Source: Pelagibacterales bacterium SAG-MED20 (GTDB lineage Bacteria; Pseudomonadota; Alphaproteobacteria; Pelagibacterales; Pelagibacteraceae). From it: a stretch of 64,000 bases of DNA. The position numbers and the translations under genes were made by a program. Under the pieces are notes generated by a model. It was given only the letters and a program-made list of their open reading frames with translations. It was not told the origin of the DNA and did no database searches. The stretch is from assembly GCA_014653975.1 (NCBI GenBank), contig JACWDR010000001.1, positions 180,944 to 244,943 of the forward strand. The letters are read 5' to 3'. Below are positions 1-64,000 of the stretch, piece after piece; the first letter of the stretch is position 1, and each line of letters opens with the position of its first letter.

Positions 1-529
1 ATTCATAAAGTTTTCTTTCTAAATCTTTGCCTCTTAAGGTTTTATCGTTATGTTTAAATAAGACCTGAGTAATTTCAGGTCTTGTAAGATTTGCTTTTTC
101 ACCTAAAACTTTCGGATTAACGGGAACTTGTCTCCAACCATAAATTGAAAAATTACTTTTAGTCAGCTCACTTTCTACTAGTGTTCTTGAATTTTCTTGT
201 GCTTCATAATTATTTCTTGGTAAAAAAATCATACCCACACAAATTTCCGAACCATCATGCTTATGGCCAGTAATTTCTATTTTTTCAGCAAAGAAATCGT
301 AGGGAATTTCTAAATGAATACCAGCTCCATCTCCTGTTTTACCGTCTGCATCAACAGCACCTCTATGAAAAACTGCTTTTAAAGCATTAATCCCATACTC
401 AACTACTTTTCTTGATTTTTTGCCCTCTGTTGATGCTATTAAGCCTACTCCACAAGCATCATGTTCCATACTTTTGGAATAAACATGACCTTCTTCCAAA
501 ATTTTACGATTTTTAAAATAATTTTTCAT
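1..529 (-). CDS. gltB: Glutamate synthase large subunit, N-terminal part (gene truncated by window edge)
   Basis: Reverse complement from 529 reads MKNYFKNRKILEEGHVYSKSMEHDACGVGLIASTEGKKSRKVVEYGINALKAVFHRGAVDADGKTGDGAGIHLEIP, the GltB class-II amidotransferase N-terminus. Start overlaps the gltD stop. Not in ORF track because it runs off the window. Confidence 0.93.
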   Translation of the reverse strand, partial: MKNYFKNRKILEEGHVYSKSMEHDACGVGLIASTEGKKSRKVVEYGINALKAVFHRGAVDADGKTGDGAGIHLEIPYDFFAEKIEITGHKHDGSEICVGMIFLPRNNYEAQENSRTLVESELTKSNFSIYGWRQVPVNPKVLGEKANLTRPEITQVLFKHNDKTLRGKDLERKLYE

Positions 530-1968
530 TAAGCAACTTTTATTGACTCACGTGCTTTATTTTCTAAAAAAAATTTAATCGACTCTGCAACATCTCTTCC
601 ATCTTTAATAGCCCAAACTACTAAAGAGGCGCCTCTAACTATATCGCCAGCAGCAAATACTCCAGGCAAATTACTTTCCATTGTATCAAAATCTACTTTT
701 AAAGTGCCCCACTTTGTTACCTGCAAGTTATTTGAATTAAATAGTTTCGGTAAATTTTCAGGATCAAACCCTAGTGCCTTTATAACTATGTCTGCTTTAA
801 TATTAAATTGCGAATTTTCTTGTATCTCTGGCTTTTTTCTACCACTTTCATCTGGTTCCCCCAGTTTAATTCTATCTACAATTAGACTTTCAACTTTATT
901 TTTCCCTATAAATTCTTTAGGGCTAGATAGCCAAACAAATTCAACACCTTCTTCTTCAGCATTTGCAACTTCACGAGCTGACCCTGGCATATTTTCTTTA
1001 TCCCTTCTGTATAAACACTTTACAGATTTTGCATTTTGTCTTACTGAAGTTCTAACACAATCCATTGCTGTATCCCCACCACCTATTACTACAATATCTT
1101 TTCCTTCAGCATTCAAAGTTCCATTATCAAATAACTCAACATCATCTCCTAAACCTTTTTTATTAGATGCTGTTAAAAATTCCATTGCTGGAAATATATT
1201 TGCTAAGTCTTTTCCAGGTAGATTTATCTCTCTAGCTTTATACACTCCTGTAGCTATTAAAATCGCATCATGTTTTTCTCTAAGTTGATCTAAAGTAGCA
1301 TCTTTTCCTACTTCAAAATTTTGGACAAATTTTATTCCATTTTTTTCTAACATATCTGTTCTTCTCTCTACTACAAATTTTTCTAATTTAAAGTTAGGGA
1401 TTCCATAAATTAGCAATCCACCCGATCTATCATAACGATCATAAATTGTAATTTGATAGCCTAATTTGCGCAACTGTTCACCTGCAGCTAAACCTGCTGG
1501 TCCTGCACCTATAATTCCTACGCTCTGATTTTTTTCTTTTTTAACATTGATTGGTTTAACCCATCCCTCTTTCCAAGCTGTGTCAGTTATATACTTTTCA
1601 ACAGACCCAATCGTAACTGTTCCATGCCCAGATTGCTCAATAACGCAATTTCCTTCACACAATCTATCTTGTGGACATATTCTTCCACAAACCTCAGGCA
1701 TATTATTTGTACTTTGTGCTAGCTCATAAGCTTCTTTTAATCTTCCCTCAGCAGTCAATTTCAACCAGTCAGGAATATTATTATTTAAAGGGCAATGAAC
1801 TTGGCAAAATGGGACTCCACATTGTGAACATCTGCTGGATTGTTCGCCGGCTTTTTCTTTTATAAAATCTTTATAGATTTCATTAAAATCCTCTTTTCTA
1901 TTAGATATATCTCTTTTAGGTGGGTTTTGTTGACCTATTTTAACAAATTTAAGCATTTTATCTGACAT
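529..1968 (-). CDS. gltD: Glutamate synthase small subunit
   Basis: 479 aa; Fe-S N-terminus (CSQCGVPFCQVHCPLNN), GAGPAGLAAGEQL and GGGDTAMDC dinucleotide-binding motifs. Confidence 0.95.
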   Translation of the reverse strand: MSDKMLKFVKIGQQNPPKRDISNRKEDFNEIYKDFIKEKAGEQSSRCSQCGVPFCQVHCPLNNNIPDWLKLTAEGRLKEAYELAQSTNNMPEVCGRICPQDRLCEGNCVIEQSGHGTVTIGSVEKYITDTAWKEGWVKPINVKKEKNQSVGIIGAGPAGLAAGEQLRKLGYQITIYDRYDRSGGLLIYGIPNFKLEKFVVERRTDMLEKNGIKFVQNFEVGKDATLDQLREKHDAILIATGVYKAREINLPGKDLANIFPAMEFLTASNKKGLGDDVELFDNGTLNAEGKDIVVIGGGDTAMDCVRTSVRQNAKSVKCLYRRDKENMPGSAREVANAEEEGVEFVWLSSPKEFIGKNKVESLIVDRIKLGEPDESGRKKPEIQENSQFNIKADIVIKALGFDPENLPKLFNSNNLQVTKWGTLKVDFDTMESNLPGVFAAGDIVRGASLVVWAIKDGRDVAESIKFFLENKARESIKVA

Positions 1969-2150
1969 ATTCTACCTTATTTTTATTGATCATATATTAA
2001 GGTTTTTAGTAATTAAAGATAAACTAGGTCAATAATTATGACCTTTATTTTATAGAAAGTGTTAATAACCAACCTTTTTTCCTTTAATGCATACCTGTTA
2101 TGTTGTCATGGAATTGTTTTATTTGAGGTTTATTTAAGTTACCTAAGGTA

Positions 2151-2918
2151 ATGCTTACAAATATAATAGAAGTTTTCATTCTGTCTCTTATTCAAGGAGT
2201 TTCTGAGTTTTTACCAATAAGCTCTTCAGCGCACTTAGTCGTTGTGTCTACATTATACGAGTTTAGATCAAATTCTCTTTTAATAGATGTTAGCTTACAT
2301 TTAGGTTCTTTATTAGCAATTATATTTTTTTTTAGAAAAGCATTAATTGATCTCAAATACAATAAAAGGCTTTTATCCTTAATGATTCTTGGTTCTATTC
2401 CAATTGTTGTAGTTGGTTACTTTCTTTATAAAACTGAATTAATTTATGTGTTAAGAGATATTAAAATAATTGCTTGGACCACTTTGATATTTGGAATTAT
2501 CTTATATTTTGCTGATAAAAGTAGATTTGACAAAAAAATATCTTCAAACCTAAATTTAAAAACAATCGTATATATCGGTTTATTCCAAGTACTTGCTTTA
2601 ATACCTGGAGTAAGTAGGGCTGGTATCACAATTACAGTTGCAAGGATTTTAAGATTCAATAGATTTGACTCAAGTAAAATTTCTTTTTTATTAGCAATAC
2701 CTGCTTTAGCTGGTGCAAGTGCATTAGGTTTAAAAGATATTATTAATCAAAGTTTGGAATTCAACCACCTTGTATTTATAGCAATAGCTTTATCTTTTTT
2801 ATTTTCATATTTCACTATTAAATTTTTTTTAGAATATATAAATAAATTTTCTTTAAGTATTTTTGTTATTTATAGAATTATAATTGCAATTGTTTTATTT
2901 ACCATAATATATAACTAG
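2151..2918 (+). CDS. uppP: Undecaprenyl-diphosphatase (BacA/UppP)
   Basis: 255 aa; SLIQGVSEFLPISSSAHLVV and PGVSRAGITI motifs. Confidence 0.95.
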   Translation: MLTNIIEVFILSLIQGVSEFLPISSSAHLVVVSTLYEFRSNSLLIDVSLHLGSLLAIIFFFRKALIDLKYNKRLLSLMILGSIPIVVVGYFLYKTELIYVLRDIKIIAWTTLIFGIILYFADKSRFDKKISSNLNLKTIVYIGLFQVLALIPGVSRAGITITVARILRFNRFDSSKISFLLAIPALAGASALGLKDIINQSLEFNHLVFIAIALSFLFSYFTIKFFLEYINKFSLSIFVIYRIIIAIVLFTIIYN

Positions 2919-3802
2919 TTTTTTTTGAATATTGGCACTAATTGAGAAAATAAAACACCAAATAAAATAAATACACATCCAAATAAATTATTTATATCTA
3001 ATACTTGACTTAATAAAATCCAAGCTGCAATAGTTGCAAAAACTCCCTCTAAAGAAAAAATTATTGCAGATGGGGCAGGGGAAATATTTTTTTGAGCATA
3101 AATTTGTAAAACAAAAGCAAAACCTCCTGATAAAACTCCAGCATATAAGATTTGGATTTTTTCTTTAAGGATATTAGACCAAATAAATTCTTCAAATATC
3201 AATCCAATAACTAATGATAAAGAAGCAACAATTAAAGTTTGAATTGCACCAATTGTTAATGGGATATTATAATTTTCTATAATCTTGCCAGTAAAGATAA
3301 TGTGTGTACTCCAAAAAAAGGCTCCCATTATCACCAGTGAATCTCCGATTCTAACAGTTGCACTATAAAAATTAGTTAATAGATATCCTCCCATCACACA
3401 AAGAAAAACTGATGGCCAAATACTCCAATGAATTGGTTTTTTATACATAAAAAAAATTATAAATGGGACCATTGGTACATAAAAAATAGTAAAAAAGGCT
3501 GCGTTTGCAACATCTGTAAATTGCAAAGCAACTTGCTGTAACGCTGATCCTAAAAATAATGACAAGCCAATTAAAATAGCCAAGTTAATAAATGTTTTTT
3601 TACCTTTCTTTATGGATTTAGAAAAATTTTTTCTTTCAAAAAAATAAGCAAGTGGTGCCACAGCTAAGAAACCTACAAAAAACCTTACTGCATTAAATGT
3701 AAATGGACCTATATCATCCATGCCAGTGTCCTGGGCTATAAATGTAGTTCCCCAAATAAAAGTACATAATAAAGCACTTAACAATGAAAATGTTTTAGTC
3801 AT
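2915..3802 (-). CDS. EamA/DMT-family transporter
   Basis: 295 aa, ten-TM-like hydrophobic pattern, IWGTTFIAQ start. Confidence 0.85.
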   Translation of the reverse strand: MTKTFSLLSALLCTFIWGTTFIAQDTGMDDIGPFTFNAVRFFVGFLAVAPLAYFFERKNFSKSIKKGKKTFINLAILIGLSLFLGSALQQVALQFTDVANAAFFTIFYVPMVPFIIFFMYKKPIHWSIWPSVFLCVMGGYLLTNFYSATVRIGDSLVIMGAFFWSTHIIFTGKIIENYNIPLTIGAIQTLIVASLSLVIGLIFEEFIWSNILKEKIQILYAGVLSGGFAFVLQIYAQKNISPAPSAIIFSLEGVFATIAAWILLSQVLDINNLFGCVFILFGVLFSQLVPIFKKN

Positions 3803-3809
3803 AAGAATT

Positions 3810-5081
3810 TTATATAGCTAATTTATAGGCAAAATTTTTGCCAAGGTTTTCTTTTAGATCATTATTAAATTTAGCAGCCTCAGCACCATCAATTATTCTA
3901 TGATCATAAGATAAAGAAAGTGGAAGCATTATTCTTGTTTGAAACTTTCCATTAATAAAGATTTGTTTTTTTTGGGATTTTCCTATTCCTAAAATCGCAA
4001 CTTCTGGGTAATTTATTATAGGTGTAAAAAATGAACCCCCTATTCCTCCCAAACTAGTAATTGTCATCGATCCTCCAAAAAATTCCTTTTTATTTATTTT
4101 TAAATTTTTAGATTGTTCACTAACTACTTTTAATTCTTTACTAATTTTATTGATATTTTTGATGTTTACATTTCTTATCTTGGGAACCATCAGACCATGA
4201 GGTGTATCTACAGCAATTCCAATATGGTAATATTTTTTGAAAGTAATTTTTCCATTTTCAATATCATCTATTGACGAATTAAAACTTGGAAATTTTTTTA
4301 AAGATAAAACTAAAGCTTTAATTATGAATGCAAGTGGAGTTAATTTTTTTTTTTCTCCAGTATACATATCCGTAAGAGAATTTCTAAATTCTTCCATTTC
4401 TGTAATATCTGCTTCATCATGATTTGTTACATGTGGTATTGTTGTCCAAGAGTTAAGCAAGTAATTTGATGCTATTTTTTTAACTCTAGGAATATCTTTG
4501 ATTTCAATCTCTCCAAAATCTGAATGCGAAAATTCACTTGAGATTTTTTTTGGTTCAGTTGCTTTTTTTTCTAAATTAATATTAATTTTAGAAGATATAA
4601 ACTTTTTTATATCTTCTTCTATAACTCTTCCCTCTCTTTCACTTCCAGAAATTTCATTAATATCCACACCTAGTTCTCGGGCAAATTTACGAGTTTTAGG
4701 GCTAGCGGAAGATAATTTTGAAATATTAATTTCTTTAAAATTTTTTTCTGCTGTTTCTATAGTAACTTTTTCTTTTTGCGAGTTATCTTTTTTTTGTTTA
4801 TCATAAATTTTGGGCTGATCTTTAACTTCTTCTTTAATTTCAATACTATCTTCTAAAATTAATATTAAATCACCTTCTGAAACTTTATCTCCAACCTTAG
4901 TCATTATTGATTTAACTTTTCCCTCATAAACAGAGGGTATTTCAACACTTGATTTATCACTTTCTATTGTGATGAGTGGGTCATTTTTAAAAACTGATTG
5001 ACCATCTGAGACTAATACCTCTATTACCTCAACATCTTTGAACTCGCCTATATTAGGAACTTTAATCTCTTTATCTGACAT
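3810..5081 (-). CDS. aceF: Dihydrolipoamide acetyltransferase, E2 of pyruvate dehydrogenase
   Basis: Lipoyl domain (ESDKSSVEIPS), E3/E1-binding domain (SPKTRKFARELGVDINEI), catalytic domain (SLSYDHRIIDGAEAAKF). ORF track start 5147 overlaps aceE; MSDKEIKVP start at 5081 preferred. Confidence 0.93.
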   Translation of the reverse strand: MSDKEIKVPNIGEFKDVEVIEVLVSDGQSVFKNDPLITIESDKSSVEIPSVYEGKVKSIMTKVGDKVSEGDLILILEDSIEIKEEVKDQPKIYDKQKKDNSQKEKVTIETAEKNFKEINISKLSSASPKTRKFARELGVDINEISGSEREGRVIEEDIKKFISSKININLEKKATEPKKISSEFSHSDFGEIEIKDIPRVKKIASNYLLNSWTTIPHVTNHDEADITEMEEFRNSLTDMYTGEKKKLTPLAFIIKALVLSLKKFPSFNSSIDDIENGKITFKKYYHIGIAVDTPHGLMVPKIRNVNIKNINKISKELKVVSEQSKNLKINKKEFFGGSMTITSLGGIGGSFFTPIINYPEVAILGIGKSQKKQIFINGKFQTRIMLPLSLSYDHRIIDGAEAAKFNNDLKENLGKNFAYKLAI

Positions 5082-5082
5082 C

Positions 5083-8000
5083 TTATAGTTTTGTAGGCAT
5101 TGGTTTATCACTATCAATATTATATTTTTTGATAGCATCTTTTGCATATTTTGAAGCTATTAACTGTTCTTTTGCCAAGACACTTAATCCGTAAGCAACT
5201 ATATGTTCTTTATCCACTTCAAAGAAACTTCTAAGATTTTTTCTTGTATCACTTCTTCCAAATCCATCTGTCCCTAAAGAATAAAAACTTTTATTTGTAT
5301 AAGGTCTAATTTGGTCAGAATTCATTCTCATATAATCAGAAGCCGCCATGATCGGCCCTTCAGTTTTTCCTAAACACTTTTCAATAAACGAAACTTTTTG
5401 TTCTTTATCAGGATTCAATAGGTTGTACCTTTCAACTTCCATTCCATCTTTTCTCAATTCGTTAAAACTAGTAACGCTCCAAATTTCACTATCTATTTGA
5501 TATTCATCTTGAAGAATTTCAGCAGCAGCCATCATTTCTCTTAATATTGTACCAGAACCTAAAAGCTGAATTTTTGTTTTTTTGTATTTGTTTAGTTCTT
5601 TAATTTTGTACATCCCTTTAAGAATTCCCTCTTCACAATTTTTATCTTTTGGCATCTCTGGGTGTGAATAGTTTTCATTCATTGTTGTTATATAATAAAA
5701 AATATTTTCATTCTTTTCATGCATTCTTCTAAGACCTTCTCTAAAAATAGTTGCAAGTTCATAATGAAATGTTGGATCATATGAAACACAATTTGGTATT
5801 GTTGAGGCTATTAAATGACTATGTCCATCTTGATGTTGCAAACCTTCCCCAGCTAAAGTTGTTCTTCCTGCTGTGGCTCCAATTAAAAAACCTCTAGCTT
5901 GGCTATCTCCAGCTGCCCATGCGAAATCACCTATTCTTTGAAAACCAAACATAGAATAGAAAATATAGATCGGTATCATTTCAATATCATGATTTGTGTA
6001 AGAAGTTGCGGCTGCTATCCAGGATGACATTGCTCCTGCTTCATTAATTCCTTCTTCTAATACTTGTCCACTTTTTTCTTCTCTATAAGAACTTAATTGT
6101 GCTGAGTCTTCAGGTTCATATTTTTGTCCTTCGTGCGCATATATTCCTATCTTTTGAAAAAATCCTTCCATTCCAAAAGTTCTAGCTTCGTCAGGAATAA
6201 TTGGGACCAATCTAGGGGAGGCATTTTTATCTCTTAATAAATTTGTAAGCATCCTTACTAACGCCATGGTTGTTGACATTTCTTTTTTACCAGTTGAAAC
6301 TTTCATAAAGTCAAAAATATTTTTGGCTGGTGCTTTAATTGGTTTTGAGTAAGTTGTTCTTTCAGGTAAGAAACCTCCTAGACTCATTCTTCTTTCTTTT
6401 AAATATTTAATTTCAAGAGACTTTTCGTCTGGTTTAAAATATTCAATATTTTTTACTTGTTGATCAGTCAAAGGAACATCAAAACGATCTCTATAATATA
6501 ATAAATCGTCTACATCTAATTTTTTTGTTTGGTGAGTAGTATTAACACTTTCACCTGTTTTACCCATTCCATAACCCTTAATGGTCTTAGCTAAAATAAC
6601 TGTTGGACTTCCTTGATTTTTTGTTGCCTGGTCGTATGCTGCATAGACTTTATGAGGGTCATGGCCTCCTCTATTTAATCTCCAAATATCCTTATCTGAT
6701 AAGCTAGAGACCAACTCTTGTGTCTCTGGGTATTTTCCAAAAAACTTTTCTCTTACATAGGCACCATCTCTAGCTTTCATTGCTTGATATTCGCCATCAA
6801 CAGTTTCATTCATGATCTTAACCAGATGACCTGTTTTATCATTTGCAATCAATGAGTCCCAATAAGAACCCCAAATTACTTTAATCACATTCCAACCAGC
6901 ACCTCTAAAGCTTCCTTCTAATTCTTGAATAACTTTACCATTACCTCTTACGGGTCCATCCAGTCTTTGGAGGTTACAATTAACAACAAATATTAGATTA
7001 TCTAAATTTTCTCTAGCAGCAAGTCCAATTGCACCTAAAGACTCAGGTTCATCCATTTCACCATCACCAAGAAATACCCAAACTTTTCTTCCTTCATCTT
7101 TAATTAATCCTCGATTAATTAAATATTTCATATACCTTGCCTGATAAATTGCGAGCATAGGCCCTAGTCCCATTGATACAGTTGGAAATTGCCAAAAATT
7201 TGGCATTAACCATGGATGAGGATACGAAGAAAGACCACCTAGCTTGACCTCTTGCCTAAAGCTATCCAATTGTTTTTCATTCAATCTTCCTTCTAAAAAT
7301 GCTCTCGCATACATTCCAGGTGCACTATGACCTTGAAAATAAATTAAATCCCCACCAAACTTATTGTTTTTAGATCTCCAAAAATGATTCATACCTACAT
7401 CATAAAGTGTTGCCGCAGAAGCAAATGTACCAATGTGTCCACCTAATTCTGGAAATTTTTTGTTAGCTCTTACAACCATGGCAGCAGCATTCCATCTAAT
7501 TAAAGATCTAATCCTCCTTTCAATGTTTTGATCACCATTAGATTTTACTTCTGCTTCTGGAGGGATTGTATTTATATAAGGAGTGTTTTGTGTGTAGGGA
7601 ATATTTGCTCCCTCTAGGTAAGCTTTATTTATTAATTCTTTAATCAAAAAATGAGCTCTTTGATTGCCATCTTTTTCAACAACAGCAGACAAAGATTCTA
7701 ACCAATCTTGGGTTTCTAGTGGATCAATATCATTTTCATTTTTAACTTCAATTATTGTTTGTTTTTTTTCTGCAATAGTTTCATTTTTTGTAGCTTCTTT
7801 TTTTTTTTCAACTTTCATAGTTGCTTCTGCTTGCTTAATAATACTTTCTGTATCTTTAGGAACCATCATTTCAGTTTTATTTTGTTTTGAAGACTCCACA
7901 CTTAGTATTAGGTCTCCTTTAGAAACCTTATCGCCAATTTTAACATTTACTGACTCTATTTTTCCAGAGACTGTTGATGGGATTTCAATGCTAGATTTAT

Positions 8001-8121
8001 CACTTTCTATAGTAATAACAGGGTCATTTATGTTTATTTGATCACCTTGATTTATTAAAAGTTCAATAACCTCTACTTTTTCAAATTCACCGATATCTGG
8101 AACAAGTAATTTTTCACTCAT
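5083..8121 (-). CDS. aceE: Pyruvate dehydrogenase E1 (homodimeric AceE type) with N-terminal lipoyl domain
   Basis: 1012 aa; residues 1-80 lipoyl domain (VITIESDKSSIEIPS) then AceE body (VFLGDGEMDEPESLGAI, NLQRLDGPVRGNGKVIQELEG). Confidence 0.93.
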   Translation of the reverse strand: MSEKLLVPDIGEFEKVEVIELLINQGDQININDPVITIESDKSSIEIPSTVSGKIESVNVKIGDKVSKGDLILSVESSKQNKTEMMVPKDTESIIKQAEATMKVEKKKEATKNETIAEKKQTIIEVKNENDIDPLETQDWLESLSAVVEKDGNQRAHFLIKELINKAYLEGANIPYTQNTPYINTIPPEAEVKSNGDQNIERRIRSLIRWNAAAMVVRANKKFPELGGHIGTFASAATLYDVGMNHFWRSKNNKFGGDLIYFQGHSAPGMYARAFLEGRLNEKQLDSFRQEVKLGGLSSYPHPWLMPNFWQFPTVSMGLGPMLAIYQARYMKYLINRGLIKDEGRKVWVFLGDGEMDEPESLGAIGLAARENLDNLIFVVNCNLQRLDGPVRGNGKVIQELEGSFRGAGWNVIKVIWGSYWDSLIANDKTGHLVKIMNETVDGEYQAMKARDGAYVREKFFGKYPETQELVSSLSDKDIWRLNRGGHDPHKVYAAYDQATKNQGSPTVILAKTIKGYGMGKTGESVNTTHQTKKLDVDDLLYYRDRFDVPLTDQQVKNIEYFKPDEKSLEIKYLKERRMSLGGFLPERTTYSKPIKAPAKNIFDFMKVSTGKKEMSTTMALVRMLTNLLRDKNASPRLVPIIPDEARTFGMEGFFQKIGIYAHEGQKYEPEDSAQLSSYREEKSGQVLEEGINEAGAMSSWIAAATSYTNHDIEMIPIYIFYSMFGFQRIGDFAWAAGDSQARGFLIGATAGRTTLAGEGLQHQDGHSHLIASTIPNCVSYDPTFHYELATIFREGLRRMHEKNENIFYYITTMNENYSHPEMPKDKNCEEGILKGMYKIKELNKYKKTKIQLLGSGTILREMMAAAEILQDEYQIDSEIWSVTSFNELRKDGMEVERYNLLNPDKEQKVSFIEKCLGKTEGPIMAASDYMRMNSDQIRPYTNKSFYSLGTDGFGRSDTRKNLRSFFEVDKEHIVAYGLSVLAKEQLIASKYAKDAIKKYNIDSDKPMPTKL

Positions 8122-8212
8122 TATTTATGACGTTTTATATACCTAAAAATAGCTACATTTAATACATTATTAACACATTTAAAGCCTTTTTTGGACAACC
8201 TTATGTGTCACT

Positions 8213-8221
8213 TGTGGATAA
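8213..8221 (-). promoter_or_regulatory. Perfect DnaA-box 9-mer (TTATCCACA) upstream of aceE
   Basis: + strand TGTGGATAA in the thiolase/aceE intergenic region. Confidence 0.4.
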
Positions 8222-8333
8222 TGTTTACAATTATATTTAAAAAAATCATTAAGTTAAAAAATAAACAAGATTTGGATGCTAAATTTTGGATACAAAAAGC
8301 ATTACTTATAAAAAATTTTAGAAACACTTCTCT

Positions 8334-9521
8334 TTAATTTTTTTCAACACAAATAGCTATGCCCATGCCGCCACCAATACATAACGTGGCACAACCTCTG
8401 GCTTTGTTCTGTCTAAGCATTTCATGTATTAATGTTACTAAAATTCTAGTTCCCGATGCACCAATAGGATGCCCTAATGCTATTGCACCACCATTAAAAT
8501 TTACTTTTTCTTCTTGAATTTTAAGATCTCTAATTACTGCAATACTTTGAGCCGCAAACGCCTCATTTATTTCAAACAAGTCAACACTTTCAATTTTCCA
8601 ATTTGCCACTTTTAACGCCATATTAACAGCAGGTATTGGACCAAGACCCATCATAGATGGTTCAACACCACATGTTGCCCAAGATACTATTTTAGCTAAC
8701 GGTTTTATTGATCTGCGTTCAGCCTCCTCTCTAGACATCAATACGATTGCAGCTGCTCCATCATTTATTCCAGATGAATTTCCTGCAGTAACTGTTCCGT
8801 TATCCCTAAAAACAGTTTTTAATTTTTTTAAATCTTCTAATTTTAAATTACTTCTAGGATGTTCATCTTTTTCAAAAACAAATTTTTTTTTATCTGAAGT
8901 GACTTGTAGTTTAATTAACTCTTCTTTGAATTTATTTTCATTTATAGCCTTTTGGGTTTTTTCTTGTGAATTTAATGCAAAAAGATCCTGTTGATTTCTA
9001 GAAATTTTATATTTATCTGCAACATTTTCTGCTGTAACTCCCATATGGTAACCATTAAATGCGTCTATTAATCCATCATGAACCATGGTATCAACCAATT
9101 TATCTTTTAATAATCTTTTATCTTCTCTATAAAATATTGCATGCGGCGCTCTCGACATGTTTTCTTGACCACCTGCAACTATAATTTTATTTTCATTTAA
9201 GCTTATAGATTGATATCCTGAGATGACAGATCTTAATCCAGAACCACAAACTTGATTAACGATATATGCTGGTTTTGAGACTGGAATTCCAGCATCGATA
9301 GATGCTTGTCTCGCTGGATTTTGACCAGATCCAGAAGTAAGAACATGTCCCATGATAATCTCATCAATATCATCATTTTTTAATTGTGATTTATTGATAA
9401 CCTCTTTGATAGCTATAGAGCCTAATTTATAAGCATCCAAACCTTTCAAAGATCCTTTATATGCGCCTATAGGTGTCCTTAATGCAGCAGTTATAACTAC
9501 ATCATTTGTTTTTTTGCTCAT
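8334..9521 (-). CDS. Acetyl-CoA C-acetyltransferase (thiolase)
   Basis: NQVCGSGLRS active site, GGAIALGHPIGASGTRI, CIGGGMGIA; start at MSKKTND. Confidence 0.93.
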   Translation of the reverse strand: MSKKTNDVVITAALRTPIGAYKGSLKGLDAYKLGSIAIKEVINKSQLKNDDIDEIIMGHVLTSGSGQNPARQASIDAGIPVSKPAYIVNQVCGSGLRSVISGYQSISLNENKIIVAGGQENMSRAPHAIFYREDKRLLKDKLVDTMVHDGLIDAFNGYHMGVTAENVADKYKISRNQQDLFALNSQEKTQKAINENKFKEELIKLQVTSDKKKFVFEKDEHPRSNLKLEDLKKLKTVFRDNGTVTAGNSSGINDGAAAIVLMSREEAERRSIKPLAKIVSWATCGVEPSMMGLGPIPAVNMALKVANWKIESVDLFEINEAFAAQSIAVIRDLKIQEEKVNFNGGAIALGHPIGASGTRILVTLIHEMLRQNKARGCATLCIGGGMGIAICVEKN

Positions 9522-9596
9522 TACTAACATAGCATAATATTTTATAAGTTAATTTACATCAAAAACTTTGGTATATTGAGCAAATTATTTAATTAA

Positions 9597-9673
9597 GGAC
9601 CGCTGGCCAAATTGGATAAGGCGCTCGGCTACGAACCGGGAGATTCCAGATTCGAGTTCTGGGCGGTCCACCA
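9597..9673 (+). tRNA. tRNA-Arg (ACG), CCA encoded
   Basis: Acceptor GGACCGC/GCGGTCC, anticodon arm CTCGG-CTACGAA-CCGGG, TTCGAGT T-arm, ACCA end. Confidence 0.96.
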
Positions 9674-9688
9674 AAAAAAGGGAAAAAT

Positions 9689-9787
9689 ATGTTTGAATGG
9701 CTAACTAAATCATCTTTGCAAAAATCTGTTATATATTTTTTTGGTATTGTCTTTATAGTTTTATTAATCTTAACTTTTGTATTATAA
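9689..9787 (+). CDS. Small single-TM protein, 32 aa
   Basis: ATG..TAA MFEWLTKSSLQKSVIYFFGIVFIVLLILTFVL; AGGGA SD-like sequence upstream. Below ORF track cutoff. Confidence 0.5.
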   Translation: MFEWLTKSSLQKSVIYFFGIVFIVLLILTFVL

Positions 9788-9798
9788 AAAATACAATT

Positions 9799-10224
9799 AT
9801 GTCTAATAAATTTGAACAAATAAGTCTTAAACCAGGTTTTATGAAACACAATGGTGGGATTTTATTTAGGAATATATCTGAAACAGAGTTTGAATTTAAA
9901 ACAACAATTAATAAAAACCACTTAAACGCTGCTGGCATAACTCATGGCGGTTATTTATCAGCTTTAATTGATGCTGGAGCAGGGACTGCAGCTCATAGAG
10001 CAGCTGGAAATGCACTATGCGTAACTATTTCATTAGATCTAAAATTTATTGGGGCTTCTAAAGTGGGAGATGAAGTAACCGGCTTCACAAAAATTCTTAA
10101 AAAAACAAATACTTTAGTATTTTTATTTTGTGAGTTGAAATGTAATGATATTATTATAACTTCTGCTTCAGGAGTATGGAAAATTTTAAAAACAAAACCA
10201 CCTGAACGTAATTCTGGTGATTAG
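9799..10224 (+). CDS. PaaI-family (hotdog) thioesterase
   Basis: 141 aa; ITHGGYLSALIDAGAGTAA motif. Confidence 0.85.
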   Translation: MSNKFEQISLKPGFMKHNGGILFRNISETEFEFKTTINKNHLNAAGITHGGYLSALIDAGAGTAAHRAAGNALCVTISLDLKFIGASKVGDEVTGFTKILKKTNTLVFLFCELKCNDIIITSASGVWKILKTKPPERNSGD

Positions 10225-12546
10225 TTATTCTTTTCTTCTTGAATTTAAATAACCAAATATTATTAGTAATAAAATTGCTATCGGATAAATAACTCTTTTA
10301 TTTGGCCTATCTGAATTCTCAATCTTAAATTCACTTATATGGTCACCTATTTCAAACCCACTTTTTTTAGCTTTTCCATTCCATTGTAAAGTATCTACAA
10401 CTATTTTATCATTTTCTTTTGTTAAATTAATTCCATATTCTTCCAGACTAAATTCAGCTTCAAAACTATTTTTATTGATTACAAATAATTTATATCTCTC
10501 ACCATAAGGACTTGGCCGAGTAACTTTAAATCGTACTTCTTTATTAGGATCTAATCTATTTAAATGAATCTTATTAATATCTTGATAATTATATTTTGGG
10601 TAAAATTTATTTAGGACAAATTCAGGTGACAGTAAAGAAATAGAAATTAATAAAAAAATTATTATTTCATACCATCTTAATCTATTGATAAACCAACCTT
10701 GAGTTGCCGATGTAAAAACTAAAATTCCTACTAAAGATGTAACAATTACAACTAATGCATGCCAAATATTCTCCACACCTATTAATAATAGTTCGTGATT
10801 AAACAAAAAAACAATTGGAAGTATCCCAGTTCTCAGACTATACCAAAAAGCCTGTAAACCAGTTCTAAGAGGATCACCTCCCGATATAGCTGCTGCTGCA
10901 TATGAAGCTAGACCAACAGGAGGTGTTACATCAGCCATTAAACCAAAATAAAAAACAAATAAATGAACCGCTATAAGTGGAAAAATAAATCCAGATGCAT
11001 TTCCAACATCTACTAAAACTGTTGCCATTAGGGACGCTACAACGACATAGTTTGCTGTTGTTGGTAATCCCATTCCTAACAATAAGCATAAAATTATTGT
11101 TAAGAATAATAAGATAGAAACATTGTCTTTAGCTATAGATTCAATAACTATAATTAAGTTTGTACTTAGCCCTGTAGAACCAACTGCTCCTACAATTATC
11201 CCTGCTGTTGCAATTGCTATTCCTACACCAACCATATTTAAAGCGCCTTTTTCAAACCCAGTTATAGTTTGATTAAACCAAGCTTTTACTGCTTCTTTTA
11301 AATTAGGGTTTTTAATTGATATGTTAATTAAGTTTACAAAAATCAATGCAATGGTTGCATAAAATATAGAATAGGAAGCTGTAAATCTTAGATATACAAG
11401 CATGTATATCAAAACAAAAATAGGTATTAAAAAGTGAAGACCTGATAAAAATGTTCTTTTTAGATTCGGAACATCTGCATCATCCATACCTTTTAGGTTA
11501 AGCTTCAAAGCTTCAAGATGTGAAATATAAAAAAGTGCTACATAAGAAATAATTGCTGGTAGAAATGCATGTTTAACAATCTCAAAATAAGTAACTCCAA
11601 TAAAGCTTGCCATAACAAAGGCCGCTGCGCCCATGACTGGTGGCATTAATTGTCCATTTACCGAAGATGATACCTCTATTGCTCCAGCTTTTTCTTTTGA
11701 AAAACCAGTTTTTTTCATAATTGGAATTGTAAAAGTTCCAGTTGTAACAGTATTTGCAATTGAAGATCCTGATATTAGACCTGTCATTCCAGAACCCAAA
11801 ATTGCTGCTTTAGCCGGTCCTCCTCTCATTTTTCCAACCATAGCAAAAGCTAAATCTAAAAAATATTTACCACCACCAGCAGTTTCTAAAAGTGCGCCAA
11901 ATAAAACAAACAAAAAAATAAAGTCTACAGAAACACCTATAGGAATTCCAAATATAGCTTCTTGATCAAGCCACTGAAAACCTACTAACCTATTTAATGA
12001 AAGTCCACCGTGTGAAATTATTTCTGGTGCGTATCTTCCAAAATATGAAAATAATAAAAAACAAATAGCAATAATGACTAAAGGTAACCCAATTGCTCTT
12101 CTTGTTGCCTCAAGTAATATTAAAATTCCACAACTTCCTATAATTAATTCTACTGGCAAATTAAAATTTTCACTTAATGAAATATTTAAAAGGACACCCC
12201 CTCTATCAACAAGTTGGTCGTAAAAAAAATAAATATAGAAACAAGAAAAAGCACCTACAAGGCTAATAAAAATATCAAATATAGAAATTTTTTTTCCTTT
12301 AAAAGTCGGATAAATCAAAAAAGCTAAAGTCAAAGCAAATCCTAAATGAATTGCTCTAGCAGGAAGTCCCTTAAACATTCCAATGTTAAAAATAAAAGGA
12401 AAGGGTGATGCATACCAAAGCTGAAATAAAGACCAAATAATTGCAATCGCTGCAACTACTTTTAAATGTAGGCCAGTAAGATTTCTAGTTGGTGATAAAT
12501 CTTCACTGATCTTACTTTCAATTTTTTTATTAATACTTTGACTCAT
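10225..12546 (-). CDS. TRAP transporter fused 4TM/12TM permease (TAXI-associated) with C-terminal periplasmic domain
   Basis: 773 aa; DctM-like motifs (GMGLPTTANYVV, DVTPPVGLASYAAAAISGGDP); DUF3394-like tail. Confidence 0.9.
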   Translation of the reverse strand: MSQSINKKIESKISEDLSPTRNLTGLHLKVVAAIAIIWSLFQLWYASPFPFIFNIGMFKGLPARAIHLGFALTLAFLIYPTFKGKKISIFDIFISLVGAFSCFYIYFFYDQLVDRGGVLLNISLSENFNLPVELIIGSCGILILLEATRRAIGLPLVIIAICFLLFSYFGRYAPEIISHGGLSLNRLVGFQWLDQEAIFGIPIGVSVDFIFLFVLFGALLETAGGGKYFLDLAFAMVGKMRGGPAKAAILGSGMTGLISGSSIANTVTTGTFTIPIMKKTGFSKEKAGAIEVSSSVNGQLMPPVMGAAAFVMASFIGVTYFEIVKHAFLPAIISYVALFYISHLEALKLNLKGMDDADVPNLKRTFLSGLHFLIPIFVLIYMLVYLRFTASYSIFYATIALIFVNLINISIKNPNLKEAVKAWFNQTITGFEKGALNMVGVGIAIATAGIIVGAVGSTGLSTNLIIVIESIAKDNVSILLFLTIILCLLLGMGLPTTANYVVVASLMATVLVDVGNASGFIFPLIAVHLFVFYFGLMADVTPPVGLASYAAAAISGGDPLRTGLQAFWYSLRTGILPIVFLFNHELLLIGVENIWHALVVIVTSLVGILVFTSATQGWFINRLRWYEIIIFLLISISLLSPEFVLNKFYPKYNYQDINKIHLNRLDPNKEVRFKVTRPSPYGERYKLFVINKNSFEAEFSLEEYGINLTKENDKIVVDTLQWNGKAKKSGFEIGDHISEFKIENSDRPNKRVIYPIAILLLIIFGYLNSRRKE

Positions 12547-12566
12547 TCTTAAAAGTTACTCTATTA

Positions 12567-12604
12567 TAAAAAAAAGGCCCAATAAATATATCAGGCCTTT
12601 TTTA
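12567..12604 (-). terminator. Hairpin AAAAAAGGCC..GGCCTTTTTT between TAXI SBP and permease genes
   Basis: Inverted repeat flanked by A- and T-runs (bidirectional). Confidence 0.75.
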
Positions 12605-12623
12605 TTTAGTCTAAGTTATTGAA

Positions 12624-13628
12624 TTACATCAACCCAGCTTCTTTATAGTATCTCTTAGCACCTTCGTGTAATGGCGCTGATAAGCCATCAGCAATCATAT
12701 CTTCTTTTTTAAGTGAAGAGAAAGCAGGATGTTGTTTTTTGAAATCATCAAAGTTTTCAAATACTGCTTTTACTACTAAATAAACTAGATCAGCTTCAAC
12801 TGCGTTACTAGTTACAACAGTTGCTTTGACACCAAAAGTAGTGGCATCTTTTTTCTGACCTGTATAAGTTCCCTTAGGTATTACAGCTTTTGCATAATAA
12901 TCAGCACCACTAATTAATGCTTGAACCTCAGGGCCAGTTAAATTGATAGGAGATGCTTTAGCTGCGCAAGTTGCTGCTTGCTCCATTGCACCATTTGGAA
13001 ATCCCACCGAATAACCAAAAGCATCAATTTTACCGTCACACAAAGCTTTTACTTGCTCAGATGAAGTTAATTCCGTAGTTGATTTAAAGAAACTGTTATC
13101 AACTCCTTTTGCTTTCATAAGCTCTTCCATAGTTCCTCTTTGGCCAGAACCAGGGTTACCAATGTTCACAACCTTTCCTTTTAAGCCAGAAAAATCTTTA
13201 ATCTTTGCTTTTTTTCTTGCCCAAATTTGAAAAGGCTCATTATGTACTGAAAAAACAGCTCTTAAACCTTTATACTGTTTTCCTTCCCATTTACTTGAGC
13301 CATTGACAGCATGATATTGCCAGTCAGACTGAGCTACACCAAATTGAAATTCGCCAGCAGCGATTTGACCAATATTATAGTTTGATCCACCAGTTGAAGG
13401 TGCAGTACATCTATAAGCTTTGTCTATACCCTTTTTTCTTCCATGTTCTTTAGCAATTGCTGATTTATGTAGCATTTTGCAAATTGCGTTACCAGTTTGG
13501 AAATATACTCCAGTTGGTCCGCCTGTTCCTATCGTAAAGAACTCCGCAGATTTTGCAACACTCATAAAAGATAAAGATGCTACAAATATTAGTAGAGCAC
13601 TTGATAGAGATGTTATTATTTTTTTCAT
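12624..13628 (-). CDS. TAXI-family TRAP transporter solute-binding protein
   Basis: 334 aa; signal peptide then FFTIGTGGPTGVYFQTGNAIC. Confidence 0.93.
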   Translation of the reverse strand: MKKIITSLSSALLIFVASLSFMSVAKSAEFFTIGTGGPTGVYFQTGNAICKMLHKSAIAKEHGRKKGIDKAYRCTAPSTGGSNYNIGQIAAGEFQFGVAQSDWQYHAVNGSSKWEGKQYKGLRAVFSVHNEPFQIWARKKAKIKDFSGLKGKVVNIGNPGSGQRGTMEELMKAKGVDNSFFKSTTELTSSEQVKALCDGKIDAFGYSVGFPNGAMEQAATCAAKASPINLTGPEVQALISGADYYAKAVIPKGTYTGQKKDATTFGVKATVVTSNAVEADLVYLVVKAVFENFDDFKKQHPAFSSLKKEDMIADGLSAPLHEGAKRYYKEAGLM

Positions 13629-13700
13629 TTTCTCTCCTCTAAGTCGTTATTTTTATTAATTAAATTAAACAGTAATTAAGGAGTTATGTATAGCGAGTAT

Positions 13701-14927
13701 TTATGTTGATGTTGACCATTTTTTTAACTTGTCCACACCTTCAACGATCTTGGGTGCAAACTTTAAAATTAAACTCTTATCAATTTCTTGTTTATTCTTG
13801 ATCTGCATCATAAATTTTTGCCCATCAAAATCAGTAAAACTTAATCTTGCTAGCATCTTTTTTTTATCAAATCCAAAATCTGATCCTGGTAATAATGCTA
13901 CTCCCGTTTCTTTTAAAATATTGTCACACATTTCTGCAGATGTATTAAATTTTTTGTTCAAAAATTCTGGCATAAGGTAAAATCCTCCTTGAGGTTTATT
14001 TATTAAAACTTTGTTTGATTTTAAGTTTTCATAAACATAATTGCCTACTGCTTTAAGAATATTTTTAGAACGATCTATATATTCACTATGATCACTTTTA
14101 TAAGCAGTAATTGCAGCATATTGAATTGGGGCACTGACAGCTGAAAAAGTTTCACTAGCTAGCACATTAATTGAGTCTCTTAAAATATTTAAAGAGTCTG
14201 GAATTATAAAATAACCTAATCTCCAACCACCAGCTCCACACCATTTGCTTAAGCCTGTACTAATGATTGTTTTTTCAGGACAAAAACTAGAAATAGATTT
14301 GAATCCCTTCTCAAAGCTCAACTCAGAATAAATTTCGTCTGATAAAATAATAAGGTTATGTTTTTTTGTAATCTCACTAATTTCTTCTAAATTTTTACAA
14401 ACTTGTCCTGATGGATTATTTGGTGAATTCAAAAATAATAGGTAGTTTTTATTTTTATCTTTTAAAATAATTTCTTCAATTTCTGTTCCTGTGGGAAACC
14501 AATTGTTTTCTCTTTTTGTTTGTATCGCTTGAATTTTGTTTCTTCCAATAATTGCTTGCGGAGCATAAGAAACCCAACTTGGTACTGGCAATATTATTTC
14601 TCCATCAAACAAAACATGTAATAAAAACATAAGTTCTTTTGAACCTGGGCCAATAATTACATTTTTAGATTTATAACTATAACCTTTTTTAATTGATGCA
14701 AATTTTGCAACAGTTTCTCTAAGTTCCTTAAGTCCTTGTATTGGTAGATATTTATTTTGATAAGCATTATCTTTTAATGCTTCAACAATATCATTTGGTA
14801 TTTGGAATGGCGATTGGCCAAAACCAAATCTAAATATCTTTTTGCCTTTATCTTCTAGCTCTGCAGAAATTTCATTAATTTTCAAAGTAGAAGATTGTTC
14901 TAAACCTTTAATTATATTTTTTAACAT
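13701..14927 (-). CDS. PLP-dependent aminotransferase, class I/II
   Basis: NSPNNPSGQVC, SDEIYSEL, STGLSKWCGAGGWRLGY. Confidence 0.9.
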   Translation of the reverse strand: MLKNIIKGLEQSSTLKINEISAELEDKGKKIFRFGFGQSPFQIPNDIVEALKDNAYQNKYLPIQGLKELRETVAKFASIKKGYSYKSKNVIIGPGSKELMFLLHVLFDGEIILPVPSWVSYAPQAIIGRNKIQAIQTKRENNWFPTGTEIEEIILKDKNKNYLLFLNSPNNPSGQVCKNLEEISEITKKHNLIILSDEIYSELSFEKGFKSISSFCPEKTIISTGLSKWCGAGGWRLGYFIIPDSLNILRDSINVLASETFSAVSAPIQYAAITAYKSDHSEYIDRSKNILKAVGNYVYENLKSNKVLINKPQGGFYLMPEFLNKKFNTSAEMCDNILKETGVALLPGSDFGFDKKKMLARLSFTDFDGQKFMMQIKNKQEIDKSLILKFAPKIVEGVDKLKKWSTST

Positions 14928-16889
14928 TTAATAATTTAATTCTTTCAAATTTTTATACTGCTCTAAAATCTGTGAGTTTGCTAGAGCTTCTTTATTTTTA
15001 ATTATATTTCCCTCTATTGTATTTTTTACAGCTAATTCAACTATTTTTCCATTTTTAGTTCTTGGTATATCATCAACTACGATAATTTTAGATGGAACAT
15101 GTTTTGGAGATGCATTTTTTCTAATTTGAATTTTAATTTTTTTAAATAAATTTTCATTGAATTTATTTTTTGATTTTAAAACTATAAACAAAACAATTCT
15201 AATATCATTATCCCATGCTTGGCCAACAACAATGGATTCTTTAACTTCTTTAAATTTTTCTACTTCAGAATATATTTCAGCAGTTCCCAGTCTTACACCT
15301 CCAGGGTTAAGGGTCGTGTCTGATCTGCCATGAATAACAAAACCACCACTTTTTTTTATTTCTGCATAATCACCATGGTGCCATATATTTGAAAAATTAT
15401 TAAAATATGCACTTTTAAATTTAATGTCATTTTTATCTTTCCAAAATTTTAAAGGCATAGACGGAAAAGGATTCTTACAAACTAATTCTCCTTTTTTATT
15501 TTTTAAAGGTTTTCCTTTCTGATTAAAAATATCAACATCTAGACCTAATCCTTTATTTTGTATTTCTCCTAAAATTACTGGTTGGTATAAATTTCCTAAA
15601 ACAAAACAGGAAACAATGTCTGTGCCTCCTGATATAGAAGACAGATGAACATTTTTTTTTATATTCTCATAGACATATTTAAACCCATCATTTGATAGTG
15701 GAGATCCTGTAGAACAAATTGTTCTTAGCTTTGGCAAACTATATTTATATTTTAAACTAGGTCTAGATTTGCGAAGAGTGTCAATATATTTTGCACTGAT
15801 ACCAAACAATGTAATTTTTTCTTTTTGAGCAATTTTTAACAACAAGTCTTCTTTTTTGTACATAGGTGAACCATCAAATAAAACAATAGATGCCTTGGAC
15901 GCTAAGGCACTTATCAACCAGTTCCACATCATCCATCCACAAGTGGTAAAATAAAAAACGTTGTCTCCACTTTTGATATCACAATGAAGTTGATGTTCTT
16001 TTTTATGTTGAAGCAAAACTCCTCCACTCCTATGACATATACATTTTGGTTTTCCAGTAGTTCCACTTGAATACAAAATTATAAGCTCTTGTTCAAAATC
16101 AAACTTTGGAAACAGAGACTTTTGTGTCTCTATTTTGATTAATTCACTCCATTTAAATACCTTTACTTTTTTATATTTATATCTACTAAACGTTTTTTTT
16201 TCTCCTGGGTAATTCACAACAACAACATGTTTAATAGAAGGTATTGCTTTTAAAATTTGAGGAACTCTTACTAAAACATTTATTGTTTTTCCATTATAAA
16301 AATATTTATCTATTACAAATAAAACCTTAGGATTAATTTGTGAAAAACGTTCTATTACACCTTTAATACCAAAATCTGGTGAACAGGATGACCATATTGC
16401 TCCTAGAGTAGAAGATGATAAAAATGCTTCAACTGCCTCTATAGAATTAGGCAAATAAGCCGCAACTCTATCTTTTTTTTTAATCTTAATACTTTTTAAA
16501 AATTTAGATACTTTGTTTACGTTATCATTTAATTCTCGCCAGCTTCTTTCTTCCCTAAAACCGTTCTCACTTATAAATGTTATGGCTTTGTCCTGATTGT
16601 TCTTCGAAAGAAGATTTTCAGCAAAGTTTAATTTTGAGTTTGGTAAAAATAAATTTTTGTAAAAAATTTTTGATTTTTTTGTTTTTATTTTACCCTTATG
16701 TCCTCTTGTCTCAGAAAAATCCCAAATAGAGCTCCAAAAATCTCCTGGATTATTAATGCTCCATTTTAAAATATTTTCAAACTTTTGATTAAATTTTTTA
16801 TTGAATTTCCCAGAAATAAACTCTTCATATTTATATAAAATAGAATTTTTTTTCTTTCTTAAAGAGGCTTCCCATAATTTTTTAGACAT
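14928..16889 (-). CDS. Acetoacetate-CoA ligase
   Basis: 653 aa; ILYSSGTTGKPKCICHRSGGVLLQH, ARTKNGK-type C-terminus, acetoacetyl-CoA synthetase N-terminus. Confidence 0.9.
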   Translation of the reverse strand: MSKKLWEASLRKKKNSILYKYEEFISGKFNKKFNQKFENILKWSINNPGDFWSSIWDFSETRGHKGKIKTKKSKIFYKNLFLPNSKLNFAENLLSKNNQDKAITFISENGFREERSWRELNDNVNKVSKFLKSIKIKKKDRVAAYLPNSIEAVEAFLSSSTLGAIWSSCSPDFGIKGVIERFSQINPKVLFVIDKYFYNGKTINVLVRVPQILKAIPSIKHVVVVNYPGEKKTFSRYKYKKVKVFKWSELIKIETQKSLFPKFDFEQELIILYSSGTTGKPKCICHRSGGVLLQHKKEHQLHCDIKSGDNVFYFTTCGWMMWNWLISALASKASIVLFDGSPMYKKEDLLLKIAQKEKITLFGISAKYIDTLRKSRPSLKYKYSLPKLRTICSTGSPLSNDGFKYVYENIKKNVHLSSISGGTDIVSCFVLGNLYQPVILGEIQNKGLGLDVDIFNQKGKPLKNKKGELVCKNPFPSMPLKFWKDKNDIKFKSAYFNNFSNIWHHGDYAEIKKSGGFVIHGRSDTTLNPGGVRLGTAEIYSEVEKFKEVKESIVVGQAWDNDIRIVLFIVLKSKNKFNENLFKKIKIQIRKNASPKHVPSKIIVVDDIPRTKNGKIVELAVKNTIEGNIIKNKEALANSQILEQYKNLKELNY

Positions 16890-17063
16890 AATTTAGCTTT
16901 AAATTATTAATACAGAATTATTGAAATTATGATAACTTAATAAAAGTTATAAAAGATAAATGAGAACTTTTAACTGTACGATTCGGTCATGTTTTAACCC
17001 ATTTTTGTTCTTTATCAGTAACAATATGTTGTGGGGGAATAATTAAAGGTACCATTTATAGAA

Positions 17064-18200
17064 ATGCTTAAAAACAAAATCACTGCAGTTCTTGGTCCTA
17101 CAAATACAGGAAAAACTTTCCTTGCGATTGAAACTATGCTCTCGTTTGATTCTGGAATGATAGGTTTTCCTTTGAGACTGCTTGCAAGAGAAGTTTACGA
17201 TAAAATTATAAAAAAAATAAGTTTAGAAAAGGTTGCATTAATCACAGGAGAAGAAAAAATAATACCTGCTAATGCTAAATATTTTCTTTGTACTGTAGAG
17301 TCTATGCCTATCAATAAACATTTAGATTTTGTTGGAATAGATGAAATACAAATGTGTGCTGATCATGAAAGAGGTCATATCTTTACTGATAGATTATTAA
17401 ATCTTCGTGGAGATAAACTAACAATGTTTATGGGGTCAAGTACTATAAAAAGTATAATTAATAAACTAGATGAGGATACTGAGTTTATAAATAGAGATAG
17501 ACTCTCTAAACTTTCCTACGTTGGTCATAAAAAAATTTCTAGAATAAATAGAAAAACAGCAATAATTGCTTTTTCTACTGAAGAAGTTTATGCAATTGCT
17601 GAATTGGTAAGAAGACAGAAAGGTGGTGCAGCAATTGTTATGGGGTCACTAAGTCCCAAAACAAGAAATGCACAAGTTGAATTATATCAATCTGGCGATG
17701 TTGATTTTTTAGTAGCAACAGATGCGATTGGAATGGGAATAAATATGGATTTAGAAAATATCTTTTTTTCAAATCTAAAAAAATTTGATGGAAAAAAATT
17801 AAGACGACTTAACCTATCTGAAATAGGTCAAATTGCAGGGAGAGCTGGAAGATATTTAAATGATGGAAGCTTTGGAATAACAGGTGATTGTAAAGAGATT
17901 AATGCTGAAGATGTTGAATTAATTGAAAATCATAAATTTGAAGAAATTAAATTATTATTTTGGAGAAACTCCAATTTAAATTTTAATAATGCTTTAAGTT
18001 TAATAAAATCACTTGAAGAAAAACCTAATAAAGAATGGTTAAGAAAAATACATGAATGTGAAGATGAAAAAGTTTTAAAATATTTTTTAAAAGATATGGA
18101 AAGCCACAATATTAAAGATAAAAAAGAAACATTAAAACTGCTTTGGGAATGTTGTCAAATACCAGATTTTGTGAAAAAAAACCTATGGCAACCATATTGA
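17064..18200 (+). CDS. SUV3-like DExH helicase, N-terminal part (frameshifted)
   Basis: GPTNTGKTFLA Walker A, DEIQMCAD, GQIAGRAGRY; terminates early after A8 tract at 18174-18181. Confidence 0.9.
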   Translation: MLKNKITAVLGPTNTGKTFLAIETMLSFDSGMIGFPLRLLAREVYDKIIKKISLEKVALITGEEKIIPANAKYFLCTVESMPINKHLDFVGIDEIQMCADHERGHIFTDRLLNLRGDKLTMFMGSSTIKSIINKLDEDTEFINRDRLSKLSYVGHKKISRINRKTAIIAFSTEEVYAIAELVRRQKGGAAIVMGSLSPKTRNAQVELYQSGDVDFLVATDAIGMGINMDLENIFFSNLKKFDGKKLRRLNLSEIGQIAGRAGRYLNDGSFGITGDCKEINAEDVELIENHKFEEIKLLFWRNSNLNFNNALSLIKSLEEKPNKEWLRKIHECEDEKVLKYFLKDMESHNIKDKKETLKLLWECCQIPDFVKKNLWQPY

Positions 18201-18261
18201 GGTAGTTAGTAAGGTTTTTAGTTTTTTAAATGCAAATGATGGTAAAATTACTGACGATTAC

Positions 18262-19545
18262 ATGCGATTGCAATTGATGAAATTAGATAAATTAGAGGGA
18301 AATGTTGATTCTTTATCAAATAGAATTGCAAATGTAAGAACTTGGTCATATGTTTCAAATAAAATTAATTGGGTTGAAAATCAAAGTTATTGGATTGAAA
18401 AAACTAAATTATTAGAAGATAAGCTATCAGATAGATTGCATGAAGAGCTCACAAAAACATTTATTGATAAGAGAGCGAGCATTCTGGCAAGAGGACTAAA
18501 ACAAGATATGGATTTTAAAACTGAAATAATGGAAGATGACAAAGTAATAATAGACAAACAGTTTATAGGTAATTTAAAAGGCTTAAGGTTTGAGATGGAT
18601 TTAAAAGTTGGTGCTCTCGAAACTGACATCAAATCATTAAAAAAAGCAGCGAGACAAACTGTAGGTCCAGAACTTAAAAAGAGAGTTCAATTAATTATTG
18701 ATACTGGTTTAATAGAAATAAAAAATGATTTCAAAATTTATTGGAAAAATTTTCCTATTGCTAAATTAGAAGCTGGCAAGGATTATTTAAATCCTGAACT
18801 ATTTTTAATAGTAGATGATATATTAGAGAATAATGACAAACAGAGATTATCTGACTTTGTTGAAAAGTGGATTAAAGAAAAAATTAACACTATATTAAAT
18901 AGTTTGATCAACTTAAAAGATTTAAAGGAAAGCAACTCATCAATTAAAGCACTGGCTTATCAGCTTTATGAAAATAATGGTGTTATCAAAAGAGAGAATG
19001 TAGTCGATTATTTAAAGAACCTCGCACAAGAAGAAAGAAAAATCTTAAGAGATCTGGGTGTAAAATTTGGAAGATATCATGTTTTTTTATTTAAATTATT
19101 AAAGCCAGAAGCAGTTTCATTAAGAATATTATTGTGGAAAAATTATCATCAGAAATACTTTGACTTAACACCACCTACCTTTGGTCTTAATTTTTTAGAT
19201 AATAAAGACCAAAAAAATAAAAATTTTATGCTTCTTTGTGGTTTTGAAAACTTTGATAATCTGTTTGTTAGAATAGATATTTTAGAGAGATTATTTGTAC
19301 TGATTATCAATTCAAATCCTGATAAAGATAAGGAAATTAAACTAATCCCAGAAATGTTAAATTTACTTGGTTGTAACAAAGAAAATTTTAAAAAATTAAT
19401 TGAAAAAATGAATTATAAAACTTTTGAAAAGGAAAATAACACTTATTTTAAGTATCAACCTAAAAGAAAAGTTAAAAAAATTTTAAAAAAGATAGACCCT
19501 ACAAACAACCCTTTTAAAGTTTTAAAAAATTTAAATTTCACTTAA
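18262..19545 (+). CDS. SUV3-like helicase, C-terminal part (+1 frame, open from 18181)
   Basis: Frame +1 from 18181 reads TYGNHIEVVSKVFSFLNANDGKITDDYMRLQLMKLDKLEGNVDSLSNRIANVRTW, continuing the helicase C-terminal region without a stop. Confidence 0.85.
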   Translation: MRLQLMKLDKLEGNVDSLSNRIANVRTWSYVSNKINWVENQSYWIEKTKLLEDKLSDRLHEELTKTFIDKRASILARGLKQDMDFKTEIMEDDKVIIDKQFIGNLKGLRFEMDLKVGALETDIKSLKKAARQTVGPELKKRVQLIIDTGLIEIKNDFKIYWKNFPIAKLEAGKDYLNPELFLIVDDILENNDKQRLSDFVEKWIKEKINTILNSLINLKDLKESNSSIKALAYQLYENNGVIKRENVVDYLKNLAQEERKILRDLGVKFGRYHVFLFKLLKPEAVSLRILLWKNYHQKYFDLTPPTFGLNFLDNKDQKNKNFMLLCGFENFDNLFVRIDILERLFVLIINSNPDKDKEIKLIPEMLNLLGCNKENFKKLIEKMNYKTFEKENNTYFKYQPKRKVKKILKKIDPTNNPFKVLKNLNFT

Positions 19546-19979
19546 TGATTAATTTTTTTAAAGATAGAGATAAAGTCAAAAATGAAAATAGTAATGAAGA
19601 ATCTTTTATGAAAATTGCTTCTTTACTGATACATGCAGCAAAAATAGATGAAAATTATACAGAAGTTGAAAAAGAGATAATTGAAAAGACTATGATTAAG
19701 CTTGGAGCAAATACTTCAAATATAGATAAAATAATGTCAGATGCGACAATTATTGAGAAAAATTCAAATCAAATATTAAATTTTACTAAAGAAATTAAAA
19801 CTATGCCTGAAGTTGATAAAATTAAAATCATTGAATCTCTTTGGAAAATTATTTATTCAAATAATAATGCTGATATATACGAAACAAATTTAATGAGAAG
19901 ATTAGCTGGATTATTATACGTAGATTCTAATACGATAGGAAATTTAAAAGAAAAAATAAAAAAAGAGTTAATTAAATGA
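19545..19979 (+). CDS. TerB-like domain protein
   Basis: 144 aa acidic helical pattern: [32 protein letters not shown]. Confidence 0.7.
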
Positions 19980-20302
19980 CTTATCTAGTTAATGAAAAAT
20001 GTATTAAATGTAAACATACTACTTGTGTTGAGGTTTGCCCAGTTGATTGTTTTTATGAAGGAAAAAATATGCTTGTAATTAAACCTGATGAGTGTATAGA
20101 TTGTGGCGTTTGTGAGCCTGAGTGTCCTGTCGATGCCATAGTTGCTGATACTGAAAGTGGAAGTGAGAAATGGTTAGAAATGAATACAAAATACTCAGAA
20201 ATCTGGCCAAACATAAGTGAAAAAAAAGATCCTCCAGAAGATCATAAGAAATACACAAATGAAGAAAATAAGCACGACAAATATTTTAAAGAAAATCTTT
20301 AA
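19976..20302 (+). CDS. fdxA: Seven-iron ferredoxin
   Basis: [21 protein letters not shown] and [16 protein letters not shown]. Confidence 0.95.
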
Positions 20303-21203
20303 GAAAAATCCATTGAAAAAGACAAAAAAAAGTACTGTAAAAAAAGTATCTAAAGTTTTCAAAAAAAACAAAAGTAAAGCTCAAGCGAAGACTAAAGTAG
20401 TTTCAAAAAAATTACCTATAAAAAAACCAAAAATTTCAAAAAAGATTAAGATCATAAAATCAAAGATTAAAAAAAATTTAAAAACTGCAAATAAACTATC
20501 AAACAAAAGTTCTGCATCTGAAAAAATAGAAACAAAAACTGATAATTTAAGAATTTCTAAAAATAATGAAATAAAGCCAGAAATTAAAAAAGTAAAAAAA
20601 CAAGAATCAGAAAAAAAAGAATACAAGGTTAAAGACTATGTTGTTTATCCAAAACATGGTGTAGGTCAAATTACAGAATTTAAAAAAATAAATATTGGGG
20701 GAATAGAAGTTGAAACATATGTACTCAAATTTGAAAAAGATAAAGCTAACGGAATGGTTCCAGTAAATAAACAGTCTCATCTTAGAGCTCTAGCAACTAT
20801 TAATCAGGTGAACAAATGTATATCCATTTTAAAAAGCAAACCAAAAGTTAAAAGATCAATGTGGAGTAGAAGAGCTCAAGAATATGAGGCAAAAATTTCT
20901 TCTGGTAAAATTTATGATCTTGCTGAAGTTGTTAGAGATTTAAATAAAGGTGATGACTTGATGGTTGACCAATCTTATAGTGAGAGACAACTTTTTGAAA
21001 AAGCATATGAAAGAATCTTATCAGAATTTCAGATAGTAATGGGTGTGTCATTAGAAGATACACAAAAAAAACTAGATAAAGCATTAAAAAGAAATTTAGT
21101 GGGACAACAGGCACAAACGAAACCTATTACCCCTACCACCACCACAAAACTTGCAGAACCAGAAGTTTCTGACGCTGATCAAGTTACTGAAACTGAAGAT
21201 TAA
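20259..21203 (+). CDS. CarD/CdnL-family transcription regulator with Lys-rich N-terminal tail
   Basis: CarD domain [26 protein letters not shown]..; start uncertain (ATG 20217/20259 or TTG 20313); acidic C-terminus. Confidence 0.85.
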
Positions 21204-21212
21204 ATAACGCGC

Positions 21213-21257
21213 AAAAAAAAACGCCTCTCACACAAATCGTTATGAGAAGCGTTTTTT
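21213..21257 (+). terminator. Bidirectional terminator between carD and small basic-protein gene
   Basis: AAAAAAAACGCCTCTCA / TGAGAAGCGTTTTTT, one mismatch in stem. Confidence 0.85.
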
Positions 21258-21272
21258 GAAAAGATTAAGATA

Positions 21273-21362
21273 CTATCTTTTTCTTCTTTTCGCTTTTTTA
21301 GCTTTTTTAGCTTTTTTCTTAGTTTTCTTTTTAGCTTTTTTAGCTTTTCTTCTTGTAGCCAT
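21273..21362 (-). CDS. 29-aa Lys/Ala/Arg-rich protein
   Basis: Reads MATRRKAKKAKKKTKKKAKKAKKAKRRKR then TAG; SD GGGAG upstream of ATG; flanked by promoter and terminator. Confidence 0.8.
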   Translation of the reverse strand: MATRRKAKKAKKKTKKKAKKAKKAKRRKR

Positions 21363-21374
21363 CTTTAGCTCCCT

Positions 21375-21403
21375 GTTTAAGTTAAACGAATCAAAATGAT
21401 TCG
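21375..21403 (-). promoter_or_regulatory. Two stacked inverted repeats in leader of small basic-protein gene
   Basis: GTTTAA-g-TTAAAC (21375-21387) and CGAATC-aaaat-GATTCG (21387-21403), both perfect. Confidence 0.7.
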
Positions 21404-21414
21404 CTATTAACTTA

Positions 21415-21443
21415 TTTTTATTTTTTTATGCACTTGATGTCAA
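21415..21443 (-). promoter_or_regulatory. Sigma70-type promoter for small basic-protein gene
   Basis: Minus strand TTGACA (21443-21438), 17 nt spacer, TAAAAA (21420-21415). Confidence 0.55.
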
Positions 21444-21562
21444 TTATTTAATTAAAGTTAAATTTTTTGAATATTTTTTTTATATAAAAATTTTGTTATT
21501 AAATTATTATAAGTAAAAAAGTTAGAGTTTATGCGACTAATAAACTATTTCAAAAATATTAA

Positions 21563-23281
21563 TTAAAAAAGTTTTTCTAGTTCTAATTTATAATTTTTTA
21601 TAATTTTATATCTTTTTAATTTTAAAGTTGGTGTCATCATACCATTTTCAATTGTAAATTGATCCTTACTAACAATAAATTTTTTTATTTTTTCTATTTT
21701 AGAAAGATTTTTGTTTATTTTGCTTATTTCGTCTTGAATTTTTTCGTTTGTAACGTCTTTATGTTCAGAACTTAAAACTATTATGCTAACTAAGTATGGT
21801 TTATTATCTCCATAGACTAAGCTTTGTTCAATAAAATTAGATTTATTTAAATCATTTTCAATTTTAATCGGTGAAATATTATCTCCTCCTGGAGTAATAA
21901 TAATATCTTTTTTTCTATCTGTTATTTTTAAAAACTCTCCATCAAACTCTCCAATGTCACCTGTCGATAACCAACCATTTTTTAGAACTTTATTTGTTTC
22001 ATTTTCATTTTTCCAATAACCTAACATTACATTTTCACCTTGAACCAGTATTTCTCCATCTTCAGCTATTTTAACTAAATTTCCTTTAAATGGTTTTCCC
22101 ACAGTTTCGACTCTCAGATCATCTATCGAATTACAGCTCACTACTGGAGAAGCTTCTGTTAAACCATATCCTTGAAGTGTTGGTAAACCAATAGCATTTA
22201 AAAAAGATCCCACTTCTTGGTCTAGGGCTCCGCCCCCTGAAACAAATGCTTTTAAATTTCCTCCAAATTGACCCTTAATTTTTTTTCTAACCAATTTTGT
22301 ACAGATAAAATTAATTACTTTTTCAATAAGTGAAAATTTTTGTTTGTTCAATTTTTTTTTACCTAGATTAATTGTTTTTTTTATTAAAAAACTTTTTAAA
22401 CCAGTGGCTTTACTAAAAGATGCATTTATTTTTTGATACAAATTTTGATAAAATCTTGGAACTGCTGTCATTATCTCAGGCCCACATTCATTCATATTTT
22501 TAATCAACTTTTCAATGCTTTCAGCATAAAAAACTTTTGCACCAACTGCTATCTGGACAAACTGGACTGTATGTTCATACGAGTGAGATAGGGGAAGCCA
22601 TGTTAAAAATTTAGGATGATTTGAGATCATTGGTTTTAATAACTCACATGATCCCTCACAATTATTTAATATACCACCATGACTTAACATTACACCTTTT
22701 GGATTACCTTGAGTACCTGAGGTATAAATTATGCATGCAATATCTTTTCTTTCAATTTTTAAGTTTGAAAAGTTATTAATTTCATATTCATCTTCTTGAA
22801 AAATTTCATCAATATCTAAATTAATATATTTTTCAAAATCTAAATCAAATTCAGCATTAAGGTTACATACAGGATCAAAAATTATAACTTTTTTGATAAA
22901 ATCTTTTTTTGGAATTATATTTTTTATCTTCTTATATTGAACACTATCAGAAACAAAAATAATTGAAGGAGTGCAGTCATTTATAATATATTCATAGTCT
23001 CTTTCTGTATAAGTTGTATAAGCTGGGACAGTAATACCTTTTGACATCATAATAGATAGATCAGCTATCATCCATTCTGGTCTATTTTCAGAAATTAACA
23101 AACATCTGTCACCTTTTTTAATATATCTATTAATTTTTTTTGATAGCTTAATTATATTTAAGTAGACATCTTCCCAAGAATATTTTTTACTTTTATTTTT
23201 TAAAGAATATAAAAAAATATCTTCACTATTTTGCTTTTTATATTGATTATAAAATAATTCTAATAAATTGTTTATCATCAT
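21563..23281 (-). CDS. Long-chain acyl-CoA synthetase (AMP-binding family)
   Basis: CIIYTSGTQGNPKGVMLSHGGI, QGYGLTEASPVVS, STGDIGEFD. Confidence 0.92.
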   Translation of the reverse strand: MMINNLLELFYNQYKKQNSEDIFLYSLKNKSKKYSWEDVYLNIIKLSKKINRYIKKGDRCLLISENRPEWMIADLSIMMSKGITVPAYTTYTERDYEYIINDCTPSIIFVSDSVQYKKIKNIIPKKDFIKKVIIFDPVCNLNAEFDLDFEKYINLDIDEIFQEDEYEINNFSNLKIERKDIACIIYTSGTQGNPKGVMLSHGGILNNCEGSCELLKPMISNHPKFLTWLPLSHSYEHTVQFVQIAVGAKVFYAESIEKLIKNMNECGPEIMTAVPRFYQNLYQKINASFSKATGLKSFLIKKTINLGKKKLNKQKFSLIEKVINFICTKLVRKKIKGQFGGNLKAFVSGGGALDQEVGSFLNAIGLPTLQGYGLTEASPVVSCNSIDDLRVETVGKPFKGNLVKIAEDGEILVQGENVMLGYWKNENETNKVLKNGWLSTGDIGEFDGEFLKITDRKKDIIITPGGDNISPIKIENDLNKSNFIEQSLVYGDNKPYLVSIIVLSSEHKDVTNEKIQDEISKINKNLSKIEKIKKFIVSKDQFTIENGMMTPTLKLKRYKIIKNYKLELEKLF

Positions 23282-23288
23282 AAAATTT

Positions 23289-23373
23289 TGGTGGGCGAAG
23301 AGAGAATCGAACTCTCACTTCTTGCAAAACACGATTTTGAGTCGTGCGCGTCTACCAGTTCCGCCATTCGCCC
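23289..23373 (-). tRNA. tRNA-Leu (CAA), CCA encoded
   Basis: Reverse complement GGGCGAATGGCGGAACTGGTAGACGCGCACGACTCAAAATCGTG...TTCGCCCACCA with variable arm. Confidence 0.95.
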
Positions 23374-23441
23374 ATAGTTTTCATTATTATAACTATAAAA
23401 TTAAATAGTATAAGAACTTAATTTGTATTAAAACCGAAAAA

Positions 23442-24038
23442 ATGCTCAAAAAATTATATCAAAAATCTTTAAAACTTGCTGCGCACAAGAGCTCAAAATT
23501 TTTTTTAGGGATAGTATCTTTTATTGAAAGTTCTTTTTTTCCTATCCCACCTGACGTCATGATTGTTCCAATGGTAATTGCAAAAAAACATGACTACATT
23601 AAAATTTTCTTAATTGCTACATTGTCCTCTACATTAGGTGGAATTTTAGGTTATTTTATTGGTTTATCATTTTTTGATTTTGGAATGAATATTGTGGAGT
23701 TTTATGGTTATGAAGACAAAGTTATAAACCTAAAAAATAAATTAACTGACGGTACTGGTTTTTATATTTGGTTTGGTGCATTATTTCTTGCTGGCTTTAC
23801 ACCTTTACCATTCAAGGTTTTTACCATAACAAGCGGCATGATTGGTTTTAATTTATTTATATTTTCTTTTATTTGTTTAATTTCTAGAGGTTTACGGTTT
23901 TTTATTGTTTCTTATTTATCTTTTAGATTTGGCAACACTTTTAATAAATTTATGGAAACAGGGGCTGCAAAGTGGTTCTCTCTTCTAGGGATTTTGATTG
24001 TAGCTATTTTCAGTTTAATATATTTTATAATTAAATAA
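23442..24038 (+). CDS. YqaA/DedA-family membrane protein
   Basis: 198 aa; IESSFFPIPPDVMIVPMV; GFTPLPFKVFTITSG. Confidence 0.85.
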   Translation: MLKKLYQKSLKLAAHKSSKFFLGIVSFIESSFFPIPPDVMIVPMVIAKKHDYIKIFLIATLSSTLGGILGYFIGLSFFDFGMNIVEFYGYEDKVINLKNKLTDGTGFYIWFGALFLAGFTPLPFKVFTITSGMIGFNLFIFSFICLISRGLRFFIVSYLSFRFGNTFNKFMETGAAKWFSLLGILIVAIFSLIYFIIK

Positions 24039-24039
24039 T

Positions 24040-24522
24040 ATGAATGAATTAAAGTATAAATTAACTCTTTATTTAATTTTATTGTTTAGTGCTTTTTCGC
24101 TTCTCACTGCTTATTTTATTCAATATGTATTAGGACATCAGCCTTGTAACTTATGTTTAATTGAAAGAATTCCTTATGCACTAACGATAATACTTATTTC
24201 AATATGTTTTTATTTCAAAAAATTTGAAAAATTTTTTTTACTTACTCTAAGTATTATTTTTTTATTTTTATCATTAATTTCGTTTTATCATTTTGGAATT
24301 GAACAAGGTTTTATTAAAGAGTCTCTAGTTTGTGATTTAAATAATCAAAGTACAACTCTCAACAAAGAAGAGCTATTAAAAGAACTAAAGAAAAAAACGG
24401 TAAGTTGTAAAGATGTTACTTTTGAATTATTTGGTCTATCGCTTGCTACAATTAATACCTTAATTTCTTTTATATTAAGTGTAATATTGTTTAAAATTTA
24501 TTTTAATTATGAAAAAAACTAA
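24040..24522 (+). CDS. dsbB: Disulfide bond formation protein B
   Basis: GHQPCNLCLIERIPY CxxC motif; second Cys pair in periplasmic loop. Confidence 0.85.
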   Translation: MNELKYKLTLYLILLFSAFSLLTAYFIQYVLGHQPCNLCLIERIPYALTIILISICFYFKKFEKFFLLTLSIIFLFLSLISFYHFGIEQGFIKESLVCDLNNQSTTLNKEELLKELKKKTVSCKDVTFELFGLSLATINTLISFILSVILFKIYFNYEKN

Positions 24523-25042
24523 TCCAGTAAAAGTTGAAGAATTTATACGAGTTGATCATGCTGGCGAACGAGGTGCCATTAAGATATATGAAGGTCAATT
24601 ACTTGCCCTAAACACTTTTATTAAAAATGATGAGTTAAGAAAAACTATAGAAGAAATGAAAAAACATGAAAAAGAACATTGTGATTACTTTGAAAACGAA
24701 ATTAAAAAAAGAAATATTAAACCTACAAAATTTTTACCTTTATGGGATTTGTTAGGTGTTGGATTAGGATTTGGGTCAACTATTATGGGAAAAAAAGCAG
24801 CCATGCTTTGTACAGCATCAGTTGAAGAAGTTATTCAAGAACATTATGCTAATCAAATCAAACAACTCGAATCTGATGAAAAAAAACTAAAAGAAAAAAT
24901 TATTAAGTTTAGAGAAGACGAATTACAACATAAAGATATTGCTTATAATAAAGGTGCAACCAAAAAAGGTCCTTATTCTATTTTAGATAAGATTATTAAA
25001 ACTGGTTCGAAAATAGCTATTAATATTTCAGAAAAAATATAA
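24509..25042 (+). CDS. coq7: Demethoxyubiquinone hydroxylase (COQ7 family)
   Basis: RVDHAGERGAIKIYEGQ; EEVIQEHY; EDELQHKDIA diiron ligands. Confidence 0.92.
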   Translation: MKKTNPVKVEEFIRVDHAGERGAIKIYEGQLLALNTFIKNDELRKTIEEMKKHEKEHCDYFENEIKKRNIKPTKFLPLWDLLGVGLGFGSTIMGKKAAMLCTASVEEVIQEHYANQIKQLESDEKKLKEKIIKFREDELQHKDIAYNKGATKKGPYSILDKIIKTGSKIAINISEKI

Positions 25043-25609
25043 TTAAGCTTCTAATTCAACATCCCAATATAGGTAATCCATCCAGCTTTTATGAAGAAAG
25101 TTTGGTGGAAAGTTTTTACCATTTTTATGTAGGTCTTCTGTAGAAGGCCGAAAAGGTAATTGATTAAGTGTCATGCCTGAATACTTCAAAAGTCGACCTC
25201 CTTTTTGCACATTGCAACCTGAGCAAGCTGTTACAACATTATCCCAATTTGTTTGCCCTCCTTTAGATCTTGGCAATAAATGATCAAACGTCAATTCATC
25301 ACCGCTCCCACAATATTGACATGAAAATCTATCTCTTAAAAAAACATTAAATCTAGTAAAACTAGGGTTAGACTGAGGTTTAATAAAACTTTTCAAAGCA
25401 ATTACACTAGGAAGTTTCATATTAAAAGAAGGACTTCTAATTACTCTATCATAATTGCTAACTATAGTTACCCTGTCTAAAAAAACTGATTTTACAGAAT
25501 CTTGCCAGCTCCATAAAGATAAAGGATAATAGCTTAAAGGCCTATAATCAGCATTTAAAACTAAAGCTGGGCACTTTTCCAAAGAAATATTTTGATCAGT
25601 AAAATTCAT
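25043..25609 (-). CDS. HNH endonuclease family protein
   Basis: CQYCGSGDELTFDHLLPRSKGGQTNWDNVVTACSGCNVQKGGR. Confidence 0.92.
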   Translation of the reverse strand: MNFTDQNISLEKCPALVLNADYRPLSYYPLSLWSWQDSVKSVFLDRVTIVSNYDRVIRSPSFNMKLPSVIALKSFIKPQSNPSFTRFNVFLRDRFSCQYCGSGDELTFDHLLPRSKGGQTNWDNVVTACSGCNVQKGGRLLKYSGMTLNQLPFRPSTEDLHKNGKNFPPNFLHKSWMDYLYWDVELEA

Positions 25610-25643
25610 TTATATAAAACTTTAGCTGAAATGAATTATTTTA

Positions 25644-26336
25644 TCAATGAGTAGAAATCATCTTTTTTCTTAGAGATTCACTAAATTCAAAATTATTCTT
25701 TATATAATTTAATGCTTCACTTGAAGCTTTAACTGGAATATTGTGATCACAATCTTTTATTATTTTTGCCTCAACTTCTACATTATTCCTAATCAGAAAA
25801 TCTTTAGCTTCTAATATAAAAGTTGATGGAACAACTGTATCTAAATCACCATGAATTAAAAGCATTTTTGTTGAGGAAGTTTTTCTTTTAGCCAGATCTT
25901 CTTGATTAATTATTTTACCAGAAAAACCAACAACACAATTAAAATTTTCATTATTTACTAAACCTAAATTTATAGACATCATACAACCTTGGCTAAAGCC
26001 AGACAAACAAATTTGAGAATTTTTAAGATCATATTTGGTTTTTACTTCATCAATAAATTGTTGAAGCTTTTTTTCAGCTTTTTTTGACTGTTCTAAAATA
26101 TATTTAGAGTCATCCTTTGTTAAATCAAACCATTGATATCCTTTTGGGTTAATTGGACATTCTTCATGACCATTTGGACATAAAAAAATGGTATTTGGTA
26201 AAAACCTTTTCCAGTTTAAAGTTAACATGCTTATGTCCTTACCATCACCACCATATCCATGAAGTAAAATAACTGCATTATTAATAGAAATACCAGTTTT
26301 TGGTTTTATTATTGTTGTTGAAAGGCAAAATGTCAT
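25644..26336 (-). CDS. Phospholipase/carboxylesterase (alpha/beta hydrolase)
   Basis: LHGYGGDGKD; LSGFSQGCMMS; LLIHGDLDTVVP. Confidence 0.88.
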   Translation of the reverse strand: MTFCLSTTIIKPKTGISINNAVILLHGYGGDGKDISMLTLNWKRFLPNTIFLCPNGHEECPINPKGYQWFDLTKDDSKYILEQSKKAEKKLQQFIDEVKTKYDLKNSQICLSGFSQGCMMSINLGLVNNENFNCVVGFSGKIINQEDLAKRKTSSTKMLLIHGDLDTVVPSTFILEAKDFLIRNNVEVEAKIIKDCDHNIPVKASSEALNYIKNNFEFSESLRKKMISTH

Positions 26337-26386
26337 AGATGTTTTATTATGTTTTTTTATTTTTTAAAACATCCTACAATACAATT

Positions 26387-26590
26387 ATGATTTCTGAAAC
26401 TTTTGTTAAAATTTTAGCGATAGCACTTTTAATAATAGTTGCAGTTGTGTTAATTCTTGGTATCGGAACTCTCTTCAAAGGTGGTCGAACAAGTAAAAAA
26501 TATTCAAATAAATTGATGCAACTAAGAGTACTCTTTCAATTTATAGCAATAGTTGTTCTAGTTTCGTTTGCGTATTTTTTTAAAGACTAA
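26387..26590 (+). CDS. Twin-TM HIG1-domain-like protein
   Basis: MISETFVKILAIALLIIVAVVLILGIGTLFKGG..KLMQLRVLFQFIAIVVL. Confidence 0.75.
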   Translation: MISETFVKILAIALLIIVAVVLILGIGTLFKGGRTSKKYSNKLMQLRVLFQFIAIVVLVSFAYFFKD

Positions 26591-27102
26591 TTATAAATTT
26601 TTAACCAATTAATGAATTCCTCATTATTAAAATCTATTGTTCCTATTATACGAGCAAACTCATTGCCTTCTTTATCAAATAAAATAGTTGTTGGAACACC
26701 TCTTAATTTAAATTTTTTTGCTAATTTTACAGACTCATCAAAATAAACATCTAAATTCCTAATGGCCAATTCTTTAAAAAATATTTCTGATTTTGATAAA
26801 CTTTCTTGTCCAATATTTATAGGAAAAACCTTCAGATTATCCAACCTAGTATCTGACTGTAAATCATCTAATGAAGGCATCTCTTCTTTACATGGAGCAC
26901 ACCAAGTGGCCCAAAAATTTAATACAAGCAGTTTTCCTCTATAATCAATTAAATCAACATCTTTTAGGTTTTTATCTTTAAAAATTACCTCTTCATATGT
27001 TTTTGAATTATTAATTAAAACCAAATTTTTGATGTTAGGCTTTTCTATTGCATAACTTAAGTTGGTAATTATCAAAAAAATAAATATTATTAAAAATTTC
27101 AT
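26587..27102 (-). CDS. TlpA-like thioredoxin-fold protein
   Basis: LVLNFWATWCAPCKEEMPSL; signal peptide. Confidence 0.9.
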   Translation of the reverse strand: MKFLIIFIFLIITNLSYAIEKPNIKNLVLINNSKTYEEVIFKDKNLKDVDLIDYRGKLLVLNFWATWCAPCKEEMPSLDDLQSDTRLDNLKVFPINIGQESLSKSEIFFKELAIRNLDVYFDESVKLAKKFKLRGVPTTILFDKEGNEFARIIGTIDFNNEEFINWLKIYN

Positions 27103-27126
27103 ACTAAATATGTATAATTGATTATC

Positions 27127-28515
27127 ATGGTAAAAAATAAAAACAATAAGACAATATGGAGTAGTAGAATAAAGAATAAAACTTCTTCTTTATTTCAAAA
27201 AGTTGGAAATTCATTAAATATTGATAAAAAACTTTTTAAGGAAGATATTGCTGGATCTATTGTACATGTTGAGATGTTGTTTAGACAAAAAATTATTTCT
27301 TTTAAAATAAAAAATAAAATTATTTATGGTTTAAATAAAATTGAAAAAGAGATCATTAAAAATGAATTTGAATATAATATAGAGTATGAAGACATTCATA
27401 TGAATATTGAAAAAAGACTATTCCAAATAATAGGTGATGAAGCAGGGTATGTACATGCTGCTAGATCTAGGAATGATCAAGTAATTACAGATTTTAAAAT
27501 GTGGACTACATCAGCAACAAAAGAAATTAATAAAAATTTAGATAATATTATAAAAACAATTCTTAAAATTTCTGAAAAAAATATTGAAACAATTATGCCA
27601 GGATTTACTCATTTAAAAAATGCCCAGGCAGTATCGTTTGCTCATTATTTAATGACATATGTTGAAATGTTTACAAGAGATAAAAAAAGGTTCTTTAATA
27701 ACTTAGACAGTTTATCTGAATGTCCTCTTGGTGTTGCTGCACTAACAGGGACTCCATTTAATATTGATAGAAATTTTACAGCTAAAAAACTTGGATTTAA
27801 AAAACCTACCAACAATTCAATAGACACTGTTTCTGATCGAGATTTTGTTTTAGATTTTTTGTATAGTGTTTCAGTTTGTTCTATGCATATCTCAAGAATA
27901 GCCGAAGAACTTATCCTATGGAACTCAGATGGTTTTAATCTCATCACTCTATCAGATAAAGTTGTTACAGGGTCCTCAATTATGCCTCAAAAGAAGAACC
28001 CAGATTTATTAGAATTTTTAAGAAGTAAAACTGGTACTACGTATGGAAATTTATTTTCAATGCTAACTATACTTAAAGGACTTCCAATATCTTACTTCAA
28101 AGATCTTCAGGATGACAAAGAAATACTTTTCAAATCTAATGAAATTCTTATAAATTGCATCATAATTCTTAACGAAGTTTTAGTTAACCTAAAACCAAAT
28201 AAACAAAAAATGTTGGACCTTGCTGACTCTGGTTATATTACAGCTACTGATTTAGCAGATTATCTTGTTAAAAATCATTCAATACCTTTTAGAAAAGCTT
28301 ACCAGATTACTGCTTCAATTGTTAACTTTGCTGAAAAAAAAAAGAAAAAATTAAATGAGCTAAAGATAGAAGAACTAAAAAAAATTGAACCAAAACTTAC
28401 TATTGATGTATTAAAGGTCTTTAATTTAAAAAACTCAGTAAACTCAAAAAAATCTTATGGTGGAACGTCTTTTGATAATATAAAAAAAATGATAATTAAA
28501 TATAAAAAAACTTAA
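27127..28515 (+). CDS. argH: Argininosuccinate lyase
   Basis: GSSIMPQKKNPDLLEFLR signature; ARSRNDQV. Confidence 0.95.
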   Translation: MVKNKNNKTIWSSRIKNKTSSLFQKVGNSLNIDKKLFKEDIAGSIVHVEMLFRQKIISFKIKNKIIYGLNKIEKEIIKNEFEYNIEYEDIHMNIEKRLFQIIGDEAGYVHAARSRNDQVITDFKMWTTSATKEINKNLDNIIKTILKISEKNIETIMPGFTHLKNAQAVSFAHYLMTYVEMFTRDKKRFFNNLDSLSECPLGVAALTGTPFNIDRNFTAKKLGFKKPTNNSIDTVSDRDFVLDFLYSVSVCSMHISRIAEELILWNSDGFNLITLSDKVVTGSSIMPQKKNPDLLEFLRSKTGTTYGNLFSMLTILKGLPISYFKDLQDDKEILFKSNEILINCIIILNEVLVNLKPNKQKMLDLADSGYITATDLADYLVKNHSIPFRKAYQITASIVNFAEKKKKKLNELKIEELKKIEPKLTIDVLKVFNLKNSVNSKKSYGGTSFDNIKKMIIKYKKT

Positions 28516-28516
28516 A

Positions 28517-28633
28517 ATGATAAAAAAAATAATTTTGATTTGTGTATTCTGTTCATTGATATTATCGTGTGGAAAAAAAGGAGACCCCGAATATAAAGCT
28601 AGTAAAAATAATATCTTTTTACATAATATTTAA
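28517..28633 (+). CDS. lptM: Small lipoprotein, LptM/YifL-like
   Basis: 38 aa MIKKIILICVFCSLILSCGKKGDPEYKASKNNIFLHNI; lipobox LSCG, CGKKGDP motif, argH-lysA context; stop overlaps lysA ATG. Confidence 0.75.
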   Translation: MIKKIILICVFCSLILSCGKKGDPEYKASKNNIFLHNI

Positions 28634-29847
28634 TGAAATATATAAATCAGAAACTAACAATAGAAAAGGTTAAAGCTCAAAATCTAGCTAAAAAATTTGG
28701 GACTCCTATTTATTGCTACTCTTACAAAAAACTTAGAGAGAATGTAAATGCCTTTAAAAAAAACTTTAAATCATTTTCACCACTAATATGTTTTGCTGTT
28801 AAATCTAATACCAATGTAAATTTAATTAAAGAAATTAGAAAATTAGGTTTAGGAGCAGATGTCGTATCCAAAGGCGAGCTAATGTTAGCTATTAAGGCTG
28901 GAATAAATCCAAAAAAAATTGTTTTTTCAGGAGTTGGTAAAACATCATCAGAAATAAGTTATGCTATTGACAAAAAAATATTACTAATAAACGCCGAGTC
29001 TAAAAGTGAAATTATTGAAATTGAAAGAATATCAAAGTCTAAAAAAAAAAAAGTAGATATAGGCATTAGATTAAATCCTAATACAGATGCTAAAACATTA
29101 AGTCAAATCTCTACTGGTAAAAAGGAAAATAAGTTTGGTGTGGATGAAAAAATATTTTTTGAAATAATTGATTACTTAAAAGACTCAAAAAATATTAATC
29201 TTAAATGTTTGAGTGTTCATATAGGTAGTCAAATTTTGGATCATAAACCTTATGAAAAAATGTTAAAAGTAGTTGATAGAATCATAAAGAAAAGCAGCCA
29301 TAAATTCGAATTTATTGATCTAGGTGGTGGAATGGGAATATCATATGGAAACAATAATAAAAAACTTAATTACAAAAAATATAATATTGCTATAAAAAAA
29401 TTTTTAATAAATCATAATTCAAAAATTATTTTTGAACCAGGTAGATCAATAGTAGGAAATGTGGGCTCACTAATCTCAAAAATAATTTATATAAAAGAAA
29501 GTAACAAAAAAAACTTTATCATAATAGATGCAGCTATGAATGACTTAATGCGACCAGCTTTATATGGTGCCAACCACAAAACTTTACCGGTAATAAAAAC
29601 ACAACAAATTTTAAAAAAAACTCATGAGTTTGTTGGTCCTATTTGTGAAAGTACAGATAAATTTACGACATTAAAGCAGTTTCAAAAACTCAAGGAAAAA
29701 GATCTTATTATAATGTGTGATGTTGGGGCGTATGGAATGTCGTTAAGTTCAAATTATAATATGAGACCTAGACCAGCTGAAGTGTTAATTAAAGGATCTA
29801 AAATTAATGTTATTAAAAAAAGACAAAAACTCAAAGATTTAATCTAG
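28633..29847 (+). CDS. lysA: Diaminopimelate decarboxylase
   Basis: PLICFAVKSNTN; HIGSQI; GPICESTDKF; DVGAYGMSLSSNYN. Confidence 0.95.
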   Translation: MKYINQKLTIEKVKAQNLAKKFGTPIYCYSYKKLRENVNAFKKNFKSFSPLICFAVKSNTNVNLIKEIRKLGLGADVVSKGELMLAIKAGINPKKIVFSGVGKTSSEISYAIDKKILLINAESKSEIIEIERISKSKKKKVDIGIRLNPNTDAKTLSQISTGKKENKFGVDEKIFFEIIDYLKDSKNINLKCLSVHIGSQILDHKPYEKMLKVVDRIIKKSSHKFEFIDLGGGMGISYGNNNKKLNYKKYNIAIKKFLINHNSKIIFEPGRSIVGNVGSLISKIIYIKESNKKNFIIIDAAMNDLMRPALYGANHKTLPVIKTQQILKKTHEFVGPICESTDKFTTLKQFQKLKEKDLIIMCDVGAYGMSLSSNYNMRPRPAEVLIKGSKINVIKKRQKLKDLI

Positions 29848-29859
29848 TTTTTGATTTAA

Positions 29860-30561
29860 ATGATAAGAAATTTTTTATTTTCTCTTTTCTTTTTTTTAGG
29901 AATTATTTTAATTTCTATTATATTTATCCCTGCATTTATTTTACCCCAAAAGATAACTTTATTTGGAGGAAAAATTATGGGTTATTGGTCAGCATTATGT
30001 TTGCGATTTTTTTTGTCGACAAGAATAATTGTTAAAGGAAAAGAAAATATAATTCAAAATAAAAAATTTTTTATTTCAGCATCTCATCAGTCAATGTTTG
30101 AGACTTTTTTTTTACAAACAATTTTTGATTCTCCAGTTTTTATTTTAAAAAAAGAATTACTTAAAATACCTATATTTGGTTGGTATCTTAAAAAAATTGG
30201 CTCAATTTCAATTAAAAGAAATAAAGTTTCAAAAGAGAATCTTAGTTTTTTTGATGACATTTCAAAGTTAATTAATTCATCTGACAGGCCTTTAATAATT
30301 TTTCCCCAGGGCTCAAGAATGTTACCAGAAGATAGAACACCATTTAAAAAAGGTGCTAGTAGAATTTATGAAGAATTAAAAATATCTTGTCAGCCAATTG
30401 CAATTAATTCTGGATATACTTGGCCAAAAAAAGGTTTAAAAAAAACTAATACCCATCTAATTATTTCAATCTTAAAACCTATAGAGGCTGGACTTGATAA
30501 AGAGGTTTTTTTAAAAAGATTGCAAAACGATATTTTTTCTGAATTAGATAGATTAAATTAA
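29860..30561 (+). CDS. plsC: 1-acyl-sn-glycerol-3-phosphate acyltransferase
   Basis: SASHQSMFET (HX4D/E-like); FPQGSRMLP. Confidence 0.88.
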   Translation: MIRNFLFSLFFFLGIILISIIFIPAFILPQKITLFGGKIMGYWSALCLRFFLSTRIIVKGKENIIQNKKFFISASHQSMFETFFLQTIFDSPVFILKKELLKIPIFGWYLKKIGSISIKRNKVSKENLSFFDDISKLINSSDRPLIIFPQGSRMLPEDRTPFKKGASRIYEELKISCQPIAINSGYTWPKKGLKKTNTHLIISILKPIEAGLDKEVFLKRLQNDIFSELDRLN

Positions 30562-31670
30562 CCCTTCATAGGCATCACTACAAAAATACTATCAAAATCA
30601 CCTGGATCTTTTATTAAGGCTGGAGAACCTGTATCATTAAAAAAGATTTCTATTTTATCACTATCCAATTGTGAGGCAACATCCATTAAATACCGTGAAT
30701 TAAAACTAATTTCTAAATCGTGATCAAATTTGACATTTAAACTTTCTTTTCCATCCCCACTATTTGTATTATTAACTGATAAATTTAAAATATCCTTAGA
30801 TAGATTAAACTTTACTCCATCTTTTTTATCCGTTGAAACTGAAGCAACTCTATCAACTGAGTCTAAAAATAACTTTAAGTCAATTTCTAATTTTTTTTGA
30901 TTATTTTTAGGTATAACCTGGATATAATTTGGAAACTTTCCATCAATCAATTTAGATATTAAAATACTATTATTAAACTCAAATTTAATTTTTGACTTAA
31001 TATTTGAAACTTTAACAGCACCATCAAAATTTTCTAATAAGGAACATAGTTGGAATATTGTTTTTTTTGGCAGTATGATTGGTTCAAAATCAATTTTTTC
31101 ATCTAATCTTATTTTAGATATAGACATTCTGTGACTATCAGTTGCTGCTGCAGTTAAAAAGTTTTTTTCCTCTATTTGAGTTTGGTGAAAAAAAATACCA
31201 CTTAAATAATGTCTGGTCTCATCATTTGATACTGAAAATTTACACTTATTTAATAATTTTAATAATTGTTTTGACTTTATAGAAAATTCATTTTGATTAA
31301 AATTTTCATCAGTTAAAGGAAACTCTGTTGCACTAATACAGTTTAAATTAAAGATAGATTTTTCAGACTCTACTTGAAGTTTACTAATATCAGTTAAAAA
31401 CAAATTTATCTTTTTTCCAGAAGAAAACTTTCTAATAACATCATACATTATTGAAGATGTTGTCGTTGTACTTCCTTCTTCAAGGACTTCTACGTTTTTA
31501 ATTTGATGAATAAAGATTAAATCTAAATCAGTAGCAGTGATCGTTAAATTTGACTCACTTGCACTCAATAAAATATTCGATAAAATAGGAAGTGTGCTCC
31601 TTTTTTCAATTACACCTTGGCAATAACTTAGTGCTTGTTGTAAATCTTGCTGATTAACGTTAAATTTCAT
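30558..31670 (-). CDS. dnaN: DNA polymerase III beta subunit
   Basis: 370 aa sliding clamp; ends VFVVMPMKG; adjacent to dnaA. Confidence 0.95.
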   Translation of the reverse strand: MKFNVNQQDLQQALSYCQGVIEKRSTLPILSNILLSASESNLTITATDLDLIFIHQIKNVEVLEEGSTTTTSSIMYDVIRKFSSGKKINLFLTDISKLQVESEKSIFNLNCISATEFPLTDENFNQNEFSIKSKQLLKLLNKCKFSVSNDETRHYLSGIFFHQTQIEEKNFLTAAATDSHRMSISKIRLDEKIDFEPIILPKKTIFQLCSLLENFDGAVKVSNIKSKIKFEFNNSILISKLIDGKFPNYIQVIPKNNQKKLEIDLKLFLDSVDRVASVSTDKKDGVKFNLSKDILNLSVNNTNSGDGKESLNVKFDHDLEISFNSRYLMDVASQLDSDKIEIFFNDTGSPALIKDPGDFDSIFVVMPMKG

Positions 31671-33072
31671 GTGGTTTATTATACAATATTTGGTTTTTTA
31701 AGTTATTAATATTGTTAGTCATTTCTTGATCATTTTCTTTCAATTTCTCAATTGTTTTTACTGAGTGTATAATTGTTGTATGATCTCTGTTAGAAAATTC
31801 CCTTCCTATTTCCGGCAAAGACTTTGAAGTCAAAATTTTAGTTAAGTAAATAGCTATTTGTCTTGGCCTAACTAGGTATCTTGACCTTCTGGAAGATAGC
31901 ATTTCATTTTTACTTATTTTAAAGAATTTACATACAATTGACTGAATTAAGTCAATTGTAATTTTATTTTCTCCCGTATTTAACAAATCTTTTAAGACAA
32001 TTTTAACTTCCGATAAATTTGGTATTTTATTATATATTCTTGAAAAGGATACAACTCTATTAATGGCTCCAACCAACTCTCTAATACTCGTGGTGGTTTC
32101 TAAACTAATAAATTTTTGTATTTCATCAGAAATATTAATTTGATTTGAATAAAAGATATTTAACTCTTCAGTTTTTTGTTTGATTATCTTACTTCTAAGT
32201 TCATAGTCAGGTTTTTGAATATCTACAACTAAGCCACCTGCAAATCTAGATTTAATTCTATCTTGTATTCTAGATAATTTGTTTGGTGCTCTATCGGCAG
32301 AAATTATTATCTGTGATCCTTTATCTAGCAATGCATTAAATGTATGAAAAAACTCCTCTTGCATTGCTTCTTTTCCATTCATAAACTGAATATCATCGAT
32401 TATTAAAATATCAGTATTTCTAAAGTACTCTTTGAATTTTACCATATCATTTGATTTAATTGATTTTACAAATTGATACATAAATCTTTCAGCTGATATA
32501 AACATAACTTTGTTTTTTTCTTTTAATGAAATACCAATTGAATTTAATAAATGAGTTTTACCCATTCCTACTCCTCCATAAATATAAAGTGGGTTGTAGT
32601 GGGAAATATTTTCTGAGACTTTTAATGAGGCTTCATAAGCTAACTTATTACTAGTGCCAGTAACAAAATTATCAAATCTTTTATTGGGATCAATTCTATT
32701 ATACTGTAAATATGTGTCTTTTATAAAAGATATATTTTCTGTTTTTTTTATATTATTAATTTGCTCTTTGTTTTCATCCAGCGAGGATTTTTCAATAATC
32801 TTAAGCTCAATTCTAGTTAAATCTTTTTTATAATTTTTTACAATTTGTAAAATTTGATCTAAATATCTTGAAGTAATCCAATCTCTAATAAACCTTGTTG
32901 AAACTGACAATAAAACGTAATTATTCATTTCTTCAACAAATTCAATTTTTTTGAGCCAGCTTTCATAAATATCACTTCCGAATTTGTTCTTCATATCTTT
33001 TTGGATAGTACTCCAATCTAAATTTTCAGAAGAAATATTTTTCAGGTTTTGGTTAAAATTATTATTAGACAT
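31660..33072 (-). CDS. dnaA: Chromosomal replication initiator DnaA
   Basis: YGGVGMGKTHLLNSIG; LIIDDIQFM; GREFSNRDHTTIIHSVKTIE. Confidence 0.97.
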   Translation of the reverse strand: MSNNNFNQNLKNISSENLDWSTIQKDMKNKFGSDIYESWLKKIEFVEEMNNYVLLSVSTRFIRDWITSRYLDQILQIVKNYKKDLTRIELKIIEKSSLDENKEQINNIKKTENISFIKDTYLQYNRIDPNKRFDNFVTGTSNKLAYEASLKVSENISHYNPLYIYGGVGMGKTHLLNSIGISLKEKNKVMFISAERFMYQFVKSIKSNDMVKFKEYFRNTDILIIDDIQFMNGKEAMQEEFFHTFNALLDKGSQIIISADRAPNKLSRIQDRIKSRFAGGLVVDIQKPDYELRSKIIKQKTEELNIFYSNQINISDEIQKFISLETTTSIRELVGAINRVVSFSRIYNKIPNLSEVKIVLKDLLNTGENKITIDLIQSIVCKFFKISKNEMLSSRRSRYLVRPRQIAIYLTKILTSKSLPEIGREFSNRDHTTIIHSVKTIEKLKENDQEMTNNINNLKNQILYNKPHEI

Positions 33073-33320
33073 GTTTTGTAGGAATAAACCCAGTTAGAAG
33101 CAAATAGCAAAGTATGCAATAAAAAAATTTAAAAATTAATAAAAATATAAAATCTATGAGTGAATCGTTTCATACGTGAATAATCTTTTACAATTTTTTA
33201 AAAAAATTATTTTACAAATTTTAAATCTATGATTGTGTGTTGTAGAAATAATAAATTTTATTTATTTACTAAATCAAGATATAGTGATTTGATTTAAAAG
33301 TTTTTCTTATTTGGTATAGG

Positions 33321-33355
33321 TACTTATAGTTGAAGTGTATTAACAACTATAAGTA
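33321..33355. repeat. 12-bp perfect inverted repeat (11-nt loop) just after rpsT
   Basis: TACTTATAGTTG-aagtgtattaa-CAACTATAAGTA; no T-tract on rpsT strand. Confidence 0.8.
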
Positions 33356-33359
33356 GTTG

Positions 33360-33620
33360 TTATAAAGCAGAAATCTTTTTTGTAATTCTCGAAATGTTTC
33401 TTGAAGCGTTTGCTTTTTTTACGATTCCTGTTTTTGCTACCTTCATTAATTCAGAATTCAACTTGGGTAAGAACTTCAATGCCTCTGATTTCTTTTTTTC
33501 TTCTAGAAGTATGTTCATTTTCTTAATAGCATTTCTATATTTACTCTTTCGAGCCTTATTAACCCTCGTTTGAGTGGCAATTCTTCTTATTCTTTTAATT
33601 GCTGATTTTGTGTTCGCCAT
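33360..33620 (-). CDS. rpsT: 30S ribosomal protein S20
   Basis: MANTKSAIKRIRRIATQTRVNKARKS. Confidence 0.95.
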   Translation of the reverse strand: MANTKSAIKRIRRIATQTRVNKARKSKYRNAIKKMNILLEEKKKSEALKFLPKLNSELMKVAKTGIVKKANASRNISRITKKISAL

Positions 33621-33669
33621 AGCGCAGTGGTATAGCTTGAGAATTTATAATGGTCAATATAATAATTAC

Positions 33670-34533
33670 TTATTTTTGGCAGCTATTACAAAAAAAAGTT
33701 GATCTATTAGATATAAATATTTTTTTTATTTTGCCGTTACATTTATTTCTTGAGCAGCTTAAATCACCTCTTTGGTAAACTCTAAATTTTTTTTGAAAAT
33801 TACCATTTCGACCAGAAATATTTTTAAAATCACGGATACTTGACCCTCCACTTTTTATAGCTTTATTAAGCACAGTTCTTGAGTTTGAAATAATTTTTTT
33901 ACAATTTTTTTTTGATAATTTCATTGCAACACTTTTTGGATGAATTTTACATAAAAACAAAATTTCACTCGCATAAATATTTCCAATTCCAGATACAAAT
34001 TTTTGATCTATCAAAAAGCTTTTAATATCTTTTTTCTTTTTTAAAAAATAATTCATTAGATATTTTAAATTAAAATTTTTAGAAAATGGTTCTGGACCTA
34101 AATGACTTAATCTATAATCAAGCTCTTTTTTATTATGTATAAACTTAAAAAAACCAAATCGTCTAGGATCGTTATAAATAATTTTCGAATCTTTAAATTT
34201 TATAACAACATGATTATGTTTTTTTGGCAATTCAGAAGAATTGTAAAAACTTGTATTGGTAAATTTATTTAAACTATTTTTTTGTAATAGATGAATAGTA
34301 CCTGACATTCCAAGATGAATTAAACAAAAGGATCCGTCAGAAAAGTTTAAGATTATATATTTTGAAAATCTAGTGATTTTTTTAATCAATCTATTCTGTA
34401 AAACTTTTTCAAAATTTAAAGGAATTTTAAACCTTAAATTTCTGTTTTTAATTATTACTTTTTCTATTTTTTTTTGTTTAATTTTTAAATTCAATGATTG
34501 TTTGACAACTTCTACTTCTGGTAATTCTGGCAT
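33670..34533 (-). CDS. mutM: Formamidopyrimidine-DNA glycosylase
   Basis: MPELPEVEVVKQSL; VSGIGNIYASEILF; zinc finger CSRNKCNGKI..STFFCNSCQK. Confidence 0.95.
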   Translation of the reverse strand: MPELPEVEVVKQSLNLKIKQKKIEKVIIKNRNLRFKIPLNFEKVLQNRLIKKITRFSKYIILNFSDGSFCLIHLGMSGTIHLLQKNSLNKFTNTSFYNSSELPKKHNHVVIKFKDSKIIYNDPRRFGFFKFIHNKKELDYRLSHLGPEPFSKNFNLKYLMNYFLKKKKDIKSFLIDQKFVSGIGNIYASEILFLCKIHPKSVAMKLSKKNCKKIISNSRTVLNKAIKSGGSSIRDFKNISGRNGNFQKKFRVYQRGDLSCSRNKCNGKIKKIFISNRSTFFCNSCQK

Positions 34534-34568
34534 TTGATACTATATTATCAATAAATAATATATTTGAT

Positions 34569-35273
34569 ATGCAACAAAATCTACAAAACAAAAAAGGCCT
34601 TGTGCAAAGTGTCTTTGACAATGTCTACAGCAAATATGATTTAATGAATGACTTTATGTCTCTAGGAGTTCATAGAGTTTGGAAAAAAAATTTAATGAGT
34701 TGGATGAACCCATCAAAAGATAGAACCTTAATTGATGTTGCTTGTGGGACGGGGGATCTTGGCAAGCTTTTTTTAAATCTAACAGATGGTGACAGTAATG
34801 TCTTTTCTGTTGATCCTAATAAAAGCATGATTGGAAAAGGAAAGACTAAACTAAAAAATTATAAAAATATTAGTTGGATAGTTGCTCCTGCAGAAAAACT
34901 GCCATTTAAAGACAATTCTTTTGACTACTACACAATTAGTTTTGGATTAAGAAATACCAAATCTCTAAACAAAGCTCTTTCAGAAGCTTACCGTGTTCTA
35001 AAGCCAGGTGGCCATTATTTATGCTTAGAATTTTCAAAAATTCAAAACTCAAATCTTAATTTTATCTATAAAAATTATTCTAAGCTTATTCCTTTAATTG
35101 GAAAGGCAATTATTGGTCAAAAAGAACCTTATGAATATTTAATTAAAAGTATTGAGGAATTTATAAATCAAGAAGAGTTAATTAATCTAATGAAAAAAAA
35201 TAAATTTGAAAATTGTTGTTATAGAAATTTATCTGGTGGAATAGTTGCAATTCATTCTGGTTGGAAAATATAA
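34569..35273 (+). CDS. ubiE: Ubiquinone biosynthesis methyltransferase UbiE
   Basis: VFDNVYSKYDLMNDFMSLGVHRVWK; DVACGTGDL. Confidence 0.95.
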   Translation: MQQNLQNKKGLVQSVFDNVYSKYDLMNDFMSLGVHRVWKKNLMSWMNPSKDRTLIDVACGTGDLGKLFLNLTDGDSNVFSVDPNKSMIGKGKTKLKNYKNISWIVAPAEKLPFKDNSFDYYTISFGLRNTKSLNKALSEAYRVLKPGGHYLCLEFSKIQNSNLNFIYKNYSKLIPLIGKAIIGQKEPYEYLIKSIEEFINQEELINLMKKNKFENCCYRNLSGGIVAIHSGWKI

Positions 35274-36841
35274 TGATTAAAAAACTATTAATTTTATTTA
35301 AATTAGGAAGAAAATTAGCTACCTCTGATATTTTAAAGATTATATCTAAATTTAAAAAGCCTCCTCTAGCCATTAAAGTTTTGTTTTATTTGCTTTCGTT
35401 ATCTTTTTCCAATTCTCATAAATTAAACTCAAATGTTACTGAAGGGGAAAGACTTTCAAGATCATTACAATCAATGGGCACTACTTTTATAAAATTAGGA
35501 CAATTTTTAGTTACTAGACCAGATATTATTGGCGATGAATTAGCAAAACAATTAGAGGGATTACAAGATAAGCTGCCTGCATTTTCTTTAACAGAAGCAA
35601 AAAATATAATTCGAAAAGATTTAGGAGAAGATACATTTAATTCAATAATAGATTTAAGTGAACCGGTAGCGGCAGCTTCAATAGCTCAGGTTCATAAGGC
35701 AAAAATAGATGATAATGGTACAATAAAAGATGTAGCTATTAAAATTTTAAGACCCGATATTAAAAAGATATTTAATGAAGAGATAGATGCTCTAATGCTT
35801 TTTGCTTTTTTAATTGAGTCATTCATTAAAAAAACAAAACGATTAAAGTTGATTGAAGTTGTTTTCTTACTTAAAGAAATAACTAACTTAGAAATGGATT
35901 TAAGATTTGAGGCTGCTGCTGCAAATGAGTATGCTGAAAATACCAAAAACGATGCCGGTTTCAGAGTTCCTACCATTTATTGGAATTTTACAAGTGAAAA
36001 TGTAATGACCCTTGATTGGGTGGATGGTGTTTCTATTCGTGAGACTGAAGATTTGCAAAAAAGAAACATTGATACTGTAAGAATTGCCTCTGATATAATT
36101 CAGCATTTTTTAAGGCATGCAGTTCGAGATGGTTTTTTTCATGCTGATATGCATCAGGGAAATATATTCATTGACAATAATGGTCAAATTGTACCTATAG
36201 ATTTTGGTATTATGGGTAGATTAGATAATTTAAGTAAAAGATTTTTAGCAGAAATTTTATTTGGTTTTATTCAAAGAGACTACAAAAAGGTTGCTGAAGT
36301 ACATTTGGTTGCAGGCCTCGTTCCTAAAAATGTTCCAGTAGACGACCTTGCCCAAGCGTTAAGGTCAATTGGCGAACCGATATTTGGACAGACTGTTAAA
36401 GATATTTCCGGTGGCAAATTATTAAAACAACTGTTTGATGTTACTGAAAAATTTAATATGCAAACGCAACCTCAATTATTAATGTTACAAAAAACTATGG
36501 TTGTTGTGGAAGGTGTTGCTAGAAAACTCAACCCTAATACAAATATTTGGGAAACGTCAAAACCTGTTTTGGAAAGTTGGTTAAAAGAAACAAAAGATCC
36601 TATCAATAATTTAACTGAAGGTTTTAAAAGTACAACTGAGGTAATTAAAAGATTGCCTGATTTTCCAGAAATTATGGACAAAGCTAATCAGGCACTAACA
36701 TTTTTAGCTAATGGCCAGATACCTCAAAACTCAAATTCTTATACAGCTCTAAACGAAAAAAAATCTGAAATGATAGCGTTTAGAAATCAGTCTATTGTTG
36801 GATTATTACTGCTTGTAATTTTTGGTCTATTAGTATTTTAA
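35273..36841 (+). CDS. ubiB: Ubiquinone biosynthesis protein UbiB
   Basis: GTTFIKLGQFLVTRPDIIG; AAASIAQVHKA; HADMHQGNIFI. Confidence 0.94.
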   Translation: MIKKLLILFKLGRKLATSDILKIISKFKKPPLAIKVLFYLLSLSFSNSHKLNSNVTEGERLSRSLQSMGTTFIKLGQFLVTRPDIIGDELAKQLEGLQDKLPAFSLTEAKNIIRKDLGEDTFNSIIDLSEPVAAASIAQVHKAKIDDNGTIKDVAIKILRPDIKKIFNEEIDALMLFAFLIESFIKKTKRLKLIEVVFLLKEITNLEMDLRFEAAAANEYAENTKNDAGFRVPTIYWNFTSENVMTLDWVDGVSIRETEDLQKRNIDTVRIASDIIQHFLRHAVRDGFFHADMHQGNIFIDNNGQIVPIDFGIMGRLDNLSKRFLAEILFGFIQRDYKKVAEVHLVAGLVPKNVPVDDLAQALRSIGEPIFGQTVKDISGGKLLKQLFDVTEKFNMQTQPQLLMLQKTMVVVEGVARKLNPNTNIWETSKPVLESWLKETKDPINNLTEGFKSTTEVIKRLPDFPEIMDKANQALTFLANGQIPQNSNSYTALNEKKSEMIAFRNQSIVGLLLLVIFGLLVF

Positions 36842-36849
36842 TTTGCTAG

Positions 36850-38055
36850 ATGAATAATTTATCAAAAAAGAAAATACTATTAATAATATGTGGTGGTATT
36901 TCTGCCTATAAAAGTTTGGAACTTATTAGGTTATTTAAAAAAAAAGACGTAGAAATTAAAACTATACTAACTAAAAACGCTAAAGAATTTGTAACCTCTT
37001 TATCTGTAACATCACTTTCTCAAGGAAAAGTTTATGATGATTTATTCAATGCCAATAATGAAGTAGAAATGGACCATATATCACTTTCTAGGTGGGCCGA
37101 TGTAGTTCTTATTGCTCCTGCTACAGCAAATACTATTTCTAAATTAAGTTTAGGGTCTACAGATGACCTTGCTTCAACTGTAATTCTTGCTTCTAATAAA
37201 GATATTTTTTTAGCACCTGCTATGAACGTTAGAATGTGGGAACATGTTACAACTAAAAAAAATATTAATAAATTAAAATCTTATGGATATAAAATAATTG
37301 GTCCCCAAATTGGAGATATGGCTTGTGGAGAATTTGGTGAAGGAAAAATGACTGAACCTAACGATATTTTAAAAGAAATAGAAATTTATTTTGATTATTT
37401 GAATAAAAATAAAAAATTTAAAGCTTTAGTTACTGCAGGACCTACTAATGAGTATATTGACCCTGTAAGATTCATCACTAACAAATCATCTGGCAAACAA
37501 GGCTACGCTTTAGCAAAATCTTTAGTTAAAAAAGGTTTTAAAACTACATTAATATCAGGACCTACAAATTTAAAAACTGACCATAATATTAAATTAATTA
37601 AAGTTGAAACAGCAGATGAAATGTTTAGAGCTACTCAAGATAACTTGCCAGCTGATGTAGCAATTTTTTCTGCGGCCGTTTCAGATTTTAAAATAAAAGA
37701 AAAAAAAAATAAAAAAATAAAAAAACAAGATTATATAAATTTAGAACTTGAAAAAAATAATGATATTTTAAATTATGTTTCAAAACACAACTCACTAAGG
37801 CCAAAACTTGTTATTGGTTTTGCAGCTGAAACAAATGAAATTAAAATAAATGCAAAAAAAAAGTTATTAGAAAAAAATTGTGATTGGATAATTGCAAATG
37901 ATGTTTCAAATAAATCAATTGGATTTGACTCAGATTTTAACGAAGTTTCGATTTTCTATAAAAATGAAAAAATTAAAGATGAAAAACTCACTATGAAAAA
38001 AAAATCTGAAATCTCAGATGAAATAATTGATAGAGTCATTAAACAATTAAATTAA
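36850..38055 (+). CDS. coaBC: Phosphopantothenoylcysteine decarboxylase / phosphopantothenate-cysteine ligase
   Basis: CGGISAYKSLELIR; TAGPTNEYIDPVRFITNKSSGKQG. Confidence 0.95.
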   Translation: MNNLSKKKILLIICGGISAYKSLELIRLFKKKDVEIKTILTKNAKEFVTSLSVTSLSQGKVYDDLFNANNEVEMDHISLSRWADVVLIAPATANTISKLSLGSTDDLASTVILASNKDIFLAPAMNVRMWEHVTTKKNINKLKSYGYKIIGPQIGDMACGEFGEGKMTEPNDILKEIEIYFDYLNKNKKFKALVTAGPTNEYIDPVRFITNKSSGKQGYALAKSLVKKGFKTTLISGPTNLKTDHNIKLIKVETADEMFRATQDNLPADVAIFSAAVSDFKIKEKKNKKIKKQDYINLELEKNNDILNYVSKHNSLRPKLVIGFAAETNEIKINAKKKLLEKNCDWIIANDVSNKSIGFDSDFNEVSIFYKNEKIKDEKLTMKKKSEISDEIIDRVIKQLN

Positions 38056-38061
38056 AATTTA

Positions 38062-38499
38062 GTGATAAAAGTATTAGTTAAAAAATTAAGCCCTGAAGTG
38101 CAGCTTCCAGCGTATGAAACCTCCGGGGCCTCTGGTATGGATTTAATGGCATTTATAAAACAGCCTATCAAGTTATCTCCTAACAATTCATGTTTGGTCC
38201 CCACAGGTCTTTCTGTAGCTTTTTCAAAAGAGTATGAGATACAAATACGTCCAAGATCAGGCTTAGCTGCAAAAAAAAATATAACTGTTTTAAATACGCC
38301 TGGAACTATTGATAGCGATTATAGAGGTGAGATTAAAATTATACTTTTTAACCATGGTAATGAAGAATTCATAATAAACAACAAAGATAGAATCGCTCAA
38401 ATGATTTTAACTCCTATTATTAAAATGGAATTAGAAGAAACTGACAATTTAAAAGACACCACAAGAGGTGAAGGTGGTTTTGGTTCTACAGGTAAATGA
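38062..38499 (+). CDS. dut: dUTP diphosphatase (GTG start)
   Basis: RPRSGLAAK; NTPGTIDSDYRGEI; RGEGGFGSTG. Confidence 0.96.
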   Translation: MIKVLVKKLSPEVQLPAYETSGASGMDLMAFIKQPIKLSPNNSCLVPTGLSVAFSKEYEIQIRPRSGLAAKKNITVLNTPGTIDSDYRGEIKIILFNHGNEEFIINNKDRIAQMILTPIIKMELEETDNLKDTTRGEGGFGSTGK

Positions 38500-39251
38500 A
38501 AAGTCAAATAAACAAAAGTTTAATAGAAAGGTTTTCAAGACAAATAGTTCTTAAAGATATTGGAATAATAGGTCAAAAAAAAATTCTATCTTCAAAAGTT
38601 TTAATTGTCGGAGCAGGTGGTCTGGGCTCTCCTGTAACAGAATTTCTTTCAAGAGCTGGGGTTGGCTTGATAGGAATTGTAGATAACGACAGCGTCAGTC
38701 TTTCTAATTTACACAGACAAAGTCTTTATCTGACTTCAGATATAGGAAAGTCTAAAGTTAGAGTAGCAAAAGATAAAATTAAAAAAATTAATCCTAGTAC
38801 AAAAATTAAAATTTATAAGGTTAGATTAAATCACATAAATTTTAAAAAAATCATCAATAATTATGATTATATCGTAGACGGATCAGACAACTTTAAAACT
38901 AAATTTTTATTGAATGATTTTTGTTTGAAGTTTAAAAAGATTCTTATTACTGGAGCAATTAGTAAATTTGATGGTCATATATTTACTTTTGATTTTAAAA
39001 ATAAAAAATTACCTTGTCTAAGATGTTTTTTTCAAGAGTCTGAAATTTCAGATGATTTACTAAACTGCGAGTCGGAAGGAGTGCTTGGGACAGTGGCTGG
39101 AATTGTTGGTACCATTCAAGCAAATGAAATAATAAAAAAAATATTAAATATTGGAACAACACTTGATAAATACATTCTAATATTGGATCTTCTTAATTTA
39201 GAATTTAGAAAAGTTAAGATAAAAAAAAGAAAAAATTGTTTATGCAGTTAA
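38496..39251 (+). CDS. ThiF/MoeB/HesA-family adenylyltransferase
   Basis: RFSRQIVLKDIGIIGQKKI; GAGGLGSPV; VDGSDNFKTKFLLND. Confidence 0.9.
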   Translation: MKSQINKSLIERFSRQIVLKDIGIIGQKKILSSKVLIVGAGGLGSPVTEFLSRAGVGLIGIVDNDSVSLSNLHRQSLYLTSDIGKSKVRVAKDKIKKINPSTKIKIYKVRLNHINFKKIINNYDYIVDGSDNFKTKFLLNDFCLKFKKILITGAISKFDGHIFTFDFKNKKLPCLRCFFQESEISDDLLNCESEGVLGTVAGIVGTIQANEIIKKILNIGTTLDKYILILDLLNLEFRKVKIKKRKNCLCS

Positions 39252-39697
39252 TCATAAAAATAAATATTTGGAGTTTGCTTTTATCTCTTTTATTTATTTT
39301 TCAATTGAGCTCTCAAGAAAAATTTTTATCACTAAAAAAAAACAAGGTAAATGTGAGATATGGTCCAAGTTTTCAATCTGAAATCAAATATGTTTATTAT
39401 AAAATAAACCTACCTATAAAACAAATTGATAAGAAAGAAAATTTTCGGCGAATTGTTGATCTAAAAAATAATAGTGGTTGGATACATGTATCTCAACTTA
39501 CAAAATCAAATTCTATTATCATACTTGAAAATAAAATTTTATTTAAAAAACCATCTAGTTTATCAAAACCGATAGCACGATTAGAAAAGGGAAGGTTATT
39601 AATTGTAAAAAAATGTGAAAATAATTGGTGTAATATAAAAACTGATAATTATTTTGGCTGGATTAAAACTGACAATATTTGGGGTTCTGTTAAATAA
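39236..39697 (+). CDS. SH3-domain protein, exported
   Basis: Signal peptide; VNVRYGPSFQSEI; GWIHVSQL. Confidence 0.8.
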   Translation: MFMQLIIKINIWSLLLSLLFIFQLSSQEKFLSLKKNKVNVRYGPSFQSEIKYVYYKINLPIKQIDKKENFRRIVDLKNNSGWIHVSQLTKSNSIIILENKILFKKPSSLSKPIARLEKGRLLIVKKCENNWCNIKTDNYFGWIKTDNIWGSVK

Positions 39698-40283
39698 AAT
39701 CTCCAGATAATGATTTAATATTATCTTCAGTTAATTTAGTTGAGTGTGAATAATCCGCATGCTCGATCCCAAGTTCAATAGAAGCTTTACTCGATTTAAA
39801 TCTCACAATTTGATCTTTACTTAATTCAAAATGGATAAATTGTACAGATGATGCCTTACCTTCTGTTGACGTTCTGTCCACATCCTCCTCAGGTTTTGCT
39901 TTAATGATTTCATCATCAATTTTCATAAATACTTTTTCTTCTATGCCACCAACTTTTCCTAAAAATGTTGCTCTAGAGACCGGATTATCAATCTCAAACA
40001 TCAATGTAGCTGTAAGTTCATTTCCGTTAGGAACCAGAGGGTTATATGCAGCCAACTCATCTTTAAGTTGTTCATCACCACCTTTTTCAATGTATAGCAT
40101 TTCTTGAACTTGGGCCAACATAGTTTCAAAACTTTCAAAATAAAAAGTTGCATATGGACCAAGTGCTATTCTTCTATCTTTTTTAAATTTAACAAGATCT
40201 TTTCTAATTTGTTTTCTGCTATTTGCATAAACTTCATCTGACATTAAGTCTTCTTTTTCAATTTTTTTCTTTTCTTTAGACAT
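39690..40283 (-). CDS. DUF3501-like protein
   Basis: 197 aa; Y..RKQIRKDLVKFKKDRRIALGPYATFYFESFETMLAQVQEML; adjacent to Fe-S oxidoreductase and rubrerythrin. Confidence 0.75.
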   Translation of the reverse strand: MSKEKKKIEKEDLMSDEVYANSRKQIRKDLVKFKKDRRIALGPYATFYFESFETMLAQVQEMLYIEKGGDEQLKDELAAYNPLVPNGNELTATLMFEIDNPVSRATFLGKVGGIEEKVFMKIDDEIIKAKPEEDVDRTSTEGKASSVQFIHFELSKDQIVRFKSSKASIELGIEHADYSHSTKLTEDNIKSLSGDFI

Positions 40284-40285
40284 AT

Positions 40286-41617
40286 TTACAACCTATAACT
40301 TTTTGCCATTAATTCTATGGGATGTAGTGCCTCATCATTGACAATATTTGTATCTGTCTCTAATTGCTTTAGATGCTTACCTGCTAATGGACAGTCTGAT
40401 GCCATATATTTATTGTTTTTATTTTTAATTTGCCTCGCAGTTGGTCGTCCAACTTTTACAGCAAGGTCATGAGTTGCTTTCATCACTCCAAATGTTCCCC
40501 CATGACCAGCACATCTTTCAACAACATCCATTTTAATATTTGGAATAAATTTTAGCATATCTCTAGCTTTAATACCCATATTTTGGGCTCGGGCATGACA
40601 AGCATTGTGAACTGTTACACCTCCATCAATTTCTTTTAAACCTTCTGCTAATCCCTCGTTTTTGCCAATATCAACGATATATTCATCAATGTCGCTTACA
40701 TTTTTTGATAATCTTTTAATGTTTTCATCATTCGCTAAAAGCAATGGCCACTCAAACTTCAACATTAGACCACAGCTTGCTGTCAGAGTAATAACCTTGT
40801 AACCTTTATCAACCCATTCTAACAGGTCTTTAGAAACTTTTTTTGCTTGCTCAACCACTTTCTTCAAATCTGCCTGTTCTAAAAAAGGCATTCCACAGCA
40901 TCCTGGGTAAGCTTCTTGAACTTCAACACCATTTTTTTTTAAAACTTTTAAGGCTGCAATACCAGTATTTTTTTTATTAAAATTAACAAAACAAGTAGAA
41001 TAAATCACAACTTTTCTATTTTTGGATGGAGCATCACTATTAACTGGATCTTTATTTTTTTTAAAATAATTTGTAAATGTTTCTGAATTATAAGCAGGGA
41101 GCTTTACTCTAACATCTATTCCAGCAACAAATTCTAATATTTTTCTAAAAAATTTATTTTTTATATTTGACGCCCAATTTATCAATGATGAGAACATTAC
41201 TCCAATTTTTGCATTTCTATCTATTTGAGCTAGTATTGTTGGAACAGTTGGTAATTTGTTTAATTTTTTCTGAGCAGCTCTATATCTCAACATTAAATGA
41301 GGAAAATCTAAATCAAAATCATGAGGGGGTACGTAAGGACATTTGGTCATGAAACACATATCACATAAAGTGCAAGCATCTACAACTGGTTCAAATTTTT
41401 CACTTGGTAAACTTTCAACATCTTCATTTTTTGACTCATCAATCATGTCAAATAATTTTGGAAATGAGTCACACAGATTAAAACATCTTCTGCAACCATG
41501 ACAAATATCAAATACTCTTCTCATTTCAGAGTCTAATTTTTCAGGATTTAAAAAATCAGGATGTTCAAAATCTATAGGGTGTCTTATAGGTGCTTCTGTA
41601 CTACCTTCTTTACTCAT
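40286..41617 (-). CDS. Fe-S oxidoreductase (GlpC/HdrD-like, CCG domains)
   Basis: CHGCRRCFNLC and CTLCDMCFMTKCPY clusters; YPGCCGMPFLEQ and CCG-type C-terminal region (ERCAGHGGTFG). Confidence 0.88.
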   Translation of the reverse strand: MSKEGSTEAPIRHPIDFEHPDFLNPEKLDSEMRRVFDICHGCRRCFNLCDSFPKLFDMIDESKNEDVESLPSEKFEPVVDACTLCDMCFMTKCPYVPPHDFDLDFPHLMLRYRAAQKKLNKLPTVPTILAQIDRNAKIGVMFSSLINWASNIKNKFFRKILEFVAGIDVRVKLPAYNSETFTNYFKKNKDPVNSDAPSKNRKVVIYSTCFVNFNKKNTGIAALKVLKKNGVEVQEAYPGCCGMPFLEQADLKKVVEQAKKVSKDLLEWVDKGYKVITLTASCGLMLKFEWPLLLANDENIKRLSKNVSDIDEYIVDIGKNEGLAEGLKEIDGGVTVHNACHARAQNMGIKARDMLKFIPNIKMDVVERCAGHGGTFGVMKATHDLAVKVGRPTARQIKNKNNKYMASDCPLAGKHLKQLETDTNIVNDEALHPIELMAKSYRL

Positions 41618-41644
41618 ATATTCTATTTAATATTTTAGGGATTG

Positions 41645-41666
41645 ATGGTGGGAATCATCCCACCAT
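41645..41666. repeat. Perfect 9-bp hairpin between rubrerythrin and Fe-S oxidoreductase genes
   Basis: ATGGTGGGA-ATCA-TCCCACCAT; T-tract only on + strand side. Confidence 0.75.
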
Positions 41667-41679
41667 AAATTTTTTTTAT

Positions 41680-42096
41680 TTACGAAATAGACTCTAATGT
41701 TTTTTGGAATTTACCCGCGTGAGATTTTTCAGCTTTTGCTAAAGTTTCAAACCAATCAGCAATTTCTTCAAAGCCTTCTTCTCTAGCTGTTTTTGCCATA
41801 CCTGGATACATGTCTGTATATTCATGTGTTTCACCTTGAACAGCCGAAGCTAAATTGTCTTTAGTTTCACCAATTGGTAAACCTGTAGCAGGATCACCTA
41901 CTTCTTCTAAGTATTCTAGATGACCATGTGCATGGCCTGTTTCGCCTTCTGCAGTTGATCTAAATACTGACGCAACATCATTGTATCCTTCGATGTCAGC
42001 TTTTTGAGCGAAATAAAGATATCTTCTATTCGCTTGACTTTCGCCTGCAAACGCAGCTTCTAGGTTTTCTTTTGTTTTTGTTCCTTTTAATGACAT
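41680..42096 (-). CDS. Rubrerythrin-family protein lacking rubredoxin domain
   Basis: 138 aa; LEAAFAGESQANRRYLYFAQKAD; ETGHAHGHLEYL; EKSHAGKF; no CxxC tail. Confidence 0.92.
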   Translation of the reverse strand: MSLKGTKTKENLEAAFAGESQANRRYLYFAQKADIEGYNDVASVFRSTAEGETGHAHGHLEYLEEVGDPATGLPIGETKDNLASAVQGETHEYTDMYPGMAKTAREEGFEEIADWFETLAKAEKSHAGKFQKTLESIS

Positions 42097-42122
42097 ATTT
42101 TTCTCCTTAATGATTTTTTAAA

Positions 42123-42150
42123 CTTATAATCATTATAAATTTGATGTCAA
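42123..42150 (-). promoter_or_regulatory. Rubrerythrin promoter overlapped by a PerR-box-like palindrome
   Basis: TTGACA (42150-42145), 16 nt, TATAAG (42128-42123); palindrome TTATAATCATTATAA at 42124-42138. Confidence 0.65.
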
Positions 42151-42153
42151 CAG

Positions 42154-42170
42154 TTTAGAATTATTTTAAT
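42154..42170. promoter_or_regulatory. Irr/ICE-like operator upstream of rubrerythrin
   Basis: TTTAGAATTATTTTAAT, close to ICE consensus as I recall it (TTTAGAATNATTCTAAA). Confidence 0.5.
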
Positions 42171-42199
42171 GTAAGTGTTAAGTTACTGAAATAATTGAA

Positions 42200-42628
42200 T
42201 TAATTTTGATTTTGATTATCAGTTGCAACTTTAATTAAAACTTCTACTGATTTAATTTTTTTTCCAGTAATATTTTTTTTTATATTTACAGAATCAATCT
42301 CATCAACTCCGCAATCTATTAACTCATTAGTATCTTCATCAAAAAAATGGTGATGTTCAGTAATATTTGTATCAAAATAGCTTTTGTCGCTATTAATTGA
42401 AATTTCTTTTAAATATCCTTTTTTTTTAAATGCATGAACAGTATTATAAACTGTAGCTAAAGAAATTTTTTCACTCAATTTTTCCTCAATAATTTTAGCA
42501 AGATCATCAATTGTAAAGTGAAATGTTTTTTCAGGTGTAAATAGCACTTCACATATTTTGATTCTTTGTCTAGTTGGTCTTAAGCCAGATAATCTTAATT
42601 TTTCGGTAAAAATGTTTAAATTAGTCAT
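42200..42628 (-). CDS. irr: Fur-family regulator, Irr-like
   Basis: [49 protein letters not shown]; no CxxC zinc pairs; next to fabA-fabB-fabI. Confidence 0.75.
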
Positions 42629-42633
42629 TATTG

Positions 42634-42650
42634 TTTATAACAATTCTAAA
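42634..42650. promoter_or_regulatory. Irr/ICE-like operator between irr and fabA
   Basis: TTTATAACAATTCTAAA; shares AATTCTAAACT with the rubrerythrin site. Confidence 0.5.
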
Positions 42651-42702
42651 CTATTTCTATATTATAATCTTAATAAATCAAGTATTAAAGGAGCTTAAAA
42701 TT

Positions 42703-43203
42703 ATGAAAAAAAACTCATTCACCTATGAAGATCTAATAAGCTGCGGAAAAGGGGAGCTTTTTGGACCAGGAAATGCAAAATTACCTCTTCCACCAATGCT
42801 CATGTTTGATAGAATAACAGAAATCAATGATCATGGCGGTGAATTTAAAAAAGGCCTTATAAAAGCAGAATTAGACATCAAAGACGATCTTTGGTTTTTT
42901 GATTGTCATTTTAAAGAAGATCCAGTTATGCCAGGATGCTTAGGTTTAGATGCTATGTGGCAGTTAGTTGGTTTTTACTTAGGTTGGCTTGGAAATCCAG
43001 GTAAAGGTCGAGCTTTAGGGGTAAGCACTGTAAAGTTTACTGGTGAAGTTTTAAAAAATGTAAAAAAAGCAACATATATAATTTATATGAAAAAAATTAT
43101 GTCACCAGGTGGTACATCAGTTGGTTTAGCTAATGGTTTATTATATGCTGATGATAAGAAAATTTATTCTGCAGAGAATTTAAAAGTGGGGTTATTTAAA
43201 TAA
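42703..43203 (+). CDS. fabA: 3-hydroxydecanoyl-ACP dehydratase/isomerase
   Basis: [25 protein letters not shown]; start at [10 protein letters not shown] preceded by AGGAG. Confidence 0.95.
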
Positions 43204-44414
43204 TGAGAAGAGTAGTTGTTACAGGTTTAGGAATTGTTTCTTGTTTGGGTAATAATCAAGAAGAAGTTCATCAATCACTATTAAATTCAAAATCAGGAAT
43301 TTCATATTCAGAAGAATATAAAGAACATAATTTAAAAAGTCATATTCATGGTAAGCCAAATATAAAACTTGAAGATCACATCGATAGAAAAACAATAAGA
43401 TTTATGGGATCAGGATCTGCTTATAATTATATAGCAATGAAAGAGGCAATTCAAGATTCTGGATTAGATGAAAGTGATGTTAGTAATTTCAAAACTGGGA
43501 TTGTTATGGGTTCTGGTGGACCTTCAATTGAAAACGTAATTGTTGCGGCAGACAAGACTAGAGCTAAAACTCCAAAATTAATGGGACCGTTTATTGTTCC
43601 AAGAACTATGGCAAGTACGGCATCTGCAACTCTTGCTGTTCCATTTAAAATTAGGGGAACCAATTATACAATGAGCTCTGCCTGTGCTACGAGCGGACAC
43701 TGTATTGGAAATTCAATGGAACTAATTCAAATGGGAAAACAAGATATTGTTTTTGCAGGTGGCAGTGAAGAATTACATTGGGCAATGACAGCTATGTTTG
43801 ATGCAATGACTGCATTATCTTCTAAATATAATGATGCACCTGAAACTGCCTCTAGAGCTTATGACAAAACTAGAGATGGTTTCGTAATCGCTGGTGGTGG
43901 TGGAGTGTTAGTTCTTGAGGAATACGAACATGCCAAGGCTAGAGGTGCTAAAATTTACGCAGAATTAACAGGTTACGGAGCAACTTCAGATGGATATGAT
44001 ATGGTGGCGCCGTCGGGTGAAGGCGCTGTGAGATGCATGAAAATGGCAATGGCAACTGCTAAAAATAAAGTTGATTATATTAATACTCATGGAACTTCTA
44101 CTCCAGTTGGAGACATCACAGAGTTAAACGCCGTTAAAAATACTTTTGGAGATAATATTCCAAAAATTAGTTCAACAAAATCTTTATCAGGTCACCCTTT
44201 AGGAGCAGCATCAGTGCATGAGGCTATCTATTCTTTAATTATGATGAAAAATAATTTCATTGCTGGATCAGCAAACATTAATGAAATGGATGAAGATGCC
44301 AAAAAATTTCCAATAGTTGTAAAAACAGAGACGAGTGTTAATTTAAATACAGTAATGTCTAATAGTTTTGGTTTTGGTGGAACCAACGCTGCTTTAATTT
44401 TTGAGAAAGTATAA
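43203..44414 (+). CDS. fabB: 3-oxoacyl-ACP synthase I
   Basis: [38 protein letters not shown]. Confidence 0.94.
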
Positions 44415-44416
44415 TA

Positions 44417-45202
44417 ATGAGTTTAATGAAAGGTAAAAAAGGATTAATCATGGGTGTTGCCAATGAAAGATCAATCGCTTGGGGTATTTCACAAAAACTT
44501 GCTGAAGCTGGAGCAGAGCTTGCATTCACTTACCTAGGTGATGCTTTAAAAAAAAGAGTAATTCCTTTAGCAGAAAAACTAAGTTCAAAAGCAACATTTA
44601 GTTGTGATGTTGAAAACAAAGAAGAAGTAATAAAACTTTTTGAAGATATTAAATCACAGTGGGGTGAAATCGATTTTGTAGTCCATGCAGTAGCTTTCTC
44701 TGACAAATCAGAATTATCAGGTGAATATTTAAACACAACTAGAGAAAACTTTTTAAGAAGTATGTTAATCTCATGTTTTTCTTTTACTGAAGTTGCAAAA
44801 GAAGCATCTAAAGTGATGAAAGATGGTGGCAGTATGTTAACTTTAACTTACGAGTCTACTAAAGCTATTCCAAATTATAATGTAATGGGTGTTTGTAAAT
44901 CAGCTCTTGAAGCAAGTGTTAAATACCTTGCCAGAGATCTTGGTGCTAAGGGAATGAGAGTAAATGCTATTAGCGCTGGACCCATTAAGACATTAGCAGC
45001 TTCTGCTATTGGAGATGCCAAATTCTTATATAAGTGGAATGAAGACCATTCTTTTCTAAAAAGAAACGTAGATATTCATGATGTTGGGAATTCAGCATTA
45101 TATCTACTAAGTGAACTTGCAAACGGCGTTACTGGTGAAATTCACTATGTAGATGCTGGATATAATAAGGTTGGGATGCCAGATCCTAAAAATATCAGAT
45201 AA
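44417..45202 (+). CDS. fabI: Enoyl-ACP reductase
   Basis: GLIMGVANERSIAWGI; YNVMGVCKSALEASV. Confidence 0.95.
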   Translation: MSLMKGKKGLIMGVANERSIAWGISQKLAEAGAELAFTYLGDALKKRVIPLAEKLSSKATFSCDVENKEEVIKLFEDIKSQWGEIDFVVHAVAFSDKSELSGEYLNTTRENFLRSMLISCFSFTEVAKEASKVMKDGGSMLTLTYESTKAIPNYNVMGVCKSALEASVKYLARDLGAKGMRVNAISAGPIKTLAASAIGDAKFLYKWNEDHSFLKRNVDIHDVGNSALYLLSELANGVTGEIHYVDAGYNKVGMPDPKNIR

Positions 45203-45245
45203 AAAGTACAATTCAACTTAGAAAAAAGCTGTCTTCACTGCGCCA

Positions 45246-45276
45246 ACTTTTACACTGTCAAACATTATGTAAAAGT
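45246..45276. repeat. 9-bp perfect inverted repeat upstream of cupredoxin gene
   Basis: ACTTTTACA-N13-TGTAAAAGT, ends 12 nt before ATG. Confidence 0.75.
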
Positions 45277-45288
45277 CTAGGATAGAGT

Positions 45289-45786
45289 ATGTATAAAATT
45301 ATATTGTTATTTATTTTAATACCAAACATCTCCATTGCTGGATCAATGAATATAATAGGTGAAAAAGGAAACCCAGCTGACGTTTCTAAAGTTATCAAAG
45401 TTAAAATGTATGATAATTATTATGAACCAAGTAAATTTAAAGTATTAAAAGATCAGACAATCAAATTTATTGTTTATAACCATGGAGAGCTAGTTCATGA
45501 GTTTAATATTGCTACTAAAGAAATGCATCTTAAACATCAGCCAGAAATGATGAAGATGGTGGAAAATGAGATATTATTAATTGATAAAATTGATAGAAAA
45601 AAAATGATAGAATTATCAAAAAAAGATCATTCAATGGGTCATTCACACTCTAATAGTGTTTTGCTAGAACCAAGACAAAGTGCTGAATTAATTTGGAAAT
45701 TCAATACTGACGCGGAGCTTGAGGCGGCTTGCAACGTACCAGGTCACTACGAAGCCGGCATGATTGCAAAAATAAATAATATGTAA
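45289..45786 (+). CDS. Cupredoxin-like copper-binding protein, exported
   Basis: Signal peptide; GELVHEFNI; AACNVPGHYEAGM copper ligands; His/Met-rich middle. Confidence 0.85.
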   Translation: MYKIILLFILIPNISIAGSMNIIGEKGNPADVSKVIKVKMYDNYYEPSKFKVLKDQTIKFIVYNHGELVHEFNIATKEMHLKHQPEMMKMVENEILLIDKIDRKKMIELSKKDHSMGHSHSNSVLLEPRQSAELIWKFNTDAELEAACNVPGHYEAGMIAKINNM

Positions 45787-45790
45787 TTAA

Positions 45791-45815
45791 AAAGGGGCAT
45801 TTTAAAACCCCCTTT
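45791..45815. terminator. Bidirectional terminator between cupredoxin and pnp
   Basis: AAAGGGG..CCCCTTT hairpin between convergent genes. Confidence 0.7.
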
Positions 45816-45819
45816 AAAT

Positions 45820-47892
45820 TTATTCAGCAGCTTGTTTCATAGAAAGTTTAACTTTACCTCTATCGAAACCAATTACTTTAACTTTTACTTCGTCACCTTC
45901 TTTAACAACATCAGTAACTTTTTCTACTCTTTTAGGAGCAAGTTCTGAAATATGAACAAGACCATCTTGTTTACCTAAGAAGTTAACAAATGCACCAAAC
46001 TCCATAATTTTCATTACTTTGCCTGAGTAAATTTTATTAAGTTCAGCTTTTGCAGTGATGTCTTTAATAAACTGCATAGCAATATTTCTAGACTCTTCAT
46101 CTGGAGCAGCAACTGTCACAACCCCTTCATCATTCACATCAACTTTTGCACCTGATTTTTCAACAATCTCTCTAATTGTTGCACCACCTTTTCCAATCAC
46201 AGCTGCGATATCTTTTTTATCAACAGTTATTTGTTCCATTTTTGGAGTGTGTTGTCCAACATCAGCTCTTGATTCACTTAAAGCTTTATTCATTTCACCT
46301 AAGATATGAATTCTTCCATCTTTAGCCTGCTTTAAAGCCTGCTCCATGATTTCAAAAGTGATACCTGTAATTTTGATATCCATTTGAAGTGAAGTAATTC
46401 CATCTTTAGTTCCAGCAACTTTAAAGTCCATGTCACCTAAGTGATCTTCATCACCTAAAATATCTGATAGGACACTAAAATCATCCCCTTCTTTAATTAA
46501 ACCCATTGCAATACCTGCAACTGGCTCTTTGATTGGAACACCAGCATCCATTAATGCTAATGATGCACCACAAACAGTAGCCATTGAAGAAGAACCATTA
46601 GATTCTGTAATCTCTGAAACTATTCTAAAAGTGTATGGAAACGACTCTTTTGAAGGCAATGAAGAGTTAATTGCTCTCCAAGCTAATTTACCATGACCGA
46701 TTTCACGTCTTCCAGTTCCAATTCTACCAGTTTCACCAACTGAAAAAGGAGGAAAATTGTAGTGAAGCATAAATCGTTCTCTCTGAAGACCATCTAAACT
46801 CTCAATTCTTTGTTCATCATCAGATGTACCCAAAGTAGTAACAACAATTGCTTGTGTTTCTCCTCTAGTAAACAAAGCAGAACCGTGAGTTCTTGGTAAT
46901 ACACCAACTTCGCATGAAATAGGTCTTACATCAGATAATCCTCTACCATCAATTCTATTTTTGTTTTTAAGAATATCAGTTCTAACAATTTTCTTTTCTA
47001 GATTTTTAAGTTGAGAGTTAACATCAAGATCAGAATAATTTTCATTTTCTTCAAAAAGCTTTTTAGCTTTATCGGTAATTTCTGAAATTTGATTTGATCT
47101 ATCCTGCTTATCTCTTGTTGCAAAAGCTTTTGTTAAATCTGCTGTAAAAGTTTCCTCAAGTTTTTGCTTAACTTCAGATAAATCTTTTTTCTCAACAGTC
47201 CACTCTGGTTTTCTGCACTCTTTTGCAAGTTCCTCAATCATTTCGATTACTGGAACAAATCCTTCGTGTCCAAATTTAACTGCAGCTAACATTACTTCTT
47301 CTGATAAACCTTTAGTTTCAGACTCAACCATAAGCACCGCATCTTTTGTGCCTGCTACAACTAAATCTAAACTTGAGTTTTCTAACTCAGCTTTTGATGG
47401 GTTAAGAATATACTTACCATCAACATAACCTACTCTAGAAGCTCCTACAGGTCCCATAAATGGCATTCCTGAGATAGCTAATGCTGCTGATGAAGCAGTG
47501 ATTGCTAGAATATCTGGTTGGTTTTCTTTGTCATATGAAATCACTGTTGGTAACAACTGTACTTCATTTTTAAATTCATCAGGGAACAAAGGTCTAATTG
47601 GTCTATCAATTAATCTAGAAATTAAAGTTTCACTCTCAGTTGGTCTTGCTTCTCTTTTGAAATAACCACCAGGGATTTTTCCGCCAGCATAATATTTTTC
47701 TTGGTAGTTAACTGATAGTGGAAAGTAATCCATATCTGGATTAACTTTCTTTGCGCCTACCACTGTTGCTAAAATAACTGTTTCACCGCATGAAGCGATG
47801 ATTGCTCCGTCTGCCTGTCTTGCTACTTTGCCTGTTTCTAAACTTATTTTCTTTCCTGCTACTTCTATTTCTTTCTTATATACTTTAAACAT
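45820..47892 (-). CDS. pnp: Polyribonucleotide nucleotidyltransferase
   Basis: [20 protein letters not shown] ([12 protein letters not shown]) and S1 ([18 protein letters not shown]) domains. Confidence 0.97.
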
Positions 47893-47943
47893 TTCATTTC
47901 CATTTCGTTTCGTTCGTTTCGTTCCATTCCGTTCTATCTATCT
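47892..47943. repeat. Degenerate GAAAC/GAACG short tandem repeat in pnp leader
   Basis: + strand tttcatttccatttcgtttcgttcgtttcgttccattccgttctatctatc. Confidence 0.7.
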
Positions 47944-47951
47944 TGATTTTG

Positions 47952-48200
47952 TTATTTTCTTAAATTCAATTTCGACAGTACATTTTTGTAAGAATCCATT
48001 TTATTCTTCTTTAGGTATTCTAACAGTTTCTTTCTTCTATTTACTGCTCTTAACAAACCCACCGAAGAATGCTTATCTTTTTTAAATTCTTTAATATGTT
48101 TTGAAAGAGTTTCAATTTTGTCTGTTAATAATGCAATTTGTACTTCTGAAGAACCAGTGTCCTTCTCATGCATTTTTAATCCTTCTGTTTTATTCGTCAT
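47952..48200 (-). CDS. rpsO: 30S ribosomal protein S15
   Basis: HEKDTGSSEVQIALLTDKIETLSKHIKEFKKDKHSSVGLLRAVNRRKKLLEYLKK. Confidence 0.96.
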   Translation of the reverse strand: MTNKTEGLKMHEKDTGSSEVQIALLTDKIETLSKHIKEFKKDKHSSVGLLRAVNRRKKLLEYLKKNKMDSYKNVLSKLNLRK

Positions 48201-48213
48201 ACTATTTATTTTC

Positions 48214-48582
48214 CTATTTATTTGATTGTTTTATTAAGTTTTCTATTTTTTCTGCGTATTCAAAAGAGTCATCCTTAGTAAAAAGTATCTTTGGTAAATA
48301 TTTCATAATTACTTTTTTAGACAAAACTTTTCTAATTAAAAAAGAATATTCTCTTAATTTTTTAATAACTTCTTCAGCATCTTTTCCTCCTAGAGGTAGT
48401 ACATATGCTTTTGCAATTTTAAGGTCCTGACTCATTTTAACTTCTGTGACTGTGATAGTGTTGGTTTCTAAATTCGGAAGCTTAGCCTCATTTCTAGAAA
48501 AAATCATGCCTAAAGATTGCTTAATCATCTCCCCAACTCGTAATTGCCTTTGTGAAACTGGTTTTCCTATTCTATCAGCCAT
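48214..48582 (-). CDS. rbfA: Ribosome-binding factor A
   Basis: RQLRVGEMIKQSLGMIF; RKVLSKKVIMKYLPKI. Confidence 0.93.
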   Translation of the reverse strand: MADRIGKPVSQRQLRVGEMIKQSLGMIFSRNEAKLPNLETNTITVTEVKMSQDLKIAKAYVLPLGGKDAEEVIKKLREYSFLIRKVLSKKVIMKYLPKILFTKDDSFEYAEKIENLIKQSNK

Positions 48583-50792
48583 TATATTGTTCTCTCCGTT
48601 GAGATAGTGTTATAGGCCTCTATTGTGTCATTTTTCTGAAAATCAATAAAATCTTTGAGTGTAATTCCACATTCTTGACCATTATTAACCTTTTTTGCCT
48701 GATCTTTTTCTCTGAAAATAGTACTAATTTTTCCAGTATAAATGATTGCTCCGTCTCTAATTACCCTAGCATCAGACCCACTGTTTATTTCTCCTTCAGT
48801 TACTTTAGAGCCTGCAACTTTTCCTGTTCCTGAAACTTTAAATATTTCTAAAATCTGTGCCGTTCCTGTAATTGTTTCTTGAACATCTGGAGTAAGAAGT
48901 CCTGACATTCTTTGTTTTATATAATCCAATACCTCATAGATAATATTATAAGACGATATTTTAATTTTTTCATTTTCTGCTAATTTCTTTGCCTCCTTAC
49001 TTGGTTTAACATTAAACGCAATTAAAGCAGCATTAGAGGCTTTAGCTAATGTTACATCAGTTTCTGTTACCATACCAATATCAGATAAAATTATTTTTGG
49101 TTTAACTTCTTCATGGGTGATTTGGTTAATAGCAATTTTAATTGCTTCGGCTGATCCGTGTACATCTGATTTTACAATTATATTTAATTCTGAGGCTGAC
49201 TTATCTGCAAAAGCAGAGTCTTGAGTTGCAAAAGTTAAAGGGTTTTTTCCATCTTTATTTTCTTCTGCTCTATTTTCACTTAATGTTTTTGCTTCTTTTT
49301 CAGAATCTAAGACTATAAAATCATCTCCAGACTTTGCAGCTCCATTTATTCCCAGGATTTCTATAGGTGTTGACGGTGGCGCTTCATCAATATTTTTTCC
49401 CTTGTCATTAATTAAGGCTCTTACTTTACCCCATTTTAATCCACTAACAAAAAAATTACCTTTTTTTACTGTTCCTGAAGTTACTACTATCGTGGCAACT
49501 GCTCCTCTACCTACATCAATTTTAGACTCTAAAACAATACCTGTTGCTTTAGACTCAAAATCTGTTTTTAAATCTAAAATTTCAGCCTGCAATACAATTG
49601 ACTCTACTAATTTATCTAAGTTTTTTTTTGTTTTGGCAGAAATTTCAATCATTAAGGTGTCACCAGATAAATCTTCAGCAATAAGCTCATATTCTAAAAG
49701 TTGGTTTTTAATTTTTTGTGGATCAGCGTCTGGTAAATCGCACTTATTTATTGCAACAACAATTGGAACCTTTGCTGCTTTAGCATGCTTGATTGACTCT
49801 ATTGTTTGGGGCTTAACACCATCGTCTGCTGCAACAACCAATACTACAATATCTGTTAATTTTGATCCTCTTGCTCTCATCTCGGTAAATGCGGCATGGC
49901 CTGGGGTATCTATAAATGTAATTTTATTTGAATCGTGCTCTATTTGATAAGCACCAATGTGTTGAGTTATTCCACCAAACTCACCTGAAACAACATTCGC
50001 ACTTCTTAAAACATCTAATACTGAAGTTTTACCATGGTCTACGTGACCCATTACAGTTACAATCGGGGGTCTGTTTCTTAAATTTTCAGATCTAGACTCC
50101 TTTATTTTTTGAATAATCTCCTCAGCTTTTGTTTCTCGTATTGGGTTATGACCAAATTCTTTTACTAAATATTCAGCAGTATCTGCTGCTAGTGTTTGGT
50201 TAATAGTTACTGTTACACCCATTCCAAACAAATGTTTGATAACATTACTAGATTGTTCGGCCATTCTATTTGATAGCTCCCTAACCGTAATTGCTTCTGG
50301 AATATTTACATCTCTTTTTATTGGCTTCAAACTTTCTTGAATTTCTTCTTTAGTAAGCTCTCTATTTTCCTTTTGCTTGGCTCTTTTAAGTGAGGCCATA
50401 CTTCTTGATCTTGCTTCAATCTCATCACTTAAAGCTCTTGAAACTGTTAATTTTAATTCTCTTTTTTTTGTTACTGATTTTCCTTTATCCACATTTTCGC
50501 CTTTAAGTCTTCTGGTTGCTCTTTGCTCAGCTAATTTACGTTTTTCATAATCATTTGTAATTGGAGAAGATGGCTTAGGTGAAAAAGTAGGTTTTGATGC
50601 AGCACTTCCAGGACTTGTCACAGTTCTTGATCTTACACTTGCAGGTCTACTGAAATTACCCCTTGAAGAAAATTTGTTTGGCTTTTTTTCTATTACAACT
50701 GAATTCTTACTTTGAGTCTTTGCTAACTCTATATTTTCTATAGATTTCTTGGCTATGCCAGAAAGTGTTAGTTTTGTTTTTTTGTTGTCCAT
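48582..50792 (-). CDS. infB: Translation initiation factor IF-2
   Basis: RPPIVTVMGHVDHGKTSVLD; FIDTPGHAAFTEMRARG. Confidence 0.97.
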   Translation of the reverse strand: MDNKKTKLTLSGIAKKSIENIELAKTQSKNSVVIEKKPNKFSSRGNFSRPASVRSRTVTSPGSAASKPTFSPKPSSPITNDYEKRKLAEQRATRRLKGENVDKGKSVTKKRELKLTVSRALSDEIEARSRSMASLKRAKQKENRELTKEEIQESLKPIKRDVNIPEAITVRELSNRMAEQSSNVIKHLFGMGVTVTINQTLAADTAEYLVKEFGHNPIRETKAEEIIQKIKESRSENLRNRPPIVTVMGHVDHGKTSVLDVLRSANVVSGEFGGITQHIGAYQIEHDSNKITFIDTPGHAAFTEMRARGSKLTDIVVLVVAADDGVKPQTIESIKHAKAAKVPIVVAINKCDLPDADPQKIKNQLLEYELIAEDLSGDTLMIEISAKTKKNLDKLVESIVLQAEILDLKTDFESKATGIVLESKIDVGRGAVATIVVTSGTVKKGNFFVSGLKWGKVRALINDKGKNIDEAPPSTPIEILGINGAAKSGDDFIVLDSEKEAKTLSENRAEENKDGKNPLTFATQDSAFADKSASELNIIVKSDVHGSAEAIKIAINQITHEEVKPKIILSDIGMVTETDVTLAKASNAALIAFNVKPSKEAKKLAENEKIKISSYNIIYEVLDYIKQRMSGLLTPDVQETITGTAQILEIFKVSGTGKVAGSKVTEGEINSGSDARVIRDGAIIYTGKISTIFREKDQAKKVNNGQECGITLKDFIDFQKNDTIEAYNTISTERTI

Positions 50793-50802
50793 ATTTCATT
50801 AC

Positions 50803-52356
50803 TCAATCTTTATAAATTATATTTCTCGCAGACATAATTAACTCATCTGCTTCGGTTTTTGATAAAGCAAAATCTTCAAGGTATCCTTGAACTTTAATTC
50901 TTTCACCTTTTACGATATCATAACCACCTGTTAGTTCATCTGATGCAAGGTCTGCAAAGTCCACTAATTTTAAAATTTTTTGTTCACCTAAGGTAACTAA
51001 CATACCTGGAGTTAATCCCTTATGATTAATAAGATCATCTTGCAATCCTAAATCTTTAATCCTTTTTGTAATATCTTCCTGATCTTTTTGATAAAATTCT
51101 TTTGCTCTTTCTATTAAAGCTTTAGCAGTATCTTCTTCAATTCCTTCAATTTTCATTAAACCCTCTAAAGAGCTATCTTTTATATCTGAGATCGAAGAAT
51201 ACCCTTCGGCCACTAATAATTGACCCAGTGTTTCATCTAGTTCTAAATTTTTAACAAAATTTTCTGTTTTTTCTTTAAACTCTAATTGTCTTCTTTCAGA
51301 GTCTTCTTGGTCAGTCATTATATTAATTTCATAGTTTAATAACTTTGTAGCTAGTCTAACATTTTGACCTCTACGACCAATTGCTTTACTTAAATTTTCT
51401 TCAGTTAATATAACATCTAATTTCTTAGCATCACTATCAACATTAACTCTCTGTACTTCTGCTGGCGATAGTGCATTTGAAACTATTATCGCAGGATCCT
51501 CAGACCAATTTACTATATCAATTTTTTCTCCTTGAAGTTCATTCACTACAGCTTGAACTCTTGATCCTCTCATACCAACACATGCTCCAACCGGATCTAA
51601 TGAAGTATCAACTGCCTGAACACAAATTTTTGCTCTACTACCAGGATCTCTAGCTGATGATTTAATTTCTATTAACCCATCATAAATTTCAGGAACTTCT
51701 TGAACAAATAGTTTTTCCATAAATTTAGGATGTGCCCTTGATAGAAATATTTGTTGTCCTCTTGTTTCTCTTCTAACATCATAGCAATAAGCTTTAATCC
51801 TATCACCTGCTTTAATATTTTCTCTAGGTATCATTTCATTTTTTTGAATTATTGCCTCTGTTCTTCCTAAATCTACTATCACATTCCCAAATTCTAAACG
51901 TTTAACAATACCACTCAAAATTGTATCTTTTTTGTCTATAAAATCATTATATTGTCTTTCACGTTCTGCTTCCCTTACGTTAAAACTAATGACTTGTTTA
52001 GCTGTCTGTGCGGCTATTCTTCCAAAATCAAAAGATGGCAATGGTTGTAAAATTTCATCTCCAATTTTTTTGTCCTTATTTTTTTCATTTAAAGTCGTTG
52101 CATCTTGTAAGTTAATTTCGGTGTTTATATTTTCTGGATTTTCTACAATTACCAACTTTCTAAAAATTCCTATATCACCGTTATCTCTATTAATTAAAAC
52201 TTTAATTTCGTTATCTTGCCCAAATTTAGATTTTGCAGCCTTTGCAATTCCTGTTTCCATTGAGTCAATTATTAATTCTTTGTCTATAGATTTTTCCAAA
52301 GCCACAGCTTCAGCTATTCTTAACAATTCTAATTTATCAGATCTTCTATTTAGCAT
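50803..52356 (-). CDS. nusA: Transcription termination/antitermination protein NusA
   Basis: VGACVGMRGSRVQAVVNELQGEKIDIV; start at MLNRRSDKLE preceded by GGAG; ORF track start 52395 lies in terminator. Confidence 0.95.
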   Translation of the reverse strand: MLNRRSDKLELLRIAEAVALEKSIDKELIIDSMETGIAKAAKSKFGQDNEIKVLINRDNGDIGIFRKLVIVENPENINTEINLQDATTLNEKNKDKKIGDEILQPLPSFDFGRIAAQTAKQVISFNVREAERERQYNDFIDKKDTILSGIVKRLEFGNVIVDLGRTEAIIQKNEMIPRENIKAGDRIKAYCYDVRRETRGQQIFLSRAHPKFMEKLFVQEVPEIYDGLIEIKSSARDPGSRAKICVQAVDTSLDPVGACVGMRGSRVQAVVNELQGEKIDIVNWSEDPAIIVSNALSPAEVQRVNVDSDAKKLDVILTEENLSKAIGRRGQNVRLATKLLNYEINIMTDQEDSERRQLEFKEKTENFVKNLELDETLGQLLVAEGYSSISDIKDSSLEGLMKIEGIEEDTAKALIERAKEFYQKDQEDITKRIKDLGLQDDLINHKGLTPGMLVTLGEQKILKLVDFADLASDELTGGYDIVKGERIKVQGYLEDFALSKTEADELIMSARNIIYKD

Positions 52357-52371
52357 ATTTTTATTTGCTCC

Positions 52372-52398
52372 AAAAAAAAATGGGCTAAGGCCCATTTT
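52372..52398 (-). terminator. Rho-independent terminator downstream of metK
   Basis: AAAATGGGC-CTTA-GCCCATTTT plus T-run on minus strand. Confidence 0.85.
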
Positions 52399-52454
52399 GT
52401 AATTTCAACAATGTAAGGGCAATATATAAAGATTTTTTTTTAATTCAATAGTAA

Positions 52455-53624
52455 CTATTTAGAAAAAATACTCTTTTTATCGGTTTTTTCCCATGAAAAT
52501 GAGCCATCAGCTTCAGCAACTCTTCCAAAATGACCATAAGCTGCTGTTTTTTCATAGATTGGTTTATTTAAACTTAACATCTCCTTTATACCCCTTGGGC
52601 TTAAATCAAAATTTTTCGAAATCTCTTCCGAAACAAATTTATTTTTATCTAAATCATTATCAAATAAATCAACATAAATAGACAAAGGTTTTGAAACTCC
52701 AATTGCATATGCTAACTGAATTAAACATTTGTCAGCTATATTTGACGCAACAACATTTTTTGCTATATATCTTGCAGCATACGCTGCTGATCTGTCCACT
52801 TTAGTTGGATCTTTTCCAGAAAAAGCTCCACCACCATGCGGTGCTGCTCCACCATAAGTATCAACTATAATTTTTCTACCTGTTAAGCCGCAATCTCCAT
52901 CAGGTCCACCAATTACAAAATTTCCCGTGGGATTTACATAAAACTCATCTTCATTAAAATCCTTTAAAAATTTTTCAGGAATTGATTTTAACATATATGG
53001 TCTTAATAGTTCTCTTACTTTAGCTTGATCAACATCAGCTGAATGTTGTGATGATATTACAACTGATTTAACTTTGGTAGGTTTTCCTTCAACATATTCA
53101 AATGTAACTTGACTTTTTGAATCTGGTTCAATATTTTTTAATTTCCCAGATTTTCTATCATCTGCCATTAGTCTTAAAATTTTATGGGAATATTGAATTG
53201 GTGCTGGCATTAATTCTTCAGTTTCGTTACAGGCATATCCAAACATTATTCCCTGGTCGCCTGCTCCTTCATCTTTATTACCAGATGAGTCTACTCCCAT
53301 TGCAATATCAGCAGATTGTGAATGGAGATGACTTTCTACCTTTGTTGCCTCTCTCCAGGTAAAACCGTCTTGGTCATATCCAATATCTTTAATGCAGTTT
53401 CTAACTTTTTGAATTAATTCTTCTTCTTTTATTTCTGGGCCTCTTACCTCCCCAGCAAGTACAACTTTATTTGTAGTTGTTAAAGTTTCACAGGCAACCC
53501 TAGAAAAAGGATCCCCAGAAAGATAGCTATCAACTACCATATCAGAAATACGATCTGATACCTTATCTGGATGTCCCTCTGATACAGATTCACTTGTAAA
53601 TAAAAAATTTTTTAGATTACTCAT
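52455..53624 (-). CDS. metK: S-adenosylmethionine synthetase
   Basis: [47 protein letters not shown]. Confidence 0.97.
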
Positions 53625-55186
53625 TTGTTAATTCTATTAAATGAAAAAATTAAAAAAATATATAATAAAATTAATATGAGAAAGATTTTATTTCCATATA
53701 CTAAAAAAAGTGTTGGTTTAATTGATTTACTCTCAGAAAAATTAACATGACCCGTGAGTCCAAAACCAACTTCTTGCTCCACAATACCCATTGGGTTAAA
53801 GACTGCTGTAACTCCATTGTTGGCTGATCTAACTATATATTTTCCAGTCTCTATTGATCTAAAAATGCTATGTGAAAAATGTTGTTTAGGTCCTATGGAA
53901 TTTCCGAACCAACCATCTTCAGAAATATTAATTATATAATCAAAATTTTCACTATTAGATAATTGTCCTGAATAAATTATCTCATAACAAATTAAGGGCA
54001 GTAAATTTAAATCAATCCCATCACTTTTTAAATTTATGAACTGTCTTTCTTTGCCTCTAGAAAATGATTGATATTCATTTGTAACAGTTTTAAAACCTAT
54101 TGATTTCAACATTTTTTCAAACGGAACAAATTCGCCAAAAGGTACCAGATTAACTTTATTGTATTTTTGTATCACTTCTAGCTTATTGTTAAATACTGCC
54201 ATTGAATTAAAAAATATATCTTTGTTGTTTTTCTGTTCAACACTATTTAGTCCCATAATAATCAAATCATCATTTCCGAAATTATTTAAAAATAATTTTT
54301 TATACTTGCTCATGTCTCGCACATAACTATCTGGAATAATTCCTTCGGGCCAAAGAAAAATTGTAGGTTTATTTTTTTCTGGGGCACTTAAAAATATAAG
54401 TTCATTAATTATTTTTATTTCATCTTGTTCTAAAAAAAATCTATCTAGACTAATGTTTGTGGATATGGCTTTGATCGTATAAGGGTTTTTTACACTTTTT
54501 ATTAAATCAAATTTATCAATTTTTATGTTACCAAATATTAAAAAACTAATAGAAATTATAACAAAGAAAACGCAAACAATTATTTCTTTGTTAGAATTTT
54601 TTAAGAAAAATATAGCTGGAGCTGTAAATAAAGAAATACAGATTAGATTAAAAGAAAAAGTTCCAATGATTGAAAGAATTTGAATAAAATGAATATTATT
54701 TGAAAAACTAAACGCAATTAAGTTCCAAGGAAAACCAGTAAGTATAAAACCTCGAATAAATTCAACTATACCAAATAAAATTGAAAAAATAAAAAATGAA
54801 CTAATAACATTTTTAGAATAAAAAACTGAATATAGGTATGTCACTAATCCATAAAATATTGCTAAAAAAGATGGTAATAAAATTATAGCGAACGGGATCA
54901 AAAACTTAAAACTTTCATCAAAAGTTAAGGAAATTACCACCCAGTATAAACTAAACAAAAAATATCCAAAACCAAAACACCACCCATATTTGAAAAGAGA
55001 TTCATTATTAGAAATATCTTTTTTTATTCTAAAAATAAAAATAAAAAATAAAGAAAAAGTAATAAAATTAATTATATAATAGTTGTATGGAGGTAAACTA
55101 TATGCGCTCATACCACCTAAAAAAATAATGTATATCGAGTTTAAAAACTTTTTTTTAAGCAATTTTAGCAATCTTGGTTTTAACAC
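53621..55186 (-). CDS. lnt: Apolipoprotein N-acyltransferase
   Basis: [22 protein letters not shown]; nitrilase-fold C-terminal half and TM N-terminus. Confidence 0.9.
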
Positions 55187-55625
55187 TGTTATATATTTTC
55201 TCTTCTTCTTTAAGCATTTTTTTAAAATCCTTTAACTTAATATGGTCATATCCCATTAAATGTAAAAAACCATGAATAAAAATTTTTACTACTTTTTTTT
55301 TAAGTTCTAGATGATTTAGAGTTTTTGGTTTGTTTACAAACTCATAGCTTATAATTATGTCTCCAAGATAAGAAGATCTCTTTATGTTAAATTTTTTTTC
55401 AGATGGAAAAGATAAAACATCTGTTGGTTTATTTTTGCTTCTAAACCTTTTATTTAATTTTTTAATATTCTTATTATTTGAAAGTAAAATTGTTAAACTT
55501 ACCCTTTTTTTTATAAATCTATGTTTTTTAGGAAAAAGACGTACTAAAGAATTAAAGAAAATACTCTTTTTCTTAATTTTTTTGCTCCAAAGATTACTCT
55601 CTGAAACAACATCAATATCAATCAT
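55155..55625 (-). CDS. ybeY: Endoribonuclease YbeY
   Basis: KPTDVLSFPSE; HGFLHLMGYDH. Confidence 0.93.
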   Translation of the reverse strand: MIDIDVVSESNLWSKKIKKKSIFFNSLVRLFPKKHRFIKKRVSLTILLSNNKNIKKLNKRFRSKNKPTDVLSFPSEKKFNIKRSSYLGDIIISYEFVNKPKTLNHLELKKKVVKIFIHGFLHLMGYDHIKLKDFKKMLKEEEKIYNSVKTKIAKIA

Positions 55626-56619
55626 TTTCTTGATCGGAATAAGCTTTTACAATTTTAGACACTAGAGGATGCCTGACTACATCAGAATGATTAAAATCAA
55701 TAACTGAAATTTCATTTATATCTTTTAATAATTTTTTTGATCTATTCAATCCAGACATATTTTTGTTGGGCAAATCTATTTGGGATGGGTCGCCATTAAT
55801 AACTATTTTTGAATTCTCCCCAATACGTGTTAAAAACATTTTTATTTGTGTATCTGTCGCATTTTGAGCCTCATCTAAAATGGCAAATGAATTTTTCAAT
55901 GTTCTTCCTCTCATAAATGCTAACGGTGCTATTTCAATATCACCAATTTCAATCATCCTTTGAATTTTTTCAAAATCAAATAGGTCATAAAGTGAGTCAT
56001 ATAATGGTCTTAAATAAGGATCTACTTTTTCCTTCATGTCACCTGGTAAAAAACCAAGCCTTTCGCCAGCTTCTACAGCTGGCCTAGATAAAATTATCCT
56101 TTCAATTTTTTTATCAAGCAGCATTGTAAGTCCAACTGCAACTGCTAAAAAAGTTTTACCCGTTCCAGCTGGTCCAGCAGATATAACAATATTGCTTTGT
56201 CTTAAAGCTCTCACATATTCTTTTTGCCTTACTGATCTTGGAATTACAGACTTTTTAGGTGTTTTAATTATATCAGAAACATTTTGATTTTTTACTTTTT
56301 CTTCAATCATAAATTTATCTATTGAAGAGATTATATCTTTTTTTTCAATTGCGCCATTATTAATAAATTGTGTAGCTAAAAATTGAATAGCATTTTTTGT
56401 TACTTCATTTTGTTCTGGTGTTGACTTTATTAAAATAGAATTTCCTCTAGAATATAACTTTGTATTGGTTATTTTTTCAAGTTCTTTTAAATTATCATTA
56501 AATTCTCCAACTACACCCATTAATAAATCATTGTCATGAAATATTACACTTAATGAGTTATTATCAGAATAGACAAATTTTAATGCAGAATTAATTTTTT
56601 TTGAAACTATGTTTTTCAA
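55618..56619 (-). CDS. phoH: PhoH-family ATPase
   Basis: SAGPAGTGKTFLAVAVG; FAILDEAQNAT; GDPSQIDLP. Confidence 0.94.
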   Translation of the reverse strand: MKNIVSKKINSALKFVYSDNNSLSVIFHDNDLLMGVVGEFNDNLKELEKITNTKLYSRGNSILIKSTPEQNEVTKNAIQFLATQFINNGAIEKKDIISSIDKFMIEEKVKNQNVSDIIKTPKKSVIPRSVRQKEYVRALRQSNIVISAGPAGTGKTFLAVAVGLTMLLDKKIERIILSRPAVEAGERLGFLPGDMKEKVDPYLRPLYDSLYDLFDFEKIQRMIEIGDIEIAPLAFMRGRTLKNSFAILDEAQNATDTQIKMFLTRIGENSKIVINGDPSQIDLPNKNMSGLNRSKKLLKDINEISVIDFNHSDVVRHPLVSKIVKAYSDQEND

Positions 56620-56622
56620 ATT

Positions 56623-57963
56623 TTAAGCTACTTTTTGTTTATAATCTTTTTTTAATTCTCCAAATAAACTATTTTGGTTACTACTAGTTACTTCAACCTG
56701 AACCACTGTTCCTATGTTTTCTAAATCACCATCAAAAATTACAGAAGTCATATGTTCTGTTCTTCCAAATAATTTTACCCCATCTTTCATTCTATTTTCG
56801 ACTAATACGTTAACAATCTTATTCTCTAAAGATTTATTTTTTTGAATTTGGTTTTCGAATAGTTCTTTTTGGATTATTTTCAATCTTTGTTTAGATTTAT
56901 TTTCATCAACTAAATCTAAGTCAGCAGCTACAGTGCCAGGTCTTGGACTAAAAATAAATGAATAGGAGTTAGTGAAGTTTATTTTTTTAATTAGCTCCAT
57001 TGTGTTTTTAAAGTCATTATCATTTTCTCCTGGGTAACCAATGATAAAATCACTTGAAAACTGTATATTAGGATTAATACTTTTTAATTTATCATAAATT
57101 TTTAAATAATCATCAATAGTATGATTTCTATTCATTAACTTTAAAATTTTATTTGATCCACTTTGAACTGGTAGATGAACCAAAGGCATTAATTTATTTG
57201 AACTTTTATAAATATTGATCAAATCTTCAGTCATATCTTTTGGATGAGATGTTGTATATCTAACTCGCTTTAGTTGACTAAAATTCTCTAATTCTAACAA
57301 TAAATCTGATAATCTAAATTCTTTTCCTTCTTCTTTGTAACTGTACGCATTAACATTTTGTCCTAATAGAATGATTTCCCTTATTCCACTTTCAATCAAT
57401 TCTTTAGCTTCATTTATAATTTGTTTAAAAGGTCTAGAATATTCTGGTCCTCGAGTATACGGAACTACGCAGAAGTGACAAAACTTATCACATCCTTCTT
57501 GTATTGTTAAAAATGAAGAAACCTTACTAACTTTATTTTTAATTTTACTTAAATAATTAAACTTTGAAATTGTATCAAACTCTGTCTCTTCTTCTTTTTT
57601 TTTATCATTTAAATAGTTTAATATTGTGCCATTAATTTTATGATATGATTGTGGACCAATTACTATATCAATATATGGTTCCCTTTTTAACATTTCTTGG
57701 TTTTCTGCTTGGGCAACACACCCAGCTACGATTATAATTGGTTTCTTTTTAAATCTAAAAATCTTTTTTACTCTTCCAATTTCATGGTAAACTTTTTCTT
57801 TAGCCTTATCTCTAATATGGCAAGTATTTAACAAATAACAATTTGCATCTTCATACTTATCTGTTTTTTCAAAACCAATTTTTTTTACAGTGTCAAATAT
57901 ACGATTAGAATCGTATTCATTCATTTGACATCCAAAAGTTTTAATAAATATCTTTTTTAACAT
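56623..57963 (-). CDS. miaB: tRNA-2-methylthio-N6-dimethylallyladenosine synthase
   Basis: FIKTFGCQMNEYDS; GCDKFCHFCVVPYTRG radical-SAM motif. Confidence 0.95.
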   Translation of the reverse strand: MLKKIFIKTFGCQMNEYDSNRIFDTVKKIGFEKTDKYEDANCYLLNTCHIRDKAKEKVYHEIGRVKKIFRFKKKPIIIVAGCVAQAENQEMLKREPYIDIVIGPQSYHKINGTILNYLNDKKKEEETEFDTISKFNYLSKIKNKVSKVSSFLTIQEGCDKFCHFCVVPYTRGPEYSRPFKQIINEAKELIESGIREIILLGQNVNAYSYKEEGKEFRLSDLLLELENFSQLKRVRYTTSHPKDMTEDLINIYKSSNKLMPLVHLPVQSGSNKILKLMNRNHTIDDYLKIYDKLKSINPNIQFSSDFIIGYPGENDNDFKNTMELIKKINFTNSYSFIFSPRPGTVAADLDLVDENKSKQRLKIIQKELFENQIQKNKSLENKIVNVLVENRMKDGVKLFGRTEHMTSVIFDGDLENIGTVVQVEVTSSNQNSLFGELKKDYKQKVA

Positions 57964-57967
57964 TAAT

Positions 57968-58378
57968 CTAAGATTTTTTTTTAACTCCATACAGTTCCAG
58001 TTTATGATCAACCAACTGATAACCATATTTGTCTGCTATCTTTTCTTGTAATTTTTCAATTTCATCGTCAACAAACTCAATAATCTCTCCTGATTTAACA
58101 TCAATCAAATGATCATGGTGTCCTTCATTTAATTCTTCATACCTTGCCTTGCCTCCTTTGAATTCATGTTTTGTTAAAATTCCAGACTCTTCAAAAAGTT
58201 TTACTGTTCTATAGACTGTTGCTATGCTTATTTTCGAATCAATTTTTGAAACCCTGTTATATAATTCATCCACATCAGGATGATCATTAGATTGAGACAT
58301 AACCTTAGCAATAATTTTTCTTTGCTCTGTAAGTTTAACACCTTTAGCTAAACATTTTTGTTCAATATTTTCTGACAT
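57968..58378 (-). CDS. fur: Fur-family transcriptional regulator (Fur/Mur type)
   Basis: KLTEQRKIIAKVM; SIATVYRTVKLFEESGI; EGHHDHLIDVKSGEIIEF. Confidence 0.85.
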   Translation of the reverse strand: MSENIEQKCLAKGVKLTEQRKIIAKVMSQSNDHPDVDELYNRVSKIDSKISIATVYRTVKLFEESGILTKHEFKGGKARYEELNEGHHDHLIDVKSGEIIEFVDDEIEKLQEKIADKYGYQLVDHKLELYGVKKKS

Positions 58379-58386
58379 AGTTAATT

Positions 58387-58773
58387 TTAACTTAAATAAA
58401 TAGGATTAATCAAATTCTTTTTAATTTTAAATTTTTCACATAAATTTGGCACTTCTTCATATTTTATGTCTTTTAATCCAGAAAAATCAGTGAAACTGAA
58501 ACAATAATAATCAATGTTTTTTGTTAAAAATAATGCCTTAATTATTGAAAGTGAGTTACGGATTCCTGCAAAACTGCCTGGGCCTCTATTAACATAAATT
58601 GTGCTTATTTCACTTAATGAACTTTTATTAATATTTAAAAAATTGTTAATTAAAACTATCATTTTTTCAAAATTACTTTTGCTATTTTCGTGACTACAAG
58701 TATAAATATTTTTACCAACAATGTGTGTTAAAAAAATTTTATCTCTAGCTGCATCTACAATTAAATTATTCAT
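58387..58773 (-). CDS. tsaB: TsaB-like protein, short form
   Basis: YVNRGPGSFAGIRNSLSIIKAL; context tsaB-fur-miaB; about 128 aa from MNNLIVDAARD. Confidence 0.78.
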   Translation of the reverse strand: MNNLIVDAARDKIFLTHIVGKNIYTCSHENSKSNFEKMIVLINNFLNINKSSLSEISTIYVNRGPGSFAGIRNSLSIIKALFLTKNIDYYCFSFTDFSGLKDIKYEEVPNLCEKFKIKKNLINPIYLS

Positions 58774-59779
58774 AATAATAGTATTTATAAACAGTTCTAA
58801 AGCAGATGAAAATAATATCAAATATTATTCTAACGATATGGGTATACTATCTCTAATGTACCACAGATTTGATGAGGAAAAATATCCCTCAACAAATATA
58901 AAGATGAACGTTTTTAAAGATCAAATTCAAATAATTAAAAATTTGAATTATGACTTTTATGACCCAGGAGATTTAGAAAAAACATTTGATATCGAAAAAA
59001 AAGAAAAAAAAATTCTTATTACGATTGATGATGCTTTCTCATCATTTTATAATTCTGCATGGCCCTATTTAAAAAAAGAAAAAATCCCATTCATTTTATT
59101 TGTTTCAACTGAAACTGTCGGAAAAAATGGATATATGACTTGGTCACAATTAAAAGAGCTAGAAAAATATCAAAATGTTTATATTGGAAATCATTCTCAC
59201 TCACATGATTATTTAGTAAATTTTGAAAAAGACGATTTTATTAATGATATAAAAACTGCAAATAATATTTTTATAAAAAAATTAGGCTATAACCCTATTT
59301 TTTTTTCTTACCCTTTTGGTGAATATAGCAAGTTTATCAAGGAATATATTTCTAAAAATTTTAAATTTTCTTTTGGTCAGCACTCTGGCGTAATTGATAT
59401 TAATAAAGATCGTCATGAACTTCCAAGATTCCCAATTAATGAAAAATATGGTGATTTAAAAAGATTTAAATTTTTAATTAATCTTTATCCATTACAATTC
59501 AAAAGTTTAAACCCTAGTGAAAAATACTTAACTAAGGATAATAACCCGCCAAAATTTTCTGTTGAATTTTTCGATGAACAAAAAAATTTAAATAATATTA
59601 ATTGTTTTTCAGACGAAGGTAATAAATGGATGAAATCTCATACTTTTATTAATAAGAATATTCTAAAAATAAATTTTAGAGAAAAATTTACGTTTAGAAG
59701 AGGAAGAATTAATTGTTCTCTAAATGATAACGGTTTGTGGAGATGGTTTGGTATTCAATTTTCTATTGAACAAAACTAA
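58721..59779 (+). CDS. Polysaccharide deacetylase family protein, exported
   Basis: ILITIDDAFSSFYNSAWPYLKK; IGNHSHSHDYL; FSYPFGEYS; signal peptide MCVKKILSLAASTIKLFIIIVFINSSKA. Confidence 0.85.
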   Translation: MCVKKILSLAASTIKLFIIIVFINSSKADENNIKYYSNDMGILSLMYHRFDEEKYPSTNIKMNVFKDQIQIIKNLNYDFYDPGDLEKTFDIEKKEKKILITIDDAFSSFYNSAWPYLKKEKIPFILFVSTETVGKNGYMTWSQLKELEKYQNVYIGNHSHSHDYLVNFEKDDFINDIKTANNIFIKKLGYNPIFFSYPFGEYSKFIKEYISKNFKFSFGQHSGVIDINKDRHELPRFPINEKYGDLKRFKFLINLYPLQFKSLNPSEKYLTKDNNPPKFSVEFFDEQKNLNNINCFSDEGNKWMKSHTFINKNILKINFREKFTFRRGRINCSLNDNGLWRWFGIQFSIEQN

Positions 59780-60936
59780 ATAAGACTTTTTAAATCTATA
59801 CTAGCTGGTAATAATTTGGCATCATCAAAATCAGTTAAATTATTTTGTCTTATTATTTTTTGCAGAGTTTTTACATATTCTTTTCCAGTTTCAGCGTACT
59901 TGTCTAAATGCTCAGTTAACAACATGCTATCAAGTTCCTTTCCTGAGTCTCTTAATTCAGCCCTGGCGCTTCTAAAACTTTTGTAAGACGAATGGGTATT
60001 TAAATTTCTTTGATATGCTTTTACTGACGCTTGCAGCACCTTAAACTTCATCACTTTATGTGTAGTATCATCCTCGGCATCTATAGGTTTTAATCCCTCA
60101 CCAGACCAAGTCCATTGACCAAATAATGCATTTCCTTCAAGTGCAAATCTCGATGTACCCCAACCAGTCTCTTTTGCAGCTTGCGCAATTGCAAGTGAAA
60201 CTGGGATTTCATCCATTCTCATTTTTAAAGTTAATAAATCTTTATTTACTACACCATATTGTTTAAATTTTGACTCTATCCATTTTTTTTGTGCACGAGA
60301 ATTTTTACTTTTATTTAATATATTAAAAAGCTTTTTTCTATCTAATCTAATATTTTGATTTTCTTTAATAATTAATGGTAAAATAATTTGAATAAATAAG
60401 TTTTTTCTAATTTTTACATTTTCTATTTTTTTAATCTCATTAGGTAATAAAGTCAGAGAAACAGGTTTGACTAATTTATTTTTCCTTACATCTTTTAAAT
60501 CATAGTTAGTAGACTTAAATAATTCTACAATTGTTGCAGCACTTAATCTTACTGTATCATTTGGTAAATCATCGAATGCTAATATATCATCAAATAAATA
60601 TTGTTTATTTGTTTTATCATCTAATTTAGGCTCTTGTTTTTCCAACACTTTTTTTAAATTATTTTTTGAATTATTTTCAAAATCCTCCGAAAAAAGTTTT
60701 CTTTGTTTTTGAAATTCATGAATTGATGGACTGATATAAAAAACAAAGATTATAATTAAGCTAGATATAAAAGTTCTGAAAAAAATTCCAAAGCTTTTTA
60801 TTTCATCTTTATTTCTATTTTGTTTAATTAAATTAAATTTATTTTTTTTTAGGAACTTTTGAATTTCACTGATAGAAATTTTATTATCAGTTAAGTACTT
60901 GTTTATCTTTGATAATGTTAATTCTTTTTTAATCAT
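59776..60936 (-). CDS. Bax-like glucosaminidase-domain protein
   Basis: SLAIAQAAKETGWGTSRFALEGNALFGQWTW; N-terminal TM. Confidence 0.85.
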   Translation of the reverse strand: MIKKELTLSKINKYLTDNKISISEIQKFLKKNKFNLIKQNRNKDEIKSFGIFFRTFISSLIIIFVFYISPSIHEFQKQRKLFSEDFENNSKNNLKKVLEKQEPKLDDKTNKQYLFDDILAFDDLPNDTVRLSAATIVELFKSTNYDLKDVRKNKLVKPVSLTLLPNEIKKIENVKIRKNLFIQIILPLIIKENQNIRLDRKKLFNILNKSKNSRAQKKWIESKFKQYGVVNKDLLTLKMRMDEIPVSLAIAQAAKETGWGTSRFALEGNALFGQWTWSGEGLKPIDAEDDTTHKVMKFKVLQASVKAYQRNLNTHSSYKSFRSARAELRDSGKELDSMLLTEHLDKYAETGKEYVKTLQKIIRQNNLTDFDDAKLLPASIDLKSLI

Positions 60937-60939
60937 AAT

Positions 60940-61482
60940 TTATACTGCAACGACTTCTTTAACTTCAGGTAAATAATGACATAGAAGATTTTGAACACCT
61001 TGTTTCAGAGTCATTGTTGAACTTGGACAACCAGAACAACTACCTTGTAACTCTACTTTTACAATACCATTTTTAAATTCTTTGAATTTAATATCACCAC
61101 CATCTTTTGCTACAGCAGGTCTAATTTTTGTATCCAAAATTTTTACTATTTTTTTTTCTATTTCTTCAAGATCCGGTTTGCTTTCTTTAGATAAACTACC
61201 CTCAATTACAAATTCTTTCCCTGATAAATAGAATTCGTTTATTAATGAAATAGCTATATGTTTAATTTCTTCCCAGTCTATATCTGCTGACTTGTTTATA
61301 GATATAAAGTCTGTCCCTAAAAATATTCCAGTCACACCATTAATCGACAAAAGATTTCTAATTAATTCATTGTCAATTTCCTCTTTTTTAGTTACTTCAA
61401 AAGACCCAATATTAGATACTTTTTGTCCTGGTAAAAACTTTAGTGAATTTGGATTTGGAGTTATTTCTGTTTGCACAAACAT
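60940..61482 (-). CDS. NifU/NfuA-like Fe-S scaffold protein
   Basis: MFVQTEITPNPNSLKFLPG; VELQGSCSGCPSSTMTLKQGVQ. Confidence 0.92.
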   Translation of the reverse strand: MFVQTEITPNPNSLKFLPGQKVSNIGSFEVTKKEEIDNELIRNLLSINGVTGIFLGTDFISINKSADIDWEEIKHIAISLINEFYLSGKEFVIEGSLSKESKPDLEEIEKKIVKILDTKIRPAVAKDGGDIKFKEFKNGIVKVELQGSCSGCPSSTMTLKQGVQNLLCHYLPEVKEVVAV

Positions 61483-61533
61483 AGATTATATATAATCATT
61501 AATTATAAAAATAACACTAATTAATAAATTTTG

Positions 61534-62535
61534 CTAAAAACCTACCAATTGTTTAATTTCCTTAATCTTTTTTGAGGCAATTTTGTTTGCTTTTTCGGAG
61601 CCGTTAAACAATATTTGATCTAAATATTTTTCATCATTTAATAATTTCTTAATTTCCCTTGATATTGGTTCAATTTTTTCGATTAAAGTTTCAGATAATC
61701 TTTCTTTGAATTCTGAAAATTGTTTTCCTTTAAATTCATTAATCGATTCTTCCAAGCCTTGGCTTCTTAAGCTAGAATATATTCCTAATAAATTTTCTGC
61801 TTCTGGTCTTGCAGATAAATTCATAACATCAGTTGGCATAGGCATGGGGTCTGTTTTTGCTTTTTTTATTTTATTTAATATAACGTCTTTTTCATCTGTA
61901 AGATTTATCCTGCTTAAGTCTGATGGATCAGATTTACTCATTTTTTTAAGCCCATCTTTTAGACTCATTATTCTAGAAAATTGTTTTTGAATTAAAGGTT
62001 CAGGTACTTTTAAAAAATCTAAAGCATCAAAGTCATTATTAAACTTTTGTGCTATATCTCGACAAAGCTCTAAATGTTGCTTTTGATCATTTCCAACAGG
62101 AACATGAGTTGCATCATATAGTAAAATATCTGCTGCCATTAAAACTGGATATGAATAGAGTCCAATGCTTGCTTTTTCTTTATCCTTCCCTGCTTTTTCT
62201 TTGAACTGTGTCATTCTATTTAACCATCCAATTTTCGATACACAACTCAAAATCCAGGCACATTCTGAGTGGGCTGAAACCATTGATTGATTAAAGATAA
62301 TACTGCTATTAGGATCAATACCACTTGCAATAAATGTTGCTGCTGTTTCTCTTATATTTCTTTTTAATTGTTTGGGATCTTGCTTAATGGTGATAGCATG
62401 AAGGTCTACAACACAGAAAACACATTCATTATCTTTTTGATTGCTTAATTCAACAAAATTTTTAATTGCGCCCAGATAATTTCCTAGGTGCAAGTTTCCT
62501 GTTGGCTGCACACCTGAAAAAATTTTTTTTCTCAT
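61534..62535 (-). CDS. trpS: Tryptophanyl-tRNA synthetase
   Basis: [29 protein letters not shown]. Confidence 0.96.
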
Positions 62536-62540
62536 TGATT

Positions 62541-64000
62541 CTAATATCTTAAATTAATATCACTAATTTTAAAAGCTTTGATAAAAAATGCTATTAACAG
62601 ATAAAAAACAAGTGTAATTATCACTAAACCAATTAGATATATTGATTTAAAGTTTTGCGTGTAAGTCATTTTGCTTTCAAAAAAAATAGTTAAATAATAA
62701 AAAAATAAGCCCATTAAAATTGAAGCTATAAGAATTCTTAATAGCCGCTTTGTAAATATCAAATTAAAACTAAAAAAATTTTTTTTCTTTAAAAAAAGAA
62801 ATAATAAAATACAATTAATCCAGGAAGATATTGTTGTTGCTATTGGGATAATTATGAATCCTATACTCTTAAAATAAAAAACACTTATTAAAATATTTAA
62901 TAGAACTGAAATTAACGATATGTAGAATGGGACTTTAGTGTTGTGGCGTGCAAAGAAAAAACTAGAAAAAACTTTTATAAGAGAAAACGCAGGTAAACCT
63001 AGGCTAAAATAAAACAGAGCCTTTGCTGAATTTTTAACTCCATTTTCATCAAACGAACCGTAACCAAACAAAGCAGAAACAATTTGTTCAGAAGCGATAG
63101 ATAATGCAATCATTGCTGGGATACTCAAAAATAATGACAACTCTAAAGCTTTGTTTTGTATTAAAGTTATTTCATCTTTCTGATTATTCTGAATATATTT
63201 AGAAAGTTGTGGGAGTATTACCGTTCCTATCGCAATTCCAGCTATGGCCAAATTTATTTGATAAATTCTATCTGCATAATAAAGATAGGAAACCGCACTG
63301 GCTTGAAAAGAAGCAATGATAGTTCCAACTAAAATATTAATTTGAGTTACACCAGAAGAAAATATACTTGGTAATAATTTTTTAAAAAAATTTTTTATTT
63401 TTTCATCAATTTCAATTTTTAAGTTAAATTTTGGTAAATAAAATCTTTTAACAAATAAATATAAAAAGATTAATTGAACGACTCCAGATATAGTGACTGC
63501 AGAAGACAGATAGTAAACGATTTCATCATTTAAATAAGCCCCATAAAATAAAACACCTATTAACATTATATTTAAAATTATTGGTACAGCAGATGCTACT
63601 GCAAATCTATTATGTGAGTTCAAGATTGCTGAAAAAAATGATGCCAAGCTAATAAAAAATAAAAAAGGAAATGTAATTCTGGTTAAATTTATTGCTAACT
63701 CCATTTTTTGATTATCACCATCAAATCCTGGTGCTATAAAAAATACAAAAATCGGCATAAAAATTTCAACCAATACGACTAAAAAGAATAAACCTAAAAT
63801 TAATAAGCTAAAAACTTTGTTGGCAAATTTATCAGATTTTTCCTTACCTTGAGAAAATTCAGACGCATAGCTTGGAACAAATGCAGCATTAAATGCACCC
63901 TCTGAAAAAAGTCTTCTAAATGTATTTGGAATTCTGAATGCAACAAAGAAAGCATCAGCTAAAGGGCCTGTTCCCAAGATTATTGCAATTAATATATCCC
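62541..64000 (-). CDS. murJ: Lipid II flippase MurJ (N-terminus beyond window)
   Basis: [36 protein letters not shown]; frame stays open to 64000 ([12 protein letters not shown]). Confidence 0.92.

Follow-up and report, generated by a model that had tools for sequence, protein, structure and literature searches.

The window analysed here is a 64-kb stretch (64,000 nucleotides) of the genome of Pelagibacterales bacterium SAG-MED20, and on its minus strand lies an open reading frame (ORF) of 29 codons plus a stop (21273-21362) that encodes a peptide rich in lysine, arginine, and alanine. The translation, MATRRKAKKAKKKTKKKAKKAKKAKRRKR, contains 15 Lys, 5 Arg, and 6 Ala, just as the preliminary description of this DNA had counted, and carries a net charge of +20; the charge ranges from +15 to +35 across the window's family. 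The convergent neighbor is carD (20217-21203, plus strand; start tentative), with CarD_TRCF_RID and CarD_C domains, and the upstream neighbor in the window's family is a gene for an AMP-binding enzyme (21563-23281, minus strand). The carD ORF has a feature of its own—a long, Lys-rich, tail-like N-terminal extension that precedes the CarD domain (20217-20606, plus strand) and varies in length among relatives (open frames of 204-328 aa); at one locus, L175, a K/A-rich frame also lies ahead of carD. Directly upstream of the AMP-binding gene is a tRNA gene (23292-23373, minus strand; Rfam RF00005) that overlaps spurious ORFs on both strands. An Rfam search at the gathering score returned no structured-RNA match over the peptide gene.

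Signals for expression surround the ORF on the minus strand: a TTGACA -35 element (21438-21443) that is near-invariant in relatives, a probable -10 element, TAAAAA, 17 nt from it (21415-21420), a GGGAG Shine-Dalgarno site 6 nt ahead of the ATG (21369-21373), and a G+C-containing hairpin terminator with a T-run (about 21213-21257). All of these, and the ORF itself, sit where the preliminary description had placed them. Promoter scoring gave the arrangement TTGACA/18/AAAAAT (10/12), and transcription is predicted to start near 21408; a transcript from this position folds 3.9 standard deviations below its own shuffles. Relatives keep the promoter, the Shine-Dalgarno site—(A)GGGAG or a close variant in nearly all of them—and the terminator, as well as a leader hairpin described below. 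The terminator probably serves the convergent carD gene too, acting in both directions; a simple terminator scan of the window did not list this hairpin (21257-21213).

A chance ORF in AT-rich DNA can be ruled out by simulation and by conservation. Among ORFs 20 aa or longer across the 64-kb window, the peptide ORF alone reaches a K+R content of at least 62%, and 120 simulated windows (40 each at Markov orders 1, 3, and 5) contained no ORF at or above this threshold. The ratio pN/pS is 0.32 over 6,105 pairs, a value that is descriptive only because the pairs lack phylogenetic independence. In the window's family, the 2,987 codons of 117 pooled copies include not one GAA/GAG, CAA/CAG, AAT/AAC, GAT/GAC, or ATA, with AAA (1,173) and AAG (491) both used freely, and AAA lies one or two bases from each of the absent codons (acidic, Gln, Asn, ATA). 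Conservation of the peptide is highest at its two ends, M-(A/P)-K-(R/K)-(R/K)-K at the N-terminus and a basic stretch, usually R-R-R-R, at the C-terminus; the middle varies by K/A/T units.

Used as a direct query, the 29-mer matched a single relative in 59 genomes. Low-complexity sequence is down-weighted in such searches, which leaves the query nearly matchless and uninformative; we therefore scanned carD loci directly for small K/R-rich ORFs. The scan took in two Pelagibacterales families, that of the window (12 genera with a carD match) and a sister family, and found such an ORF, convergent to carD, at every scanned carD locus whose contig reaches it. The resulting collection, which may count some species twice, holds 128 copies with the frame kept and 71 distinct peptides. 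The exceptions are L094, where the contig stops inside carD, and L035 and L139, where the contig end cuts the ORF and C-terminal peptide codons are still visible. A sole frameshifted copy (L018, 1966-2060) is out of frame by a single base within an A-rich run, which reflects either a sequencing error or a true loss. At another locus (L166, G030:C6), a short contig carries carD and the peptide gene twice, with one copy inverted relative to the other; this probably arose as an artefact of assembly or amplification.

The gene order fdxA-carD-peptide is common to the two families wherever the contig extends far enough, and only in the window's family does the AMP-binding gene come next. No such small ORF accompanies carD in Sphingomonadales and others (L099-L119) or at about 48 additional loci drawn from other families of Alphaproteobacteria. 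These absences rule out a class-wide neighbor of carD; therefore the gene, as a carD neighbor, looks specific to Pelagibacterales, a comparison that covers the surroundings of carD only. A phage origin was probed by tblastn with a consensus peptide, which gave no match in a test made weak by the low-complexity filter. The preliminary description had argued for a real gene, to be checked by conservation of the frame, the Shine-Dalgarno site, and carD adjacency, and all three are conserved across Pelagibacterales. Judged by these comparisons of sequence, the peptide ORF is a true gene, conserved throughout Pelagibacterales.

The peptide comes in a range of lengths. In the window's family it spans 19-58 aa and is typically 21-30 aa, and genus g12 has the longest forms, which reach 58 aa and contain K/A/P repeats; at the same locus the sister family encodes 40-99 aa with KKKAAPKKK repeats, for example MEELKVIFAKARKKAKKKAAPKKKRKAAKRKPAKKKAAPKKK... 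In both families the differences consist of in-frame K/A/P-rich units. Pooled residues from the window's family are about 0.77 K+R and 0.18 A, with no acidic codon, and Pro is prominent in the longer forms only. The homology proposed between the short forms and the long forms of the sister family rests on locus, promoter, and leader, not on meaningful alignment. The sister-family repeats resemble the tails of histone H1 and lend support to the H1-like reading that had been put forward from the window's sequence.

The 5' leader has conserved features of its own. A hairpin at the predicted 5' end, CGAATCA-TTT-TGATTCG (21387-21403, minus strand), carries GANTC in both arms, which match CGAMTCR/YGAKTCG, and next to it is a second perfect inverted repeat, GTTTAA-C-TTAAAC (21375-21387, minus strand). 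Both repeats had been noted before and both are present; however, the leaders of relatives conserve the CGAATCA hairpin and not GTTTAA-C-TTAAAC, which is thereby ruled out as a conserved element. The CGAATCA box itself (21397-21403, minus strand) is invariant in 126 of 127 leaders. Its spacing from the first base of TTGAC is 37-42 nt (39-41 nt in 119 of 123), whereas its distance to the ATG is not fixed. A hairpin using part of the box is predicted in all 99 distinct leaders; its 3' arm reads GATTCG in the window's genus and GATTTG in others, G-U pairing being retained. The stem of genera g9 and g12 is shifted to TCAC.../...GTGA, leaving CGAA unpaired yet still invariant, and the box is therefore constrained for more than pairing. 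As a multi-gene operator the CGAATCA palindrome is ruled out by its single occurrence in the window's genome, and among six genomes the pattern TTGAC-N32-48-CGAATCA marks the peptide gene alone in five and has one extra match in the sixth.

Pairing near the start codon takes other forms in some lineages. Genera g9 and g12 have ACTCC or GCTCC able to base-pair around the Shine-Dalgarno site, which in the sister family is abutted by a short CCC-loop-GGG hairpin; both arrangements hint at translational control. The sister-family leader (L150-L160) also has an additional AACCTCTAACTAAA stretch, which together with the CCC-loop-GGG hairpin is possibly a translational switch. The box and hairpin at the very start of the mRNA probably set the timing or amount of the product, or protect the mRNA.

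One specific proposal for the box is that CGAATCA is a CcrM-methylated GANTC read by GcrA or through its methylation state, so that the gene would be expressed in step with replication; we treat this as a tentative idea that is unlikely on present evidence. The complement of the box, TGATTCG, matches the extended GcrA motif YGAKTCG (as cited within PMC7987155) in 126 of the 127 leaders, and a spacing held to the promoter instead of the ATG, along with the invariance of CGAA where it is unpaired, speaks for the proposal too. Of 26 genomes, 23 encode GcrA, and the window's own is among them. A full-length N6/N4 methylase of the CcrM type occurs once in each of six complete related genomes, and the one that was checked matches the CcrM structure 6pbd (E=6e-140); these searches used PF01555, PF18284 being the wrong family, and found no CcrM-type methylase in the window's own genome, which is 71% complete. 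GANTC is depleted in the whole window (120 sites vs 166 expected, sd 11), which is what CcrM methylation of the genome would lead one to expect.

However, the box lies downstream of the probable transcription start, at about +5. In Caulobacter, the start sites that are active at 40-60 min carry GANTC between positions -35 and -10 (PMC4287350), a placement that the peptide promoter does not share. Many other genera keep just one of the two GANTC sites, the extended motif is not consistently present around SAR11 gcrA and ccrM, and few GcrA targets are predicted in Ca. Pelagibacter ubique (PMC7987155). Replication-coupled control of the peptide gene is possible from its sequence features; the full scheme—an order-wide protamine-like peptide, mostly of 20-35 residues, packaging the SAR11 chromosome under a methylation-sensitive CcrM/GcrA promoter that couples nucleoid compaction to replication—is decidedly doubtful. 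SAR11 has been reported to lack CtrA (PMC2877005), and the invariant 5' box offers an opening to test methylation-linked control in a CtrA-less group.

As for the product, we favor a minimal polycation of the H1-tail or protamine type, presumably disordered, that binds nucleic acid non-specifically and acts chiefly in the nucleoid; we give this reading a probability of roughly 0.68. Once made, such a peptide would be held to nucleic acid by charge, regardless of sequence, and its main partner would be chromosomal DNA, where it may neutralize phosphate and compact or organize the nucleoid alongside three HU/IHF-family proteins. Its length could drift by whole K/A-rich units because total charge would matter, not a fold. 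Each of the nine genomes searched encodes three HU/IHF-family proteins; the peptide, at 29 aa, does not contain the PF00216 HU/IHF domain (about 90 residues) or any other Pfam match. Searches of Pfam and NCBIfam at E up to 10 gave no relevant match for short or long forms, a test that composition correction weakens.

A short basic peptide could also bind RNA, ribosomes, or polyphosphate, and the main rival to a nucleoid polycation is an RNA-binding or ribosome-associated peptide that stabilizes rRNA, not DNA, in the manner of eL41 and bTHX. These two proteins are about 25 aa long and mostly Lys/Arg, and the SAR11 peptide resembles eL41 in size (about 25 aa) and Lys/Arg content; a conserved short promoter-to-terminator unit would fit a highly expressed gene, and both ends of the peptide, N-terminal M-(A/P)-K-R-R-K and the basic C-terminus, are fairly well conserved. 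However, repeat units stretch the length from 19 aa up to 58 aa within one family and as far as 99 aa in the sister family, which would be unusual for a protein seated in a fixed rRNA pocket, and K/A/P repeats are of the H1-tail type. A PDB search at E up to 10 found no sequence match, ribosomal chains included, though low complexity is filtered in this test and weakens it. We consider the ribosomal role rather unlikely.

Far less probable is a polycation associated with polyphosphate or granules, or a general counter-ion that spares polyamines. The precedent is AlgP, an H1-like protein with KPAA repeats that is found on polyphosphate granules and is required for their even spacing (PMC9239181), and for a counter-ion role charge by itself would be enough; however, the neighbors at the locus (fdxA, carD, and the AMP-binding enzyme) give no pointer to polyphosphate or polyamine metabolism, and the N-terminal helical domain of AlgP is absent from the SAR11 peptide.

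The gene is easily missed by annotation, having about 25 codons and a sequence that composition-corrected searches discard; trypsin-based proteomics can easily overlook the peptide too, which would be cut to fragments. SAR11 cells rank among the most numerous on Earth and their genomes are streamlined; a gene retained at essentially all intact loci in such organisms is therefore likely to be important. If the peptide binds DNA, it would rank with the smallest known nucleoid proteins and would provide a minimal model, found in nature, of a bare polycation organizing a chromosome.

The closest likenesses are found among H1-like and other highly basic proteins. Among the papers searched, none mentions histone H1 together with SAR11. 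The peptide shares with H1-like proteins a Lys/Ala(/Pro)-rich, low-complexity composition free of acidic residues and in-frame length variation of basic repeats; it matches no curated profile, and we therefore say that it works like these proteins and do not class it as a member. eL41 and bTHX have fixed lengths and defined residues, whereas the SAR11 peptide changes length by repeats. Protamines are likewise very short and nearly all basic, with an arginine-rich end; in contrast, they are Arg-dominated proteins of sperm chromatin, the SAR11 peptide is Lys-dominated and bacterial, and there is no sign of common descent. The tails of AlgP and PhaF in Pseudomonas have H1-tail-like K/P/A repeats similar to those discussed here, and DNA binding has been shown for these tails, the K/A/P-rich repeats of AlgP among them (PMC9239181); however, those tails are attached to an N-terminal helical domain, and in SAR11 the tail-like part is the entire protein. 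Hc2 of Chlamydia and BpH1 of Bordetella are also Lys/Ala-rich and of low complexity, vary in length by in-frame repeats, and have K/A/P repeats in common with the sister-family forms. Hc2, a Lys/Ala/Pro-repeat protein that binds DNA (PMC2848022), is 165-237 aa long, in contrast to the 20-35 aa of most SAR11 peptides at their fixed site beside carD; biochemically, the peptide is of a familiar kind, but its form is unusually small.
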